Of a stretch of DNA of 64,000 nt, positions 1 through 64,000 are shown one piece after another. Numbering within the stretch: position 1 is the stretch's first letter; each line of letters opens with the position of its first letter. This DNA is from Polyangiaceae bacterium. Lineage in GTDB: Bacteria > Myxococcota_A > Polyangia > Polyangiales > Polyangiaceae. Below the pieces are notes generated by a model. That model was not told the origin of the DNA. It made no database searches and saw nothing but the letters and a program-made list of their open reading frames with translations. The translations under genes and the position numbers were made by a program. The stretch spans positions 62,001-126,000 of the forward strand of contig CANJMI010000010.1 in assembly GCA_947475525.1 (NCBI GenBank), written 5' to 3'.

Positions 1-90
1 CCACAGTCTCGATCTACATCGTGGCGTAGCTCTCGATTCGCGGAAACCGCGACCAAAGCCGCCCCTTTCCGGTGTAGAACCGCGCTCGTC

Positions 91-816
91 ATGGAAACGA
101 GTGCCGAGCCGCGACCCGAGCCACTGTCGATCTTCGCAGCCTTCACGAGCAACACGACCACCGACCTCGCGCTCACGATGCCGATCTTTCTCGCGTACCA
201 CCTCGGCGTGGTCACCCTGAACGTCCGCAACGCGGCAGATTTTTTCACGCAGAAGCTCGTCGCGATCGCCGAGCGCAACGTCATCGTCTACTGGGCTATT
301 ACCCTCGCAATCGGCGTGGCCATCACACTTTTCGTGTCGCTCTTCGGAGAGCGCGAAGCCTTCGACAAGAAGCGTTTCATCCTCGTCGCGCTCGAGGGCG
401 TGCTCTACGCGTTCTTGATGCGCAGCGCAGCGGCGTACGCGGTCGGCGCGTTGCCAATGTCAAACGCGGACGCGCTCGGGGGCGCATTTCCGAGCATCGT
501 GATGTCACTCGGCGCGGGCTTTTACGAGGAGATCGCGTTCCGAGTCATCCTCTTTGGCGGGGGCTTGCTCGCCATGAGCCTCGTCTTCGGTGGCGTGAGC
601 AAACTCGCCCTCGCGCTCGTTTGGGCGGCCATCTGCGCCGCTGTGTTCGCGGGCTGGCACTACGTAGGTCCCCTCGGAGATCCGTGGGACTTGCACTCGT
701 TCGTGTTTCGCAGCGTCTGCGGCTTCGCTTTCACGGCGATCTTCGTCCTGCGCGGTTTCGCACCGGCCGTCTGGACCCACGCGCTCTACGACGTCTGGGT
801 GCTCGTGTTGCACTGA
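91..816 (+). CDS. CPBP family intramembrane metalloprotease
   Basis: Polytopic membrane protein of 241 residues with the three conserved motifs of the CPBP (CAAX protease/bacteriocin-processing, Abi) family. These are EExxxR at residues 146-151 (EEIAFR), FxxxH at 186-190 (FAGWH) and HxxxD at 230-234 (HALYD). In this family the Glu and His residues line a membrane-embedded metal site that cleaves substrates near the membrane. Hydrophobic stretches cover about residues 28-45, 64-85, 95-120, 155-190 and 205-225. It stands alone on the plus strand, facing the minus-strand UbiA gene, so the context gives no substrate. The ATG at 91 is used because the frame opens there close to the window edge. 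Bacterial members may be proteases or protein-processing factors, and the sequence does not say which. Confidence 0.85.
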   Translation: METSAEPRPEPLSIFAAFTSNTTTDLALTMPIFLAYHLGVVTLNVRNAADFFTQKLVAIAERNVIVYWAITLAIGVAITLFVSLFGEREAFDKKRFILVALEGVLYAFLMRSAAAYAVGALPMSNADALGGAFPSIVMSLGAGFYEEIAFRVILFGGGLLAMSLVFGGVSKLALALVWAAICAAVFAGWHYVGPLGDPWDLHSFVFRSVCGFAFTAIFVLRGFAPAVWTHALYDVWVLVLH

Positions 817-856
817 CGATGCGTGTGCCTCGGTCCCCGTAAGCGCGAGCCCGCGA

Positions 857-1810
857 TCACGTCGGGCGGATGCGATACACGATGACGACAACCTCGATGA
901 TCCACATCGCGAGGTTCAGCATGAAAGGCGTGTCGCGCAGCATCTCTTGGGTGGGAGACTCGGCCGTGGTGCGCGTCCGCGTGAGCTGAACGAAACGCAG
1001 CACGCCGATCAGCGGGTGGAGGCTCGTCAGCCAGAGCCAATTCTCGAGGCCGTCCGCGGAACGGAAGAACGCGCGGGTGTGCTCGTCATGCGCATACGCA
1101 ATGTACGTCACGACGCTCGCGAGCCCGGTCACCGCCATGGCCGCGAGCAACACCCCCGGCGAGTAGCGCTGGAGGGCCGCGCGCTGCTTGGTAGCATTGG
1201 CGCTACCGATTTCGTGCATGCGCTTGCCGAAGCCCAGGAACAACGCGAGCGCGGCGGTGCACGCGATCATGTAACCGCTAACGGGGGTCGAGGTGGCGTA
1301 CCCACCCGCGAGCACGCGGAAGACGAAGCCCGTCGCGATGCAGCCGACGTCGACGTACGCCACGTTCTTCAGCCGAAATGAATACGCGACGTTCAATAAA
1401 AAGTAGCTGAGGGCCACTGCCGCGAACGCCGGCGGTGCGAGTGCAGCCCCTGCCAATGCGAGCGCCAAGAGCCCAGCAACCATCGCCTTCGCGAGCGGGA
1501 CAGAGACGACACCCGACGCGATTGGGCGGCGACGCTTCACCGGATGCACACGGTCCGCATCGACGTCGACCAGGTCGTTTAGCGTGTAGACCGCCGACGC
1601 GAGCAAGCAAAACACCACAAGCGCGGAGATCCCGCCCTTGATCACCTGAGGATGGGTGAGTTGCTTTGCGAAAACGACCGGCGCGACGACGAAGAGGTTT
1701 TTCACCCACTGGTGCGGGCGCATCGTTCGCAGCATCCCAAGGAGACGCCGCGGCAGAGAAACGTGCGGCGGGCTCGGGGCCGTTGCGGCCATAGGATGGG
1801 GGTCGGTCAT
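857..1810 (-). CDS. UbiA-family prenyltransferase, decaprenyl-phosphate phosphoribosyltransferase-like
   Basis: Integral membrane transferase of about 317 residues. An N-terminal RPHQWVKN segment is followed by the Asp-rich NDLVDVDAD motif, which binds Mg-diphosphate in UbiA enzymes, and then by a KRRRPIASG stretch. This arrangement (RPHQW, NDxxDxxxD, RPIASG) is the one I associate with decaprenyl-phosphate phosphoribosyltransferase (Rv3806c-like) rather than with quinone prenyltransferases. The likely role is transfer of phosphoribose or a similar group to a polyprenyl phosphate for envelope glycan synthesis. About eight to nine membrane helices follow. The ATG at 1810 is chosen because a GGAGGG lies ten bases upstream of it; the frame extends to 1858 without a better site. 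It is divergent from the MoxR gene. The exact donor is inferred, the family is clear. Confidence 0.8.
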   Translation of the reverse strand: MTDPHPMAATAPSPPHVSLPRRLLGMLRTMRPHQWVKNLFVVAPVVFAKQLTHPQVIKGGISALVVFCLLASAVYTLNDLVDVDADRVHPVKRRRPIASGVVSVPLAKAMVAGLLALALAGAALAPPAFAAVALSYFLLNVAYSFRLKNVAYVDVGCIATGFVFRVLAGGYATSTPVSGYMIACTAALALFLGFGKRMHEIGSANATKQRAALQRYSPGVLLAAMAVTGLASVVTYIAYAHDEHTRAFFRSADGLENWLWLTSLHPLIGVLRFVQLTRTRTTAESPTQEMLRDTPFMLNLAMWIIEVVVIVYRIRPT

Positions 1811-1820
1811 CGTAGGCGGT

Positions 1821-1826
1821 CCCTCC
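1821..1826 (-). promoter_or_regulatory. Ribosome binding site deciding the UbiA-family start
   Basis: On the minus strand, GGAGGG lies ten bases before the ATG at 1810. The alternative upstream ATG at 1858 has no comparable purine-rich site. Confidence 0.45.
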
Positions 1827-1903
1827 GCGGGGTCTCGCACAAGCACGCGGATCCTCAAAGATAAATGTGAGTGAAAAGGAGCGACCTGCTAGCATTCCGA
1901 GCG

Positions 1904-2866
1904 ATGACGTCGGCCGCGACGATTGCGAGCGAAAGCGAAACCACCTTCGAGCAGTTGCGTTCGGCGCTCGAGGCGGTCCTGGAAGGCAAGCCGGGGGCGG
2001 TCGAGCTGAGCCTCATCTGCCTCATGGCGCGAGGGCACCTGCTGATTGAGGATGTGCCTGGAGTCGGTAAGACGACACTCGCTCGAGCGCTGGCGAAAGC
2101 GGTCGGCGGCGAGCTGCGACGCATTCAATTCACGAGCGATCTCATGCCGAGCGACGTGATCGGGGTCTCGGTGTTCGACCAGCTCCGCAGCACCTTCACG
2201 TTCAAACAAGGCCCGATTTTCGCGAACGTCCTCTTGGCGGACGAGATCAACCGCGCAAGCCCGCGCACCCAGTCCGCGCTGCTCGAAGCCATGAACGAGG
2301 GTCAGGTGTCGGTCGACGGTCAGTCGCTGCCTTTGCCGGATCCGTTTTTCGTGATCGCGACCCAAAATCCTGAAGATTTTGCGGGGACCTACCCTCTACC
2401 CGAGTCCCAACTCGACCGGTTCATGATGCGAATCCACATCGGCTACCCGCCGAGCCAAGTGGAGCAACGCCTGCTCTTGAACCCCCACGTCGACCGGATC
2501 GCCGAGTGTCCTCAAGTGCTCGAGCCACAGGGCCTCGTGAAACTCCAACGTGAAGTCGAGAGGGTAAAGTTCGACCCGTCGCTCGCGACCTACCTGCACG
2601 CGATTGTCCTCGCAACGCGCAACTCGCCCGCGATCGCGGTTGGCGGCTCGCCCCGTGCCAGCATCAACCTTTCCCGAGCTGCCCGCGCCCGAGCAAAGCT
2701 GCGTGGTCGGGATTATTGCATCGCCGATGACGTCCACGATCTCGCCATTCCGCTCCTTGCCCATCGAGTGAGGCTGACGGCTCAAGCGGACGGCTACGTC
2801 CCGACCGCGGACGAAGCCGAGTCGACGATTCGTGACCTTGTGGCTCGAGTCCCCGTGCCCCTGTGA
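1904..2866 (+). CDS. MoxR-family AAA+ ATPase
   Basis: ATPase of about 320 residues with the MoxR signature. Walker A is PGVGKTT at about residues 52-58 and Walker B is LLADEINRA around residues 110-118. The sensor region reads FVIATQNP, and PLPESQLDRFMM follows it. MoxR proteins act as chaperone-like ATPases that help insert cofactors or assemble partner proteins, often with DUF58 and transglutaminase proteins. Here the DUF58 gene begins five bases downstream and a TgpA-like transglutaminase follows, which is the classic arrangement. The start could be GTG 1871 or ATG 1904. Neither has a strong ribosome site, and ATG 1904 gives the usual family N-terminus. Confidence 0.93.
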   Translation: MTSAATIASESETTFEQLRSALEAVLEGKPGAVELSLICLMARGHLLIEDVPGVGKTTLARALAKAVGGELRRIQFTSDLMPSDVIGVSVFDQLRSTFTFKQGPIFANVLLADEINRASPRTQSALLEAMNEGQVSVDGQSLPLPDPFFVIATQNPEDFAGTYPLPESQLDRFMMRIHIGYPPSQVEQRLLLNPHVDRIAECPQVLEPQGLVKLQREVERVKFDPSLATYLHAIVLATRNSPAIAVGGSPRASINLSRAARARAKLRGRDYCIADDVHDLAIPLLAHRVRLTAQADGYVPTADEAESTIRDLVARVPVPL

Positions 2867-2870
2867 AGCG

Positions 2871-4103
2871 ATGAGCGCTCCGGCATCTGGCGCTTCGATT
2901 GACGAATCTTCGGGCCCGCCACGAGAGCCCGGAGAACCGAACGCCGCGCAACAATCGTTGCGAGGGGTGACCTCGCCCGAGCCCGCCGATGCACGGCCTG
3001 AGCACGCGACCCAGCCGACCCAGCCGACCCAGCCGACCCAGCCGACCAAGCGAGTGCGCCCTCCCGCCACGAAGGCGCGGTTCTCCGAGACGCGTGGCCG
3101 AAAAAGCTGGGCTCGCAAGCTCAAGTTCACGCGCGAGGGGAAGTACTTTCTTGGCATCACGCTCGGCGTCGGACTCGCGGCGATCAACACCGGGAACAAC
3201 CCGCTCTATCTCCTCTTGGGGATGATGCTCGCGTTGATCATCGTCTCGGGCGTGATGAGCGAACTCTCCTTGCGCACGCTGACGGTGCGTCGGCGCCTGC
3301 CTCAACGCGCGCAGGTCGGGCGCCCCCACCTCGTGGAAATCGAGGTGTTCAACAACAAGGACCGTGTCCCCTCCTACGCCATCGAAGTAGAAGATCTGCG
3401 AGCGGGTCAACCGGCGGATAAACGCTGCTTTTTCTTGAAAATCAGCCCGCGTTCGACACAAGTCGCAGCCTACCGCCGAACGCCTCTGCGACGGGGAATC
3501 GATCACCACAGCGGCTTCCGCATCGCGACGCGATTCCCGTTTGGTCTCTTCGAAAAGTCCCGAGAGCTCGACGTTGGCGAAGAGCTCATCGTCTACCCCG
3601 CGGTGGACCCAGTCGTCTTGCCTCGACGCGCGAGCGGACAGGCGAGCGGCGAGACCGGTGCGGTCGGGCGCTGCCACGGCGAAGAAGTTTACGAAGTCCG
3701 CCCAATGCGCGACGGCGACGACCCGCGCGACATTTATTGGCGTAAGAGCACCGTCCCAGGGCAGATGATCGTCCGCGAGCGCGCCCACGAAATGCAGTAT
3801 CAGGTCGAGTTGCGTCTCGACGATGAGCGGGCGACTCCGGCGCTTTTGAGTGGACCCGCACAAGCGACTACCGAGGAGTTTGAGCGACGCATTCGCGAAG
3901 TCGCGTCAATCGCCGTGGCCCACGTGAAGCGCGGCGATCGCGTCACCATCGTCACGGCGTCCGGCCACCGTCTCGTCTGCGAGCGTTCGCGCGGACTCGA
4001 CCCGCTCCTGCGATTTCTCGCGCTGCTCGAGCTTACCTGTCGCCCCGAGCCGGCGGTCGGCTTCGGAGGCAAGGCGACGGTTTTGCCGGAGCGCGCGGCG
4101 TGA
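2871..4103 (+). CDS. DUF58 domain-containing protein
   Basis: Protein of 410 residues. It begins with a polar, Pro-rich N-terminus of about 80 residues that carries a Thr-Gln-Pro repeat. Two membrane helices follow at about residues 92-132, then a cytoplasmic or periplasmic region with the DUF58 hallmark (RPMRDGDDPRDIYWRKS) at about residues 277-293. DUF58 proteins are regularly encoded beside MoxR ATPases and carry a von Willebrand A-like fold; their biochemical role is not settled. The ATG at 2871 is chosen because it follows the MoxR stop by four bases, and an upstream in-frame GTG would overlap that gene. The stop overlaps the next gene by four bases (GTGA), implying translational coupling. 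Confidence 0.9.
   Translation: MSAPASGASIDESSGPPREPGEPNAAQQSLRGVTSPEPADARPEHATQPTQPTQPTQPTKRVRPPATKARFSETRGRKSWARKLKFTREGKYFLGITLGVGLAAINTGNNPLYLLLGMMLALIIVSGVMSELSLRTLTVRRRLPQRAQVGRPHLVEIEVFNNKDRVPSYAIEVEDLRAGQPADKRCFFLKISPRSTQVAAYRRTPLRRGIDHHSGFRIATRFPFGLFEKSRELDVGEELIVYPAVDPVVLPRRASGQASGETGAVGRCHGEEVYEVRPMRDGDDPRDIYWRKSTVPGQMIVRERAHEMQYQVELRLDDERATPALLSGPAQATTEEFERRIREVASIAVAHVKRGDRVTIVTASGHRLVCERSRGLDPLLRFLALLELTCRPEPAVGFGGKATVLPERAA
3009..3049 (+). repeat. 9-bp tandem repeat encoding Thr-Gln-Pro
   Basis: The nonamer ACCCAGCCG is repeated about four and a half times without interruption inside the DUF58 gene. It encodes a short TQP linker before the membrane anchor. Copy-number change would not shift the frame. 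Confidence 0.9.
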
Positions 4104-6580
4104 GGTTCGGCCTCGTCCATCGAGTGATGACGGACGCTCTCGCGGTCCTCGGTGTCCTCGCGCTCGTGGTCAGCGGGCAATTTTCACGGACGCTCGACGT
4201 AGGACTGCTGCTCTCCCTTGGTTTCGCCATCTCGCTGAAAGAGCCGCTTCGCCAGCGCGCCTCGCAACTCAACATCGACGCTATCGCCACGGTGTTGCTG
4301 GTCGCAACGCAAGTTGCTCGCGGGTTTTTCACGGCAGCGAGCATCCTCGACCTTCTGATTGAATTCGCCGCCGCACTCCAGATCATTCGCGTCGCAACGC
4401 GCAACGGCGCGGCCCAAGACCAACAAGTCATCGTGCTCGCGCTGCTGCACCTGATCGCCGGCACCGTCGTTGGCGGAGGACTCGGTTACGGGCTGTGCTT
4501 CATCGGCATCCTCATCGTGACCCCAGGCGCACTCGTGCTCTCGCATCTGCGCCGCGAGGTCGAAGGCAATTACCGCCAGGGCGCACGCGACCGCACGGGC
4601 CTGCCCGTCGACGTCCCGCGGATCTTGCGAAGCAAGCGTGTCGTGGGCAAGCCCTTCATCGTCGCGACGTGCCTGCTCTCGTTGCCGATTCTGATCTTTA
4701 CCGCGGCGTTGTTCATCATTTTCCCACGCGTCGGCCTGTCGCTCTTGTTGCTCAACAAGCCACGCGGGGACCGAATGATCGGTTTTTCCGGAACGGTCAA
4801 TCTCGGTCAAATTGGCACGCTGCGCAGCGACCCGACGATCGCGCTCCGCGTTGCAATCCCGGACCTGCCGGTGCCTCCGCCAGCGCGTCGAATGATGTAC
4901 CTGCGCGGAACGGCGCTCGATCAGTACGACGGACGAACCTGGACACAATCGATGAAGTCCGTGCGGCCACTCGCGAACGCGGGGGAGCTCGTACCGATTT
5001 CCGGAACGCCAAGCCCCGGCGAATCGCCTTGGCGTGTCGAGCTCGAGCCATTCGAACCGCCCGTCCTTTTCGTGACGCCGACGACGAAGGCGGTCGAGCT
5101 CACGAAGAGCGGCAACATCACGCCAGGCCAATCGCCTCAGCTGATGACCGGACCCGAAAATGAATTCCGGTACCAAGCGCCGAGCGACCGAGTCGTGCAA
5201 TACGACCTCTATCCTTCGGAGGCAGGCACGCCGAACTTCACGAAGTTGAAGGCAAGCGAGCGGCCGCGCTACTTGCAGGTCCCCGAAAAACTCGCGGCGC
5301 GCATCGGCGCACTCGCGAGCGAATGGGTGGGTTCGACTACGGGCGACCTCGAACGCGCTCGTATCGTAGAGCAGCACCTTCGAGATGATTTTCGCTACGA
5401 CCTCGGCTCACCCTCGGGGGAGTTCGAGCAACCGCTCGAGCACTTTTTATTCGAGTCGAAACGCGGCCACTGCGAATATTTTTCGACGGCGATGGCCGTC
5501 ATGCTCCGAGGCCTGAACATTCCTTCGCGGAACGTCACGGGGTTCGTCGGCGGCAGTTACAACAAGTACGGGAGGTTCTATGCCGTTCGGCAAGGCGACG
5601 CCCACTCGTGGGTTGAAGCGTACATCGATGGTCGTGGCTGGCTGACCTTCGATCCGACGCCCCCGGGCTCGGTCGAACCGCAAAGCGACATCGATGGCGC
5701 GCTCGCCGGAATGCGGGATTTTTTCGAGGCCGCGAGCCAACGCTGGAATCACCACGTGCTCGGCTACGACCTCACGCAGCAAGTCACCCTCTTCGACTCG
5801 CTCAACGGTGGCGACAGCGTGGCTTGGCGTCTTCTCAGCGCACCACGGTCTCGCGTCCCGCTCGCACTCGCGGGCCTCGCTCTCACCGGAGTTGGGCTTT
5901 TTTGGCTTAATCGGCGAAAAAAACGCGCAGCAGCGGCCCGCGATGGCGAGGAAATCCCGGCGAAGGAGGCCTTGCTCGCGGCGAAACTCTACCGCCTGCT
6001 CGACCGCGCGATGACGGCGGCCGGCGCACCTCGAGTCGACTCGACGCCACCCCTCGGTCATGCGCTGGCGCTCGCGCAACACGGCCACCCCCTGTCGAGC
6101 GAAGTGATGGCCTTGACCGAGCGCTACCTCGCGGCGCGCTTCGGCGGTCGGCCATTTCGCGAGGACGAGCGACGCGACTTCGAGCTGCGTGCGCGATGGT
6201 TGCAACGAGCTCCGCACTCGCAAGCGGAGAGCGCGCGCACCTCACACACGGGGGCCTCCTCCGAGGCCAAAGAGACGACCGGAGAGGTCACCAGCACGGG
6301 CAGGCCTTCGCGGCGCCCTTCGTCTTTGCCGTATTTGAAGTCGCCGAACGACGCGGGCTCCGATGCACGGGTCCTCGGCTCCGTCGAAGTGGACGACTTC
6401 GACCGAGTGACGGTCATTGCGGACGACGACATGCCCGACAGCACAGCGGCTCCGGCGGTCGTCGCCGACCCGGAGTGGTCCCCACGTCGCAGGCGGGCAC
6501 GGATGGAGACTCCGACGATTTCAATGCGCGTCGAGCCGCATGAGGACGAACTTGACGTGCCCCCCACGGAGGGTCACTGA
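4100..6580 (+). CDS. TgpA-like membrane transglutaminase (DUF3488/transglutaminase core)
   Basis: Protein of 826 residues. An N-terminal block of five or six membrane helices (about residues 8-210) precedes a periplasmic region and then a transglutaminase-like core. The triad is visible as Cys458 (RGHCEYF), His502 (GDAHSW) and Asp518 (LTFDPTPPG). A further membrane helix lies near residues 590-610, followed by a cytoplasmic tail rich in acidic and Ser/Thr residues. This layout matches TgpA of Pseudomonas, an inner-membrane protein with a periplasmic transglutaminase domain. GTG 4100 overlaps the DUF58 stop by four bases; ATG 4127 is an alternative. The MoxR-DUF58-TgpA order supports joint function. 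The substrate is not known. Confidence 0.9.
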   Translation: MRFGLVHRVMTDALAVLGVLALVVSGQFSRTLDVGLLLSLGFAISLKEPLRQRASQLNIDAIATVLLVATQVARGFFTAASILDLLIEFAAALQIIRVATRNGAAQDQQVIVLALLHLIAGTVVGGGLGYGLCFIGILIVTPGALVLSHLRREVEGNYRQGARDRTGLPVDVPRILRSKRVVGKPFIVATCLLSLPILIFTAALFIIFPRVGLSLLLLNKPRGDRMIGFSGTVNLGQIGTLRSDPTIALRVAIPDLPVPPPARRMMYLRGTALDQYDGRTWTQSMKSVRPLANAGELVPISGTPSPGESPWRVELEPFEPPVLFVTPTTKAVELTKSGNITPGQSPQLMTGPENEFRYQAPSDRVVQYDLYPSEAGTPNFTKLKASERPRYLQVPEKLAARIGALASEWVGSTTGDLERARIVEQHLRDDFRYDLGSPSGEFEQPLEHFLFESKRGHCEYFSTAMAVMLRGLNIPSRNVTGFVGGSYNKYGRFYAVRQGDAHSWVEAYIDGRGWLTFDPTPPGSVEPQSDIDGALAGMRDFFEAASQRWNHHVLGYDLTQQVTLFDSLNGGDSVAWRLLSAPRSRVPLALAGLALTGVGLFWLNRRKKRAAAARDGEEIPAKEALLAAKLYRLLDRAMTAAGAPRVDSTPPLGHALALAQHGHPLSSEVMALTERYLAARFGGRPFREDERRDFELRARWLQRAPHSQAESARTSHTGASSEAKETTGEVTSTGRPSRRPSSLPYLKSPNDAGSDARVLGSVEVDDFDRVTVIADDDMPDSTAAPAVVADPEWSPRRRRARMETPTISMRVEPHEDELDVPPTEGH

Positions 6581-6587
6581 CCGACCC

Positions 6588-7337
6588 ATGTTCCCGCGAG
6601 CCCGAACCCCATCGCGACGCGATCCGCTGCGGCGCGCATTCGCTACGGTCGATTCCGAGGCGGTGATCGCCCTCCTCGAGCCGCTCTGCACCGACGAACG
6701 CCGTGAGCGCCTCACCGAGGTGCTTGGGGGGCGACTCTCATCGGTTACGTTGGTGATGGATGCGCCGCACGATCCCCACAACGGCGCCGCGGTGCTGCGC
6801 TCGTGCGACGCATTCGGCGTGCAAGAGCTGCACGTAGTCGAACGCACCGAAGCCTTCGCGGCCAACACCGCAGTCGCGAAGGGTAGCGAGCGTTGGGTCG
6901 ACGTGATTCATCACGCGACCGTAGCCGACGCGATCCATGCGCTCGAAGGCTTCACCCTCGTCGCCACCCACCCGGCAGGTGAGCTTACGCCGGATGACCT
7001 CGCAACGCTGCCGAACGTGGCGCTCGTGCTTGGCAATGAGCACGACGGCATCTGCGCCGAGCTCCGCCGTGCATGCACCCACGGAGTCCGAATCCCGATG
7101 CGTGGCTTCGTGGAGAGCTTGAATGTCAGCGTCTCGGCGGCAACCCTTCTGGCCTACGCGACCAGCGGAAGACGCGGCGATCTGACGCCCGACCAAGCTC
7201 GACGCCTTTACGCGCGCTGGCTCGCCCTTACGGTCCCGCGCTCGCTCGACATCCTCGAGGCCCGCGGAGTTTCGCTCACGCTCGCGGGCGGAAGGATGGA
7301 CGCACTTGCCGACCGCGATGGAAGAGGCATAACCTAG
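6588..7337 (+). CDS. trmH: TrmH-type tRNA (guanosine-2'-O)-methyltransferase
   Basis: SPOUT-class methyltransferase of 249 residues, close to E. coli TrmH in length. The three SpoU motifs are clear: NGAAVLRSCDAFG with the catalytic Arg, LVLGNEHDG, and MRGFVESLNVSVSAA, the last contributing to the S-adenosylmethionine-binding knot. TrmH methylates the 2'-O of G18 in the tRNA D-loop. The frame stays open well upstream into the transglutaminase gene, but ATG 6588, seven bases after that gene's stop, gives the normal N-terminus. The gene appears to be the last member of the MoxR run, although no functional link is evident. Confidence 0.9.
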   Translation: MFPRARTPSRRDPLRRAFATVDSEAVIALLEPLCTDERRERLTEVLGGRLSSVTLVMDAPHDPHNGAAVLRSCDAFGVQELHVVERTEAFAANTAVAKGSERWVDVIHHATVADAIHALEGFTLVATHPAGELTPDDLATLPNVALVLGNEHDGICAELRRACTHGVRIPMRGFVESLNVSVSAATLLAYATSGRRGDLTPDQARRLYARWLALTVPRSLDILEARGVSLTLAGGRMDALADRDGRGIT

Positions 7338-7377
7338 GAGATCGGCGCACCTTCGTTTTGGGGTGCCTCGCCGTGCC

Positions 7378-9180
7378 ATGGCAAACCGACCACCGCCACC
7401 GCCTCCTCGGCGCGGAGACGCTCCGCCCGCCATCCCGCAACGCAAGGCGATGCCGTCGATGGTCGGCGCGAAATACCAATCGCTGAGCCCGGATTTCGCA
7501 AATGCACCCGCCGGCGTACAGGCCGCTGCGCTCAGAGCCGCGGCGGCACAGAGCGGGAGCCAGCCCGCCCACCGCAACGCACCCGCAGCACAGCGGCCGA
7601 TCGAAGCGGAGCCGGTCGACGGTAGCGAGAAACACCTCGGCACCGTGCGGCCGGGAACGATCGTCGGCGGACGCTACCGTATCGAGCAACTGATCGGTCG
7701 CGGCGGCATGGGCACGGTGTACTCCGTCACCCACACCAACACGGGTGAAGAACTCGCGCTGAAGCTCTTGCATCCCGCGCTGGCCGAGAACGCCGAGACC
7801 GTCGAGCGCTTCAAGACCGAGGCGCGCGCACCGGTACGAATCGGTAGCGAGCATGTCGTCCGGGTCGTCGATGCCGATGTCAGTCCCGAGCTCGACGTGC
7901 CGTTCATCGTGATGGAGCGCCTCGACGGCCACGATCTGCGCACCGAAGTGAAACGCCGCGGAGCGCTCCCGCCCGACGAAGCGATTCTCTACTTGCGACA
8001 CGTCGCGCGCGCGCTCGACAAGGCCCACCAGAAGGGCATCATCCACCGCGACCTGAAGCCCGCGAACCTCTACGTCGTGGCGCGCGAAGATGGCACGCCA
8101 CTCGTAAAAATACTCGATTTCGGCATCGCGAAGCTCACCGACGATGCCGCGCAAGAACTCACGGTGGCCGGTCAAGTGTTCGGCACGCCGTGGTACATGG
8201 CGCCCGAACAAGCGCGCGGCGAGCTCGGCAAGGTGGGCCCACAGACCGACCTTTGGGCACTCGGCCTCATCGCGTTCCAATTCCTCGCGGGGCGCAACTA
8301 CTGGACGGCCGATGGTATGGCCGCACTGATTGCGCAGATTTGCTACGAGCCTATGCCCCCGCCGAGCGCGCAAGTGCCGCAGCTCGGCCCGCACTTCGAC
8401 CGGTGGTTCGCCAAGGCGTGCCATCGCGAAGCTCTCCAGCGGTTCGCGAGCGCGGGCGAGATGATTGAAGAGCTCGCGAGCGCCATCGGAATAGAGCCGG
8501 CGAGTGGGACGGGCTCGTATGCGCGCAACGCCACAAGTTCGATGCAGTTGAATCGGTACGAGCCATCGTCGCAGCCGGCGGGGGCAAGCTCGCCGGGCGT
8601 CAGCGCAAGCCACCCCGCGTTGAGCCAAAGCCAACCCAACATGGGTACCAGCGTTACCGGCATGTCGGCGTCTCACCCGGCTCTGAAGGATGCGTACGCC
8701 TCCGCGCCGGGGCTCGCGAACAGACAAGAGCGGAGCTCGAAGGGGCTCGCCATCGCCGTCGGAGTCGTCGGCACGTTGATCATGATCGCCGGAGCCGGAG
8801 GCATCTACATCGCAACGGCAAAAAAGAACGGCGACCGTGCTTCCGCCACCGCGACCGCCGCGACCACGCCGCGCCCATCACCCGATGTGCCCGTGAGCGA
8901 TCCGGTGAGCGATCCGGTGGCCGCCCCGACGCCCGACCCGGTGGCCGCCCCGACGCCCGACCCGAGCGTGGAACTCCGCTCCTCGGCCACGGCCAGCGCG
9001 ACCAGCAACGCTGCGCCACCACCGGTCGCAGTACCGACCGTTGCCTTGCCCCCGACGCGCGGGCCTCTGCCTGTGGCGCCGACGGCGGGCAGTAAGCCAT
9101 TCGGCGGAGGCTCCCCAGCGGGGTTGCCAAAGGCCCCTACAGGGGCGGCCCCCGCGCTAAAAAAGCCGGTAACGTTCTGA
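7378..9180 (+). CDS. Membrane-anchored serine/threonine protein kinase
   Basis: Protein of about 600 residues. A low-complexity N-terminus precedes a complete Hanks-type kinase domain at about residues 100-370. The glycine loop is GRGGMG, the ATP-binding Lys is K129 (ALKLL), the catalytic loop is HRDLKPAN with Asp225, and the metal-binding DFG is Asp247. The activation segment carries GTPWYMAPEQ. A Ser/Ala/Pro-rich linker follows, then a single membrane helix (about residues 460-480) and a Pro/Thr-rich extracytoplasmic tail without a recognisable sensor domain. This is a typical myxobacterial eukaryote-like kinase. ATG 7378 is preferred over GTG 7363. The following PEGA and MopE-like genes may be co-transcribed. 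Confidence 0.93.
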   Translation: MANRPPPPPPRRGDAPPAIPQRKAMPSMVGAKYQSLSPDFANAPAGVQAAALRAAAAQSGSQPAHRNAPAAQRPIEAEPVDGSEKHLGTVRPGTIVGGRYRIEQLIGRGGMGTVYSVTHTNTGEELALKLLHPALAENAETVERFKTEARAPVRIGSEHVVRVVDADVSPELDVPFIVMERLDGHDLRTEVKRRGALPPDEAILYLRHVARALDKAHQKGIIHRDLKPANLYVVAREDGTPLVKILDFGIAKLTDDAAQELTVAGQVFGTPWYMAPEQARGELGKVGPQTDLWALGLIAFQFLAGRNYWTADGMAALIAQICYEPMPPPSAQVPQLGPHFDRWFAKACHREALQRFASAGEMIEELASAIGIEPASGTGSYARNATSSMQLNRYEPSSQPAGASSPGVSASHPALSQSQPNMGTSVTGMSASHPALKDAYASAPGLANRQERSSKGLAIAVGVVGTLIMIAGAGGIYIATAKKNGDRASATATAATTPRPSPDVPVSDPVSDPVAAPTPDPVAAPTPDPSVELRSSATASATSNAAPPPVAVPTVALPPTRGPLPVAPTAGSKPFGGGSPAGLPKAPTGAAPALKKPVTF

Positions 9181-9243
9181 GCCTCGGGTGACCTTCTGAG
9201 CCGTGGGGCGCGATGGACTGGGCGCCTCTTGAGGAGTCGTGGC

Positions 9244-10317
9244 ATGCTCCGCGAAATGGTCAGAAAGACGGTCAGGAACACGCTCCGGAGCGCTCTCGGC
9301 GTCGCCGTATTGCTCTGCCTAACGAGCTCTGCGCTGGGGCAAACCAGCGACAAAGATCAGGCGAAGGGCCGTGACCTAGCGACGGCAGCGCTCGACCATT
9401 ACCAAAAAGAAAACTACGCGGCGGCGCTGTCGAAGTTTCAGGAAGCCGAGAAGTACTTTCCCTCGGCCCAGGTGCTTCGAATGCAAGGCTACGCGCTGAT
9501 CGCGCTGAAGCGCCCCGTCGAAGCCGCGGACCTGCTCGAGCGTGCGTTGAAAAGCGACTTCAAGCCGCTCTTGCCGGCCGACGCCGAGGACACCGAAGAC
9601 CAGCTGAAGGCGACGATGGCGAAAATCGCCACGGTGACCATTCGCTCCGCCGTAGGCGATGCGACGGTCCAAATCGACGGCGGGGACCCGCGCCCACTGC
9701 CGCAGACGTTGCGATTGGCGCCGGGGAACCACCATTTTGTCGTCGAGGCGCCCGAGCGTGAGACGCTCGATGTGTCACGCATGGTGGCGCTCGGTGACTC
9801 ATCGCTGCTGCTCACGCCGCCCGCAAAAGTGATCCCGCCGCCGCCCCCACCGCCGCCGCCACCACCGCCGCCGCCGACAAACTTCTTCGTCGGTTGGTTT
9901 GCCCATCAACGGACGGTCGGAATTGCGCTCGCCGGCGCGGGCCTCGTCGCGAGCAGTGCCGCGCTGGGCCTCGGCCTTTACGGCACGAGCGTCAACGGCG
10001 CCGTGCAAACGAACATCGATATCCACCAGACGAATTACGATGCCGGCTGCACGCAGAACACGGCGCTCTGCCTCGCTGACGCGGCGCTCATCAATCACGA
10101 CGGCGCGCGTGCGGCCCAGTATCGCAATACCGCGCTCGTAACCGGACTCGCTGGCGCAGGTGCGACGCTTGTCGGCGCGGTGTTCATCAGCTTCGCACCC
10201 GACGGACCTTTCGCGCCATCGAAAGCTGGACCGGCGCGCGAGCCGAAAGAAGCGGGCGGCGTCACTCTCGCGTGCGGGATGACGGGCATTGGCGCGGCTT
10301 GCAACGGAAGATTTTGA
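9244..10317 (+). CDS. Secreted TPR/PEGA-domain protein with C-terminal membrane anchor
   Basis: Protein of about 357 residues with a signal peptide ending near SSALGQ. A TPR-like helical segment follows (about residues 30-110, 'AAALSKFQEAEKYF...LIALKRPVEAADLLERAL' spacing), then a PEGA-like beta segment in which a value is presented on a beta hairpin (TVTIRS...VQIDGG...LAPGNHHFVVEA). A run of about 15 prolines precedes a hydrophobic helix. PEGA/TPR proteins of this layout are common in Polyangia and are often near Ser/Thr kinases, as here; the role is unknown. TTG 9229 is an alternative start. Its stop overlaps the TTG start of the next gene (TTGA). Confidence 0.75.
   Translation: MLREMVRKTVRNTLRSALGVAVLLCLTSSALGQTSDKDQAKGRDLATAALDHYQKENYAAALSKFQEAEKYFPSAQVLRMQGYALIALKRPVEAADLLERALKSDFKPLLPADAEDTEDQLKATMAKIATVTIRSAVGDATVQIDGGDPRPLPQTLRLAPGNHHFVVEAPERETLDVSRMVALGDSSLLLTPPAKVIPPPPPPPPPPPPPPTNFFVGWFAHQRTVGIALAGAGLVASSAALGLGLYGTSVNGAVQTNIDIHQTNYDAGCTQNTALCLADAALINHDGARAAQYRNTALVTGLAGAGATLVGAVFISFAPDGPFAPSKAGPAREPKEAGGVTLACGMTGIGAACNGRF
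9836..9883 (+). repeat. Poly-proline tract (CCG/CCA/CCC codons)
   Basis: Nearly pure run of proline codons between the PEGA-like segment and the membrane helix of the surrounding gene. It probably forms a rigid spacer and is a likely site of slippage. Confidence 0.8.
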
Positions 10318-10889
10318 GCCGCGCACGCGGTTTTTTGACGGCGCTCGCCCTGCTGACGAGCGCCTGCCTCGAGCTGCCACGCCCGAGGGACGCCGCGGTC
10401 CTCGAGCCGCATTCGCTGCGTGCCCCGAAGCTCGAGGTCGAGAGCACGTGCACGCCGACGGGAGTCGAACGCTGCTTCGATGCGCTTGACGACAATTGCA
10501 ACGGCATCATCGACGAGGGCTGTGGGCTTCAGACCGGGATCTTGCAGTTCACGATCGCGTGGAGCGAAGGGGCGGATGTCGACCTTCGCGTCACCGGACC
10601 CGATGGAGTCGCGGCGAAAGCTGGCGAGGCCAATGACTCGGGGCTCGTCAAAGATCGGGATTGCAAGGGCACCGTGGATTGCCACGGTCAGAACGTGGAG
10701 AACGTGTTCCTCGCCGAAGGATGGCCACGCCGCGGCCGCTACGTCGTCGTGGTCGCACTGGATGACGCCCGTGACGTGCAACTACCGATGCGGGTGCGGC
10801 TCTCGGCGCGGGTCGGACAGCGCGTGCTGACCGCCCTCGTCACACTCGCTGCGCGGCGCGACGAGCAAACGTTCGAGTTCTCACTATGA
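10314..10889 (+). CDS. Lipoprotein with MopE-like metal-binding motif and DUF2135-like domain
   Basis: Protein of about 191 residues. A lipoprotein signal ends at the lipobox LTSAC. It is followed by a CFDALDDNCNGIIDEGC segment, which matches the Cys-flanked Asp/Asn repeat annotated as a putative MopE metal-binding motif. The remaining 130 residues, starting ILQFTIAWSEGADVDLRVTGPDG, resemble the DUF2135/YfaP-type beta domain. The long frame opens at 10272 inside the previous gene. TTG 10314 is preferred because it overlaps the upstream stop and gives a clean lipoprotein signal. It ends in a six-base convergent overlap with the minus-strand methylase gene. Metal identity and role are not known. 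Confidence 0.65.
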   Translation: MSRARGFLTALALLTSACLELPRPRDAAVLEPHSLRAPKLEVESTCTPTGVERCFDALDDNCNGIIDEGCGLQTGILQFTIAWSEGADVDLRVTGPDGVAAKAGEANDSGLVKDRDCKGTVDCHGQNVENVFLAEGWPRRGRYVVVVALDDARDVQLPMRVRLSARVGQRVLTALVTLAARRDEQTFEFSL

Positions 10890-12152
10890 GCGTTCACGCG
10901 TAACACCGCGGGATCCCTCGCCGCGTACAGCGTTTTTTCGAAGCACCAGCGCGTGCTCACAGCGTGACCGCCTGCGAAAAGCAGCCTGCGTCGGACCGTG
11001 AAAATGCGGCCTTTCTTGTGAAGCCACGGCCGCGAGCCGCAGGCCTACGGTCGGAGCGATGCGCTCGGCAACGTCATCCGCGTACAAGGCCTCCGCGCCG
11101 AGAGCCGAATCGGCGATCAGCATGACGGCTGCGCCATTGGGCGCGAGCACGGTCGCGACCGCTCCAAGTACGCGGGCGAAGTCCTCTTGCCAGCGCGCGG
11201 CCGCCATCGAACCGAGGCGCGTCAGCTCGCGGCGCGAGCCAATCTCGGTGTCGGCAAAACTCTGGGTGTCGAAGCCGAGCCAACGCAACCGCGGAGCATG
11301 CTGTTCGAAGTAGTCATAAACTCCCGGGTAAGGCGGCGACGTGACGACGAGATCGACGGCGTTGGCGGGCACACCCGCGAGCTCGCGCGCGTCACCCAAG
11401 GCTACCCGAGCGGCGGGTGCGTCACTCGGCAGGAGCTGCGCGTACGCATCGAGCTGCCGAGAGAGTTCTTCGACTCGCCGACGAAACATGCGAATCGCGA
11501 AGCCACCCGCGAGACGTCGCGGCGCGAGCCCTTCGGCGCTATCGCCGGGTTGTCGGCTCACCTTGACGAGGATCGACGACAGCGCGAGCCACAGGGCATC
11601 GCGAACCCCGGAGCGCGGCAAGCGCTCGAGCCCCGCGCGAATGCCGTCGAGTTCAAGTAAGACGTGCGCGTCGAAGAGCTCGCGGTCATGGGGACCGTAC
11701 GCCCGCGTCGCACCCGCTTTCGCTTTGCGCCGCGCATCGGCCTCGTCGCTGAGCTCCGCCGCCGTCGCGACGAGGTCATCGAGTTCCCGCACGGGCCAAT
11801 CACGCGTCTTCAATCGAGCGAGCTCCACCGCGAGGGGATTTGCGTCGACGCCGTAGGCTCGCCTCCCCGAGAGGCGGGCTTCGACCAACACGGTCCCGCT
11901 CCCGCAAAACGGGTCGAGGACGGTCGCCCCAGGGTCACTCATGCGCTCCACGAGCCGCCGCGCCGTCAGCGGGTGCATTCGCGCGGTATAGCTGTGAAAT
12001 CCATGGACATGCGCGCGCGTCTCGCTCTCGTCGGACCGCACCGCGAGCGCCTCTGCGAGCGCATCGGCACACGCCGCGTCGCCCCGGAGCCGCACAGCCC
12101 CTCCGATGTTCGTCAGCGCCTTGCGCTGCCGTCTCTCGCCCTTGTCGTGCAC
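10884..12152 (-). CDS. Class-beta-like DNA methyltransferase (N4/N6 type), solitary
   Basis: Protein of 422 residues with an N-terminal methyl-donor binding motif DPFCGSG (residues 80-86) and a later catalytic motif TSPPY (residues 271-275). An FxGxG motif preceding a [ST]PPY motif is characteristic of amino-methyltransferases acting on DNA. TSPPY is most often seen in N4-cytosine enzymes, although RNA m2G methylases share parts of it. No restriction endonuclease, specificity subunit or Vsr-like gene is adjacent, so it is a solitary candidate. The insert of about 180 residues between the motifs may include target recognition. An RNA or protein substrate remains possible. Confidence 0.75.
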   Translation of the reverse strand: MHDKGERRQRKALTNIGGAVRLRGDAACADALAEALAVRSDESETRAHVHGFHSYTARMHPLTARRLVERMSDPGATVLDPFCGSGTVLVEARLSGRRAYGVDANPLAVELARLKTRDWPVRELDDLVATAAELSDEADARRKAKAGATRAYGPHDRELFDAHVLLELDGIRAGLERLPRSGVRDALWLALSSILVKVSRQPGDSAEGLAPRRLAGGFAIRMFRRRVEELSRQLDAYAQLLPSDAPAARVALGDARELAGVPANAVDLVVTSPPYPGVYDYFEQHAPRLRWLGFDTQSFADTEIGSRRELTRLGSMAAARWQEDFARVLGAVATVLAPNGAAVMLIADSALGAEALYADDVAERIAPTVGLRLAAVASQERPHFHGPTQAAFRRRSRCEHALVLRKNAVRGEGSRGVTRERS

Positions 12153-12213
12153 GCGCGGACGTTACAAGGCAATGCGTGCGCGGACTAGCGGTCGCTGATA
12201 CCGTTCTCCCTTC

Positions 12214-13728
12214 ATGCTTACGTACCGTTCTCGCGCGTCCATGGTTCTCTGCACGCTCCTCGTTGCCTGTGGTGGTGATCTCGGCACCTCCACTCCGGAG
12301 CCGGCACCGCCCGCTTACCTCGCCGCCGACGGCGTGAAAGTGACGCGGTTAAGCCTCTATCAGGGACTGGAGCGCGACCTGATGAGCGATGGAGCCGTAG
12401 GTTCACTCGGGGCCAATATACCCACCATTGCCGGTCGAGACGCCTTGCTCCGCGTCTACTACGCAACCGACGCGGCCTACGACGGCGGCATCGTGCTCGC
12501 GCGGGTCACACTCATCGATACGCCACCGGTCGAAGTCGGGTCCGGCGGCGGCATGCCCACTGGCGACGCTCAGCCGATCGAAAAGACGATTGAGGTGACG
12601 GGTACGCTTTGGGCAGCCTCGAGTCATGACGACCTCGGCAGCACCCTGAACGTCGACATCCCCGGGGCGCTCCTGACGCCCACAAGCTCGTTTCGAGTCG
12701 ACATCCTGCGCGCGCGCGCCCAGTCCACCGGCACGAACGCGCAGGCCGCCTACCCTACGGTCGGCTCCCAATCGTTCCAAGCGGTCTCCAGCGGACCGAA
12801 GGTGAGGATTGTGCTCGTGCCGGTTCGCTACAACAGCGACGGCTCGGGCCGCCTCCCCGACACGTCCCCCGAGCAAGTAAATATCTACCGCGACGTCTTT
12901 TTGAAGGTGTACCCAACGCCGGACATCGAGATCCGCGTTGCCGAGCCCTTCGATTGGAAGGGCATCGCCATCCAGGGAAGTGGCCAGGGCTGGGGCGAGC
13001 TCTTGAATGCCGTTTCGGGTCACCGCCAGGCCTCGAAAGCCGCGTTCGATGAGTATTATTACGGGCTTTTTCGCGCCCAAGAGACCTTCGAAGCGTTCTG
13101 CGGAGGTTCGTGCATCGCGGGCTTGAGTCAGCTCGCGCCGAGCCCCTTCAACGACACGGCGCGGGTCGGCATCGGCATTGGGTTTAGCGGCGAGGGCATG
13201 GGCCAGACGGCCATCCACGAGATCGGCCACGAGCACGGGCGAGGACACGTACCGTGTGGCACGAACCAGGGCCTCGATCCGGGCTACCCACACGATGGCG
13301 GCTCGATTGGCGGGTGGGGCTACGATCGCGTCACCAAACAGCTCGTAAAGCCTGAAACGAAGGATTTCATGAGCTATTGCGACCCGAAATGGGTGTCCGA
13401 CTTCACCTATTCGGCCTTGTTCACGCGCATCCAAGCCGTCAACGTCGCCTCGATGAATTGGGTCGTTGCGCCCGGCACAAAGGCAACCGCGCGCTACGAA
13501 CGTATCGCCATTCTCCCGAATGGGAAGCTCGACTGGCTTGAGCCCTTCGAGCTCGAGCGTCCCCCCGTAGGCGAGGCCGAGACGATCCACCTCGAGGGCC
13601 CCACCGGACAAGCGGATGTGGTCGGCCAGTTCTTCCCCTACAGCCACCTGCCCGGCGGGGTGATGTTCTTCCCCGCGGCCGGACGCGTAGACCGGGTGCG
13701 CCTGCGAAATTACAGCGTTTCTCACTGA
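12214..13728 (+). CDS. Secreted metzincin-like zinc metalloprotease lipoprotein
   Basis: Protein of 504 residues. The signal peptide ends in the lipobox LLVAC, giving a Cys-acylated lipoprotein. The sequence HEIGHEHGRGH at residues 335-345 fits the extended metzincin zinc site HExxHxxGxxH, and a Met-turn candidate (DFMSYC, Met386) lies about 40 residues later, as expected. The 300 residues before the catalytic domain look beta-rich, and a beta domain of about 90 residues follows it. I do not recognise a named family; the closest idea is the M66-like or other metzincin proteases of delta-proteobacteria. It is likely surface-attached and may degrade proteins outside the cell. Confidence 0.75.
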   Translation: MLTYRSRASMVLCTLLVACGGDLGTSTPEPAPPAYLAADGVKVTRLSLYQGLERDLMSDGAVGSLGANIPTIAGRDALLRVYYATDAAYDGGIVLARVTLIDTPPVEVGSGGGMPTGDAQPIEKTIEVTGTLWAASSHDDLGSTLNVDIPGALLTPTSSFRVDILRARAQSTGTNAQAAYPTVGSQSFQAVSSGPKVRIVLVPVRYNSDGSGRLPDTSPEQVNIYRDVFLKVYPTPDIEIRVAEPFDWKGIAIQGSGQGWGELLNAVSGHRQASKAAFDEYYYGLFRAQETFEAFCGGSCIAGLSQLAPSPFNDTARVGIGIGFSGEGMGQTAIHEIGHEHGRGHVPCGTNQGLDPGYPHDGGSIGGWGYDRVTKQLVKPETKDFMSYCDPKWVSDFTYSALFTRIQAVNVASMNWVVAPGTKATARYERIAILPNGKLDWLEPFELERPPVGEAETIHLEGPTGQADVVGQFFPYSHLPGGVMFFPAAGRVDRVRLRNYSVSH

Positions 13729-13813
13729 CGCGTGGGGGTGCGCTCGCGGCTCTTCGGCGGGGCGCGCAATCCATTGACGTTTCAGGGGCTCACCCCTAAA
13801 ACATCGGCACCTT

Positions 13814-16213
13814 ATGCACCCCACGTGGATGTTGACGATGCTGGTCGGCCTGTTCGCGGCCTTCTGCTGGAGCGCAAACCGCCGCTGGCAGTTACTCAAG
13901 GTCGGCCGCGACGAGAACCGCCTGGACCGCCTCGGTGATCGCATCAGAGGCACCTACGAGTACGCCTTCGTCCAGAAAAGGATGAGCAATTACACGGGCG
14001 CTGGACTCGCCCATAAGCTCATTTTCGTCGGCTTTCTCGTCCTCCTTTTCCGCACGCTGATCCTCTGGGGACGCGGCTTCGATCCCGACTTCAATCTCTG
14101 GATTTTCGGGCCGACGCCGCTGAACCTCCCGGTGCTCGGCGCGGTCCCGTTCGGGACGGTTTACGGCTTCATTAAGGACGTCACCTCGATGCTCGTCCTC
14201 GCGGGCGCGCTCTACTTCGTTTACCTGCGGGTCTACAAGAACGAGGCTCGACTGACGCACTCCTTCGAGGCCATTTTGATCCTCGGGATCATCGTCTCGA
14301 TGATGCTCGGCGACATGCTGTACGACGGCGCGTCGGAAGTGCTTCACCAGCGTTACTGGGCCGAAGCCTGCGCCGCCGGAACCAACCCTCAGCTGTGCGG
14401 CAGCATCGGGACCATCGTGAGCCATCTCGGCCCGATGCCCGCCGGGACGACGGCCTCCTTCGCGTTCCACGCCTACCCGGATCCCGCAGGCTCGCTGTTC
14501 GCGACCTTCCTCGGAGATCTCGGCCGCGAGCAGCTCGTAGCCGTCGCCCACCTCGGCTTTTGGGTCCACGCGACCCTGGTGATGTTGTTTCTGAACCTGC
14601 TTCCCCACTCAAAGCATTTCCACATCATCACGGGGATCCCGAACGTCTTCACGCGCAGCCTCGAGCATCCCGGCAAACTCCAGACGCTCGGCGATTCCGA
14701 AGCGGTCGCCGAAAAAGTGATGCAGACCTTCGATCATCCCGACACCGCCGAGCCGGTGGGAGTCGCGCGGATCGAGCATTTTACCTGGAAGGCGATCCTC
14801 GACTTCTACACCTGCACCGAGTGCGGGCGCTGCTCCGACCATTGCCCCGCCCACCGTACGGGCAAGCTCCTCAGCCCGAAGCAGTTCACGATCGATTTGC
14901 GTGACCACCTCTACGGGCGCGAAGAAGAGTTCATTCAGCGTCCCGGTGGACCCAAAGGGCTTGTCGACGACGGGCACGCACATGCGCATGCCCCAGGCGA
15001 GCACGGCCATGCCCACGGTGACCACGCGCACGCCGACGGCCATGCCCACGATGATCACCACGAGCCCGTCTACCCGGAGAACCCGATTCCGATTCCGGAG
15101 ATGAAGAGCGAGCCTATCGACCTCGTTGGCAGCGTCATCCACCCCGACGTGCTCTGGGCGTGCACCACCTGCCGAGCGTGCGAAGAGCAGTGCCCGGTGA
15201 TGATCAGCTACGTCGACAAGATCGTCGACATGCGCCGCAACCTCGTGATGGTGAAAGGCGAGTTTCCCGCGGAGCTCGCAGGCCCATTCCAGGGCATGGA
15301 GGTCAACGGCAATCCGTGGAACCTCGCCCGCATCGATCGGGCCAATTGGGCCGAAGGCCTCGACATCCCGACGATGGCGGACTCGCCCGACGCGCCGGTG
15401 CTCTTCTGGGTTGGCTGCGCCGCGAGCTACGATGACCGCGCGAAGAAAATCGCTCGCTCGACTGCACGATTGATGAAATCCGCCGGGGTCGACTTCGCCA
15501 TCCTCGGCCAAGAGGAAACCTGCACGGGTGACCCCGCACGTCGCGCCGGCAACGAGCACTTGTTCGCCCAGCTCGCGGAGCAAAACACGGCGACGCTCAA
15601 CGGGTACAAGGACCAAGGCGGCATCACCAAAATCGTCACGACCTGCCCCCACTGCTTCAACTCGCTCGCGAACGAATACCCCGACTTCGGCGCGAAATTC
15701 GAGGTCGTGCATCACAGCGAGTACCTGCTGGAACTCGTCGATGAAAAGAAGCTTTTCCCGCGGGAAAAGCACGACGGCAAGATCGTCTACCACGACGCCT
15801 GCTACCTCGGCCGTTACAACGATAAGACCGAAGAGCCGCGCCGCGTTCTCGAGTCGATTCCGGGCGCCGAGCTCGTCGAAGTTCTCGACGCGAGCCGCAA
15901 GAAGGGCCTCTGCTGCGGCGCCGGCGGCATGCAGATGTTCATGGAGGAACAGAACAAGGATCGCATGAACAATCGGCGCACCTTGCAGCTCCTCGACACC
16001 GGAGCGAAGACCATCGCGACGGGCTGCCCGTTCTGCATCACGATGATCTCGGACGGGTTGAAGGCGCACAACCAAGAAGAAAACGTTCGCACCGCCGACG
16101 TGGCCGAGCTGCTCGAAGAGAGCTGCGCACTCGACAAGCCGGTCGGTCGCCGCGCTGCGATGCCGCAAGACCCGCCACGCCGTTCGCCCGCTGCTGGACA
16201 GGCCAACGAATAA
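13814..16213 (+). CDS. Membrane Fe-S oxidoreductase, EtfD/FadF-like (ETF:quinone oxidoreductase-like)
   Basis: Protein of 799 residues. About 290 N-terminal residues contain some six helices resembling a NarI-like quinone/heme subunit. Two 4Fe-4S motifs follow, at Cys334/337/340/344 (CTECGRCSDHC) and Cys450/453/456/460 (CTTCRACEEQC). The C-terminal half has paired CCG-type cysteine motifs (CPHCFNS, HDACYLG, GLCCGAGG), as in HdrB/HdrD. This architecture matches EtfD/FadF proteins, which pass electrons from electron-transfer flavoprotein during fatty-acid oxidation to the quinone pool. A His-rich insert at residues 388-416, with twelve His in about thirty residues, separates the two cluster motifs and is not part of the usual family core. 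No etfAB gene is adjacent. Confidence 0.88.
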   Translation: MHPTWMLTMLVGLFAAFCWSANRRWQLLKVGRDENRLDRLGDRIRGTYEYAFVQKRMSNYTGAGLAHKLIFVGFLVLLFRTLILWGRGFDPDFNLWIFGPTPLNLPVLGAVPFGTVYGFIKDVTSMLVLAGALYFVYLRVYKNEARLTHSFEAILILGIIVSMMLGDMLYDGASEVLHQRYWAEACAAGTNPQLCGSIGTIVSHLGPMPAGTTASFAFHAYPDPAGSLFATFLGDLGREQLVAVAHLGFWVHATLVMLFLNLLPHSKHFHIITGIPNVFTRSLEHPGKLQTLGDSEAVAEKVMQTFDHPDTAEPVGVARIEHFTWKAILDFYTCTECGRCSDHCPAHRTGKLLSPKQFTIDLRDHLYGREEEFIQRPGGPKGLVDDGHAHAHAPGEHGHAHGDHAHADGHAHDDHHEPVYPENPIPIPEMKSEPIDLVGSVIHPDVLWACTTCRACEEQCPVMISYVDKIVDMRRNLVMVKGEFPAELAGPFQGMEVNGNPWNLARIDRANWAEGLDIPTMADSPDAPVLFWVGCAASYDDRAKKIARSTARLMKSAGVDFAILGQEETCTGDPARRAGNEHLFAQLAEQNTATLNGYKDQGGITKIVTTCPHCFNSLANEYPDFGAKFEVVHHSEYLLELVDEKKLFPREKHDGKIVYHDACYLGRYNDKTEEPRRVLESIPGAELVEVLDASRKKGLCCGAGGMQMFMEEQNKDRMNNRRTLQLLDTGAKTIATGCPFCITMISDGLKAHNQEENVRTADVAELLEESCALDKPVGRRAAMPQDPPRRSPAAGQANE
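14972..15061 (+). other. His-rich insertion within the EtfD-like protein
   Basis: Coding segment with alternating His-Ala, His-Gly and Asp-His pairs (twelve His) between the two 4Fe-4S motifs. Such tracts usually bind Ni, Zn, Cu or Co. It lies in a loop position that related proteins fill with a short Pro/Glu linker. Confidence 0.85.
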
Positions 16214-16232
16214 GCCCGTAGGGTGGAGGCTC

Positions 16233-16541
16233 GTGGGAGCCTCCGATCACCGAATGCCGCCCGAGACGCTCGACTTCTCCGATGACGTCTCGCCCCTCGT
16301 GGGATCGTACGCAGTCGACGACGTCGCACTCGCCGCACTGACGCGCTCACAGGCGGCCGCCGCGCCACTCTGCCACGCATGCGACGCACCCATCGCAGGG
16401 ACGCCACAAGCGAGCGGCCTCTTGGTCTGGGCACGTCGCGAAGGCATCCAAACCGAAGAGCCGCCCTTGTGCAGCGCATGCGCAACGGCGATTGGCCTTA
16501 CGGCATTGCGACGCTGGCAACTCGAAGACGAAGAGGGCTGA
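16233..16541 (+). CDS. Small zinc-ribbon-like protein of unknown function
   Basis: Protein of 102 residues (95 if ATG 16254 is used). Two CxxC pairs (CHAC near residue 47 and CSAC near residue 79) are placed as in a zinc ribbon. The C-terminus is acidic and there is no signal peptide, so it should be cytoplasmic. It starts about 20 bases after the EtfD-like gene and may be co-transcribed with it. A purine-rich GGTGGAGG precedes the GTG at 16233. No named family is recognised. Confidence 0.6.
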   Translation: MGASDHRMPPETLDFSDDVSPLVGSYAVDDVALAALTRSQAAAAPLCHACDAPIAGTPQASGLLVWARREGIQTEEPPLCSACATAIGLTALRRWQLEDEEG

Positions 16542-16553
16542 GCCCCCGCCGAC

Positions 16554-17264
16554 TCAGCCGCGGATCAACCCTTCGAGCGTGCTGAGCACTTCCGGTGCGA
16601 TCCCGTGGCCCCCCGCGAAAGGGACCCAGGTCACAGCCGCTCCCCCGCGAGCAAGCTCATCGCGGAGGCGCTCCGCGATGCTGAATGGCAGCAGTGGATC
16701 GAGGCGGCCGTGGCTCACGAGGACTCGCAAGCCCGCACGCGCAGCCATCAAAGGCAGCCACTCCTCTTCGCACAGCATGGTGCCGCTCATCAGCGCGAGA
16801 CCGCAAAGGGGCTCGTTCGATCGCAAGGCCACATCGCACGCGAGCATCGCGCCTTGCGAAAATCCGCCGAGCCAAATCGGCGCGTCGCCAATAGCGAGCA
16901 CGCGACGCAACTCGCACAACATCGCGATGACCTTTTCACGCGCGGACTCCAGTCCTTCGGGAATGTCGCGGGTAAGATCACGCGCTTGGCCGGTCGCCAT
17001 CGCGAGTTGAAGCCGCATCATGTCGATGTGCCACCACGCCCGCCCCGCGCCGTACTCGGGCGGCAGCGACAAAGGAGCGGCCGGAAACACGAACCGCGCG
17101 GGGGCCGAGCCTCCGCCACCAAGCTCGCCGGCGAGACCGACGAGATCCTCGCCAGGGGCGCCGTAACCGTGCAAAAGCACGACAACCGGCCCATCGCCGC
17201 CACCATCGCCATCGGTTCCGCCGACCATTCGAATCGTGAGGCCGCCCAAGCTGTGAGTGCGCAT
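16554..17264 (-). CDS. Phospholipase/carboxylesterase-type alpha/beta hydrolase
   Basis: Protein of 236 residues with the alpha/beta-hydrolase layout of the phospholipase/carboxylesterase (Abhydrolase_2, YpfH-like) family. The oxyanion strand is LLHGYGAPGED, the nucleophile is Ser137 in GGFSQGA, the acid is Asp189 (GRLDPLLP) and the base is His220 (GGHGI). It is soluble with no signal peptide. It lies nine bases downstream of uvrC on the same strand and is probably the last gene of that run. The substrate is unknown; esters of small acyl chains or phospholipids are typical. Confidence 0.85.
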   Translation of the reverse strand: MRTHSLGGLTIRMVGGTDGDGGGDGPVVVLLHGYGAPGEDLVGLAGELGGGGSAPARFVFPAAPLSLPPEYGAGRAWWHIDMMRLQLAMATGQARDLTRDIPEGLESAREKVIAMLCELRRVLAIGDAPIWLGGFSQGAMLACDVALRSNEPLCGLALMSGTMLCEEEWLPLMAARAGLRVLVSHGRLDPLLPFSIAERLRDELARGGAAVTWVPFAGGHGIAPEVLSTLEGLIRG

Positions 17265-17273
17265 GCGCGCAGC

Positions 17274-19235
17274 CTACCGATGCGTTTCCTCAGCGGCAGT
17301 TGAATTCGGCTCGTCATCGGACGCCGCATCCGCGTCCGGAATCGGCTCGGGGAACACCGCCCGCAGTGCGGCAAGGTGCCGCCGCGTGATGCCAACCTGC
17401 GCCAATATCTCCGCATCGCTCGCGGCGCGGATCTGGCGGATCGAGCCAAGGCCTTTGTAGAGCGCGCTCTTCGCCTTCGGACCAATTCCCGGTACGTCGT
17501 CGAGCTCCGAGCGAAGCACGCGGCGGTTGGCTTGCTTCGTCCGCCCAAGATTCGCGAAGCGGTGCGCCTCGTCACGCAGCCTCCCGAGCAAAACGAGCGC
17601 GCTCGTCGCGGAGAGCGCGATGCCGTTTTTCTGACCGGGAACGTAGACGCGATCGACGATCTTCTCGCCCGTCACGGACTCGCGCTCCTTCGCGAGCGCC
17701 ACGATCGCGAGGTCGTGCAAGCCGAGGTCACGCGCAGCCGCAAGCGCCACGTTGAGCTGCCCTCGGCCCCCGTCGATCACGAAGAGATCGGGCAGCTCCC
17801 ACCCATCCTTCGCGTCGTCGACGGCATCACGCCCGCGCCGAAACCGTCGCGCGAGGACCTCGTATTGGGCGGCGTAGTCGTCACCATCCGTGGTTGTACG
17901 AATCTTGAATGTTCGATAGCGCGTGCGGTCGAGCTCTCCGTCCCGCATGCACACGACCGAACCTACGGCGTCCCCGCCGCCGAGGTGCGAGATGTCGCTG
18001 CACTCGATCACGCGTGGCAGGATCGGCAGCCGAAGCTTGGCCTGAAGGGACTCGAGTCGCGCCTCGACATCGCTCGTCGCGCGCTGCTTTTCGCGGAAGG
18101 CGTGCGCGGCATTTTCCGTCGCCAAATCCAGCAATTCACTGCGTATTCCGCTCTTCGGCTGCCGCACGAGCACGGTGCGCCCGCGCAGCTCGCCGAGCCA
18201 CGCCGCGAGCCCGAGTACAGCGTCGGGAAGGACGGTCACGAGCACCTCATCGGGCACACGGCCGAAGGGTGTATCGCCCGCGTAGTACTGCCCGATGAAG
18301 CCCGCCACGATCTCCTCATCGGGAAGCTCACTCGGTCGAAGCGAGAACGACTGGGTATCGACGACGTGTCCTTGCCGGACGAGTACGACGACGATCTCGA
18401 CGACTTCGCCTTCGCGGTAGAACCCGATCGCATCTTGGTCGATGCGCTGCACGCTGACGACGCGCTGACCCTCACGAACCGAAGCCACAGCGGTGAGCTG
18501 ATCCCGGTAGGTAGCGGCGAGCTCGTACTCGAAGTTTGCCGAGGCGGCCTGCATGCGCGCTTCGACATCCACGACGAGCTCGCTATGCCGTCCGTCGAGA
18601 AAGAGCTCGACCGTGCGCACTTGCTCTCCATAAAACGAGCGATCCACCTCATAAACGCAGGGCGCGGCGCAGCGCTTGATCTGGTGTTGAAGGCAAGGGC
18701 GCCGCCGTGACTTCATGTCGGCGTCGGTGCACGTGCGCAGCTGAAAGTGCTTCGCTATCAGACGCTGCGTCCGCCGCGCGCTCGTCGCCGAGTGGTACGG
18801 ACCAAAGTAGCGAGCGCCATCGGCGAGCGGCCGGCGAACCGTTTGAAGCCGCGGCCATTGCGCCTTGGGATCGAGTCGGAGGCAGAGAAACTCCTTGTCG
18901 TCACGGAGCTTCACATTGAAGCGCGGGTGGTGCGTCTTGATCAGGTCGTTCTCGAGGACGCTTGCTTCCTTCTCGCTCGCGGTGACGACGGTCTCGATAT
19001 CGGCGACGAGGCGCCGCAAGATCGGGATGAAGTAACGTTCGTCGGAGGTCGACGCCGCGAAATAGCTTCGGACGCGGCTCCGCAGGCTCTTCGCCTTGCC
19101 GACGTAGATGACCACGCCGCTCGCGTCCTTGAAGAGGTAACAGCCCGACGAGGGCGGCAGTGTCTCGAGCTTTTGAACGACCTGCGCGGCGAGGTCGCTC
19201 CCTGACGTTGAGGACTCCACCATCGTAACCTCCAT
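17274..19235 (-). CDS. uvrC: UvrC, excinuclease ABC subunit C
   Basis: Protein of 653 residues with all UvrC parts in order. The N-terminal GIY-YIG nuclease (GCYLF at 31-35, VIYVGKAKS at 42-50) makes the 3' incision. A UVR motif helix that contacts UvrB follows (about residues 225-260). Then comes an RNase H-like domain for the 5' incision (VIECSDISHLGG and VIDGGRGQL contain the acidic residues), and a C-terminal helix-hairpin-helix pair (VPGIGPKAKSALYKGLGS). The start could be ATG 19235 or ATG 19223. Only three bases separate it from the upstream ABC exporter gene, so it belongs to that transcription unit. Confidence 0.97.
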   Translation of the reverse strand: MEVTMVESSTSGSDLAAQVVQKLETLPPSSGCYLFKDASGVVIYVGKAKSLRSRVRSYFAASTSDERYFIPILRRLVADIETVVTASEKEASVLENDLIKTHHPRFNVKLRDDKEFLCLRLDPKAQWPRLQTVRRPLADGARYFGPYHSATSARRTQRLIAKHFQLRTCTDADMKSRRRPCLQHQIKRCAAPCVYEVDRSFYGEQVRTVELFLDGRHSELVVDVEARMQAASANFEYELAATYRDQLTAVASVREGQRVVSVQRIDQDAIGFYREGEVVEIVVVLVRQGHVVDTQSFSLRPSELPDEEIVAGFIGQYYAGDTPFGRVPDEVLVTVLPDAVLGLAAWLGELRGRTVLVRQPKSGIRSELLDLATENAAHAFREKQRATSDVEARLESLQAKLRLPILPRVIECSDISHLGGGDAVGSVVCMRDGELDRTRYRTFKIRTTTDGDDYAAQYEVLARRFRRGRDAVDDAKDGWELPDLFVIDGGRGQLNVALAAARDLGLHDLAIVALAKERESVTGEKIVDRVYVPGQKNGIALSATSALVLLGRLRDEAHRFANLGRTKQANRRVLRSELDDVPGIGPKAKSALYKGLGSIRQIRAASDAEILAQVGITRRHLAALRAVFPEPIPDADAASDDEPNSTAAEETHR

Positions 19236-19238
19236 CGC

Positions 19239-21137
19239 TCAGCTGGTCAGCGCTTCGAGCTTTTCCTCGACCCGCCGCTCGAGATCACGGCGCGCATCTT
19301 GAAGTTGGTAGAGACGCGCGTAGACGCCGCCCCGCGCGACCAACTCGGCGTGCGTCCCGGTCTCGCTGACTCGGCCATGTTGCAAGACGACGATGCGATT
19401 CGCGTTGCGAACCGTCGAGAGCCGATGCGCGATGATCAAGGCCGTGCGACCCCGAGCAGCTGAGTCCATCGCATGCTGCAGACGCCGCTCGGTGTCGCTG
19501 TCGATGTTTGCGGTGGGCTCATCGAGCACCAGAATTTCGGGGTCACGATAGAGCGCCCGTGCGAGCGCGATCAATTGCCGCTCGCCAGCCGAGAAATTGC
19601 TGCCACGCTCCGCTACCACCGAGTCGATACCGTCCGTGCGCCCCTCGAAGAGCTCGAGGACGCCTATCGAGTCGAGCACCTCGCGAACCCGCTGCCGGTC
19701 AAACTCGACGGCGCCGCCCGCTACGTTGGTCGCTACCGTTCCGGGAAAGAGGAAAACGTCCTGGGGAACAACCGCGAAGTTCTGCCGAAGCTGCGTGCGC
19801 CCGAGGGTCGTCACCGATTTCCCGAAGACCCGGATGTCGCCTTCTTGCGCCTCGTAGAGCCGTAACAACAGGGACGCGACCGTGCTCTTTCCGGAACCCG
19901 TGGGACCGACGAGCGCGATGGTTTCGCCGCGGCGCGCAACGAGGGAGACCCCGTGAAGTACGGGAGTACCGGGCTTGTAGGCGAACGTGACTCCCGCGAA
20001 TTCGAAGGCCGTCGTCTCGCCCGCGGGCCAACCTTCACCGGGGTCACTCGCGGAGGCATCCTCGCGCGTGTCGTCTTCGGCGGTGTCGAGCAACTGGAAG
20101 ATTCGCTCTGCACCCGCGAGCGCCGATTGAACGAGCGTGTACCGCGCCGAGAGATCGCGGATGGGCCCAAAAAACATATCAACGTACGCGATGAACGCGA
20201 AGAGCGTCCCGAACTCCACCGCCGGCACATCGAACCCCGCCGCACGCGCGCGTCGACCGGCGTACCAAAGAATGGACGCGATGCAGACGCTGCTGACCAT
20301 CTCGATCACCGCGTCGACCGACGACTCAACGACGATGGCGCGCATGTTCGCAGCCCGGTAATCGCTGCTAATTACGTCAAACTCGGCCTGACTGCGTTGC
20401 TCGCGCGCGTAGGCCTGCACGACCGCGATGCCGGACACCTGCTCGTTCAAGTACGCGTTCATGCGCGCCGTCTTCGAGCGCACCTGACGGTAGGCCGTGC
20501 GCATCCGCGCGCGCGTCACGTTGACGAACAACGCGATAGGCGGAACCAGCGCAAAGGCGAAGAGGCTCATGCGCCAATCGAGGGTCAGCATGATCGTGAC
20601 GATGGCGACGAGCCTCAGAAGATCGCCGACGGCGTTCAGCGCGCCCGAGCCAAACATTTCGGCAATCGAGTCGACGTCGCTCGTAACCCGTGTGACCAAC
20701 CTGCCGATAGGCCGCCTGTCGAAGAACCCGAGGCTGCGCGTGTGCAAGAAACGAAAGATCGCGAGACGAAGGTCGGCCATGCCGCGAGCGCCGGCCGTCT
20801 GCATCCACACCAGCTGGGGAAACGCGAGGAGCTGCTCTGAGAAGATGGCACCGGCGAGCGCAAAGCCATACTGAACGATGCGCTCCGCGCCGCCTGGTCG
20901 CTGAAATCCTTCGAGCGCTGCGCGCATGATGAGCGGCCGCACGAGGCCGAGGCACGACATCACTACGAGCAGGCCAAGCGAGCGGAAGAGCAACGCGGCA
21001 TGCGGGCGCACGTAGGGGACGAGGCGCGCTATCAGACGCAAATCGTAGATGCGCTCGAGGTCTTCTTCGTCGTGAAACTTCGCGAGGGCCCGTTCCGCGC
21101 GCGTACCCGAGGGGACCGTGGGTGTTGCGGTGCTCAC
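19239..21137 (-). CDS. ABC exporter half-transporter, subunit with intact Walker B and altered signature
   Basis: Protein of 632 residues with an N-terminal six-helix exporter domain (about residues 45-345) and a C-terminal nucleotide-binding domain. Walker A is GPTGSGKST and Walker B ends in the catalytic Glu (LVLDEPTANID). The signature is FSAGER rather than LSGGQ, and the H-loop is IIAHRLST. Its start overlaps the stop of the neighbouring exporter gene by four bases (ATGA). That partner has the complementary defect, Asp for Glu in Walker B. Together they fit a heterodimeric type IV exporter with one consensus and one degenerate ATP site, like TM287/288 or BmrCD. The substrate is unknown; lipids or drugs are common for the family. 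Confidence 0.93.
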   Translation of the reverse strand: MSTATPTVPSGTRAERALAKFHDEEDLERIYDLRLIARLVPYVRPHAALLFRSLGLLVVMSCLGLVRPLIMRAALEGFQRPGGAERIVQYGFALAGAIFSEQLLAFPQLVWMQTAGARGMADLRLAIFRFLHTRSLGFFDRRPIGRLVTRVTSDVDSIAEMFGSGALNAVGDLLRLVAIVTIMLTLDWRMSLFAFALVPPIALFVNVTRARMRTAYRQVRSKTARMNAYLNEQVSGIAVVQAYAREQRSQAEFDVISSDYRAANMRAIVVESSVDAVIEMVSSVCIASILWYAGRRARAAGFDVPAVEFGTLFAFIAYVDMFFGPIRDLSARYTLVQSALAGAERIFQLLDTAEDDTREDASASDPGEGWPAGETTAFEFAGVTFAYKPGTPVLHGVSLVARRGETIALVGPTGSGKSTVASLLLRLYEAQEGDIRVFGKSVTTLGRTQLRQNFAVVPQDVFLFPGTVATNVAGGAVEFDRQRVREVLDSIGVLELFEGRTDGIDSVVAERGSNFSAGERQLIALARALYRDPEILVLDEPTANIDSDTERRLQHAMDSAARGRTALIIAHRLSTVRNANRIVVLQHGRVSETGTHAELVARGGVYARLYQLQDARRDLERRVEEKLEALTS

Positions 21138-22975
21138 GACGCGACCTCCATCGCCGCAGCAGCGGAGCCTTCGGTCCCGAAGGCCGCAAGGTCATCGTCC
21201 AAATGTTGCGCCTCGGCGAAGAGTGCGTAGACGCCGCCGGCTGCCATAAGCTCGTCGTGGGACCCGTACTCGACCACCTTCCCGCGCTCGAGGACAAGCA
21301 CACGATCACAGCGCCGAGCCGCCGCGACGCGATGCGTGATGAGGATCACCGTACGGGCCGAGGCCTGACGTTCGATGGCGTCGAGGATCGCGGCTTCGGT
21401 CCGTGCGTCGACAGCCGATAGAGGATCATCGAGGACGAGCACATCGGGTTCACGGACCAGCGCGCGCGCGAGGGCCACGCGTTGCTTTTGACCACCGGAG
21501 AGCTGCACGCCACGCTCGCCAACGACCGTATCGAAACCATCAGGGAGTCGCTCGATGTCCTCGAACACTTGGGCTTCTTTGGCCGCGTCGGCGACCAACC
21601 GGTCATCGTCGGCGCGGTCGTCGAGGGCGTAAGCGATGTTCTCGGCCACGGTCGTCGAGAACAGGAACGCGTCCTGCTGGGCGTAGCCAATGCGGGCGCG
21701 AACGCGATCGATCGGCAGCGAACAGACGTCTTCGCCGTCGAGAAACACCGCGCCCGCCGGGGCCGGGAGCAGCCGCGGCAAGAGGGCGGCGAGCGTGCTT
21801 TTACCCGAGCCCGTGCGGCCCAGGATCGCGAGTGACGAGCCCGCGGGGACGGTGAAGTTTATCCCTTCGAGCACCTGCTGTTCGCCGTGTTTGAAGCTCA
21901 GCCCCTGGACGCGAACCTCGCCGCGAAACTTGGCAGGCGCGGGCTTGTCACCGCTCGTGATGTCGGGCGTCGCATCGAAAATCGATTTGATGCGGGAGTA
22001 ACTCGCGCGGCCACGCTGCACGATCGCGGCAACGAATCCGACGGCCATCATCGGCCACGTGATGCGCATGAGTGCGAGCCAAAACGCGACAAATGCGCCG
22101 GTGCCAATCGTTCCGTTGGCGAGAAGGACGCCGCCGTACCAAAAGACGATCAAGACGCCCACCGCGCTGACCCCTCCCATGACAGGTCCCATCGAACCGC
22201 GCACGCGCGCGAGACCCAGGCTCTTCTCGAGGTAGGTGCGGTTCTGCCCTTCGAATGCGGCGATCTCTTGCTCCTCCATCGCGAAGGAGCGCACGACCCG
22301 CACGCCGGCGAAGCTCGCCAACACGCGATCGCTCATCGCACCGAGCGCCTGCTGGTTCTCACGCATGAGCGAGAACATCTGCCTCGAGAAGCTGCGCGTG
22401 ACGAAGTACAGCACGGGGATAGTTGCGAGGGACGCGAAGGTCAGCCGCCACGAAAGCGCGAGCATCACGTAGAGGGCGCTCAGGATCGCGAGCACCGAGC
22501 CGACGACGTTCAGAATGCCAAATCCCAGCAAAAGTCGGACTTGCTGAAGATCGTTGGTGGCGCGACTCATGATGTCGCCCGTCGGGTTCTTTCGAAAGAA
22601 GGTCGGTCCGAGCCGATGAACCTGGGCGAGCAGCGCGCTGCGAAGCTCATACTCAACGTTGCGACCGGCGCTGAAAACGCTGACGCGAGACACGAGGCGC
22701 GCCGCCATGGCGGATACCGACATAACGAGGATGAGGCCGGCGCTCGTGGCTGCGGCATCGGCTTCACCTAGGCGGATAGCGTCGATCGCGGCTTTCACGA
22801 GAAAGTCCCGCTTCGCGAGCAAGAGCTGCTGCGCCGCAAGCGTCAGCGCGCCGAGCACGTACAACCTTGCATTGCGGCGGAGCTGGCCGTCGAGTCCGGT
22901 CGGTATCGGCCCCTGCGGCGTACCGATGATGCGATCGACCAACCGCTGCCAGCGCTCGCCTTTTGTGTCACTCAC
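21134..22975 (-). CDS. ABC exporter half-transporter, subunit with Walker B Asp (degenerate site)
   Basis: Protein of about 613 residues with six predicted helices followed by a nucleotide-binding domain. Walker A is GRTGSGKST and the signature is the canonical LSGGQKQR. Walker B reads LVLDDPLSAVD, so the usual catalytic Glu is Asp, as in the degenerate-site subunit of heterodimeric exporters. The longest frame extends to 23083, but GTG 22975 overlaps the upstream HAD stop by four bases (GTGA) and gives a normal exporter N-terminus. It is translationally coupled on both sides and is the partner of the next gene. Confidence 0.92.
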   Translation of the reverse strand: MSDTKGERWQRLVDRIIGTPQGPIPTGLDGQLRRNARLYVLGALTLAAQQLLLAKRDFLVKAAIDAIRLGEADAAATSAGLILVMSVSAMAARLVSRVSVFSAGRNVEYELRSALLAQVHRLGPTFFRKNPTGDIMSRATNDLQQVRLLLGFGILNVVGSVLAILSALYVMLALSWRLTFASLATIPVLYFVTRSFSRQMFSLMRENQQALGAMSDRVLASFAGVRVVRSFAMEEQEIAAFEGQNRTYLEKSLGLARVRGSMGPVMGGVSAVGVLIVFWYGGVLLANGTIGTGAFVAFWLALMRITWPMMAVGFVAAIVQRGRASYSRIKSIFDATPDITSGDKPAPAKFRGEVRVQGLSFKHGEQQVLEGINFTVPAGSSLAILGRTGSGKSTLAALLPRLLPAPAGAVFLDGEDVCSLPIDRVRARIGYAQQDAFLFSTTVAENIAYALDDRADDDRLVADAAKEAQVFEDIERLPDGFDTVVGERGVQLSGGQKQRVALARALVREPDVLVLDDPLSAVDARTEAAILDAIERQASARTVILITHRVAAARRCDRVLVLERGKVVEYGSHDELMAAGGVYALFAEAQHLDDDLAAFGTEGSAAAAMEVAS

Positions 22976-23769
22976 GTCGAGGACGCCCTTAGCACAAGCA
23001 AACGGGCCGCGATGGCGGCGAAGCCCGCACCCTCGGGTTGCGCGGCGACGAAGCGCGGGGGCACGCTCAAGTGCCGGGCCCATCGCGCGACGTTCGAAAC
23101 ACCAAAAGTAAGATGAAACGCTGAGAAACAGGCCTCATCATTGCCGCTGTCACCAACGAATGCGTACGTGCCGAGCGCCTTCGTCGCGTCGTCACCATAG
23201 GCGCGGGCGAGCGCCCGAACCGTGCCCGACGCCTTATCCTCCGCATCGAGAGTCACATGCACGTGAATGCTCGACTCGAAGGTCCTCGCCCCCTCGCGAG
23301 CGGCCGCGAGGCGGAGCTCCGCTACTCGACTCGAGGAGATATTTACGGTCTCGCGCACGTCGAAGGTGACGTCGCTGCGACGCTCCTGGTTGTCGTCGGC
23401 GAGCGGGATCTCGGGGAACTCGCGGTGCAAGCTCGCCACCACTTCGAGCAGCCGCTCACGCCTGGCACGGCGGGCCTCCTCGGGGAGGGAGTCGAGCACC
23501 GAGAGGCGCGCGCCGTCGCGTCGAAACGCCACAGCTCCATTCTCGGTCACGGCGAGATCGATCGGCCATTGCCGGGCGATCACTGCGCCCCACCCCGCCG
23601 GGCGACCGGTGCAGGCCACGAGACGGAGGCCACGTTCACGTAAGGAAAAAAGCGACCGGTACGCTTCGAGCGTGAGCGCTCCATCGGTAAGGAGTGTGCC
23701 ATCGAGGTCGAACACGACTCCGCGCAACGGCGTTACCGCCGCCAACGCAAGCTCCGCAAGCGGTCTCAT
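22972..23769 (-). CDS. HAD-superfamily phosphatase (Cof/SPP-like)
   Basis: Protein of 265 residues. HAD motif I is FDLDGTLL (nucleophile Asp21, acid Asp23), motif II is ACTGRP, and motif IV is GDSGNDEACF. The large C2-type cap between motifs II and III places it with Cof, sucrose-phosphate and mannosyl-3-phosphoglycerate phosphatases. Likely substrates are sugar phosphates. An open frame continues upstream to 24069, but that part is Arg-rich antisense-type sequence inside the neighbouring gene. ATG 23769 overlaps the RlmI-like stop by four bases (ATGA) and is clearly the start. Confidence 0.9.
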   Translation of the reverse strand: MRPLAELALAAVTPLRGVVFDLDGTLLTDGALTLEAYRSLFSLRERGLRLVACTGRPAGWGAVIARQWPIDLAVTENGAVAFRRDGARLSVLDSLPEEARRARRERLLEVVASLHREFPEIPLADDNQERRSDVTFDVRETVNISSSRVAELRLAAAREGARTFESSIHVHVTLDAEDKASGTVRALARAYGDDATKALGTYAFVGDSGNDEACFSAFHLTFGVSNVARWARHLSVPPRFVAAQPEGAGFAAIAARLLVLRASST

Positions 23770-25049
23770 GGCTCGTAGATGCGCGCGACCAATACCTTGA
23801 GGTAGGCCCCTTCGGGAAACGCCGCTGCGACCGGATGGTCGGCGCCCTGCGACAGCCGCTCGATGATAACGGCTCGCCGCTGCGCATCGCGTGCACCGAG
23901 CGCGAGCGCACGTTGCAAAGCATCGCCGCCAACGGAGCCCGAGCAGCTGCAGAACACGAGCAAGCCACCCGATTTGACCGCGGCTACCGCGCCGGCCGCG
24001 AGTTTGCGATAGGCACCAAGCGCGTTGTCGCGAGCCTTTCGACCGGACGCGAGCTTCGGCGGATCGCACACGACGATGTCGACTCCGCCAGCACCGGCCG
24101 CACGTTTGAACGCTTGGTTCGCGTCGAGCTCCTCGAACTCGACGGTCGATGAGAAACCGTTTCGTTCAGCATTTTGTGCCGCAGCGAGCACGGCCGGTAC
24201 GCTCTTATCGATCCCGAGGACTTGGGCCGCGCCGCCACGCGCAGCCGCAAGACCAATCGCTCCGACGTAGCAGAACGTATCGAGCACCGTGGCGCCCTGG
24301 CTCACCGACTCGAGGTAGGCCCGCAGCGGTCGCTGGTCGAAATAGAAGCCCGTCTTTTGGGCCAGAGCGATCGGCACTTCATAACGGAGACCGAGCTCGT
24401 GGAAGCGGAGCGCGTCGGGCAGCTCGCCGTGGATCGCCCGCAGCTCGGGTCCTTCGGGCTCGAAACCTTCGGTCGCCGCGAGCGCACGCGGCGTGCGATC
24501 GAGAATCGCCCGCGGGTTCAGCACACTGACGAGCGCAGCCACCACGTCCTGTTCGCGCTGTTTCAAGCCGATGGTGCCGAGCTGCACGACCACGACATCA
24601 TCGAACACGTCGACGATCAGGCCCGGCAGACCATCGCCCTCGCCGTGAACGAGCCGGTAACCCGTGGTCTCTCGACCGGCAGCGCCATTCGGAAGCCCTA
24701 CCGCTTTGCGCAGCGCGACAGCCTGCTCGAGGCGCATGCGCAAGAGCGAGCCATCGACCGCCTGGCCACCACGAGACGTGAACAGACGCACGGCGATGGC
24801 CGAGCGCGGTGAGTAGAGACCGCGACCGAGCACCTTGCCGTTGGGATCGACGACCAGCACGTCCGCACCCGGAGTGGCCGTGCCCTCGATGCGCTCGATG
24901 GCTTGCTGGAAAACCCAAGGATGACCGGCCCAGAGCGGCTGAACATGCCCTGCCCTCACGGTGACGGTGGCCGGAGCGCCCGCCGAAACGGAGGCGAGTG
25001 GGAGGGCGCTGCCGTGGTCGGTTGGCTCGGTCGTCGAAGGCTCGTTCAT
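23766..25049 (-). CDS. RlmI-like class I rRNA (cytosine-C5) methyltransferase
   Basis: Protein of about 427 residues. An N-terminal PUA-like RNA-binding domain (about residues 30-100, VQPLWAGHPWVFQQAIERIEG) is followed by a short EEHEE-type region and a Rossmann methyltransferase domain. Motif I is VLDTFCYVGAIGLAAA, the acidic motif is GIDKS, motif IV is CDPPKLASGRK, and motif VI holds the catalytic Cys region CSCSGS. In E. coli RlmI this set of motifs methylates C1962 of 23S rRNA. ATG 25049 begins just before the conserved part; the upstream extension to 25178 is Arg-rich and overlaps the divergent gene's leader. It is the first gene of a five- or six-gene run ending in the esterase. Confidence 0.88.
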   Translation of the reverse strand: MNEPSTTEPTDHGSALPLASVSAGAPATVTVRAGHVQPLWAGHPWVFQQAIERIEGTATPGADVLVVDPNGKVLGRGLYSPRSAIAVRLFTSRGGQAVDGSLLRMRLEQAVALRKAVGLPNGAAGRETTGYRLVHGEGDGLPGLIVDVFDDVVVVQLGTIGLKQREQDVVAALVSVLNPRAILDRTPRALAATEGFEPEGPELRAIHGELPDALRFHELGLRYEVPIALAQKTGFYFDQRPLRAYLESVSQGATVLDTFCYVGAIGLAAARGGAAQVLGIDKSVPAVLAAAQNAERNGFSSTVEFEELDANQAFKRAAGAGGVDIVVCDPPKLASGRKARDNALGAYRKLAAGAVAAVKSGGLLVFCSCSGSVGGDALQRALALGARDAQRRAVIIERLSQGADHPVAAAFPEGAYLKVLVARIYEP

Positions 25050-25198
25050 GGTTGGCAATCCGCGCCACTCGATGGATGAGGGCGGCCGGAGGGCGCGGAG
25101 CATACACGCTACGGTGGAGCGGAGCGAGGCGTTGAGCCCATGCTCGGGCGCACCACCAAACCTTGTCCGAGGTGGCACCTCTGCTAGGCTTTTCCCCG

Positions 25199-26404
25199 AT
25201 GAAACTCGCTTCCCTTTGGTTGCTCGGTATCACGTGCTCGCTCGCGAGCGCAGCTCACGGGCAAGAGTCGCCGCCAACGCTGCCGAAGGGCAACTTGGAG
25301 CCACATGTTCCGGCTGTGCCGCTGCCTCTACCGAAGCCACCAGGCAAAAGCGCGACGCCTCCACTTGTCGCCGCGCCCGTCGTGTTGCCAAAGCCGCCCG
25401 TCGTCGAAGCCGCGCCCGTCGTCGAAGCCGCGCCCGTCGTGTCGCCGAAGCCGCCCGTCGTGTCGCCGAAGCCGCCCGTCGTGACGCCGAAGCCGGCCGT
25501 CGTGTTGCCAAAGCCGCCCGTCGTCGAAGCCGCGCCCGTCGTGTCGCCGAAGCCGCCCGTCATCGAAGCCGCGCCCGTCGTGTCGCCCGCCACGGCGTGC
25601 CCGCCCGGTGCATTCTGCGAACCGGGCGAAGTCGAGGCTCCGCGCCCGGTAACGCCCGCGGAACCCTGGACGGTGCCGCTCCCGCCGCCGGCCCCCGGCT
25701 CGGATCCTTCCAAGCCGCGCGTGATCGTTGTGCGCCCGGGAAGCCAAGGCGGCCCGCAAGAAATCACCGTCTACGAGGACACGGATTACACGCCGCCGCA
25801 CACGTTCAGCCCGCCACCGATGCCCATGTACGGCGGTAGGAGGTTCGGGCCAAGGCACCGAGAAGAGGAACCGCGTTACGGTGTCGCATTGCGGGGTGAG
25901 GCCGCGCTCTTGCCGAGCCAAGGTTACGACAACAGTATCGGCGGCGTCGGCATCAGTTTTCGCTACCGCCCGATGCCGTGGTTCGCGGTCGACGCCGGCC
26001 TCGACGTGCTCAGCGGCATCGACACCAACGGCTTCGCGCGGCGTGAAGTGCCGCTGTCCGCCTCGTCGATTCTCTACGTAAATCCCGGCGATTTTTCTCA
26101 ATTCTATCTCATCGGCGGACTAAACCTCTCGTTCGCGCGGGTCGCGAGCAACTTCATCGAGCCCAACTTCGCCGGTGGCAGCGTCGATGACTACACGTAC
26201 CTCGGCGGACAATTTGGCGCCGGCGTCGAGTTCCGATTCGCGCGTGCGCTCGCCTTCAACATCGATGCGCTGGGCATCGTCCGAAGTCGCATCGACAACG
26301 ACGGCGGCGGACGCTACGCGGAGTACTACGACAAGGTAAACGGCTTCGCCTCGAACTCATCCGCAAGCGGGTTGCTTCGCGCCGGCCTTGTCATTTGGTG
26401 GTGA
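25199..26404 (+). CDS. Secreted Pro-rich repeat protein with C-terminal beta-barrel-like domain
   Basis: Protein of about 401 residues. The signal peptide ends near SAAHG. Residues 30-140 are a Pro/Val-rich stalk built from tandem 7-residue units (VSPKPPV, VEAAPVV). The remaining 200 residues, beginning RYGVALRGEAALLPSQGYDNSIGGVGISFRYRP (shown in part), have the alternating small/hydrophobic pattern of an outer-membrane beta-barrel and end in the aromatic residues VIWW, typical of barrel C-termini. The likely location is the outer membrane, with the stalk in the periplasm or outside. ATG 25199 gives a clean signal peptide; an upstream GTG at 25163 is less likely. It is divergent from the RlmI-like gene. 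Confidence 0.65.
   Translation: MKLASLWLLGITCSLASAAHGQESPPTLPKGNLEPHVPAVPLPLPKPPGKSATPPLVAAPVVLPKPPVVEAAPVVEAAPVVSPKPPVVSPKPPVVTPKPAVVLPKPPVVEAAPVVSPKPPVIEAAPVVSPATACPPGAFCEPGEVEAPRPVTPAEPWTVPLPPPAPGSDPSKPRVIVVRPGSQGGPQEITVYEDTDYTPPHTFSPPPMPMYGGRRFGPRHREEEPRYGVALRGEAALLPSQGYDNSIGGVGISFRYRPMPWFAVDAGLDVLSGIDTNGFARREVPLSASSILYVNPGDFSQFYLIGGLNLSFARVASNFIEPNFAGGSVDDYTYLGGQFGAGVEFRFARALAFNIDALGIVRSRIDNDGGGRYAEYYDKVNGFASNSSASGLLRAGLVIWW
25376..25592 (+). repeat. 21-bp degenerate tandem repeats encoding VSPKPPV / VEAAPVV
   Basis: About ten 21-base units, such as GTGTCGCCGAAGCCGCCCGTC and GTCGAAGCCGCGCCCGTCGTG, lie back to back in frame within the Pro-rich secreted protein. Several copies are identical, suggesting recent expansion. 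Confidence 0.85.
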
Positions 26405-26450
26405 AGCGGCGCACTTGGCGAATCGTGCACTTCACCGCGCGCGGCGCTCG

Positions 26451-26541
26451 TTGGCTCTGCGACTGATGTCTTCTCGCGCGTTTCGCTCCTTGGCTCTGCG
26501 ACTGATGTCTTCTCGCGCGTTTCGCTCCTTGGCTCTGCGAC
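26451..26541 (+). repeat. 39-bp tandem repeat at the start of the Lnt-like gene
   Basis: Two identical 39-base units (26451-26489, 26490-26528) and a 13-base partial third copy (26529-26541). Each full unit contains an ATG in the Lnt frame and encodes LALRLMSSRAFRS, so changes in copy number keep the frame. Confidence 0.95.
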
Positions 26542-28136
26542 ACGCGCTTCGTCGGCTGGTACGGCCTCACGCTCCACGGCTCTGGCTTGGAGCGGCTCTC
26601 GGCGGCGGCGCCTTTGCGCTCGCGACCCTCCCGGTCGCCATCGTTCCGGCCGTGTTCGTTGGACTGCTCGGCTACGCCTGGCTCCTCTCACGGGCGGCGC
26701 GCCCAAGTCAGGCCTTCGCGCTCGGCTGGTTATGGGGCACCGTCGCAGGCGCTATCGGTATGCGGTTCGTGCCCGCGGTCATCGTGCGCTTCACCGCGCT
26801 TGGTTGGCCCGCCGCCGCGCTCGCGCACGTTGGCCTCGCAGCCGCGCAAGGCATTCCGTGGGGCCTCGGCGCTGCGCTGGCCGTTGCCGTACGTGGCCGC
26901 ACACGCGCACCACTCGAGCTTGCGACCGCGCTCGCGACGATGCTCGCCACCTCGCTTCCCGGCGTGATCGTGTGGACTCCGGCCGGCCTTGTCTCCCCGT
27001 GGCCGCTGCTCGTTCAAACTGCGGACACCCTCGGTGAACGCGGCCTCTCGGCGCTGTTCGCGGCGTTGATGGCGGCCCTCTTACGCGGGCTCGATGCCGC
27101 CGTCGCTGGTGATCCCGCCCGACGACGTGTTGCAAGGCAAACCTTCGCAGCCGTCGCCATCAGCGTCGCGCTCATCGTCGTCCATGGCGTCGTCAGCGTC
27201 ACGCGATGGTCGGCACGCGGACAAGAAACGGCTCGCATTGCGCTCGTCACAACCGGCGTGGACCCGACCTTGCGATGGGAACCCGTGAACTGGCCGCGAC
27301 TGCTCGCGGAACTTCGACGCGAGACGGCGATCGCCGAAACGGCAGGCGTCGACCTGACGATCTGGCCTGAGGCCGCGTACCCGTATGCGATGCGGCACGA
27401 CACCCGCGCCATGCCACGGGGACAACGCGAGATCATCGGTGGCGCGATCGCGGGACCGGTCCTCTTCGGGTTTCTGGCCGCGGTTACAATCGAACACCCC
27501 ACCGCCCCAGGTGCTCCTCATGACCTCTACAACTCGGCAACGGTCGTGCGCCCGGACCGCAGTCTCAGCACCATCTACGACAAAGTCGAGCTCCTGGCCT
27601 TCGGCGAGTCGATCCCATTCGGCGAGCAAATTCATTGGTTACGCCGCACGTTTCAGCGTGGTGGCGGGCTCCGACCTGGCTCCGCACCGCGCCGCATCGA
27701 CGTCGAGCGCGCCGCCGGCCCGGCACTCCACCTGGGGGTACTCAATTGCTACGAGGACACACTGACGAGCTACGGCCGCCGAGTCGCGAAAAGCCTCGCT
27801 CCGAACCTGCTCGTCAACGTCACGAACGACGCCTGGTTCGCCGGGACGCTTGCACCCGAGCTGCACCTCCGCCTGTCAGCGCTGCGCGCGGTCGAGCTGC
27901 GCCGCGACTTGGTCCGATCGGTCAACCTCGGGCCGAGCGCTTGGATCGACGCGGCCGGTCAAGTTCGGGCGGTGAAGCGCACAACCGCACCCGACTTTCT
28001 CATCGTCACGCCAACGCTCCGCGACACCCCACCGACGCTCTACGCGAGCGCCGGTGATCTACCGACCTGGCTTCTGCTGCTGACCGTGGCGTGCGGCTTC
28101 CATCTCCGCAAGCCCCGATGCCCAAAGCCTCGATAA
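26466..28136 (+). CDS. lnt: Apolipoprotein N-acyltransferase-like protein (Lnt family)
   Basis: Protein of about 556 residues with an N-terminal block of about six to eight hydrophobic helices and a C-terminal nitrilase-like domain. The catalytic triad is visible as Glu302 (WPEA), Lys373 (YDKVELLAFGE) and Cys428 (LNCYED), followed by VNVTNDAWFAGT, a strong Lnt motif. Lnt adds the third acyl chain to the N-terminal Cys of lipoproteins, which fits the many lipoproteins in this window. The start is uncertain because the 5' end consists of a 39-bp tandem repeat with an in-frame ATG in each copy (26466 and 26505), and TTG 26388 is also possible. It converges on the next gene with no spacer. Confidence 0.88.
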   Translation: MSSRAFRSLALRLMSSRAFRSLALRHALRRLVRPHAPRLWLGAALGGGAFALATLPVAIVPAVFVGLLGYAWLLSRAARPSQAFALGWLWGTVAGAIGMRFVPAVIVRFTALGWPAAALAHVGLAAAQGIPWGLGAALAVAVRGRTRAPLELATALATMLATSLPGVIVWTPAGLVSPWPLLVQTADTLGERGLSALFAALMAALLRGLDAAVAGDPARRRVARQTFAAVAISVALIVVHGVVSVTRWSARGQETARIALVTTGVDPTLRWEPVNWPRLLAELRRETAIAETAGVDLTIWPEAAYPYAMRHDTRAMPRGQREIIGGAIAGPVLFGFLAAVTIEHPTAPGAPHDLYNSATVVRPDRSLSTIYDKVELLAFGESIPFGEQIHWLRRTFQRGGGLRPGSAPRRIDVERAAGPALHLGVLNCYEDTLTSYGRRVAKSLAPNLLVNVTNDAWFAGTLAPELHLRLSALRAVELRRDLVRSVNLGPSAWIDAAGQVRAVKRTTAPDFLIVTPTLRDTPPTLYASAGDLPTWLLLLTVACGFHLRKPRCPKPR

Positions 28137-29975
28137 CTACTGACCCGCGCCGCACGGAGCCGTCGCGATGCGCACATCATCGAGGTTCCATTGCCCAATC
28201 CCCGGCAAGGACGAGCCGTCGACTTTGTAACCAAAGCGCACTTTGAGCTGCGCGTTCTTGTGAACCGTGATGTCGAACGCTTGGTAGGTCCACTCGCGAT
28301 CCATCACGGCCGCCTTCGACTCCCAGACCGACACCCAAGCCGTGCCGTTGAAAACCTCGACGCGGTTCGTCATCGTGGCTGGGCCATGGCTCGTCAGCCA
28401 ACGCCAAAACTCGAGCGTGAGCGTCGGCGCGAACCTCGTATCGATAGGCGGACTCTCAATCCAGTAGTAGCCGTGAACATCCAGCGGCGCGAGGCCACCG
28501 ATGACCACGCCGGCAACGCCGTTGCTGAAGTCGATCGTGTGATCGATGCCAGGATCGCTCACGAGCACGTGCGCATCGGGCGCCGATAATTGAAAAACCG
28601 GCGAGTTCTTCGCGCTGCCGATGGCCCAATCGTTGTTTGGGAAAGCCCAATTTTTCGAGTTGTTCGCGAAGTTCTCTTCGAAGTAGACGACCGCGCCGGC
28701 TGCGGGGTTCGGGATCACACACTGCAGGCCGTTGCACGTACCCACTGGCGTGCACGCCCACCCGTCGGAGCAGGCTGTTTTGTCTTCCTTGATCAAACAC
28801 GTTCCGGTTGCGCAGGTGTTGCACGCGCTGTCGCACTTGGTATTGCAGCACACGCCCCCAGCGCACGAGCCGGTCGCACAATCACCATCGCGGCTGCAGC
28901 TCTTGCCGTTGGCGCACTTCGCGCAAGAACTTCCGCCACAGTCGACGTCCGACTCCGTGCCGCTGACGACCGCGTCCCCACAGTTTGGTGTTGTTGGCAC
29001 GGGCGTACAAACATTGCCGTTAACGCAATTGAATCCGTCTTCGCACCCCGTCTTCAGGGCCGCATTGCAGCTGCTCGGGCAACCGGCCGCGGCGCCGCCG
29101 CATAGGTAAGGCGTGCAACCGTCTCGACCCGACGCGCCCGCGGGCACGAGCGAGCACGTGCCCTCCTTGCCGGGGAGATCGCAGCGCTCGCATCCGGCCA
29201 CGCACCCCGTGTCGCAGCAGTAACCGTCGACGCAGTTGCCACTCCCGCACTGCGCGTTTGCGTTGCACTTTTGGCACGTGTTGTAGGTGCCACCGCAGGA
29301 AAGACCCGAACTGCAGGTCGTCATCGGCAGCGGGGCCCCCATCGCGGCCGTGACGGTGCACGTGCCCTCCTTGCCGGACACGTTGCAACTGCCGCATGCT
29401 CCGCTCGGGCAGTCCGAGTCGCAGCACACCCCTTCGACACACAAGGCGCTGATGCACTCTGGGTCCGCGAGGCAGAGCGCGCCGTTGATTTTTGGCGGCG
29501 TGCACTTGCCTGCATTGCACAAGGCACCGGGGACGGCTGCGCAGTCTGGGTCGACGGAGCACGGCACGCATTTTAGCGACGTGCAGAGGAAGCTCGCGCA
29601 GTCCCGCGCCTCGAAGCACGCTTGACCGTCGGCGCACCCGGCGCACACCGTCCCACCGCAGTCGACAGCGGATTCGTTTCCGTTCTTCAGCTTGTCGGTG
29701 CAGAGGGGCGCCGCACACTTGCCTGCGCCGTCGCAGTTGCCGGTGTCACACGCCGCTCCCACCTTGGCCATCGTCGTCACGCACGCGGTGGCGCCGCACG
29801 TGTGCTTTTCGCAGTCGGTCGAGACGCCGCAATCCGCGTCCTCATTGCAAGCCGGGGTGGGCACGACCGCGGGCGGGTCCGGGTCGTTCACTATCGAACA
29901 CGCGCCGGGGGCGACGAGCAAAACCGTCGCCATTGCCAACACCGAAACCCACCGCCCTGCCTCAAACGCGCGCAT
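28137..29975 (-). CDS. Large Cys-rich secreted lipoprotein with C-terminal jelly-roll-like domain
   Basis: Protein of 612 residues. The signal peptide ends in the lipobox APGAC. The next 400 residues carry dozens of Cys in short modules with recurring patterns (C-x4-DC, GxxCxxxxDC, VCC-x3-C), including two copies of a 'G(T/N)ES(D/A)VDCGG' segment. This resembles the disulfide-rich repeats common in Polyangia surface proteins. The last 170 residues lack this Cys density and look like a beta-sandwich, with YYWIESPPID and EFWRWLTSHGP and a terminal NLDDVRI, as in MAM-like or jelly-roll adhesion domains. No enzyme motif is seen; a surface or adhesion role is inferred. It ends one base from the stop of the convergent Lnt gene. 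Confidence 0.75.
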   Translation of the reverse strand: MRAFEAGRWVSVLAMATVLLVAPGACSIVNDPDPPAVVPTPACNEDADCGVSTDCEKHTCGATACVTTMAKVGAACDTGNCDGAGKCAAPLCTDKLKNGNESAVDCGGTVCAGCADGQACFEARDCASFLCTSLKCVPCSVDPDCAAVPGALCNAGKCTPPKINGALCLADPECISALCVEGVCCDSDCPSGACGSCNVSGKEGTCTVTAAMGAPLPMTTCSSGLSCGGTYNTCQKCNANAQCGSGNCVDGYCCDTGCVAGCERCDLPGKEGTCSLVPAGASGRDGCTPYLCGGAAAGCPSSCNAALKTGCEDGFNCVNGNVCTPVPTTPNCGDAVVSGTESDVDCGGSSCAKCANGKSCSRDGDCATGSCAGGVCCNTKCDSACNTCATGTCLIKEDKTACSDGWACTPVGTCNGLQCVIPNPAAGAVVYFEENFANNSKNWAFPNNDWAIGSAKNSPVFQLSAPDAHVLVSDPGIDHTIDFSNGVAGVVIGGLAPLDVHGYYWIESPPIDTRFAPTLTLEFWRWLTSHGPATMTNRVEVFNGTAWVSVWESKAAVMDREWTYQAFDITVHKNAQLKVRFGYKVDGSSLPGIGQWNLDDVRIATAPCGAGQ

Positions 29976-30071
29976 CGTCGTCTCCTAACACTTGCAGCCC
30001 CGTCAGTCGCCAGGTGCCACGCGTCGTCATCATCATCCGCAGACGGGCAGGACACAAGCCGTTCAGTGCCA

Positions 30072-30617
30072 TCACGCCTTCGAGCGAGTCGTCTTTCGCC
30101 GCGCGATCGCGGCGCGCTCAAGCTCGACGGTTTTCGCTTTCATCACGAGCTCTTCGGCCTTCGTGGCGTGATCGAATCCGAGCAAGTGCAAGAGGCCATG
30201 CGCGAGCAACATCGTCGCCTCGTCGAGGAGCGTACGGCGTGCCTTGCGAGCCTGACGCGCGGCGGTCGGCACGGAGAGGACCACGTCACCGAGCGGCTCG
30301 TCGTCCACGCTCGCGAAAGGCTCCCCCTCGCGAAGGGCGAAGGCGAGCACGTCGGTCGGCTTGTCGTAGCCGCGGTATTCCTTGTTGAGCCTGCGAATCG
30401 TCGCATCGTCGACGAGCGCGACGCTGAGCTCGACCGCGCCGAGTTGCAAAAACTCCAACATTTTTAAGGCGCGGCGCTGGACCGTCCGAGGCTCACACCC
30501 CACGTGAGGGCCGCCCGTCGTGCTGACGAATACCCGCGGCTTGCCGCGTCGCGCACGTTTCGGACCGGGCGAGGCCGGCGCGCGGGGCGACTCAGCCTTT
30601 GGGGATTTTCTTGGCAT
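30072..30617 (-). CDS. ybeY: YbeY endoribonuclease
   Basis: Protein of about 181 residues. The metal-binding motif [11 protein letters not shown] matches the invariant H-G-x-L-H-L-x-G-[YF]-D-H of YbeY, and [17 protein letters not shown] is the other family signature. YbeY is a single-strand RNA endonuclease acting in 16S rRNA maturation and ribosome quality control. ATG 30617 gives the family length plus a basic N-terminal extension of about 30 residues ([10 protein letters not shown]...). That start overlaps the end of the upstream aldolase gene by 26 bases on the same strand, suggesting coupling. The frame stays open to 30680, deeper into that gene. Confidence 0.92.
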
Positions 30618-31239
30618 CTTCGAGAAATTTCGCGAGACCGATGTCGGTGAGCGGGTGCTTGAGCAGCTGCTTGATGACACTGAACGGTACGGTCGCGACG
30701 TGGGAGCCGATCAGCGCCGCGCGAATGAAGTGCACGGGACCGCGAACGCTCGCGGTCAGCACCTGCGTCTCGAGGTCGTAGTTTCGATAAATGTCGACAA
30801 TCTGCTCGACGAGTTCCATGCCGTCCCCGCCAGCATCGTCGATACGGCCGACGAACGGCGAGATGTAGGTCGCTCCGGCTTTAGCGGCGAGCAGGGCCTG
30901 CGGCGCCGAAAAACACAGCGTCACGTTCGTTCGGATCCCCTCACTCGAGAAAATCTTCACGGCCTTGAGGCCCTCCGCGATGAGCGGCACCTTCACGACA
31001 ACGTTCGGGTGGATCTGCGCAAGCTCGCGGCCTTCTTTGAGGATGCCGTCGCAATCGATCGCGAGCACCTCAGCCGAAACAGGGCCATCGACGATCTCGC
31101 AGATTGCCGCGATGACGACACGCGTTGGCTGACCGCCTTTCGCGAGCAAGGACGGATTGGTCGTTACGCCGTCGATTGCGCCCATCGACTGCGCTTCGCG
31201 GATTTCGTCGAGGTCACCCGAATCGATGAAAAGTTGCAT
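30592..31239 (-). CDS. Transaldolase / fructose-6-phosphate aldolase family protein
   Basis: Protein of 215 residues, the size of the short transaldolase class (TalC/FSA) rather than the 310-residue TalB class. [16 protein letters not shown] and GVTTNPSL form the N-terminal signature, and the Schiff-base Lys is K83 in [24 protein letters not shown] and VLTASVR complete the barrel. The enzyme would act in the pentose phosphate pathway or as a fructose-6-phosphate aldolase; sequence alone does not separate these. It is followed by ybeY with overlap. Confidence 0.93.
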
Positions 31240-31308
31240 GGCGGCGGGACCATACTCCCAGCCACGCGCCCGTCAAAAGACGATCGTCCTGACCGATGCT
31301 CGGGGCCG

Positions 31309-32991
31309 TCACGGCGCAGCTTTTGGCGCGTCGGCAGCAGCGGGCGATGGGGCCGTCGGTGTCGCGGGTCCGCCGCCCATCAAAGACACGGAAATTTCAT
31401 TGGGGACCGGCCCGCGGTCGGTCAGCACCACCTGCTTTATCGTGGGAGCTCCGCGCCAAGTGACGATCACGGTGTGGCTGCTGTTCGGGGGCCCCTCGAT
31501 AAGGACGGTACCGTCAGCGGCCCGTTCGGCGCGCTTGCCGTCCACCACCACGCCGGCGAGTAGCGGCAGAATGGTGACGCGGTTAACCGCTGCCGCTGTG
31601 GAGCCTGCCACGGTGGACGCGGCGGTCGGAGCCGCGAGCCCACTCGACACCACGGGATCGGGCGCCATCTCGGACGAGGTCGCAGCCGACGCCGTGGACG
31701 CTGTTACCGCATGCGCAGCTTGGTGCCCCGGGCGGGGAGGCGTGCCGCTCCGACCAACGAGAAACGCAACCGTCACGACGCCGAGCGCAATCCCGACGGC
31801 AACCGCGACGACGGCCTTCGTTATCCCCGCGAGCTTCGAACTCGAAGCCGCCGCCGTGCGTCGAGGCGTCGGCGCGGGCGTCTTCGCTAAAGCAGGCTCC
31901 GCTCGTTTCGCAGCGGGAGCGGCAGCGGGCAGTGCAAGAGGAGGTCGCGCCGGCGGGCCAGCGGCGAGAGCGGAAGCAGCGAGCGGACTCGCAGGCCGCA
32001 TCGCGTCATCCAACGCGACGGTGGCCCCATCATCACCATTCGGCGCGGCCTCTTCGGTCGGTCGGGCCGCGCGCTCGTCGTCGCTGAGCGGAGTGAGCGC
32101 GCTCTTGTTGATGTGCCACTGCGTTGGGTCGGCAAGGCAGGTGAGCAAGGCCTCACGCATCGCCGCGGCGCTTTGGTATCGGTCCGCCGCCGCGAGCGTC
32201 AACGCGCCGTGCACGACCTTCTCGAGTCGCGGCGAGATCCAGGGTGCGCGTTTTCGTAGTGGCGCCGGCTCCTCCGAGCAGATGGTGATGATGAGCTCGC
32301 CGATGCCCTCGATGCCCGAGTGAGGGGTCTTTCCGCAGAGCAATTGGTAGAGCACGATGCCGAGGGACCAAATGTCGGCGCGGTGATCGATCGTCTTTAG
32401 GCCACGCGCCTGCTCGGGCGACATGAACATCGGCGAGCCGAGCACGCTCCCGGTGCGCGTCAGACCATCGGCGCCGTCCTCCGACGCCTGTTCCATCTTG
32501 AACTTCGCGACGCCAAAATCGAGCAATTTTACGACTCTTTCGTCGCCATCGCTGTCGCAGAGAAAAAGATTCGCCGGCTTGATGTCGCGATGCACAACGC
32601 CCGCCGAGTGAGCTTTCTCGAGGCCGAAGCAGGTCTGCACGGCGATTCGAATCGCAAGCTCCGGTGGCAATGGGCCGAGCTGCTTCAGGAGCCGTTGGAC
32701 GTTCGTCCCCACGAGCAACGCCATCACCATGTAGGGCTGGCCGAGCACGGCATCGTGCCCCGCATCGAGGATCTCCACGATGTGTGGCGACATCACCTTC
32801 GCGGCAGCCTGAGCCTCACGCTCGAACCGCGCGATCAGGGTCGCATTGCGCGTGACGTCATCGTTGGAGATGACCTTAAGTGCGCCGAGACGCCCCGTCG
32901 CTTTGTGCCGGGCCTCGTACACGGCGCCCATGCCGCCTTCACCAACCAGACGAAGGATCTCGTACTTGCCGTCAATCACCTGCCCAAGCAT
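31309..32991 (-). CDS. Membrane-anchored serine/threonine protein kinase
   Basis: Protein of 560 residues. A kinase domain begins almost at the N-terminus (KYEILRLVGEGGMG). Lys39 is in ALKVI, the catalytic loop is HRDIKPAN with Asp136, and DFG is at Asp158, followed by GSPMFMSPEQARG. Unlike the other kinase in the window it lacks a long N-terminal tail. After an Ala/Pro-rich linker there is one membrane helix (about residues 400-422, AVVAVAVGIALGVVTVAFLV) and a beta-like extracytoplasmic tail of about 130 residues. This tail carries TVLIEGPPNSSHTVIVTWRG, resembling a PEGA-type strand pair. Targets cannot be predicted from context. It lies downstream of secA with a gap of about 56 bases. Confidence 0.93.
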   Translation of the reverse strand: MLGQVIDGKYEILRLVGEGGMGAVYEARHKATGRLGALKVISNDDVTRNATLIARFEREAQAAAKVMSPHIVEILDAGHDAVLGQPYMVMALLVGTNVQRLLKQLGPLPPELAIRIAVQTCFGLEKAHSAGVVHRDIKPANLFLCDSDGDERVVKLLDFGVAKFKMEQASEDGADGLTRTGSVLGSPMFMSPEQARGLKTIDHRADIWSLGIVLYQLLCGKTPHSGIEGIGELIITICSEEPAPLRKRAPWISPRLEKVVHGALTLAAADRYQSAAAMREALLTCLADPTQWHINKSALTPLSDDERAARPTEEAAPNGDDGATVALDDAMRPASPLAASALAAGPPARPPLALPAAAPAAKRAEPALAKTPAPTPRRTAAASSSKLAGITKAVVAVAVGIALGVVTVAFLVGRSGTPPRPGHQAAHAVTASTASAATSSEMAPDPVVSSGLAAPTAASTVAGSTAAAVNRVTILPLLAGVVVDGKRAERAADGTVLIEGPPNSSHTVIVTWRGAPTIKQVVLTDRGPVPNEISVSLMGGGPATPTAPSPAAADAPKAAP

Positions 32992-33047
32992 CGGAGCCGC
33001 AGCCTAACACCTTCGCTCGCGGAGGGGAGTCCGCGCTGCGCAATGAT

Positions 33048-36119
<3,072 letters not shown>

Positions 36120-36339
36120 CGGGGCGGGGGTGTACTAGCAGGCAAAAGGCGGGCCGTACAGGATTAGCGGCCCTCGGAGCGGGTCGCGGCGGAGGGCGTA
36201 ACCGATGCCCGTGGCCGAACGCGCGAGCCTCGATCGGAGCGACTTCCCGGTGTGACACCCGTCACGCTCTGGCTGCCAGCATGCCCTAACGGGCGCGTGT
36301 TGACCTCGTGTGGATGCGCGCGCATACGAAGCGCCTCAC
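36120..36339. other. Intergenic region, divergent secA / hydrolase
   Basis: About 220 bases between the divergent secA and alpha/beta-hydrolase starts. It is slightly GC-rich, and no clear consensus promoter, hairpin terminator or RNA gene is visible. It presumably holds the secA promoter. Confidence 0.5.
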
Positions 36340-37239
36340 ATGACGCTGAGCGCACCGCCCGAAGAGCCCGTAAAGCCCGCCATGCGCCGCTCACAGGTGT
36401 GGCTACGCCGGGCGTTGCTGGCCATCGCCATCGTGTCGCTCACCGCATTCGCCTTGCTGTTCACTTTCCAGCGTCGACTCATCTACCACCCCACCGTGGT
36501 CACCGAGTCAGCGGCGCTCGACCTCGCCGCCGTCGCAGGCGCCGAGCCATGGCGAACCGGCTCGACGCTCCACGGATGGCGCTTTCCTCGTGCCGACGCT
36601 AGCGCGGTACTGCTTGTTTTTCACGGCAATGCGGGCATGGCATTGCGCGGCACGTACATTGCGCAGAGCTTTGGCCGGTTGGCTGACGATTCGTTGCCCC
36701 ACGGGCGCTTCGAGGTCCGCGTCGTGGAGTACCCAGGCTTCGGGGCGAGGCCAGGTGCGCCAAGCGAAACGAGCTTCTTTAGCGCCGCTGAAGCCGCCTT
36801 CGATGCGGCGGTCGCAGAAGACCCCGCTCGACCGGTGTTCGCACTCGGCGAGTCGATCGGTACCGGCTCGGCGTGCCACCTGGCCGAGGTTCGCAAAGAG
36901 CGCCTCGCGGGTGTGATTCTCATCACTCCGTTCGATCGCCTCGAGAATCCAGCGAGCGTCCACTATCCGTGGCTGCCGGTCTCACTCTTCTTGCGCGACA
37001 GGTTCGAGAATGACCGCGCGCTGGCCGAGTTTCACGGGCCGGTGGCATTCTTACTCGCGGGAGAGGATACCATCGTGCCGACGAGGTTCGGCGCAGCGCT
37101 GTACAACGGCTATTCAGGGCCGAAAAAGCTCCTCGTCGAGCGCGAAGCGGGGCACAACACGCTGCCGTGGAACCACGCTCCACAGAGCGGAGGCGAGCCT
37201 GTTTGGCGCGAGATCGCAGCGTTCGTCCGCCGCCGCTGA
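36340..37239 (+). CDS. Membrane-anchored alpha/beta hydrolase (BEM46/ABHD13-like)
   Basis: Protein of about 299 residues with one N-terminal signal-anchor helix (about residues 20-45, LLAIAIVSLTAFALLFTF). It is followed by the QRRLIYHP segment typical of the YfhR/BEM46/ABHD13 group. The oxyanion strand is LVFHGNAG, the nucleophile Ser is in GESIGTG, the acid is in GEDTIVP and the base in AGHN. Family members are lipid or thioester hydrolases with poorly known substrates. ATG 36340 is chosen over GTG 36310. A short gap separates it from the M16 protease gene downstream. Confidence 0.85.
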   Translation: MTLSAPPEEPVKPAMRRSQVWLRRALLAIAIVSLTAFALLFTFQRRLIYHPTVVTESAALDLAAVAGAEPWRTGSTLHGWRFPRADASAVLLVFHGNAGMALRGTYIAQSFGRLADDSLPHGRFEVRVVEYPGFGARPGAPSETSFFSAAEAAFDAAVAEDPARPVFALGESIGTGSACHLAEVRKERLAGVILITPFDRLENPASVHYPWLPVSLFLRDRFENDRALAEFHGPVAFLLAGEDTIVPTRFGAALYNGYSGPKKLLVEREAGHNTLPWNHAPQSGGEPVWREIAAFVRRR

Positions 37240-37365
37240 AGTGCCGCGAAAGCGACCCGTCGTCGCCGGGCTTCGGCGCGTTACCTTCGAGCAGCGCGAG
37301 TCAAGCGCTGGGCGCCAAGGCTCCTCGTGGACAGCGGCGCCTTGGCGGACCAAGATGATGTCCGT

Positions 37366-38799
37366 ATGCGTGCACTTCACGTCCTCGTCGCTTCGCTGCT
37401 GCTCGGCCCAGCTTCCCTGCCCGCCGTCGCAGCTGAGCCGATGCGGGCCCCTACCCCGGTGAAACGGTCCCGCGTGATCGACATCCCATTCTCGCAATTC
37501 AAGTTAACGAACGGCCTCACGGTGATCTTCCACGAAGACCACACCCAGCCGCTCGTGGTGACCAACATCAACGTGCAAGTTGGCTCGCGCGACGAGCCGA
37601 AGAAGCGCACCGGGTTCGCGCATCTTTTCGAGCACCTCATGTTCATGGGCACAGAACGGGTGCCCGAGAAGATGTTCGACACCTGGATGGAACAGGAAGG
37701 CGGCTCGAACAACGCCTGGACCTCGAACGATCGCACCGACTACTTCGACGTCGGACCGAGCCACATCTTGCCGCTCTTGCTCTGGATGGAGGCCGACCGG
37801 GTCGGCAGCCTCGGCCCGCAGATGACCCTCGATAAGCTCGATGCGCAGCGCGACGTCGTGAAAAACGAACGCCGCCAGACCACCGAGAACGAGCCCTACG
37901 GCCGAGCAGAGTTGTTGCTCCCCGAGCTGCTCTTCCCCGAAGGTCACCCTTACCATCACCCCGTGATCGGCTCCCACGAGGACCTCACCGCCGCGACCGT
38001 GGCCGACGTGCGCGGCTTTTTCGCGCAGCACTACATCCCGCAGAACTTTTCACTCGTCGTCGCGGGAGACTTCGAGCCCGCGAAGGTAAAACCCCTCGTC
38101 GAGAAATACTTCGGAAGCCTGCTGCGTGGACCCGAGCCCGCCCCGCGCCCGAGCGCCGAGCCGCCCGTCCTCGCCGCCGACAAACGCGCAACGCTCGAGG
38201 ACAACGTCACGTTGCCGAAGCTCACGATCGCGTGGCCGAGCCCTGCGCACCTCACCGCCGGCGACGCCGAGCTCGACTTGCTCGCGCAGGTCTTGAGCGC
38301 GGGCAAAGGCAGCCGACTCTACAAGTCACTCGTTTACGAAAAGCAGCTGGCGCAATCGGTGCACGCGTACCAGTCATCGATGGCCCTCGGCTCGTACTTC
38401 GCAATCGACGTCATTTTGCGTCCCGGAGTGTCGTTCGAGACCGTCGAGAAGGCGATCGAAGAGGAGCTCGCCGAGGTGCGCGGCAAGCCGGTCGCAGTGG
38501 AAGAACTCACCCGAGCAAAAAATGCCTTCGAAGCGAGCTTTGTGCAGCGCCTCCAATCCCTCGCGAACCGCGCGAGCATGTTGAACGGTTATTTCGCAGA
38601 GAAAGGCGACCCGGGCTTCATCGCGGGCGACCTGAAGCGTTACCAAGACGCGACACCCGACCTGCTCCTGAGCTTCGCGCGCTCGACACTGCTAACAACG
38701 GGCCGCGTGCTCTTGCGAATCAAGCCCGCCGGCCAACCCGAGCCGGTCGACTCCCCGAAGGATGCACCGAAGTCGCAGCCGGGAAGCGCAGCTAAATGA
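37366..38799 (+). CDS. M16-family zinc metalloprotease, catalytic subunit
   Basis: Protein of about 477 residues. The signal peptide ends near AVAAEP, placing it in the periplasm. The inverted zinc motif HLFEH (H86, E89, H90) and the distal ligand Glu168 (VVKNERR) are present with the usual spacing of about 77 residues. It therefore resembles the active partner of an M16B pair that forms a clam-shell chamber degrading unfolded peptides. ATG 37366 starts the signal peptide; GTG 37327 is unlikely. The stop overlaps the next gene by four bases (ATGA). Confidence 0.95.
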   Translation: MRALHVLVASLLLGPASLPAVAAEPMRAPTPVKRSRVIDIPFSQFKLTNGLTVIFHEDHTQPLVVTNINVQVGSRDEPKKRTGFAHLFEHLMFMGTERVPEKMFDTWMEQEGGSNNAWTSNDRTDYFDVGPSHILPLLLWMEADRVGSLGPQMTLDKLDAQRDVVKNERRQTTENEPYGRAELLLPELLFPEGHPYHHPVIGSHEDLTAATVADVRGFFAQHYIPQNFSLVVAGDFEPAKVKPLVEKYFGSLLRGPEPAPRPSAEPPVLAADKRATLEDNVTLPKLTIAWPSPAHLTAGDAELDLLAQVLSAGKGSRLYKSLVYEKQLAQSVHAYQSSMALGSYFAIDVILRPGVSFETVEKAIEEELAEVRGKPVAVEELTRAKNAFEASFVQRLQSLANRASMLNGYFAEKGDPGFIAGDLKRYQDATPDLLLSFARSTLLTTGRVLLRIKPAGQPEPVDSPKDAPKSQPGSAAK

Positions 38800-40280
38800 A
38801 GCGTTTTTGCTCGGTTTTCGCCCTCGCGCTGGCCCTGCAAGCGTGCGGCTCTGCGCCCAAGTCCGTAAAGCTTCCGGAGACGCACCCTGTGACGAACACG
38901 AACGATTCACTCGCCATTCGCCCGACACTCGACCCCCCAGTCGCGTTCAAGGCGATCGTACCGGAACGCTTTCAGACGAAAGAGGGCCTCACCGTTTGGC
39001 TCGTCGCGCGACCGGCACTGCCGCTCGTGTCCTTCGCCCTGATGGTGCCCTCAGGCTCGGCCGACGACCCGAGTGATCGCCCTGGTCTCGCGCACATCAC
39101 GGCCGACATGCTGGACGAAGGCGCGGGCTCGCGGGGCGCAATTGCGATCTCGACCGCGATCGAAGATCTCGGCGCGCGCTTTTCAACGAGCGCAGGACTC
39201 GACGGCTCGACCATCGCGCTCAGCGTGCTGAAGCAACACCTCGATGCCGGGTTCGAGATCTTCGCCGACTGCATCGCTCGCCCACGCTTCGAAGAAGCCG
39301 AGTACCGGCGCGTGAACGAGCTCTGGCAGAACGCGCTGAAGCGCCGCGACGACGATCCGCAGAGCGTCGCCCGCGTCGTACGAGCCGCCGTACTCTTCGG
39401 CGGTGACACCCCTTATGGGCACCCGACCGGAGGCCATGTGGCGACCGCGCAGGTCTTGAAACTCGGCGAGCTCAAAGCCTTCTACGCCTCCCATTACCGG
39501 CCCGACCGCGCGACGCTGATCGTCGCGGGAGACGTAACGCGCGCCGAGGTCGAAGCCCTGATAGCTCAGCGGCTCGCCGACTGGAAACGCCCGAAAACGC
39601 CGCTTCCCGCACGCGCAAAGCCGACGCCACCACTCGAGAACCGCCCGAAGCTCGTCCTGGTCGACAGGCCGGACGCGCCGCAATCGGTGCTGAGCTACAG
39701 CGCCCCAGGTCTGCGCGCCGCGGACACGTCGTTGCCGCTGCTCGAACTCGTGAACACCGCGCTTGGCGGCTCCTTCACGTCGCGCTTGAACCAAAATCTG
39801 CGCGAGGACCACCACTGGACCTACGGCGCGAGCTCGAGCTTCGCCGAGACCCGCGGTCAAGGGCCGTTCATCGCCCAAGCCGCGGTGTTCGTCGACTCAA
39901 CCGTCCCGGCGCTCCGCGAGCTGCTCTCGGAAATCGGAAAGATGCGCGACAGCGGCCTCACCGAAGACGAGTTCACGAAGGTGCGCGCGCGCGACCTCAC
40001 GGACCTCATTCAAACGAACGAAACACTCGACCACCTCGTCTCGCGCCTCGCCGATTTGGCCGAGCTCGAGCTCCCGGCCGATCACGACTCGCACGCGAGC
40101 GTCGCGCGACAAATGACCACGCGCGCCGCGCTCTCCGCGTTGGCGAAACAGCACCTCGCCCCCGAGCACGCGAGCATCGTCATCGTGGGTCCCCGCAGCG
40201 TGCTCGAGCCGCAGCTCGGCGTGCTTGGTCTCGGCGAGCCGGAGCTTCGCAGCCCGGACGGTCGTCGGGTCACGAGGTGA
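38796..40280 (+). CDS. M16-family protease-like subunit, inactive, lipoprotein
   Basis: Protein of 494 residues with a lipoprotein signal ending in LQAC. It aligns to the M16 fold (GLTVWLVARPALPLVSFALMVPSGS, partial), but the zinc site reads HITAD at residues 100-104 in place of HxxEH, so the catalytic Glu and second His are lost. A region HHWTYGASSSF matches the conserved C-terminal part used by the non-catalytic partner to hold substrate. The gene is coupled to the active subunit, so the two likely form a heterodimer with this partner anchored to the membrane by its lipid. Confidence 0.9.
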   Translation: MKRFCSVFALALALQACGSAPKSVKLPETHPVTNTNDSLAIRPTLDPPVAFKAIVPERFQTKEGLTVWLVARPALPLVSFALMVPSGSADDPSDRPGLAHITADMLDEGAGSRGAIAISTAIEDLGARFSTSAGLDGSTIALSVLKQHLDAGFEIFADCIARPRFEEAEYRRVNELWQNALKRRDDDPQSVARVVRAAVLFGGDTPYGHPTGGHVATAQVLKLGELKAFYASHYRPDRATLIVAGDVTRAEVEALIAQRLADWKRPKTPLPARAKPTPPLENRPKLVLVDRPDAPQSVLSYSAPGLRAADTSLPLLELVNTALGGSFTSRLNQNLREDHHWTYGASSSFAETRGQGPFIAQAAVFVDSTVPALRELLSEIGKMRDSGLTEDEFTKVRARDLTDLIQTNETLDHLVSRLADLAELELPADHDSHASVARQMTTRAALSALAKQHLAPEHASIVIVGPRSVLEPQLGVLGLGEPELRSPDGRRVTR

Positions 40281-40346
40281 CGTTGGCCCGCGTGTTGCTC
40301 TGAACCCATTGTCCACGACGCGCGACGCACAATCCCCCGAGCTCCG

Positions 40347-41372
40347 ATGAAGCGATTCGCCCTAGTCTCCATTCTTTTTGCACTCACGACCTTCTGTACG
40401 GGCTGCCCGACCGAGACGGAGCCGCAGCCGAACGGCCCTGCGTGGTCGCAACTATTTTCACGGCTCCCGGGCGCGCTGATCTCGATCTGGGGGACCAGCT
40501 CCGCGAACATATGGACCGTAGGCGGCGACGCCGAGGATGGCGACGGCCCGATGGCCATGCACTTCGACGGGACGCAGTGGACGCGCCACTTAACAGGAAA
40601 AACAGGCGATTTGTGGTGGGTGCACGGGTTCGAGGCCGGCCCCATCTTCATGGGCGGAGCGAACGGCACGGTCCTCCGTTACGAAGGCGCGACCTTCGAG
40701 AAGATGGTGACGCCCGCGGCCGCCGGCACGGTCTTCGGCATTTGGGGCGCGAGCGCGGACGACGTGTGGGCCGTCGGAGGAGCCGGCAGTACGCCGACCG
40801 GTGGCTTCATTTGGCACTACGACGGCAAAGCCTGGGCACCTCACCCAGCCGCACCCGCCGACCTCGCGGACACGACGACGGTCTTCAAAGCGTGGGGCGC
40901 GAGCGCGGACGACGTCTGGTTCGTCGGCACGGGCGGACTTGTGCTGCACTTCGACGGCAAGACGATGACGAAGGTCGCCGTCCCGACGGACCAGACGCTC
41001 TTCACCGTGAGCGGCACGGACAGCCGCGCGTACGCGGTCGGTGCCGACGGCGTCATCCTCGAGAACGCGGGCGCAGGCTGGCTCGACGCGGCTCCCGACA
41101 ACCAGCAGCAGATGAACGGCATCGCGGCACGCGGTGAGTCCGCATTCGCGGTCGGCATCTTCGGCGGGGTGATGCAACGCACCGCCGGTCAATGGGCCCG
41201 CATCGAGACGGGCCTGATCTTCCAGGACGACTACCATGGCGTGTGGATCGATCCGGCAGGGGGCGCGTGGTGCGTCGGTGGCCAAGTCGCGGCCCTGCCC
41301 CTCGTCGACGGAACAATCGCCTACTACGGCTCGGCGGACGTGCCGGGCTCGACCTACGCGATCCAGCAATAG
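40347..41372 (+). CDS. Lipoprotein with WG-type beta-propeller repeats
   Basis: Protein of 341 residues. The signal peptide ends at TGC within TFCTGC. The body contains at least five blades with the myxobacterial repeat WGxSxxDVWxVGxxG, for example WGASADDVWAVGGAG and WGASADDVWFVGTGG, alternating with LHFDG-type strands. Such proteins are predicted six- or seven-bladed propellers on the cell surface; no enzyme motif is visible. It sits just before the NHL lipoprotein operon, and a 108-base gap separates them. Confidence 0.8.
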   Translation: MKRFALVSILFALTTFCTGCPTETEPQPNGPAWSQLFSRLPGALISIWGTSSANIWTVGGDAEDGDGPMAMHFDGTQWTRHLTGKTGDLWWVHGFEAGPIFMGGANGTVLRYEGATFEKMVTPAAAGTVFGIWGASADDVWAVGGAGSTPTGGFIWHYDGKAWAPHPAAPADLADTTTVFKAWGASADDVWFVGTGGLVLHFDGKTMTKVAVPTDQTLFTVSGTDSRAYAVGADGVILENAGAGWLDAAPDNQQQMNGIAARGESAFAVGIFGGVMQRTAGQWARIETGLIFQDDYHGVWIDPAGGAWCVGGQVAALPLVDGTIAYYGSADVPGSTYAIQQ

Positions 41373-41470
41373 ACGGGCTCGCCGAGAGCGCGCGGCCTCG
41401 AAAAAAAATGAGGCTGAGCTTGCAACGTGTGCGAACGTGAACGTGAATCTAGAATCGTTTTGAAGCGGTA

Positions 41471-41474
41471 GGAG
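41471..41474 (+). promoter_or_regulatory. Ribosome binding site of the first NHL lipoprotein
   Basis: GGAG followed by a six-base spacer and ATG 41481. It fixes the start that also gives a correct signal peptide. A TAGAAT at 41450-41455 could be a -10 element, but there is no -35 match at the right distance. Confidence 0.5.
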
Positions 41475-41480
41475 TGAACG

Positions 41481-42680
41481 ATGTTGCGAATCAATTCATT
41501 GGGTGGAGTGGCAGTTCTCGCCGCGCTAGTGGGCTTCACTTCTGCCTGCACGAAAACGCCCGAGCCCGAGAAACCCGACTGCCAGGAACAGCCCGGCATC
41601 GCGTGCATCTGGGCAGGTGCGACGGGTGCCCTCGGCTTCAACGGCGACGGCCATGATCGCCGCGACACGATGCTCTACTGGCCTATCGACATGGAGTTCG
41701 CGCCAGACGGTACGCCATGGATCCTCGACTGGAACAACCACCTCATCCGCAAGCTGAATGGCGATCAGACCTTCACCACCGTCGTCGGTTCGTTCCTCGG
41801 TGACGGCGCCGCCGACGGCAGCGACGCGCAGGCCCCTGGCGCACCTGGCCTCGAGGTCAGCCTCAATCATCCGACCGACATCGTCTTCAAAGCCGATGGC
41901 ACCCTCGTCTTCGCGGCGTGGCACAACCACAAGATCCGCGAGCTCGACCCGACCACCGGCAACGTGGTCATCGTCTACGGAAAAGGTCCCGGGTTCGCCG
42001 GCGACGGCGCCACCGACGCGGCCACGATTCGCTTCAATCAGCCGAGCAAGATCGCCTTCGACTCGAAAGGCTCGTTCTACGTAGTCGATCAGCGCAACTT
42101 CCGCGTGCGCAAGATCTCCGCGGACGGGAGTGAGGTCGGCACGCTCGCCGGCAACGGAAAGAAGGGCTTCTCCGGAGACACCGGACCAGCCATCGACGCG
42201 CAGCTCGAGTTCGAGGCGGGACCGAACCCCGAGCCCTCGGGCGCGGTCGCCGTTCGCACCTCGGACGACGCCGTCTTTGTGGCCGACGCGTTGAACCATC
42301 GCGTCCGAATGATCGACAAAAACGGGATCATCACGACGATCGCCGGCACCGGGACCGACGGTTTTAGCGGGGATGGCGGCAAGGCTACGGACGCTGAACT
42401 CTCGAACGTGAAAGACATGGAATTCGGTCCCGACGGGAGGCTCTACCTTGCCGACGCCGACAACAACCGCATCCGCAGCATCGATCTCGCGACCGGGCTC
42501 ATCGAGACCGTGGCCGGCAACGGAACCAAGGGCAGCGACGAAGTCGATGGGATTGGTGCGCGCGACATCACCCTGTACCGCCCGTTCGGCATTGCGTTCG
42601 ACGCCGCCGGCTCGCTCTACATTTCCGACACCTTCAACAGCCGCATCATCAAGGTCCCCGGCGTCGCCGTGGCGAAGTGA
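41481..42680 (+). CDS. NHL-repeat beta-propeller lipoprotein 1
   Basis: Protein of 399 residues with a lipoprotein signal ending at FTSAC. A short Cys-containing head (PDCQEQPGIACIWAG) is followed by six or so NHL repeats, such as DWNNHLIRKL, AWHNHKIREL, DQRNFRVRKI, DALNHRVRMI and DADNNRIRSI, each preceded by DG. NHL propellers bind proteins, peptides or small ligands. The ATG at 41481 has a good ribosome site, GGAG, six bases before it. The next propeller gene follows after eight bases, so it is the first gene of a four-gene operon. Confidence 0.9.
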   Translation: MLRINSLGGVAVLAALVGFTSACTKTPEPEKPDCQEQPGIACIWAGATGALGFNGDGHDRRDTMLYWPIDMEFAPDGTPWILDWNNHLIRKLNGDQTFTTVVGSFLGDGAADGSDAQAPGAPGLEVSLNHPTDIVFKADGTLVFAAWHNHKIRELDPTTGNVVIVYGKGPGFAGDGATDAATIRFNQPSKIAFDSKGSFYVVDQRNFRVRKISADGSEVGTLAGNGKKGFSGDTGPAIDAQLEFEAGPNPEPSGAVAVRTSDDAVFVADALNHRVRMIDKNGIITTIAGTGTDGFSGDGGKATDAELSNVKDMEFGPDGRLYLADADNNRIRSIDLATGLIETVAGNGTKGSDEVDGIGARDITLYRPFGIAFDAAGSLYISDTFNSRIIKVPGVAVAK

Positions 42681-42688
42681 GCCCTCCA

Positions 42689-43930
42689 ATGAAACGTGTT
42701 CTACCCCTGATCACCTTGAGCCTCTTCGCCTGCTCACCCAAGGGTGAAACCGCAGACGAACCCTGCGTGCCAACCTCCGGCACCATCTGCACGGTCGTCG
42801 GCACCGAGATCCTCGCCCTCGCGGGCGACGGCGCCAAGGCGTCGGCGGCTTCGCTCTACTGGCCGATGGACATGACGATCGGACCGGACGGCAACTGGTA
42901 CATCGTCGACTGGAACAACCACCGCATCCGTAAAGTCGATCAGACCACCGGCCTCATCACGACGATCGCTGGCATCGACGATCTCGGCGACGGACCCGAA
43001 GGACCGGCCACTCAGTCGCACTTCAATCACCCGACCCAGGTCGTGTTCGACGACGACGATCACATGCTGATCGCCGCCTGGCACAACAGCAAAGTGAAGA
43101 GCGTCGACATGAAGACCGGCATCCTCACCGACACCTGCGGTGACGGCCTGCGCTCCTACAAAGGCGACGGCGGCATGGCGAAGGCTGCGTCTTTCGACTT
43201 GACCGTCTCGATGGCCTACGGCCCCGACAAGACGCTCTACATTCTCGATCAAGCCAACCAGCGCATCCGCGCGATCGACAACCAAGACCTGGTCTCGAAC
43301 TACGCAGGCGCACCCTGCGTTGTGAACCAGTGCGCCGACGGGGAAGTTCCGGAGGCCTGCCCGACCAACCAAAAGATGGTGTGCAACGTCGCCATGAACG
43401 CCGCGCTGTGCACCGCGACGCCCGGCTGCCTTGGCGGCTTCGCAGGTGATGGCGAAACAGCCGACAAGTTGCGCATGAAGCAACCGGTCTCGCAGAGCGC
43501 GGACCCCGGCGGACGCCTCGTCGTCGATGCCGAAGGCAATCTCTATTTTAGCGACATCCTGAACCATCGGGTCCGTAAGATCGACGCGAAGACGAAAGTC
43601 GTGACGACGGTTGTCGGAAGCGGCGAGAAGGGCGTCGCGGGCGACGGCGGGAAGGCAACAGCCGCGCAAATGAACCGGCCGAGCGATCTCGCATTGGCGG
43701 CCGACGGCACCCTCTACGTCGCGGACACGTACAACTCGTGCGTGCGAGCCGTGAAGGACGGCATCATCACCACCGTCGCAGGCCAGTGCGGAAAGGACGG
43801 CTTCTCCGGTGACCGCGGCGCCCCAACCGAAGCGCTCCTGCATCGGCCGTACGGCATCGAGCTTGCGGCGAATGGGGACTTGTACATCGCCGACACGTTC
43901 AACGGCCGCATCCGAGTCGTCACGAAGTAG
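42689..43930 (+). CDS. NHL-repeat beta-propeller lipoprotein 2
   Basis: Protein of about 413 residues. The signal peptide ends in the lipobox LSLFAC. A disulfide-like segment (CVPTSGTICTVVG) precedes NHL blades, including DWNNHRIRKV, AWHNSKVKSV, DQANQRIRAI, DILNHRVRKI and DTYNSCVRAV, ending DTFNGRIRVV. It differs from NHL protein 1 by a Cys-rich loop (about six Cys, around residues 205-245) inserted between blades 3 and 4. ATG 42689 is used because the GTG at 42677 overlaps the previous stop and lies ahead of the signal peptide. Confidence 0.9.
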   Translation: MKRVLPLITLSLFACSPKGETADEPCVPTSGTICTVVGTEILALAGDGAKASAASLYWPMDMTIGPDGNWYIVDWNNHRIRKVDQTTGLITTIAGIDDLGDGPEGPATQSHFNHPTQVVFDDDDHMLIAAWHNSKVKSVDMKTGILTDTCGDGLRSYKGDGGMAKAASFDLTVSMAYGPDKTLYILDQANQRIRAIDNQDLVSNYAGAPCVVNQCADGEVPEACPTNQKMVCNVAMNAALCTATPGCLGGFAGDGETADKLRMKQPVSQSADPGGRLVVDAEGNLYFSDILNHRVRKIDAKTKVVTTVVGSGEKGVAGDGGKATAAQMNRPSDLALAADGTLYVADTYNSCVRAVKDGIITTVAGQCGKDGFSGDRGAPTEALLHRPYGIELAANGDLYIADTFNGRIRVVTK

Positions 43931-43940
43931 CGCCAAAAGC

Positions 43941-44477
43941 ATGGCTTCCGATCAAAACCCCGCGCGCGCGACGCTGCTGTTTGGCTGCGCGGTGGTTCTC
44001 TCGATTGGCACAGCGTGCAGCCCGGCTCCCACGCCGCCGGCGTCGATCGAACCGTTGTGGCCCGCCGATTATGCTGCGAGCTACACGCAGGTTCGACCGT
44101 GTCGACGCAGCATCGATCACGATCTCGGTTACGTGACCATCCACGCCAACCCTTCGTCAAACGAGGCCTACGCGAAGCGTGACGCGCCGTTTCCCGTTGG
44201 CTCGACGATCCTCAAGGTGGAATACGACGACGAAGAGTGCACGACACTGCGAGGCTTCACCGTGATGTTGCGCGAGCCCGCAGGCTACGACCCTGGCTTC
44301 GGCGACTGGCACTGGCAAAAGGCCGACGCGGCGCGCACCGTGTTTCTCGACGGCAAGCGCTCGATGCCGCCCGCCAACCCACCCACGGCGATCGATCGTT
44401 GTGCGAGGTGCCACGATGACTGCGGCAAAGCGCCGGACGGGTTCGACGGGACTTGCTCGGCCGTCAACGCGATGTGA
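43941..44477 (+). CDS. Cytochrome P460-like c-type heme lipoprotein
   Basis: Protein of 178 residues. The lipobox is SIGTAC (Cys26). The rest fits the cytochrome P460 family. It has YVTIHANPSSN near residue 64, PVGSTILKVEYDD with the Lys at about residue 92, FTVMLREPAGYDPGFGDWHW around 106-125, and a C-terminal c-heme site CARCH at residues 154-158. P460 cytochromes oxidise hydroxylamine or bind NO with a Lys-heme crosslink, but many paralogues have unknown roles. It lies inside a run of propeller lipoproteins ten bases after NHL 2 and fourteen bases before NHL 3. A longer frame opens at 43809 inside the previous gene and is not used. Confidence 0.82.
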   Translation: MASDQNPARATLLFGCAVVLSIGTACSPAPTPPASIEPLWPADYAASYTQVRPCRRSIDHDLGYVTIHANPSSNEAYAKRDAPFPVGSTILKVEYDDEECTTLRGFTVMLREPAGYDPGFGDWHWQKADAARTVFLDGKRSMPPANPPTAIDRCARCHDDCGKAPDGFDGTCSAVNAM

Positions 44478-44491
44478 CGGACAGTGGCCGA

Positions 44492-45601
44492 ATGAGGACG
44501 GTGAAGCGTGACGGCCTCTACCTCGCGCTCGGGCCTGTCGCTGCGCTCGCGCTCGCCGCTTGCAGCCCTGCCGCCGCGCCACCTTGCGAAGGAGCGGGCG
44601 TCATTTGCCGCGTCGCCGGCACCGGACTTGCGGCCTTCGCTGGCGACGGCAAACCGGCCACCGAAACGGCGCTCTACCTCCCTTCGGCGGTTCGCCGTGG
44701 CCCGGACAACCTCATCTACGTCATGGACTTCAACAACCACCGCCTGCGTCGTGTAGGCAGCGACGGAGCGATGCGCACCGCGATCGGAGTCGGGCTGCAC
44801 GCGTTCGCCGTCGAAGGCGCAAACGCACTCGCCACGCCCCTCGAGAACCCGGTGGACTTCGGCTTCGACGAGAGCGGCGCTGTCGTGTTCGTCTCTTACC
44901 ACGATCCGCGCATTCTCCGTGTGGGGGCGCCGGGCACGCTCGAGGTGCTGGCGGGGACGGGTGATGTCGGTGACGACGGCGACGAAGGTCCTGCGCTCGC
45001 AGCGCGGTTCCACCAACTCGCAGGCATGAGCATCGCGCCCGATGGACGCATCGCCGTCAGCGACGACGAGGCCCACCGGATTCGCGTCCTCGAAGCCGGC
45101 ACCATGAGATCCGTTGCTGGAACGAGTGAAAACGCTGGGTTTTCAGGAGACGGCGGACCTGCGAAGGACGCCTTGCTCGACGCACCGCGCGGCCTTGCGT
45201 TCGACGTTGAAGGCCGGCTCTACCTTGCGGACAGCGGAAATCATCGCATCCGGCGCGTCGAAAAAGACGGCACCATCACGACCGTCTGCGGCAACGGCAC
45301 CAAGGGCGCAGGTGGCGACGGCGGCCTCGCGAAAGACGCATCGCTCGACTCGCCCGAAGGCGTGGCGGTAGGCGCCGACGGCTCGCTCTACGTCGCCGAC
45401 ACCGGGAATCATCGCATCCGCCGCGTCGATCCGAATGGCGTCATCGGCACGCTGGTCGGCAGCGACGCGGGCTTCGACGGCGACGGCGGCGCCGCGACCC
45501 TTGCGCACCTCCGTGGGCCATCGCGGATCAGCCTCGATGGGGACGTGCTCTTCGTAGCCGACCAACGGAACAATGTGGCGCGGCTCGTCTTCTTACGTTG
45601 A
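44492..45601 (+). CDS. NHL-repeat beta-propeller lipoprotein 3
   Basis: Protein of about 369 residues with lipobox LALAAC. The disulfide-like head (CEGAGVICRVAG) and blades DFNNHRLRRV, DDEAHRIRVL, DSGNHRIRRV and DTGNHRIRRV parallel those of the two upstream propellers. The final blade reads DQRNNVARLV. It starts fourteen bases after the P460-like gene and is the last gene of this operon. The ATG at 44492 opens the signal peptide; the earlier start at 44453 overlaps the P460 gene. Confidence 0.9.
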   Translation: MRTVKRDGLYLALGPVAALALAACSPAAAPPCEGAGVICRVAGTGLAAFAGDGKPATETALYLPSAVRRGPDNLIYVMDFNNHRLRRVGSDGAMRTAIGVGLHAFAVEGANALATPLENPVDFGFDESGAVVFVSYHDPRILRVGAPGTLEVLAGTGDVGDDGDEGPALAARFHQLAGMSIAPDGRIAVSDDEAHRIRVLEAGTMRSVAGTSENAGFSGDGGPAKDALLDAPRGLAFDVEGRLYLADSGNHRIRRVEKDGTITTVCGNGTKGAGGDGGLAKDASLDSPEGVAVGADGSLYVADTGNHRIRRVDPNGVIGTLVGSDAGFDGDGGAATLAHLRGPSRISLDGDVLFVADQRNNVARLVFLR

Positions 45602-45641
45602 GGCCGCATCCATCGCAGCCCGTCCCGGCAGGCTTCGTGGG

Positions 45642-46187
45642 CTACGGAGCGTCGGGCTGAAAGACGACGGGACTCCGCGGCGCGCCTTCGTGAACGTCAC
45701 CATTGCCGTACCAAACGAGATAACTCGGCTCGACCGCACCATCGAGCGTGAGCTCGACGTCGAGCAGCGCACCTGGCTTCGACACGAGCGTGATGCCGTC
45801 GCTGTCGACATCGGTGGAGCTGACGAACGTGAAGGTTCCGTCTCCGTGATCGTCGATGCGGTCACCCGCTTCGAAGTCGAGAGCGGCGAGCGTATCGATG
45901 CCCCCGCGGGGATAGGCATAGACGCCAAACGCGCAGTTGTAGCCGGTTTTTTTCGTGTCGCAGGTCGTCCAGAGATGCCACGTGCCACCGCGCTCGTACT
46001 CGACGAGTAGGGCCGCGCCTTCACCAAGCGACGTGCTCAGCGTGTGCCCGGCGTCGATCGTCGTGAAGTAAGGATCCGCCTCGCTCGCATCGTACAAGCC
46101 GCCGTCGCCGCGGTGGTCACCACACGCGGCGGAACCGAGCAAAAGGGCAAGCGCCGCAAGAGAACTGAGTTTTTCAAACCGTGCCAT
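45642..46187 (-). CDS. Small lipoprotein of unknown function
   Basis: Protein of about 181 residues with a clear lipoprotein signal (LLLGSAAC). It holds two Cys within a TCDTKKTGYNC segment and an acidic, probably beta-rich body without recognised motifs. The frame extends upstream to 46310 through the 3' repeat of the DUF6600 gene, but that part is a repeat read-through. ATG 46187 gives the signal peptide. It converges on NHL protein 3. Confidence 0.6.
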   Translation of the reverse strand: MARFEKLSSLAALALLLGSAACGDHRGDGGLYDASEADPYFTTIDAGHTLSTSLGEGAALLVEYERGGTWHLWTTCDTKKTGYNCAFGVYAYPRGGIDTLAALDFEAGDRIDDHGDGTFTFVSSTDVDSDGITLVSKPGALLDVELTLDGAVEPSYLVWYGNGDVHEGAPRSPVVFQPDAP

Positions 46188-46236
46188 CGGGTAACCCTCC
46201 GCGTCGCAAATGCGATGAACGAATACTAGCTCAGGT

Positions 46237-47619
46237 TCACCGGCGACGCCCGCCACCGAATGACCGACCCCCGCCGCCGAATGACCGACCCCCGCCACCG
46301 AATGACCCACCCCCGCCGCTGCTCGAAGGACGGCTCACCGACTGCGAGCTCCCGCTCGAAGGACGGCTCACCGACTGCGAGCTCCCGCTCGAAGGACGGC
46401 TCACCGACCGCGAGCTCCCGTTCGAAGGACGGCTCACCGAATACGAGCTCCCGCCCGACGGACGGCTCACCGAATACGAACTCCCGCCATAAGACCGCCC
46501 GCTGTACGAAGGCGAGGGTGCGAACGTCCGCGAGGACTGCCCCCGCGCAGGGTACCCGCGGTTTGGGTTGGGGGCGAACGACGAGGCGTTCCGCGGCGCC
46601 GGATTGCTGCGCGTCGCGTAAACAACTCGAGGACGGAGAGAAGCTGGCGCGGCGCTACCGACTGCTCGGGCCGTGGCCGGTACGGCCTGCGTGGCTCGCC
46701 AATTCGAGGGCAATTGAAGCTTGATCGCCCGGGCGTCGTGACTGCCACGAATCTTCGGCGCCGACGCTGCGGGGATCCCGGCCGCGGCCAAACTCGGTGA
46801 CTGCGGTCGAGCGGCAACGTAAACCTTGCCCGACGCGCTGTAGGGGGTCTTTCCATTGACGACAGCGTGAGCGTGGAGATGCCCGCCGCCGCCCGCCCCC
46901 CCGCCACCACCGTGACCACCGTGACCATAGTGGACGTTGGTGTTCTGGATGATGCGCTGCACAACGACGCGGTCGCGAACGATGTAGTTCCGCCAGTACG
47001 GCGAGAAGAAGTACCCCGTCGGGCAGAACCACCAAGGGATCGACGCTCCCCAGCCGTAGCCGACGGCATAGCCGTTCATCCAAATGTAGCTCGGAGGCAT
47101 CGGGGCCCAACCGACGTAGTCGTATCCCACGGAGCCGGTACGCCACATCACCCAAGCAGGCGCGTAAACGCGGCCCGGGATCCAGGACCATCCGCGCGCA
47201 GTCAGCCAAACCCAGCGACCGTAATGGAACGGGATGTAGCCCCAGTCGTAATCGCTCTGCCAGAGCCACTCGCCGTCGTCCCCGACAGCCCACCGACCCG
47301 CCGTCCGATACGGGGCAAACTCAGGCCCGACCTCGGCCGAATTCGGTACCCAGACGGTGCCGTACTTCGCGTCGTCGACCCATGTGCCGTGCGAGGAGAG
47401 TTGCTCGCGAAATGCGGTAAGAGCGGAGGCGTCGGTGTCGGCTTCGTAGTCGTAATCACTCGCCGGGGGCACCGCTGCAGAGGCGCTCACCTCGGCGCTC
47501 ACGGATGCAGCCGGGGGAGGGGCCGCGGGTTGAGCCGCCGACACCGCTGCGAAAGCGAAAACCGTCGAAGCGATCGCGTATGCGAACGTCCAGCGTGACA
47601 CCATCATACCTGACATCAT
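46237..47619 (-). CDS. Secreted YXWGXW-repeat (DUF6600-like) protein with Gly/Ser repeat tail
   Basis: Protein of 460 residues with a signal peptide (about residues 10-30, YAIASTVFAFAAVSAAQP). An Ala/Pro linker is followed by a Trp/Tyr-rich domain (residues 70-235) containing GTWVDDAKYG, YRTAGRWAV, WSWIPGRVYAPAWVMWR and YVGWAPMPP. These are marks of the YXWGXW/DUF6600 family of secreted proteins with unknown function. The C-terminal 200 residues are low-complexity Ser/Arg/Gly. They include five copies of an 11-residue unit (SRPSSGSSQSV) and a terminal GGGRSF repeat with a poly-Arg end. The repeats suggest a surface or matrix role. Confidence 0.7.
   Translation of the reverse strand: MMSGMMVSRWTFAYAIASTVFAFAAVSAAQPAAPPPAASVSAEVSASAAVPPASDYDYEADTDASALTAFREQLSSHGTWVDDAKYGTVWVPNSAEVGPEFAPYRTAGRWAVGDDGEWLWQSDYDWGYIPFHYGRWVWLTARGWSWIPGRVYAPAWVMWRTGSVGYDYVGWAPMPPSYIWMNGYAVGYGWGASIPWWFCPTGYFFSPYWRNYIVRDRVVVQRIIQNTNVHYGHGGHGGGGGAGGGGHLHAHAVVNGKTPYSASGKVYVAARPQSPSLAAAGIPAASAPKIRGSHDARAIKLQLPSNWRATQAVPATARAVGSAAPASLRPRVVYATRSNPAPRNASSFAPNPNRGYPARGQSSRTFAPSPSYSGRSYGGSSYSVSRPSGGSSYSVSRPSNGSSRSVSRPSSGSSQSVSRPSSGSSQSVSRPSSSGGGGSFGGGGRSFGGGGRSFGGGRRR
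46259..46321 (-). repeat. 21-bp tandem repeat encoding GGRSFGG
   Basis: Three 21-base units, differing at one or two positions, at the 3' end of the DUF6600-like gene. Confidence 0.9.
46325..46489 (-). repeat. 33-bp tandem repeat encoding SRPSSGSSQSV-type units
   Basis: Five 33-base units (46325-46357, 46358-46390, 46391-46423, 46424-46456, 46457-46489). The first two are identical and the others drift by two to five bases, all in frame. Confidence 0.95.
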
Positions 47620-47772
47620 GAGTTCTCCTCGAGCGGGTTGCCAGCGGGAAGCGCAGGCGGGACACCCGGCATCGGCTTCGACGACGCCCGCCGTAAAAAA
47701 GTCAATGCGGGGCGATAACTAGGATCCGCAACATTCGGGACCTCGTCGCGGACGCGATGGTAAGGTGACCGT

Positions 47773-49338
47773 GTGACGATGATTCGTTCGGCGTGCCCGG
47801 CCGCGCTCGGCGCATTTCTTTCGGCAGGGGTCCTGACCTCGACGCAAGATGCGCGCGCGCAGGCCTTCGATTCCGCGGCTCGGATCGATCAGCTGCAGCC
47901 GGCTTCGCCCGGTAGCCCGTTTCTGCGTGCCGAGGGGCCGCGGGAGCACTTCGATGCGGGGGTGTCCTTCGCGGCGCGAGTGATCGGCGACTACATGTTC
48001 GACCCACTGCATGCGCGCGTCGAAACGACGAGTGCGACCGGCGCGACGAGCGTCGGCGCGGCGACGTCGGTGGTCAAGCACGCGGCCCTCGTTCACGTCG
48101 GGGGCCAGTTCAGCCCCGTCGACTGGCTCAACTTCGAGCTCAACGTGCCGGTGGCCGTGATGGCGAAAGGCTCCGCGGTCAGCGCCGTCAACGGCGAGCC
48201 GCTCTCGGCCGGCGGACCGGGGCTCGGAGACATCCGCGTTGGAGCGCACTGGCTGCCGATAAACGGGCGCCTCTTCGACCTGCAAATCGGTGCCCGGTTT
48301 TGGGCACCAACCGGTTCCGAAAAAGCGTACTTGCAGAGTGCGAACCGCCTCTCGCGAGTGGAAGCCGTCATCGCGGCCTCGGGCGAAAAAGACTCGTTTT
48401 TGTATGGCTGCACGCTCGGTATTGCCCCGCTATGGTTTGCGGGTCGCGACGGCGATAGACTCGCGGCATCCTGCGCGGCGGGCATCCGTCTGGGCTCCTT
48501 CGTTCAGCTCGCGGTCGAGCCCCACGTCGCGGCTTTCACGTACCGCGCGGAGCCCTCGCAGCCTACGCTCGCCGGACTCAGCGATGCACGCATGACCCTC
48601 GCGTTCGAACCGATGGGCTCGATGCTCTTTCACGCGGGCGATGTTCACATTGGTCTTGCCGGCGGCGCGGGCCTCGGTGGAGCGCCCGGCACTCCGACGG
48701 CGCGCGGCATGCTCACGGTGACGTACGCGGCGCAAGCGAGCCGCACCCGCACGGATCCGGGCGACGCCGATCGCGATTTCGACGGCGTGACCGACTCCTA
48801 CGACGCCTGCCCAACCGAGGCCGGCCCGAAAACGCAGCGCGGTTGCCCGGAAAAACGCGATCAGGACGGTGATGGCATCATCGACGGCGACGCATGCCCG
48901 AACGACCCCGGCGCGCGCTACGACGATCCGAAGGCGAACGGCTGCCCCGACCGCGACAACGACCACGTCGCCGATCCGGTCGACGCCTGCCCTGTCGAAC
49001 CGGGCGACGTCCCGGAAGGATGCCCCGAGTTCGCGAGGCTCGACGGCAAGACCTTCAAGATCGATCCGCCGCTCACATTCGAGAGCAACGGCGAGCGCCT
49101 CGGCGCTGCGCAAACGATGTCTTTAATCGAGGTTGTCCGCACCGTTCGCGCAAACCCGAGCCTCGGACACTTCGCCGTGAAACTCGGCGTCAAAGGCGCT
49201 ACCAATAAGCTTAGCGACGCTCGCGCCGCGGCCGTGTTGGCCGTCCTCACGGAGCAAAATCTCGAATCGAACCGCTACGAGCTCGTCCTCGACGACCACC
49301 TCGGTAGCGGCGTCATCGTCATCGTGGTTACACGCTGA
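47773..49338 (+). CDS. OmpA-family outer-membrane protein with thrombospondin type 3 repeats
   Basis: Protein of 521 residues. A signal peptide ends near ARAQA. Residues 30-330 form a beta-barrel-like domain. Calcium-binding TSP3 repeats follow at residues 335-415 (DRDFDGVTDSYDACP, DQDGDGIIDGDACP, DRDNDHVADPVDACP). A C-terminal OmpA-like domain (residues 420-520) has FESNGERL and KLSDARAAAVLAVL, the latter corresponding to the peptidoglycan-binding LSxxRAxxV motif. It would tie the outer membrane to peptidoglycan. GTG 47773 and ATG 47779 are both possible starts. Confidence 0.85.
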   Translation: MTMIRSACPAALGAFLSAGVLTSTQDARAQAFDSAARIDQLQPASPGSPFLRAEGPREHFDAGVSFAARVIGDYMFDPLHARVETTSATGATSVGAATSVVKHAALVHVGGQFSPVDWLNFELNVPVAVMAKGSAVSAVNGEPLSAGGPGLGDIRVGAHWLPINGRLFDLQIGARFWAPTGSEKAYLQSANRLSRVEAVIAASGEKDSFLYGCTLGIAPLWFAGRDGDRLAASCAAGIRLGSFVQLAVEPHVAAFTYRAEPSQPTLAGLSDARMTLAFEPMGSMLFHAGDVHIGLAGGAGLGGAPGTPTARGMLTVTYAAQASRTRTDPGDADRDFDGVTDSYDACPTEAGPKTQRGCPEKRDQDGDGIIDGDACPNDPGARYDDPKANGCPDRDNDHVADPVDACPVEPGDVPEGCPEFARLDGKTFKIDPPLTFESNGERLGAAQTMSLIEVVRTVRANPSLGHFAVKLGVKGATNKLSDARAAAVLAVLTEQNLESNRYELVLDDHLGSGVIVIVVTR

Positions 49339-49356
49339 CCGAGACCCAACGGCATA

Positions 49357-49938
49357 TCAGGGCCGGATGACGACCAAGGTGAGGGGCCGACCGCTCGCGT
49401 CGCAACCCGGCCGTTGAAACGCGTACACGCGCTCGATCTCAGCGTTGTCGACCGCGACGCAGCCGAGCGTCCAATCACCGGCATCCTCACCGCCGCCACC
49501 ACCGTGGATCTGGATCAGGCTTCCAAGCGCGGTGTTTTGTGGTGGATTTGAACACGATCGGTTCGCCTGCACGATCGCAGAATGCTGCGCCTTGGTGATG
49601 ATTCCCTCCGCCAAGCCGTGTTCCGCGTCCGTGATGTTGGGGTAGCTCACCTGGAGCGAGCGGTGGAACTGACTCGGGAACTTGTAGGTGATGTAGTACT
49701 CGCCTTCAGGTGTTTTACCGTCGCCTTCGCGCCCCTTGTGGCCCTCCGGCGCGAAGCCGAGCGAAGAATTGTAACGAGCCGCAAGCTTTTGCCCACAGTA
49801 GAGCTCGAGCGTGCGAGCGGCCTTGTGCACGACGATCGAGCGCGGACCGTCGCACGTCGAGAGGAGACTCTCGTCGACCTTGGTATCCGAAGCGGGAAAG
49901 ATGAGTGCGACTAAAACGGCGACGATTCGAAGGTGCAT
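49357..49938 (-). CDS. L,D-transpeptidase-like (YkuD) secreted protein
   Basis: Protein of 193 residues with an N-terminal signal or anchor (MHLRIVAVLVALIFPAS). The YkuD catalytic signature is seen as IHGG with His145 and DWTLGC with Cys160, spaced as in HXX14-17[S/T]xGC. TPEGEYYITYKFP upstream is also typical. The family crosslinks peptidoglycan between diaminopimelate residues or attaches proteins to it; catalysis uses the Cys. ATG 49938 is used because the upstream frame adds a charged, non-signal segment. It converges on the OmpA-type gene. Confidence 0.85.
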   Translation of the reverse strand: MHLRIVAVLVALIFPASDTKVDESLLSTCDGPRSIVVHKAARTLELYCGQKLAARYNSSLGFAPEGHKGREGDGKTPEGEYYITYKFPSQFHRSLQVSYPNITDAEHGLAEGIITKAQHSAIVQANRSCSNPPQNTALGSLIQIHGGGGGEDAGDWTLGCVAVDNAEIERVYAFQRPGCDASGRPLTLVVIRP

Positions 49939-50010
49939 GGAGTTTCCTCTTGAGACGCGGTGGGTCTTTCCCTCCTCGTCGTTCGACACGGGGAAAGCGT
50001 GACGCGACTC

Positions 50011-50040
50011 CGCGCGATTCAGCGCGATTCAGCGCGATTC
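50011..50040 (+). repeat. 10-bp tandem repeat upstream of the L,D-transpeptidase gene
   Basis: Three copies of a ten-base unit (CGCGCGATTC, AGCGCGATTC, AGCGCGATTC) lie in the 166-base gap between the L,D-transpeptidase start and the glycosyltransferase stop. A diverged copy precedes them at 50001-50010. Confidence 0.8.
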
Positions 50041-50104
50041 GCGGGAGCGGGCGCTGCTACACAAGGGGTGCGGCGTGGCGCAACGGGCGCGCGCCGACGA
50101 GCTT

Positions 50105-51160
50105 TCAGACGGCGTCGTGACTCGCCGCGAGCACCTTACGAACAGCGTAAATCGCCTTGCCTTGGCTCTCGTGGTAGGTGCGCACGACGAGCTCACCGAG
50201 CAGGCCCATCGTGATGAATTGCACGCCGACCATCACGAGGAGTACGGCCAGAAGGAGGAGGGGTCGTTCGCCGAGCTGGGCGCCGTAGAGGAGCTTTAGC
50301 GCCACGAGGTAGCCACCGATGCCGGTGCCCGCGGCCGAGCACAAGAGGCCGAGCACGCCGAAGACGTGAATGGGGCGAGTCGAGTAGCTGAGCAGGAAGC
50401 GCACCGTCAACAGATCGAGAAAAACCTTGGTCGCGCGCTTAATCGTCTTAAAAAAACCGGCGTACTTCGATTCTCCGGCCGTGCGGGCACGGTGGTTGAC
50501 CGGCAACTCGGCGACGCGAATTCCCAAGCTCGAGGCCACGGCCGGCACGAAACGGTGGAGCTCGCCGTAGAGGTGAATGTTTTTGACCACCTCGTGGTGG
50601 TAGACCTTCAGCGAACATCCGTAGTCGTGAATGGCCACGCCGGTCACCTTGCCGATGAGCCAGTTGGCAACCTTCGACGGAAGTTTCCGCATGATGAAAG
50701 CGTCCTGCCGCTTCACGCGCCAGCCGCTCACGATGTCGTAGCCCTCTTCGGCCTTCGCGAGGAGCTTCGGGATGTCCGCTGGATCGTTCTGCAAGTCAGC
50801 GTCGATCGTGACGACCCAAGCGCCTTCGGCATAATCAAAGCCCGCTGTGAACGCCGCCGTTTGCCCAAAATTACGGCGAAACTGGATAACTTTGACGCGC
50901 GGGTCGGCGGCGTTGGCGAGTTGCAATTTCGCGAACGTACCGTCGGTGGAGCCGTCGTCGATAGCGAGGATCTCGTAACTACGTCCCGTGCCTTCGAGCG
51001 CGCGCGTCAGCTCGGCAACGAGGCCCTCGATGTTCTCTTCCTCATTGAAGATCGGAACGACCATCGAGATGTCGCAGCTCGGCGTGAACTGCGACATTCC
51101 ACCGTTGAGGAGCGAGCGAGCGGCCGTTTTGGGTCGTGACTCTCGTACCGGGGCCGCCAT
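50105..51160 (-). CDS. Polyprenyl-phosphate glycosyltransferase family 2 protein (DPM1/GtrB-like)
   Basis: Protein of about 351 residues. A GT-A fold domain has ISMVVPIFNEEENI, the DDGSTDGTF segment and the DADLQNDP metal-binding motif. It is followed by GCSLKVY and HRARTAGESKY, then two C-terminal membrane helices (VFGVLGLLCSAAGTGI and LLLLAVLLVMVGVQFI). This is the layout of enzymes that move a sugar onto undecaprenyl or dolichyl phosphate (GtrB, DPM1, ArnC). The sugar is not predictable. Three ATG codons lie close together (51169, 51160, 51097); 51160 is a compromise. The open frame extends to 51394 into the neighbouring leader, which is not used. Confidence 0.88.
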   Translation of the reverse strand: MAAPVRESRPKTAARSLLNGGMSQFTPSCDISMVVPIFNEEENIEGLVAELTRALEGTGRSYEILAIDDGSTDGTFAKLQLANAADPRVKVIQFRRNFGQTAAFTAGFDYAEGAWVVTIDADLQNDPADIPKLLAKAEEGYDIVSGWRVKRQDAFIMRKLPSKVANWLIGKVTGVAIHDYGCSLKVYHHEVVKNIHLYGELHRFVPAVASSLGIRVAELPVNHRARTAGESKYAGFFKTIKRATKVFLDLLTVRFLLSYSTRPIHVFGVLGLLCSAAGTGIGGYLVALKLLYGAQLGERPLLLLAVLLVMVGVQFITMGLLGELVVRTYHESQGKAIYAVRKVLAASHDAV

Positions 51161-51405
51161 CGCGCGCATCCTAGCAGGGCCCACGGAGGACTGCCTAACC
51201 GCTTGAGCGCCCGAGCGAGATGCGGAGCGCACCGCCCAACCAGCGAACCGTCGCGCCGACGCTCGCCGCAGCGCACGGCGGGATTCCAGCGAGACTCGAA
51301 GACTTTGACGACACTGTGTGTCGGTTGGTGTAAGCTTCGCGGACACTTTGCGGAGCCAAGGTCTCGATCGGACCGTGACGTTCTGCAGGAACACGGAGTC
51401 CCCCG
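51161..51405. other. Divergent intergenic region, glycosyltransferase / Cys-rich lipoprotein
   Basis: About 245 bases holding the promoters of both divergent genes. The only promoter-like match I see is TTGACG with an 18-base spacer to TGTAAG facing the lipoprotein. Confidence 0.5.
51305..51334 (+). promoter_or_regulatory. Candidate sigma-70-type promoter of the Cys-rich lipoprotein
   Basis: TTGACG (51305-51310), 18-base spacer, TGTAAG (51329-51334) with a TG two bases before the -10. This is a weak to moderate match; the region is otherwise GC-rich. Confidence 0.3.
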
Positions 51406-53058
51406 ATGAAGCTTGTGAAACTGTTTGCGCTGGCCGTCATGGCCTTCGCCGCGCCCTCGTTGCTCCTGCAAGCGTGCTCGAGTGACGCGACCGAAACGCC
51501 CACGGCGACCTCCGGCTCCGGTGGCAGCACGGGCAACGGCATCTGTTTGCTCAACTCGTGCAACAGCGACGCCGAATGCGGGGGCTGTACCGACGGCCGC
51601 AGCAAGTGCCTCGTCGAGGAAAACCGTTGCGTCGCGTGCGACCCGGTCTCCGGCAAGGGCTGCGCCACGGGCGAGGATTGTTCCCCCTTCGGCCTCTGCG
51701 TTCCCGATGGCCAGACGTGCGAGAGCGACTCCCACGGGACTCCGGTCATCACTTGCAAAGCCGACGCCGACTGCAAAGCGTGCGACCCCGCGCACCAGGT
51801 GTGCAACGGCGGAAAATGTGGGGCTTGCACGGCAACGGATACGTCGCACTGCTTGAAGTCGGACATCTGCATCGACGGCAATTGCTCACCGAAGTGCCCG
51901 AAGGAATGCGGAGCCGACGCCGACTGCAAACAATGCGGTGGCGCCGGCAACGAGCTGCATGCCTGCAACGCGCACAAGTGCGCACAGTGCAATGACACGG
52001 TGAAATGCCCCTCGGGCCAGCAGTGCCAGAACGGCACCTGCATCCCGGGTTGCGGCATCCCCTTGGCGCCGCCGGGCGACTGCCTCTCGGATGAAGATTG
52101 CTCGTCGTGCGGCGGCCTCAACTCGATGACGGCTTACGTGTGCAAGAAGGCAGTCAACGCCAACAAGCCCACGGATCACGGGGGCTGCGTGCCGAAGGCC
52201 GAGGGCTGCTCGGACCTCGGCAACGGCGTCGCGGTCCTACCGCCACCGTGGGACCAGGCCACGAACACGTGCTCGTCCGACGCGAACTGCAAGGATGTCG
52301 ACATCCTCCTCAACGTCGGGAAATTGATTCGTGACGCGGTCGGCTCGGACTCGATCGACCTCGGCTTCAAGGAGATCAAGATCCAGGATGCGAACGTGTC
52401 CTACGGCATGCACGCCTGCGCGAAGATCGATCTCACCGAGTCTATCAGCTGCGGCGTCTGCGTCCCCTGCAAGGTCGACAGCGACTGCACTCCAATCGGC
52501 ATCGATCCCCTGATAAAGGACCTCTTCAAAGGCGACGCACTCGCGCAGATCGCCGGGTCTTTCCTGATCGATTACCTCTACGGTGACAACCCGGACCACG
52601 ACCTGAACTTCTTCTGCCAGCCTATTGCCTCGGGATACGGCGTCTGCGCTCCCTGCGGCAACCCGACCCAGGTGTGCGGCAAAGGCGGCGGTGGTGGCGG
52701 CAGCGGAGCATGCGCCCACGACAAGTGCGACGTCGGTGACGCGTTGGCATGCGCGGACGCATGCGTCGCGAAGGTGTGCGCGCAGGACTCGTACTGCTGC
52801 GATACGGCATGGGACGCGACCTGCGTCGGTGAAGTCGACAAGTACTGCGGAGCCGGCACCTGCGGCGGCGGGTCGAGTTCAAGCGGCGGCGGGAGCAACT
52901 GCATCCACGACGAGTGCAAGGCGGGGCCAAAGCTCTTGAGCACCTGCAGCGCCTGCGCAAAGGCGATTTGCGCAGCGGACGCGTTCTGCTGCAACATGGA
53001 GTGGGATGCGCAGTGCGTGAATGAAGCCAACGCAAGTGCGAGCTGCAACTGCCCCTGA
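51406..53058 (+). CDS. Large Cys-rich lipoprotein with dicysteine tail modules
   Basis: Protein of 550 residues. Lipobox LLQAC. Residues 30-270 are dense in Cys in short modules (CNSDAECGGC, CKADADCKACDPAHQVC, GNGKCGAC-like). A segment with fewer Cys follows around residues 300-400. The last 130 residues contain two near-identical modules of a CxHxxCxxGxxL...CxxC...CxxDxxCC type (CAHDKCDVGDAL, CIHDECKAGPKL), separated by a Gly/Ser linker. These double modules match a repeat common in Polyangia surface proteins. No catalytic motif is seen. The gene begins a divergent unit. Confidence 0.75.
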   Translation: MKLVKLFALAVMAFAAPSLLLQACSSDATETPTATSGSGGSTGNGICLLNSCNSDAECGGCTDGRSKCLVEENRCVACDPVSGKGCATGEDCSPFGLCVPDGQTCESDSHGTPVITCKADADCKACDPAHQVCNGGKCGACTATDTSHCLKSDICIDGNCSPKCPKECGADADCKQCGGAGNELHACNAHKCAQCNDTVKCPSGQQCQNGTCIPGCGIPLAPPGDCLSDEDCSSCGGLNSMTAYVCKKAVNANKPTDHGGCVPKAEGCSDLGNGVAVLPPPWDQATNTCSSDANCKDVDILLNVGKLIRDAVGSDSIDLGFKEIKIQDANVSYGMHACAKIDLTESISCGVCVPCKVDSDCTPIGIDPLIKDLFKGDALAQIAGSFLIDYLYGDNPDHDLNFFCQPIASGYGVCAPCGNPTQVCGKGGGGGGSGACAHDKCDVGDALACADACVAKVCAQDSYCCDTAWDATCVGEVDKYCGAGTCGGGSSSSGGGSNCIHDECKAGPKLLSTCSACAKAICAADAFCCNMEWDAQCVNEANASASCNCP

Positions 53059-53086
53059 GGCCACGTGAACCGGGACAACGGCTGAC

Positions 53087-54841
53087 GTGACCCGGCGTCT
53101 CCTTCGCTCGACCGTCGTCGGTCTCGCTGCGGTTCCCGTGGCGTGGCTCACGGCGGTCGCGCTTCTTTTGGCCCCGGAGCTCAAGCGGCTCGTCGTGAAG
53201 CCGCCCCCCGCGCCGCTGCCGCCAACGTTGAAGCTTGCGGGTGAAGAGCTCGGCGGCAAAGGCGACGCCGTGGCGGACGCGCTCGATCTCGTGCGGCGGT
53301 TCGCGCGGGAGAGCGTCACCATCGAGCTGCCCAACGGTACCAAGCGGGAGCTTTCGCCGGGAAACCTGGGCGCGGAAATCGACCGCGTACGCCTGGCGGA
53401 GATGGTCCGAACCGCGCTCGATCCGACGAACCCGATTGGTCTGGCGTACCGTGAGCGGCGCGCAATCGATCCCACGAGCGTTGTGGAGTTACCGGTGCCG
53501 CTGCGCGTGTCGACGGAGCGCTCGGTGAACGCACTCGTCGCAATTAAAGACGAGCTCGACCAGGCCCCCGCGGATGCGGTCGTCGATCTCGAGAAGCGGG
53601 TCCTTCGTCCGGAGCGCTTGGGCTTCCGCCTGGACGTCTACGGGACGCTCGCACGCCTCGACGCCGCGATTCGCGAGGGCAAGCGCACCGTGGCCGCCGC
53701 CGTGGACACCGTGCAGCCGCGCGTCGTCGCAGCGCAACTCGGCAACGTCAAATTCGACGAGGTCCTCGGCTGGTTCGACACTCGCTACGCCGAAGATGCC
53801 AAACACTACACGCGCACCTACAACCTGCGGCAGGCAGCGTCGCACCTCGACGGCACGGTGCTGATGCCCGGCGAGGTGTTCGACTTCAACGAGACCGTCG
53901 GACCGCGTGACGAAGCCCACGGCTACAAGGTCGCGCCCGTCATCGCGGAAGGCGAGCTCGTCGATGGCATCGGCGGCGGCACCTGCCAGATTTCGGGAAC
54001 GCTGCACGCTGCTGCGTTTTTCGCCGGACTCGACATCGTCTCGCGCGCGCCGCACACGCGACCGAGCGCCTACATCAAACTCGGCCTCGACGCGGCGGTC
54101 GCCTACCCGACAATCGACTTCAAAATCAGAAACAACTTCGAGGTGCCCGTGGTGCTTCACGAGACCGTGAAAGGTGGCGTCGTCCGCGCCGAGATCCTCG
54201 GTCCGCAGCGAAAACGCACGGTATCCTTCTTCCGTCGTGTCGATGAGGTCACGCCATTCGAGGAGACCGAGCGCGAAACGGACGAGCTCCCGAAAGGCAA
54301 ACGCGTCGTGTCGCAGCGGGGCGTGCCAGGCTTCAAGACGACGGTGATCCGAATCGTGCGAGATGGCGCCTACGCTTGGCGTACGAAGATTCGCAATCAG
54401 TACCCCCCGACGACCCAGATCCTCCGTGTCGGCACCGGCCCCAAAGACGCGGCCGGCAAGAAGGTGAAGCTCGATCACTCGCTTGAGTACCGTGCCGATG
54501 AGTACCTCGTGCTCACGCAAGGCCCGGAGATCCACACGCCGGGCGTCACCGCGCGCGAGCCGGGCGGCGGCATGATCGAAGCGCGCACCCCAGGTAAATA
54601 CGGCGATTCCGGTTGGCAGGCGAAGCTCGGGATGCCCGTCTTCGAAGGCGACGGCGACGGTGAGGACGACGGCGAAACGAAGCGCGACGAGGGGGACTCC
54701 GCCACCAAAAACGCGAAGGACCCCAAGGCGGGGAAGTCGGCAAAGGGCAGCAAAAGCGTGAAAGACGCGAAGAGCGAGAAGCCAAAGGCGCCAGCACGTG
54801 GCAGCAAGCCGGCGAAGGGCGACAAGGGCCCGGGCAGGTAA
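53087..54841 (+). CDS. VanW-family protein with Lys-rich C-terminal tail
   Basis: Protein of 584 residues. One N-terminal hydrophobic helix is followed by a peptidoglycan-binding-4-like or helical region, and the VanW domain at about residues 240-370 contains MPGEVFDFNETVGPR, EGELVDGIGGGTCQISGTLH and NNFEVPVVLHE. VanW is found in some vancomycin-resistance clusters, but its biochemical role is unknown. The last 60 residues are Lys/Ser/Asp-rich low-complexity sequence. GTG 53087 is the only start that keeps the hydrophobic N-terminus. CoaBC begins about 33 bases downstream. Confidence 0.82.
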   Translation: MTRRLLRSTVVGLAAVPVAWLTAVALLLAPELKRLVVKPPPAPLPPTLKLAGEELGGKGDAVADALDLVRRFARESVTIELPNGTKRELSPGNLGAEIDRVRLAEMVRTALDPTNPIGLAYRERRAIDPTSVVELPVPLRVSTERSVNALVAIKDELDQAPADAVVDLEKRVLRPERLGFRLDVYGTLARLDAAIREGKRTVAAAVDTVQPRVVAAQLGNVKFDEVLGWFDTRYAEDAKHYTRTYNLRQAASHLDGTVLMPGEVFDFNETVGPRDEAHGYKVAPVIAEGELVDGIGGGTCQISGTLHAAAFFAGLDIVSRAPHTRPSAYIKLGLDAAVAYPTIDFKIRNNFEVPVVLHETVKGGVVRAEILGPQRKRTVSFFRRVDEVTPFEETERETDELPKGKRVVSQRGVPGFKTTVIRIVRDGAYAWRTKIRNQYPPTTQILRVGTGPKDAAGKKVKLDHSLEYRADEYLVLTQGPEIHTPGVTAREPGGGMIEARTPGKYGDSGWQAKLGMPVFEGDGDGEDDGETKRDEGDSATKNAKDPKAGKSAKGSKSVKDAKSEKPKAPARGSKPAKGDKGPGR

Positions 54842-54874
54842 GCCAAAGCCCGGCTCCGGCAACACGTTCGCGCT

Positions 54875-56134
54875 ATGCTCCGCGGCGCTATGCTGCGCGC
54901 CACCATGAGCTCCACTGCCCCGCCACAACCCACCGTCGTTCTCGGCGTGTGCGGCAGCATCGCGGCCTACAAGGTTGCGGTGGTTGCGCGGCTCCTCGTG
55001 AAAGCGGGCGTGCGCGTTATGCCCGTGATGACGCGGTCAGCAACGAAAATGCTGGGTGCACCCACGCTCGCGGGGATTACCGGAAACCGAGTGCACGTCG
55101 ACATGTTCGACCCGTCGATCGCAGGCGAGCTGCACGTCGAGCTCGCGTCGGAAGCCGACCTCATCGCGGTCGTCCCCGCGACGGCCGAGTTCTTGTCGGC
55201 ACTCGCGACGGGGCGGGCCGATGACCTCTTGCGTGCGACCGTGTTGTGCAGCGAAGGCCCCGTGATGGTCGCCCCGGCGATGCACCCTCGCATGTGGGCG
55301 CACGCCGCGACGCTGCGCAATGTCGCGGCCTTGCGTGCGGACGGCGTCGAGTTCATCGGCCCGGTCTTCGGTGAAGTGGCTTCGGGTGAAGTCGGTGAAG
55401 GTCGCATGTCGGAGCCCGAGGCGATCGCCGAAGCCATCCTCGCGCGGCTGGCCCAAGTGGCGACGGGCGCGCATCGCGACTTCGACGGCCGACAACTCGT
55501 CGTGACGGCAGGGCCGACGGTGGAGGACCTCGATCCTGCGCGCTACCTCTCGAACCGGTCGAGCGGTAAAATGGGTTATGCGATCGCGGCCGCGGCAAGC
55601 GCTCGCGGGGCACAGGTGACGCTGATAAGTGGCCCCGTCGCGCTCGGTGCTCCGGCCGGCATGAACATTGTTCACGTGCGGAGCGCTCGCGAGATGCAGG
55701 CGGCCCTCGACGCGGCCCTCGGCCCCGAGTTGACCCGTGCGGACGCGTTGGTGATGGCCGCTGCCGTCGCCGATTACCGGCCTGGCGAGGTCCACGCCGC
55801 GAAGATGAAGCGCACCGGGGCGACTACGCTCGAGCTCGTCCCGAACCCGGACATCCTTGCCGGCATCGGCGGCCGTCGTGAAGGAGGCAAGCCCGTGCTC
55901 GTGGGCTTCGCGCTCGAGACGGTTTCGGGGGACGCGTTGATTTGCGCTGCCCGCGACAAACTCAATAAAAAGCGGGTCGATCTTATCGTCGCGAACAGCG
56001 CGTCCGATGCCTTCGATGGGGACGACAACCGCATCGTGCTCGTCTCGCGCGACGACAGCGAGGAGCTACCTCGCGCGTCGAAACGCGTGCTTGCCGACCA
56101 GCTACTCGACCGCCTGCTGCCCCTCCTGCCATGA
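54875..56134 (+). CDS. coaBC: Phosphopantothenoylcysteine decarboxylase/synthetase
   Basis: Bifunctional coenzyme A enzyme of 419 residues. The N-terminal CoaC flavoprotein has GSIAAYK, the catalytic His in LHVELA and PATAEFLSAL. The C-terminal CoaB has GPTVEDLDPARYLSNRSSGKMG and AAAVADYRP. In CoaC two positions differ from E. coli Dfp: PAMHPRMW has His where Asn125 is found, and GEVASGEVGEGRM has Ser where the active-site Cys158 is found. CoaB residues are intact. Three nearby ATG codons (54875, 54890, 54905) could start translation. The stop overlaps the next gene by four bases (ATGA). Confidence 0.93.
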   Translation: MLRGAMLRATMSSTAPPQPTVVLGVCGSIAAYKVAVVARLLVKAGVRVMPVMTRSATKMLGAPTLAGITGNRVHVDMFDPSIAGELHVELASEADLIAVVPATAEFLSALATGRADDLLRATVLCSEGPVMVAPAMHPRMWAHAATLRNVAALRADGVEFIGPVFGEVASGEVGEGRMSEPEAIAEAILARLAQVATGAHRDFDGRQLVVTAGPTVEDLDPARYLSNRSSGKMGYAIAAAASARGAQVTLISGPVALGAPAGMNIVHVRSAREMQAALDAALGPELTRADALVMAAAVADYRPGEVHAAKMKRTGATTLELVPNPDILAGIGGRREGGKPVLVGFALETVSGDALICAARDKLNKKRVDLIVANSASDAFDGDDNRIVLVSRDDSEELPRASKRVLADQLLDRLLPLLP

Positions 56135-56910
56135 ACCTCCCCGACACCGACCCAAACGACGAAGCCTCCCCCGAAGCTCCGCCCGAAGCCTCCCCCGAAG
56201 CTCCACCACCGACCGAACACGTCGAGCCCGAGTACAGCCGCAAAGCGTGGCTCCAAGCGGCCCTCGTCACGAGCATCAGCGCGGCCGTCATCACCTACGC
56301 GTTCCGCTTCGCGTCGGCCGGGCCAGCGAAAATGCTGCCGCCGATCGGCATCGCGTATCTGGTACTCGCGGTCGGGGCGTGGCGCTTCGCATCGGCACGT
56401 GCCGACCTGCGTGAGCAATTCGCCCCGCGACGCCTCGACCTCACGCTGGGCGCTCTCGTGGCCGGCGTCCTTTACGTTCTTGCGAATCTCGTCCCCATGG
56501 TGGTGCTGCAAGGGCGCCCACAAGAAGGCTGGCTTTGGCGTCTTTACTTGCAGCTCGGCGACCGCAGTGAGCTCGCACCTCCCTACGTCGGGGTCGCCGT
56601 GCTCGCTCTTGCAGCCCTCGAGGAAATCGTCTGGCGCGGCTGGGTGATGCGGGCACTCCGAGTGGCTCACGGTGCACGCACGGCCCTCGTCGCGACGACG
56701 CTCCTTTACGCGCTCGCACACATCGGAACGATGCTCACACTTCGGGACACCGACGCGGGGTTGAACCCCCTCGTGGTGATCGCCGCGGTTGCCGGCGGCT
56801 TCGTGTGGGGCACGATGGCGTTGCGCTTCGAGCGGCTCGGCCCGAGCATTTTTGCGCACGCGATCTTCTCGTGGGCGGTCGCCCTTTTCCCAATGTGGAA
56901 GCGGCTGTAA
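56131..56910 (+). CDS. CPBP family intramembrane metalloprotease
   Basis: Protein of 259 residues. A cytoplasmic N-terminus of about 40 residues, rich in Pro/Glu with SPEAPPEA repeats, precedes several helices. EExxxR is at 164-169 (EEIVWR) and the second motif includes His197 (YALAHIG); the third motif region contains HAIFSW without the Asp. It is translationally coupled to coaBC through ATGA. Coupling to CoA synthesis has no evident functional meaning. It shares little sequence with the CPBP protein at the left edge beyond the motifs. Confidence 0.83.
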   Translation: MNLPDTDPNDEASPEAPPEASPEAPPPTEHVEPEYSRKAWLQAALVTSISAAVITYAFRFASAGPAKMLPPIGIAYLVLAVGAWRFASARADLREQFAPRRLDLTLGALVAGVLYVLANLVPMVVLQGRPQEGWLWRLYLQLGDRSELAPPYVGVAVLALAALEEIVWRGWVMRALRVAHGARTALVATTLLYALAHIGTMLTLRDTDAGLNPLVVIAAVAGGFVWGTMALRFERLGPSIFAHAIFSWAVALFPMWKRL

Positions 56911-56934
56911 CGGCAAGTTGCCGCCGCGCGCGAT

Positions 56935-57687
56935 TCACTGGTCGGCGATGCGGGCGAGCTCTTCGTCGGTGATGTCGAAGTCCGCGTAGACGTGCTGCGC
57001 GTCATCGTGGTCATCGAGGGTCTCGAAGAGGGAGAGCGCCGTCTCCGCGTCTTTACCCTCGAGTGCCTTTTTTGATTTCGGCACGTAGCCGGGCCTCGCG
57101 CTCACGACCTTCACTCCGGCTTTTTCGAGCGCGGACGAGACGGCCTCGAGGTCGCTTACGGCACAGTGCACGTGCCATTGGTCACCGGCCGCTTCCACGT
57201 TCTCGGCACCGACGTCCATCGTAAGCTCCATCAGCTTCTCTTCATCGGCCGCGTCGAGCGCGACGGCGACGACGCCCTTCTTGTCGAACGCCCACATCGC
57301 GGAGCCACCGGCCGCGAGAACGCCACCGTGGCGCTCGAACACCTTGCGCATCTCCGCCACGGTTCGGTTGCGGTTGTCGGTCATCGACTCAATAAGGAAC
57401 AACGTGCCGCCTGGGCCCGTACCCTCGTAGACGATCTCGTCGTAGCTCTCGCCTTCGAGCTCGCCCGTGCCGCGCTTGACGGCGCGCGCAATCGTCTCGT
57501 TCGGCATATGAGCGGCCTTGGCCTCTTGCACCGCCTTTCGAAGGCGAGGATTGCCCTCGAGGTCCCCGCCGCCGAGACGCGACGCCACGGTGAGTTCTTT
57601 TATCACCTTGGTGAAAAGCTTGCCGCGTTTGGCGTCGGTAACGCCTTTGTGGTGTTTGATCGTCGCCCACTTCGAATGGCCGCTCAT
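56935..57687 (-). CDS. yebC: YebC/PmpR-family protein
   Basis: Protein of 250 residues starting MSGHSKWATIKHHKG, the standard YebC N-terminus. KRGKLFTKVIKELTVA, MPNETIARAVKRGTGE and YEGTGPGGT confirm the family. YebC proteins were annotated as transcription factors, and recent work links them to relieving ribosome stalling at proline stretches; the Pro-rich proteins in this window would fit that, but this is inference. ATG 57687 is chosen over the longer frame at 57723. It converges on the CPBP gene. Confidence 0.96.
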   Translation of the reverse strand: MSGHSKWATIKHHKGVTDAKRGKLFTKVIKELTVASRLGGGDLEGNPRLRKAVQEAKAAHMPNETIARAVKRGTGELEGESYDEIVYEGTGPGGTLFLIESMTDNRNRTVAEMRKVFERHGGVLAAGGSAMWAFDKKGVVAVALDAADEEKLMELTMDVGAENVEAAGDQWHVHCAVSDLEAVSSALEKAGVKVVSARPGYVPKSKKALEGKDAETALSLFETLDDHDDAQHVYADFDITDEELARIADQ

Positions 57688-57706
57688 GACGCCGAACCTT
57701 AGTCGA

Positions 57707-57731
57707 TCCCTAGGGACGGACAACCCCTAGG
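57707..57731. promoter_or_regulatory. Pair of CCCTAGG sites, possible operator
   Basis: TCCCTAGGGA at 57707-57716 is a perfect palindrome, and a second CCCTAGG at 57725-57731 lies 17 bases further on, between the divergent yebC and stalked lipoprotein genes. The spacing is near 1.6 helical turns. No regulator is identified. Confidence 0.3.
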
Positions 57732-57797
57732 AAAGCTGTTAGCGTTGCAGTATTGGCCTTCGTGCGTTCGCTCGGTGGACGCTCGATTTGGGCGAGT

Positions 57798-57804
57798 AAA
57801 GGAG
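57798..57804 (+). promoter_or_regulatory. Ribosome binding site deciding the stalked lipoprotein start
   Basis: AAAGGAG with a six-base spacer to ATG 57811. The in-frame upstream start at 57745 lacks such a site and would bury the signal peptide. Confidence 0.6.
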
Positions 57805-57810
57805 CTTAAA

Positions 57811-58407
57811 ATGAACCATCTCACGGCAGGTTGGGCAGCGTTGGCATTGGGGGTCGGGTTCCTCGGCGCGTGTGGAGCCGACTTCGTGGCCGCGCCATCG
57901 GGGAGCTCTTCGGGCGCAGGAGGGGCGACCGCGAGCGTGGGCGCAGGCGGGGCGACCGCGAGCGTGGGCGCAGGCGGGGCGACCGCGAGCGTGGGCGCAG
58001 GCGGTTCGGGCGGAGCCGCGGCGCCATCCTCGGTGGCGGCCTCGAGCGCCGCAGGTGGCGGCAACGTCGACAAAATGATTCCGTGCGGCAATGCCGGACC
58101 GTGCGCACACGTCTGTTGCGCCGGCATGAGTCAACAAAAGTGCGCGGCGAACGTCGAGGAGTGCGCGGCGGCGAATTTATCGAGCATCACGTGCAATGGC
58201 TCCGCGGATTGCGGTGGCAACCAGGTGTGCTGCTTTACCTTCAGCGCTATGCCGCCTTCAAAGGCCGAGTGCGTCGAGAGCTGCCCCCAACAAATCGGCA
58301 AGGTGCAGTTGTGCGAAGAAGACAACGAGTGCCCACCCGGCGCAGGTAACTGCGACACCTTGAAATTCGGGGACAGCGACACACCATGGAAGGCCTGCAA
58401 GCCATGA
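57811..58407 (+). CDS. Stalked Cys-rich lipoprotein A
   Basis: Protein of 198 residues. The lipoprotein signal ends at FLGAC, and a Gly/Ala/Ser stalk of about 45 residues with three 9-residue repeats (GAGGATASV) follows. The C-terminal domain of about 110 residues has 16 Cys in a pattern shared with the next gene: PCGxxxCxxVCC, C-A-x4-x-C, CNxxxDC, VCC, C-x3-C, LC-x4-EC, C...C at the end. The two proteins are tandem paralogues. The function is unknown; the architecture suggests a disulfide-rich head displayed from the outer membrane. The stop overlaps the next start by ATGA. Confidence 0.75.
   Translation: MNHLTAGWAALALGVGFLGACGADFVAAPSGSSSGAGGATASVGAGGATASVGAGGATASVGAGGSGGAAAPSSVAASSAAGGGNVDKMIPCGNAGPCAHVCCAGMSQQKCAANVEECAAANLSSITCNGSADCGGNQVCCFTFSAMPPSKAECVESCPQQIGKVQLCEEDNECPPGAGNCDTLKFGDSDTPWKACKP
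57913..57993 (+). repeat. 27-bp tandem repeat encoding GAGGATASV
   Basis: Three in-frame 27-base units in lipoprotein A; units two and three are identical, and unit one differs by one base. Confidence 0.9.
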
Positions 58408-59099
58408 CGACCTTCCGCGTTCTCGGCATCGCGGCCAGCGGGGCGCTCGTGGCGCTGGCGAGCACAACAGGCTGCGGCAGTGACTTCGTCACTTTCGGCG
58501 GCTTTGGTACCGGCGGCTCCGGCAACGCAAGCTCCGGTAACGGCGGCAACGCAAGCTCCGGCAACGGCGGCAACGCAAGCTCCGGCAACGGCGGCAACGC
58601 AAGCTCCGGCAACGGCGGCAACGCAAGCTCCGGCAACGGCGGCAACGCGAGCTCCGGCAACGGCGGCTCCGGCAACGGCGGCTCCGGCAACGGCGGCAAC
58701 GCGAGCTCGAGCAACTCAAGCTCGAGCAGCGTCAGCTCGACCTCCGGCGGCGCCATCGACTACATGCTGCCCTGCGGTCAGAAGACCTGCCCACTCGTAT
58801 GTTGCGGAGCGCTCTTGCAGACTTGCGCCGATTCGGTCGATGCCTGCCTGGCAACATTCGCCGCATCGGCGATGTCTTGCAACGACACCGACGACTGCGA
58901 ACCGGGCGGCGTCTGCTGCGTGCAACAACACCAAGCTGGGGTCATCAAAAAGTGGGCCTCCACGTGCGCTCCGACCTGCGACGGCATGGGCCTGTACAAG
59001 CTCTGCGGCACCGCGGACGAGTGTGCCCCAGGCTCTTCGTGCGCACCCCTCCAGATCTTCGGCGTGCCCGGGGGATACACGTACTGCAAGCCGCCGTGA
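58404..59099 (+). CDS. Stalked Cys-rich lipoprotein B
   Basis: Protein of 231 residues. The lipoprotein signal ends at TTGC. The stalk of about 75 residues is built from six 8-residue units (NASSGNGG) and Ser/Gly runs. The C-terminal Cys-rich domain (LPCGQKTCPLVCC ... DDCEPGGVCC ... TCAPTCDG ... LCGTADEC) aligns cysteine for cysteine with lipoprotein A, while the stalks differ completely. ATG 58404 overlaps the stop of lipoprotein A. It converges on ddl. The function is unknown. Confidence 0.75.
   Translation: MTTFRVLGIAASGALVALASTTGCGSDFVTFGGFGTGGSGNASSGNGGNASSGNGGNASSGNGGNASSGNGGNASSGNGGNASSGNGGSGNGGSGNGGNASSSNSSSSSVSSTSGGAIDYMLPCGQKTCPLVCCGALLQTCADSVDACLATFAASAMSCNDTDDCEPGGVCCVQQHQAGVIKKWASTCAPTCDGMGLYKLCGTADECAPGSSCAPLQIFGVPGGYTYCKPP
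58524..58667 (+). repeat. 24-bp tandem repeat encoding NASSGNGG
   Basis: Six 24-base units in frame, units two to five identical, followed by two 15-base SGNGG units (58668-58697). The array is likely variable between strains. Confidence 0.95.
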
Positions 59100-59120
59100 G
59101 GCTTCGGCCAACGCGGACGC

Positions 59121-60224
59121 TCAGCGGGTCGTCCTCAACGCACGGCGGACCGCGGACCGCTCGAAGGCCAGCTCGAGCAGCCTTGATACGAGCGCCATCC
59201 CGTCGAGGCCGCCTGCCTTCCAAAGGCGCGGGACCATCGACACCGCCGTGAACCCTGGCAACGTATTGACCTCGTTCACGTAGGCTTCGCCGCCTGAGAC
59301 AAACAGGTCCACTCGCGCGAGCCCCGCGCAACCGAGGACTCGATACGCCTGCAGCGCCAGGACCTGCAAGCTTGCACGCTCGGCCGACCGAAGCTCCGCG
59401 GGAACAGCAAGCCTCGCCCCGTTCGGATCGAGGTACTTCGCTTCGTAAGAATAAAATCCGTCGGCGTGCTCGACGATGATCTCACCAGGCTCGGACACCA
59501 CGGGTTCGTCGTTGCCGAGGATCGCGAACTCGATTTCACGCGGGGCCTCGAGGCCTTGTTCGATGAGCACCGTCGTGTCGAGCTCAAGTGCGAGTTCGAC
59601 CGCAGCGCGTAGTTCCTCGCGGCGCTTCACCTTCGAGACGCCGAGCGACGACCCCATGTTCGCGGGCTTCACGAAGCACGGAAATCCGAGCGCGGCCGCG
59701 CCCTCGAGCGCCCCTTGCGCATTGGCGCGATAGGCGGCGCGATCGAATGAGGTCCATGGGACGAGGGGCAGCTCGGCTTGCGCGAACACGCGTTTTTGGA
59801 GGAGCTTGTCCATTCCAACCGCCGACGCGGCGACGCCGGAACCCACGTAAGGAACCGCGGCGAGCTCGAGGAGCCCTTGGAGGCAACCGTCTTCTCCGTA
59901 AGGTCCGTGCATCACGGGGAAGACGACGTCGAAGGGAATTGGCGCGCTCCGTTCGACATGGAGGACGTGCTTCTCACCTACCCGCGGGGGCATCGGCTCG
60001 AGCCACGCGCACGGTGCCGTCGCATTGACGCTGACGTGGCGAGGGTCGCGGCTTTGTGGAAGCTGCGACGCATCGAGGTGGTGCCAGCGTCCGTCCTTGT
60101 CGATGCCGCACAACACCGCTTGGTAGCGGGCAGGATCGAGCGAATCGATAACGAATCGCGCGGAAACGAGCGAGATTTCATGCTCCGCAGAGCGCCCGCC
60201 GAACAGGACGAGGACCGTCTTCAT
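59121..60224 (-). CDS. ddl: D-alanine--D-alanine ligase
   Basis: ATP-grasp ligase of 367 residues that makes the D-Ala-D-Ala dipeptide for peptidoglycan precursors. Motifs are LFGGRSAEHEIS (residues 8-19), VMHGPYGEDG, PYVGSGVAASAVGMDK, KPANMGSSLGVSKV, the ARVDLF strand and the final NEVNTLPGFT with metal and nucleotide ligands. The length matches Ddl of many Gram-negatives (about 300-370). The frame runs on to 60587 but only ATG 60224 gives the MKTVLVLFGG start. It is the last gene of the GatB-PlsC-isomerase run, forty bases after the previous gene. Confidence 0.95.
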   Translation of the reverse strand: MKTVLVLFGGRSAEHEISLVSARFVIDSLDPARYQAVLCGIDKDGRWHHLDASQLPQSRDPRHVSVNATAPCAWLEPMPPRVGEKHVLHVERSAPIPFDVVFPVMHGPYGEDGCLQGLLELAAVPYVGSGVAASAVGMDKLLQKRVFAQAELPLVPWTSFDRAAYRANAQGALEGAAALGFPCFVKPANMGSSLGVSKVKRREELRAAVELALELDTTVLIEQGLEAPREIEFAILGNDEPVVSEPGEIIVEHADGFYSYEAKYLDPNGARLAVPAELRSAERASLQVLALQAYRVLGCAGLARVDLFVSGGEAYVNEVNTLPGFTAVSMVPRLWKAGGLDGMALVSRLLELAFERSAVRRALRTTR

Positions 60225-60264
60225 TGAGCACGTGATTTCACCGGGCGGCGCCCGCGCGTCAAAT

Positions 60265-61548
60265 TCAACCGGACGTCGGTAACCACCCCGCGAGGGCACG
60301 CTCGACGAGCACGAGGCGGTCCTGTCCCCAGAAGAGCGAGCCCTTGGGGTTGTGCGAGGTCTGCACGAGGAAACACGGGGCTCCCGGTACGCCGAGGGCT
60401 TCGGCTTCGGTGGTCGCATCCCTGAGCTGTGCCTTGACCTCGCTACCCTCGGCTCCAAGAACGAGCGCCGCGCCGTCGAAGCCCGCGGCCGTCGCAATCG
60501 CCGCAAGCTCGGCCGGGTCATTGAGGTCGCGGTCATCGACCCAGAGGGCATGAAACAATGCCGCGACCAATGGCGCGCGAAGCTCATCTGAGAGCCCCAG
60601 CGTCATGCGAAGCGCCTTGACGGTGTTCATCGGGAAGCGCGACGGGAAGCGGAGCGGAACACCGCGACGTTGGGCCCAGCGATGCATGTCGTCGTTCATG
60701 AAGCGCTGCTTCACCGCGGGCATCGCGAAGAGCGGCACGGGCGGAGTTCCGATCGAACGGAAGAGGCCCCCAAGCAGGAACGGTTTGTAGAGGAGCGTGG
60801 CTCGATGACGCCTCGCGACCGCTTCGACTTGAGTGGCTCCGAGGTAAGCGAACGGGCTCGAGTAGTCGAAAAAGAACGACAACGTGGGCTCCTCGGTTCC
60901 GAGATCCCGCAGCAATTCATCGACAAATTCGATGCGATCCTGGCCGAACTCGAACACCGGCTCTTTGCCGTGGCGATGGACAACGTACGTCGGAACGCCG
61001 AAGGCGCCGATCGCCGCCGCGGCCTCGGTGTTGGCGAAGAGGCGGTCTTTCGCGTCCTGCTCGTCGGCACGCGCGACCACCGTTTCACCGTCGAAGCCGG
61101 CGCCGTCGAGGACCTTCGCAAGCACGTCGCGACTCGTCACGTCGAGGCCGTCGACCCAATAGGCTCGGTAAATGGCCTTCGCCGCCCGGGGCACGTCACC
61201 CGATACGACGATGGCTCGCATCGCGGTCACGCTGCGCATCGGGTGCGAGAAAGGCTGCGTGAACGGGATCGCGTAGTGGTCCGCCCAGCGTTGCAGATCG
61301 AGGGCGTTCATTCGACCTTTGGCCGCGGGCATCGCCGCCATCGGACCGTCATCCCCGCGCACCGCGCGAAAGAGCCCACCGAGAAGGATAGGCTTCCACT
61401 CGAGGTCGGCGCCACGTTGCGTGCATACCGTCTCGATACGCAGATGCGCGAGGTAGGCGTACGGGCAGGATACGTCGAAGTAGAACTCGACTCTTGAGCG
61501 CGAGAGGGCGCCCCCCGAGGAGGACGAAAACGAATCGGGGGCAGTCAT
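60265..61548 (-). CDS. Tandem double 2-hydroxychromene-2-carboxylate isomerase/DsbA-like protein
   Basis: Protein of about 427 residues made of two homologous thioredoxin-fold halves, each like 2-hydroxychromene-2-carboxylate isomerase or kappa-class GST. Half 1 (about residues 15-205) has FYFDVSCPYAYL, LLGGLFRAV and FGVPTYVV. Half 2 (about 210-420) has FFFDYSSPFAYL, LLGGLFRSI and GVPGAPCFLV. The residue before the conserved Pro is Cys in half 1 and Ser in half 2; in the family this site is usually Ser and contacts glutathione. Single-domain proteins are the rule, so this is a fused duplication. ATG 61548 overlaps the PlsC stop (ATGA). Confidence 0.82.
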   Translation of the reverse strand: MTAPDSFSSSSGGALSRSRVEFYFDVSCPYAYLAHLRIETVCTQRGADLEWKPILLGGLFRAVRGDDGPMAAMPAAKGRMNALDLQRWADHYAIPFTQPFSHPMRSVTAMRAIVVSGDVPRAAKAIYRAYWVDGLDVTSRDVLAKVLDGAGFDGETVVARADEQDAKDRLFANTEAAAAIGAFGVPTYVVHRHGKEPVFEFGQDRIEFVDELLRDLGTEEPTLSFFFDYSSPFAYLGATQVEAVARRHRATLLYKPFLLGGLFRSIGTPPVPLFAMPAVKQRFMNDDMHRWAQRRGVPLRFPSRFPMNTVKALRMTLGLSDELRAPLVAALFHALWVDDRDLNDPAELAAIATAAGFDGAALVLGAEGSEVKAQLRDATTEAEALGVPGAPCFLVQTSHNPKGSLFWGQDRLVLVERALAGWLPTSG

Positions 61549-62384
61549 GAGGACGAACATAGTCGCGCGCGGGCCCGTGTCACGCACCGCTGCAACTCTT
61601 CGCGTCCCCGAGTGCAAAGCTCGCCCAGCGTTCCCGTCGAGGGGAAAGGTTCGCCCACCTCGACCGCCGCCACGATGCGCCTCATCGACGCCACGCGCTC
61701 CATGTGAGCGGCGAAGCTCTCCTCGCCATAAGTCGTGTTGGGATCCTCGTAAGCGAAGCCCACCGGCACGAGCTCGGCGCCGGCCTTCTGCGCCGCCCGG
61801 AATGCGCCCGAACGCAGCGGTCGCACCTCATCGCCCGCGAACGCCGTGCCTTCGGGGTAGATGCAGATCCCTTGCCCGTCCTTCAAGGCGCGCGCCATGC
61901 GGTTTATCACCGCGGCACCGCTCTTCGCATCGGCCCGATCGACGAACAGCGTCCCAGCACGCCGGGCCGCGAGGCCGATGAGCGGCCACGTCGCGAGATC
62001 CCCGCGACTGACGATGTAGCCCTCGAAGAAGGAGAGCGAGAGCATGATGTCCATGCCCGAGCGATGATTAAACAAGAAGACGCGCCCGATGCCGCGCGAA
62101 TCGGTGCCGGGATAGAGTTTTCCTTCATCGAGAAACGGGCCGTGAGGCCGCGCGTCGATGGCGAAGATCTCGAGCATGCGGCGCGCCCATGCGGCCTTGT
62201 GATTGTGCACGAGCGCCAACATGTCAGGCGAGTGGGCAGGCGAGCCCGCGGCAGCGCGAGAGCCGAGTAGCCCCACTCGAAGCCGCGCCACTTCGAGCTT
62301 CGCGAGGTCACTCACGGTGGTCGTGACGAAGCGCGCTACGCGCGAGGCAAGTCTACGGCGATCGGAGAACGTGAATGTCGTCAT
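61545..62384 (-). CDS. 1-acyl-glycerol-3-phosphate acyltransferase-like (PlsC family)
   Basis: Protein of 279 residues. The HX4D catalytic motif is NHRSGMD, the second region includes GTLFVDR, motif III is YPEGTAFAGDE, and VPVGFAYED corresponds to motif IV. PlsC enzymes form phosphatidic acid from lysophosphatidic acid, but related proteins acylate other lipids such as ornithine lipids. It starts four bases after gatB and overlaps the isomerase gene, so it is part of one unit. Confidence 0.9.
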   Translation of the reverse strand: MTTFTFSDRRRLASRVARFVTTTVSDLAKLEVARLRVGLLGSRAAAGSPAHSPDMLALVHNHKAAWARRMLEIFAIDARPHGPFLDEGKLYPGTDSRGIGRVFLFNHRSGMDIMLSLSFFEGYIVSRGDLATWPLIGLAARRAGTLFVDRADAKSGAAVINRMARALKDGQGICIYPEGTAFAGDEVRPLRSGAFRAAQKAGAELVPVGFAYEDPNTTYGEESFAAHMERVASMRRIVAAVEVGEPFPSTGTLGELCTRGREELQRCVTRARARLCSSS

Positions 62385-62388
62385 CGGC

Positions 62389-63837
62389 TCACTTTCGGAG
62401 TTCTTGCTCGAAGAGGTCGCTCGCCAATTTCGGGTCGGCGCTACCGCCGGTCACCTTCATCAGTTGGCCCACGAAAAACCCTAAAATCCCGGTTTTTCCG
62501 GAACGGTATTGCTCCGCTTGTCGCGGGTTCGCGCGGACGATTTCGAGCGCCAAGTTCTGCAACGTCTCCGCGTCGTCGAGCACCTTGAGGCCCAGCGTTT
62601 CCACGAGCGCGCGGGGCGAGACCTCCTTGCCGATGAGGTCAGGGTAGAGCACCTTGGCCTGCTTTCCGCTGATCGCTCCAGACTCGACGAGGTCGACCAA
62701 CTCGGCCACCTGGTTCGGGCTCACCGGAAAGGTCGCCTCGAGTCCGGCGGTCACGGTGTCGCGCAGCACCTCGGTCTGGATGATGTTGGCAACTCGCACG
62801 CCTCGACCGCTGACGAGCGCGGCTTGCTCGAAGAATTCCGCGATGCGTGGATGCGAGGTCAAGACACGCAGCGCGCCCTCGGAGAGGCCAAACTCGGCTT
62901 GGAATCGCGCGCGCTTTGCCACCGGGAGTTCGGGAAGACGCGCGGCGCGCTCGGCTATGAACGCCGCATCGAGCACCAAAGGAGGCAAGTCCGGATCGGA
63001 AAAGTAGCGGTACTCATCTTCGGCTTCTTTGTCGCGGAGGAGGTAGCTCTCGCGCTTCTCCGCGTTGTAGCCGCGAGTCTGGAGGCGCACCCTTTCACCG
63101 CGCTCGAGCATGCGAACTTGGCGCCGGATCTCGCCATCGATCGCATCCTCGACGAAGCGAAACGAGTTGATGTTCTTCAGCTCCACGCGCACGCCGAAGG
63201 GCTCGCCGGACTTGCGCACCGATACGTTCGCATCGCAACGGAAGCTCCCCTGCTCGAGGTTGCCATCGTTTACGCCGATGAACATCACGAGCTCGTGAAG
63301 CTTCTCTAGGTAATCACGCGCCTCGGCGGGGGAGCGCAGCTCGGGTTCGCTCACGATTTCAATTAACGGTGTGCCCGCGCGATTGAGATCGACGAGCGAG
63401 AAACCACCGACACCATGCACGTTCTTGCCGGCGTCCTCTTCCATGTGGATGCGCGTGAGCCCAATGCGACGCGCTCCCTCGCCGACATCCACCTCGAGCC
63501 CGCCGCCAGTGGCGATTGGCCGGTCGAACTGCGTGAGTTGATAACCCTTGGGCGAGTCCGGGTAAAAGTAGTGTTTTCGTGCAAAAACGCTCGTTTCATG
63601 AACTTTGCAGCCGAGCGCCAGACCCGCGGAAACAGCCAAGGCCACAGCCTCCGCGTTGAGCACCGGGAGCGCCCCTGGCAGCCCGAGACACACGGGGCAC
63701 ACGTGCGTATTCGGGGGAGCGCCGAAGCTCGTCTCACAGCCGCAAAAGGCCTTCGTCAGGGTATGCAGTTGCGCGTGCACTTCGAGCCCGATCACGGGCT
63801 CCCACTGTCCGTAGGGGCTTGGCACGAGTGACTTCAT
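62389..63837 (-). CDS. gatB: Aspartyl/glutamyl-tRNA amidotransferase subunit B
   Basis: Protein of 482 residues. It begins with WEPVIGLEVHAQL, the GatB signature, and has the zinc or structural Cys pair region (CGCETSF and HVCPVCLGLPG), HMEEDAGK, and QTRGYNAEK (the typical E-T-R-x-[WY] region). The C-terminal YqeY-like tail ends EQELRK. GatB is the kinase and tRNA-binding subunit of GatCAB, which converts misacylated Glu-tRNAGln or Asp-tRNAAsn. gatA and gatC are not in this window. It is the first gene of a four-gene run. Confidence 0.97.
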   Translation of the reverse strand: MKSLVPSPYGQWEPVIGLEVHAQLHTLTKAFCGCETSFGAPPNTHVCPVCLGLPGALPVLNAEAVALAVSAGLALGCKVHETSVFARKHYFYPDSPKGYQLTQFDRPIATGGGLEVDVGEGARRIGLTRIHMEEDAGKNVHGVGGFSLVDLNRAGTPLIEIVSEPELRSPAEARDYLEKLHELVMFIGVNDGNLEQGSFRCDANVSVRKSGEPFGVRVELKNINSFRFVEDAIDGEIRRQVRMLERGERVRLQTRGYNAEKRESYLLRDKEAEDEYRYFSDPDLPPLVLDAAFIAERAARLPELPVAKRARFQAEFGLSEGALRVLTSHPRIAEFFEQAALVSGRGVRVANIIQTEVLRDTVTAGLEATFPVSPNQVAELVDLVESGAISGKQAKVLYPDLIGKEVSPRALVETLGLKVLDDAETLQNLALEIVRANPRQAEQYRSGKTGILGFFVGQLMKVTGGSADPKLASDLFEQELRK

Positions 63838-63921
63838 AGCGCGGCAGGGATGGCCCGAACAGCAGGAGGCGCGTCCCCCGGTGAACGTGCTCGAGAGCCC
63901 AGAGTACGGTACTGTACGCGG

Positions 63922-64000
63922 ATGAGCTTTCTCACCGTTCGGCGCAGCGCCCTCGTCAGCGTGACCCTCGGCGGCATGGCCTGCACGAGCATCCTCGGGC
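63922..64000 (+). CDS. Start of a probable lipoprotein gene, cut by window edge
   Basis: Twenty-six codons are visible: MSFLTVRRSALVSVTLGG then MACTSILG. Arg-Arg followed by a hydrophobic stretch and a lipobox-like GMAC suggests a lipoprotein signal, possibly of Tat type (xRRS). The product cannot be identified. Confidence 0.4.
   Translation, partial: MSFLTVRRSALVSVTLGGMACTSILG

Follow-up and report, generated by a model that had tools for sequence, protein, structure and literature searches.

PVC-type heme-binding CxxCH proteins (TIGR02604) combine a beta-propeller with a c-type heme. Propellers and c-hemes also occur together in the hydrazine synthase of anammox bacteria, in one extracytoplasmic complex (PMC12758564). 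Members of the P460/c'-beta superfamily oxidize NH2OH or bind NO, have potentials of about -200 to -400 mV and, where characterized proteins lack the distal carboxylate, show no NH2OH oxidation (PMC11928373). The same 2025 review describes the function of "halfway house" P460-type proteins as unresolved.

In the 64,000-nucleotide stretch of Polyangiaceae DNA analyzed here (the window), five neighboring genes encode propeller lipoproteins and a P460-type heme c lipoprotein. An earlier reading made from the letters alone (the sequence-only reading) knew of no described system with this layout, and we found no description of a propeller–P460 combination in the open-access papers searched; the system appears to be undescribed. 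Lipoproteins that had been annotated one by one, as "NHL repeat" or "P460" or not at all, become one conserved, testable unit of five. With it comes a large, clearly bounded P460 subfamily in which the cross-link lysine is kept, the catalytic carboxylate is missing, and candidate partner proteins are at hand. The explanation that we favor, and judge a little better than even as a whole, is a propeller assembly with a P460-type, replaceable heme c subunit that is not a hydroxylamine oxidase. The five genes would encode a self-contained extracytoplasmic lipoprotein assembly, with the WGTS, NHL1, and NHL2 proteins as core propellers. A near-invariant patch on the top face of NHL1 and NHL2, over blades 1–3, would bind a ligand or a partner. 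As the heme c subunit, the P460-type protein would probably serve redox or small-ligand chemistry, and its place could be taken by other heme proteins of c type.

Gene set and conservation

The unit begins with a WGTS-type propeller lipoprotein (P0005; 40347–41372). It is followed on the same forward strand by the propeller lipoproteins NHL1 (P0001; 41481–42680) and NHL2 (P0002; 42689–43930), a mono-heme c lipoprotein of the P460/c'-beta superfamily (P0003; 43941–44477; assigned from homologues, model fold, and alignment), and NHL3 (P0004; 44492–45601), a propeller lipoprotein that is an optional member. The sequence-only reading had reported the last four as consecutive genes at 41481–45601, separated by 8, 10, and 14 bases; translation bears this out to the base, and the gaps are correct. 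The lipobox that it saw in each is present as TSAC (NHL1), LFAC (NHL2), GTAC (P460-like), and LAAC (NHL3), and all five products of the unit are predicted lipoproteins, with lipoboxes judged by eye. The WGTS gene, absent from that reading, is the fifth member; it lies 108 bases from NHL1 in the window, and its relatives overlap or touch NHL1 in other genomes. A promoter and terminator scan of the region was uninformative.

Directly upstream of the unit are tandem M16-type zinc peptidase-like genes with a 4-base overlap (37327–38799, with an HLFEH motif, and 38796–40280); an M16-type peptidase relative stood beside the unit at just one other locus in the neighbor screen. A small lipoprotein-like ORF (45642–46310, minus strand) is convergent with the operon, and homologues of it lie next to the cluster in L021 and L023, from two further genomes of the genus.

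Five protein profiles were run over neighborhoods from genomes of the order and class, plus 80 loci of a species-level genome collection. For that collection the query was a propeller alignment, since a scan of genome contigs with P0003 alone gave no match. Removal of duplicates left 81 core-bearing loci besides the window, or 82 non-redundant loci with it. NHL1 precedes NHL2 in all 82, two of them with both as one fused protein (L222, a single 727-codon frame, and L229). Natural fusions likewise join WGTS to NHL1 in L030 (one 726-codon frame) and L058. The commonest layouts among the 81 loci are WGTS>NHL1>NHL2>P460 (17) and WGTS>NHL1>NHL2>NHL3 (15). The former order is found in the same genus, in other families of the order, and in several families of the class; order is kept across dozens of genomes at roughly 35–80% protein identity, and a few other phyla also carry the set. 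NHL3 may follow P460 in either direction: it runs the same way in the window's genus, and in other lineages it adjoins P460 and converges on it. The component genes are densely packed in the same direction, with overlaps or near-contact in many genomes. This recurrence of the same order is not chance, and we regard the genes as a conserved unit with very high confidence. We also consider it reasonably probable that the proteins would be in physical contact within one complex.

Membership of the P460 gene is more variable. It is in the block at 44 of the 82 loci (the window and 43 of the other 81) and missing from 38, some of them on short contigs; the heme subunit is therefore optional. Carriers with P460, named from MAG or strain titles, are Sandaracinaceae, Polyangiaceae, Enhygromyxa, Kofleriaceae, Archangium, Gemmatimonadetes, and "Bacterium HR30," while propellers without P460 occur in Nannocystis, Latescibacteria, Zixibacteria, and Chloroflexi. 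Among the class-sample genomes with a strict NHL2 match (six candidates scored per genome), 32 of 34 had P460 in the NHL2 cluster, G160 and G309 being the exceptions. Mapping the P460 label onto the NHL2 tree takes 12 changes, versus 27 with shuffled labels; consequently, P460 presence is strongly clade-bound, yet has changed several times. The label "P460-" of two loci on this tree (L026 and L028) is an artefact of the 400-base adjacency rule, their P460 being upstream of WGTS. P460 proteins without propellers also exist. The NHL–NHL–P460 order, often with NHL3 behind it as in the sequence-only reading, does hold far beyond close strains, to class level, but the P460 gene and the propellers also occur apart, an outcome that this reading had in part named as its own refutation. 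Neither NHL2 nor the cluster P460 had a match in one 99% complete species of the window's own genus (G003), which makes the unit dispensable.

Distance matrices of the components correlate (NHL1–NHL2, 0.87; NHL2–P460, 0.84; WGTS–NHL1, 0.86; overall r 0.75–0.87, permutation p 0.001). Such correlations are expected of a jointly inherited unit, and plain vertical descent of neighboring genes would produce them too. Of the remaining neighbor families, the most widespread is Ser/Thr-kinase-like, at only 11 of 82 loci; no regulator or transporter partner was found in the neighbor-gene screen of the 82 loci. Two MAGs titled Klebsiella pneumoniae (L174 and L196) carry the cluster; on the NHL2 tree they fall with deltaproteobacterial loci, and their titles are probably wrong.

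Propellers and a candidate binding face

Matches to NHL (PF01436) and TEN_NHL (PF25021) lie far over cut-off in NHL1, NHL2, and NHL3, PF01436 scoring 68–104 bits versus 20. Pfam and the predicted model make NHL2 a six-bladed propeller (pLDDT 91.3, pTM 0.89), with a teneurin-like protein (9ifo), SOQ1, teneurins, and NHLRC2 as its best structural matches. The Cys-containing head that the sequence-only reading had seen in the three propellers is there as the pairs C34/C42 (NHL1), C26/C34 (NHL2), and C32/C39 (NHL3), and the lipobox Cys of NHL2, C15, is at least 90% conserved. The WGTS protein is a propeller of "WGTS/DVWAVG" type. Its own Pfam search gave no family over cut-off and a PDB profile search with its family gave no match; some relatives match Rax2.

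Conservation in NHL2 is concentrated in the B-C loops of blades 1–3: WNNH in blade 1 (42911–42922, mean column identity 0.95), WHNS in blade 2 (43079–43090, 0.99), and QANQ in blade 3 (43250–43261, 0.99). Identity in these loops is 0.95–0.99, versus 0.62–0.68 in blades 4–6. NHL1 has the same motifs, with conserved DWNNH, NHPT, and AWHN. The B-C loops of propellers usually form the ligand face, and the near-invariant loops of blades 1–3 point to a candidate binding face on NHL1 and NHL2.

Teneurins are adhesion proteins, and the presence of their NHL domains among the best matches of NHL2 would suit a surface recognition or adhesion array in which the propellers bind cell-surface partners, with the P460 gene as a passenger or accessory. 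The prediction that all five products are lipoproteins and the frequent occurrence of propellers without P460 fit this picture as well. However, a passenger would be unlikely to remain in one slot, heme motif and lysine invariant across 41 sequences, and to be kept in 32 of the 34 class-sample genomes with NHL2. We therefore regard an array of this kind as improbable.

In a quinoprotein-like dehydrogenase, the top face of an NHL propeller would bind substrate and cofactor, and electrons would pass to the c-heme subunit, as in PVC-type propeller/heme c proteins. The conserved W/H/N/Q patch and an interchangeable c-heme subunit are consistent with such an enzyme, as are sub-threshold matches of the propellers to TIGR02604, TIGR03606, and PF07995. 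However, these matches are far below cut-off (23.7–43.3 bits against 122.2 for TIGR02604) and could be generic NHL similarity. Heme is also absent in many loci, and the potentials of P460 and c'-beta proteins are very low, which makes them poor for taking electrons from a quinone cofactor. Taken together, a dehydrogenase seems unlikely.

The P460-type protein and its possible replacement

In the propeller assembly that we prefer, P0003 would be the heme subunit of the complex, with a redox or ligand role; we give this about an even chance. Against Cytochrome_P460 (PF16694), P0003 itself scores 18.1 bits, below the cut-off of 27, whereas 18 of 18 homologues match the family (best 4.7e-10); a distant P460, used as a single-sequence phmmer query, returned weak matches only. 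The AlphaFold model has the P460/c'-beta beta-sheet fold. All of the top 17 VIA-align rows are of this superfamily (Z 13.7–9.8), and the next unrelated structure has Z 4.2. By its predicted fold, P0003 belongs to the P460/c'-beta superfamily. Its single C-terminal CxxCH, the CARCH noted in the sequence-only reading (C154–H158; 44400–44414), is present and invariant in the 41 cluster members.

Two other positions define the heme pocket. In the alignment to solved structures, K92 (codon 44214–44216) corresponds to McCP F61, TtCP F61, and NeCP M79, the PDB-listed variants F61V and F32V fixing the McCP numbering. Table 2 of PMC11928373 gives McCP Phe61, TtCP Phe61, and NeCP Met79 as counterparts of the cross-linking Lys70/78/106. 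All 41 cluster members have Lys here. T107 (codon 44259–44261) aligns with McCP Gly82 and NeCP Ala109, where active P460s have their catalytic Glu96/Asp102. This residue is T in 34 members, V in three, S in two, and G and A in one each, and acidic in none. P0003 is thus P460-type by its lysine and of the non-catalytic type by its pocket. The family profile is also without the five-residue stretch that bears the Phe cap in McCP. Additional cysteines are conserved (C54, C100, and C172 invariant; C161 in 35 of 41), and two disulfides are likely. We infer that P0003 would be loaded with heme and may be cross-linked to it through the lysine.

The sequence-only reading had suggested NO or hydroxylamine handling, with the P460 subunit oxidizing NH2OH or binding NO and the propellers holding it at the surface. 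Several features could be read in this way, including the P460/c'-beta fold of P0003, the Lys at its cross-link position, and the NH2OH oxidation or NO binding of superfamily members (PMC11928373). However, none of the 41 sequences has D or E at the catalytic carboxylate position, and carboxylate-less proteins of the superfamily are inactive on NH2OH. N-oxide marker genes are also rare: among 25 genomes with the cluster, Cu-nitrite reductase was over cut-off in two and the hydroxylamine-oxidoreductase-type Multi-haem_cyto family was found in one. In one genome, Haem_bd or cytochrome c takes the P460 slot. Together, the missing carboxylate, the rare markers, and this replacement argue against a dedicated NO/hydroxylamine role, to which we attach little likelihood; P0003 may still bind NO alone.

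Two P460 proteins of other kinds were seen along the way. The genome of the window has a second P460-domain protein elsewhere (L001, G000:C14:105119-105403), over the Pfam cut-off, and a 506-codon open frame with three P460 matches (G069:C320:247-1488) is a possible multi-P460-domain protein.

The replacement case comprises two loci of one metagenome-assembled SAR202 genome, and one of the two heme motifs is CX3CH. The gene behind NHL2 is Haem_bd in one copy (PF14376, 6.8e-35) and cytochrome c in the other (PF00034, 1e-10), the latter with the CX3CH motif. On the NHL2 tree, the SAR202 NHL2s nest inside the main P460-bearing clade. Among 294 genomes related to this one, the unit was found in none but the SAR202 genome itself (E 1e-55). 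A P460-less NHL cluster in G043 has a two-CxxCH protein upstream on the same strand (L057:10732-11625, minus strand), with no Pfam match. Read most simply, the propeller core would take up a heme subunit of c type, as a rule P460, and use it in redox or small-ligand chemistry.

Comparison with known systems

It is possible, if somewhat doubtful, that the unit represents a new class of extracytoplasmic propeller–heme complex, in which propeller lipoproteins, three or four in number and with a conserved recognition face, would take up a plug-in c-type heme subunit from unrelated heme families and act as a surface redox enzyme or sensor. Among described systems, hydrazine synthase has a seven-bladed beta subunit and carries its hemes in the alpha and gamma subunits, so that the resemblance is one of layout only; it was absent from the sequence matches of the propeller search. 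TIGR02604 proteins have another heme domain in the same polypeptide, and the window propellers fall far below the cut-off of that family. The six-bladed propellers of NHL/teneurin type (9ifo, SOQ1, NHLRC2) share the fold and the NHL repeats, but the window propellers stand alone as bacterial lipoproteins and add an N-terminal Cys pair and a special loop motif over blades 1–3.

For P0003, the closest relatives are the proteins of the P460/c'-beta superfamily (NeP460, McP460, NsP460, McCP, TtCP, and NeCP), with which it shares the fold (Z 9.8–13.7) and the C-terminal CxxCH and, with the P460s, the Lys at the cross-link position. It differs from them in the distal carboxylate, replaced by Thr or a small residue much as by Ala in the inactive NsP460, in a shorter loop where McCP has its Phe cap, and in extra conserved Cys. 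It is also a lipoprotein encoded alongside propellers. With the lysine kept and the catalytic carboxylate missing, P0003 resembles the "halfway house" proteins of the 2025 review (PMC11928373).
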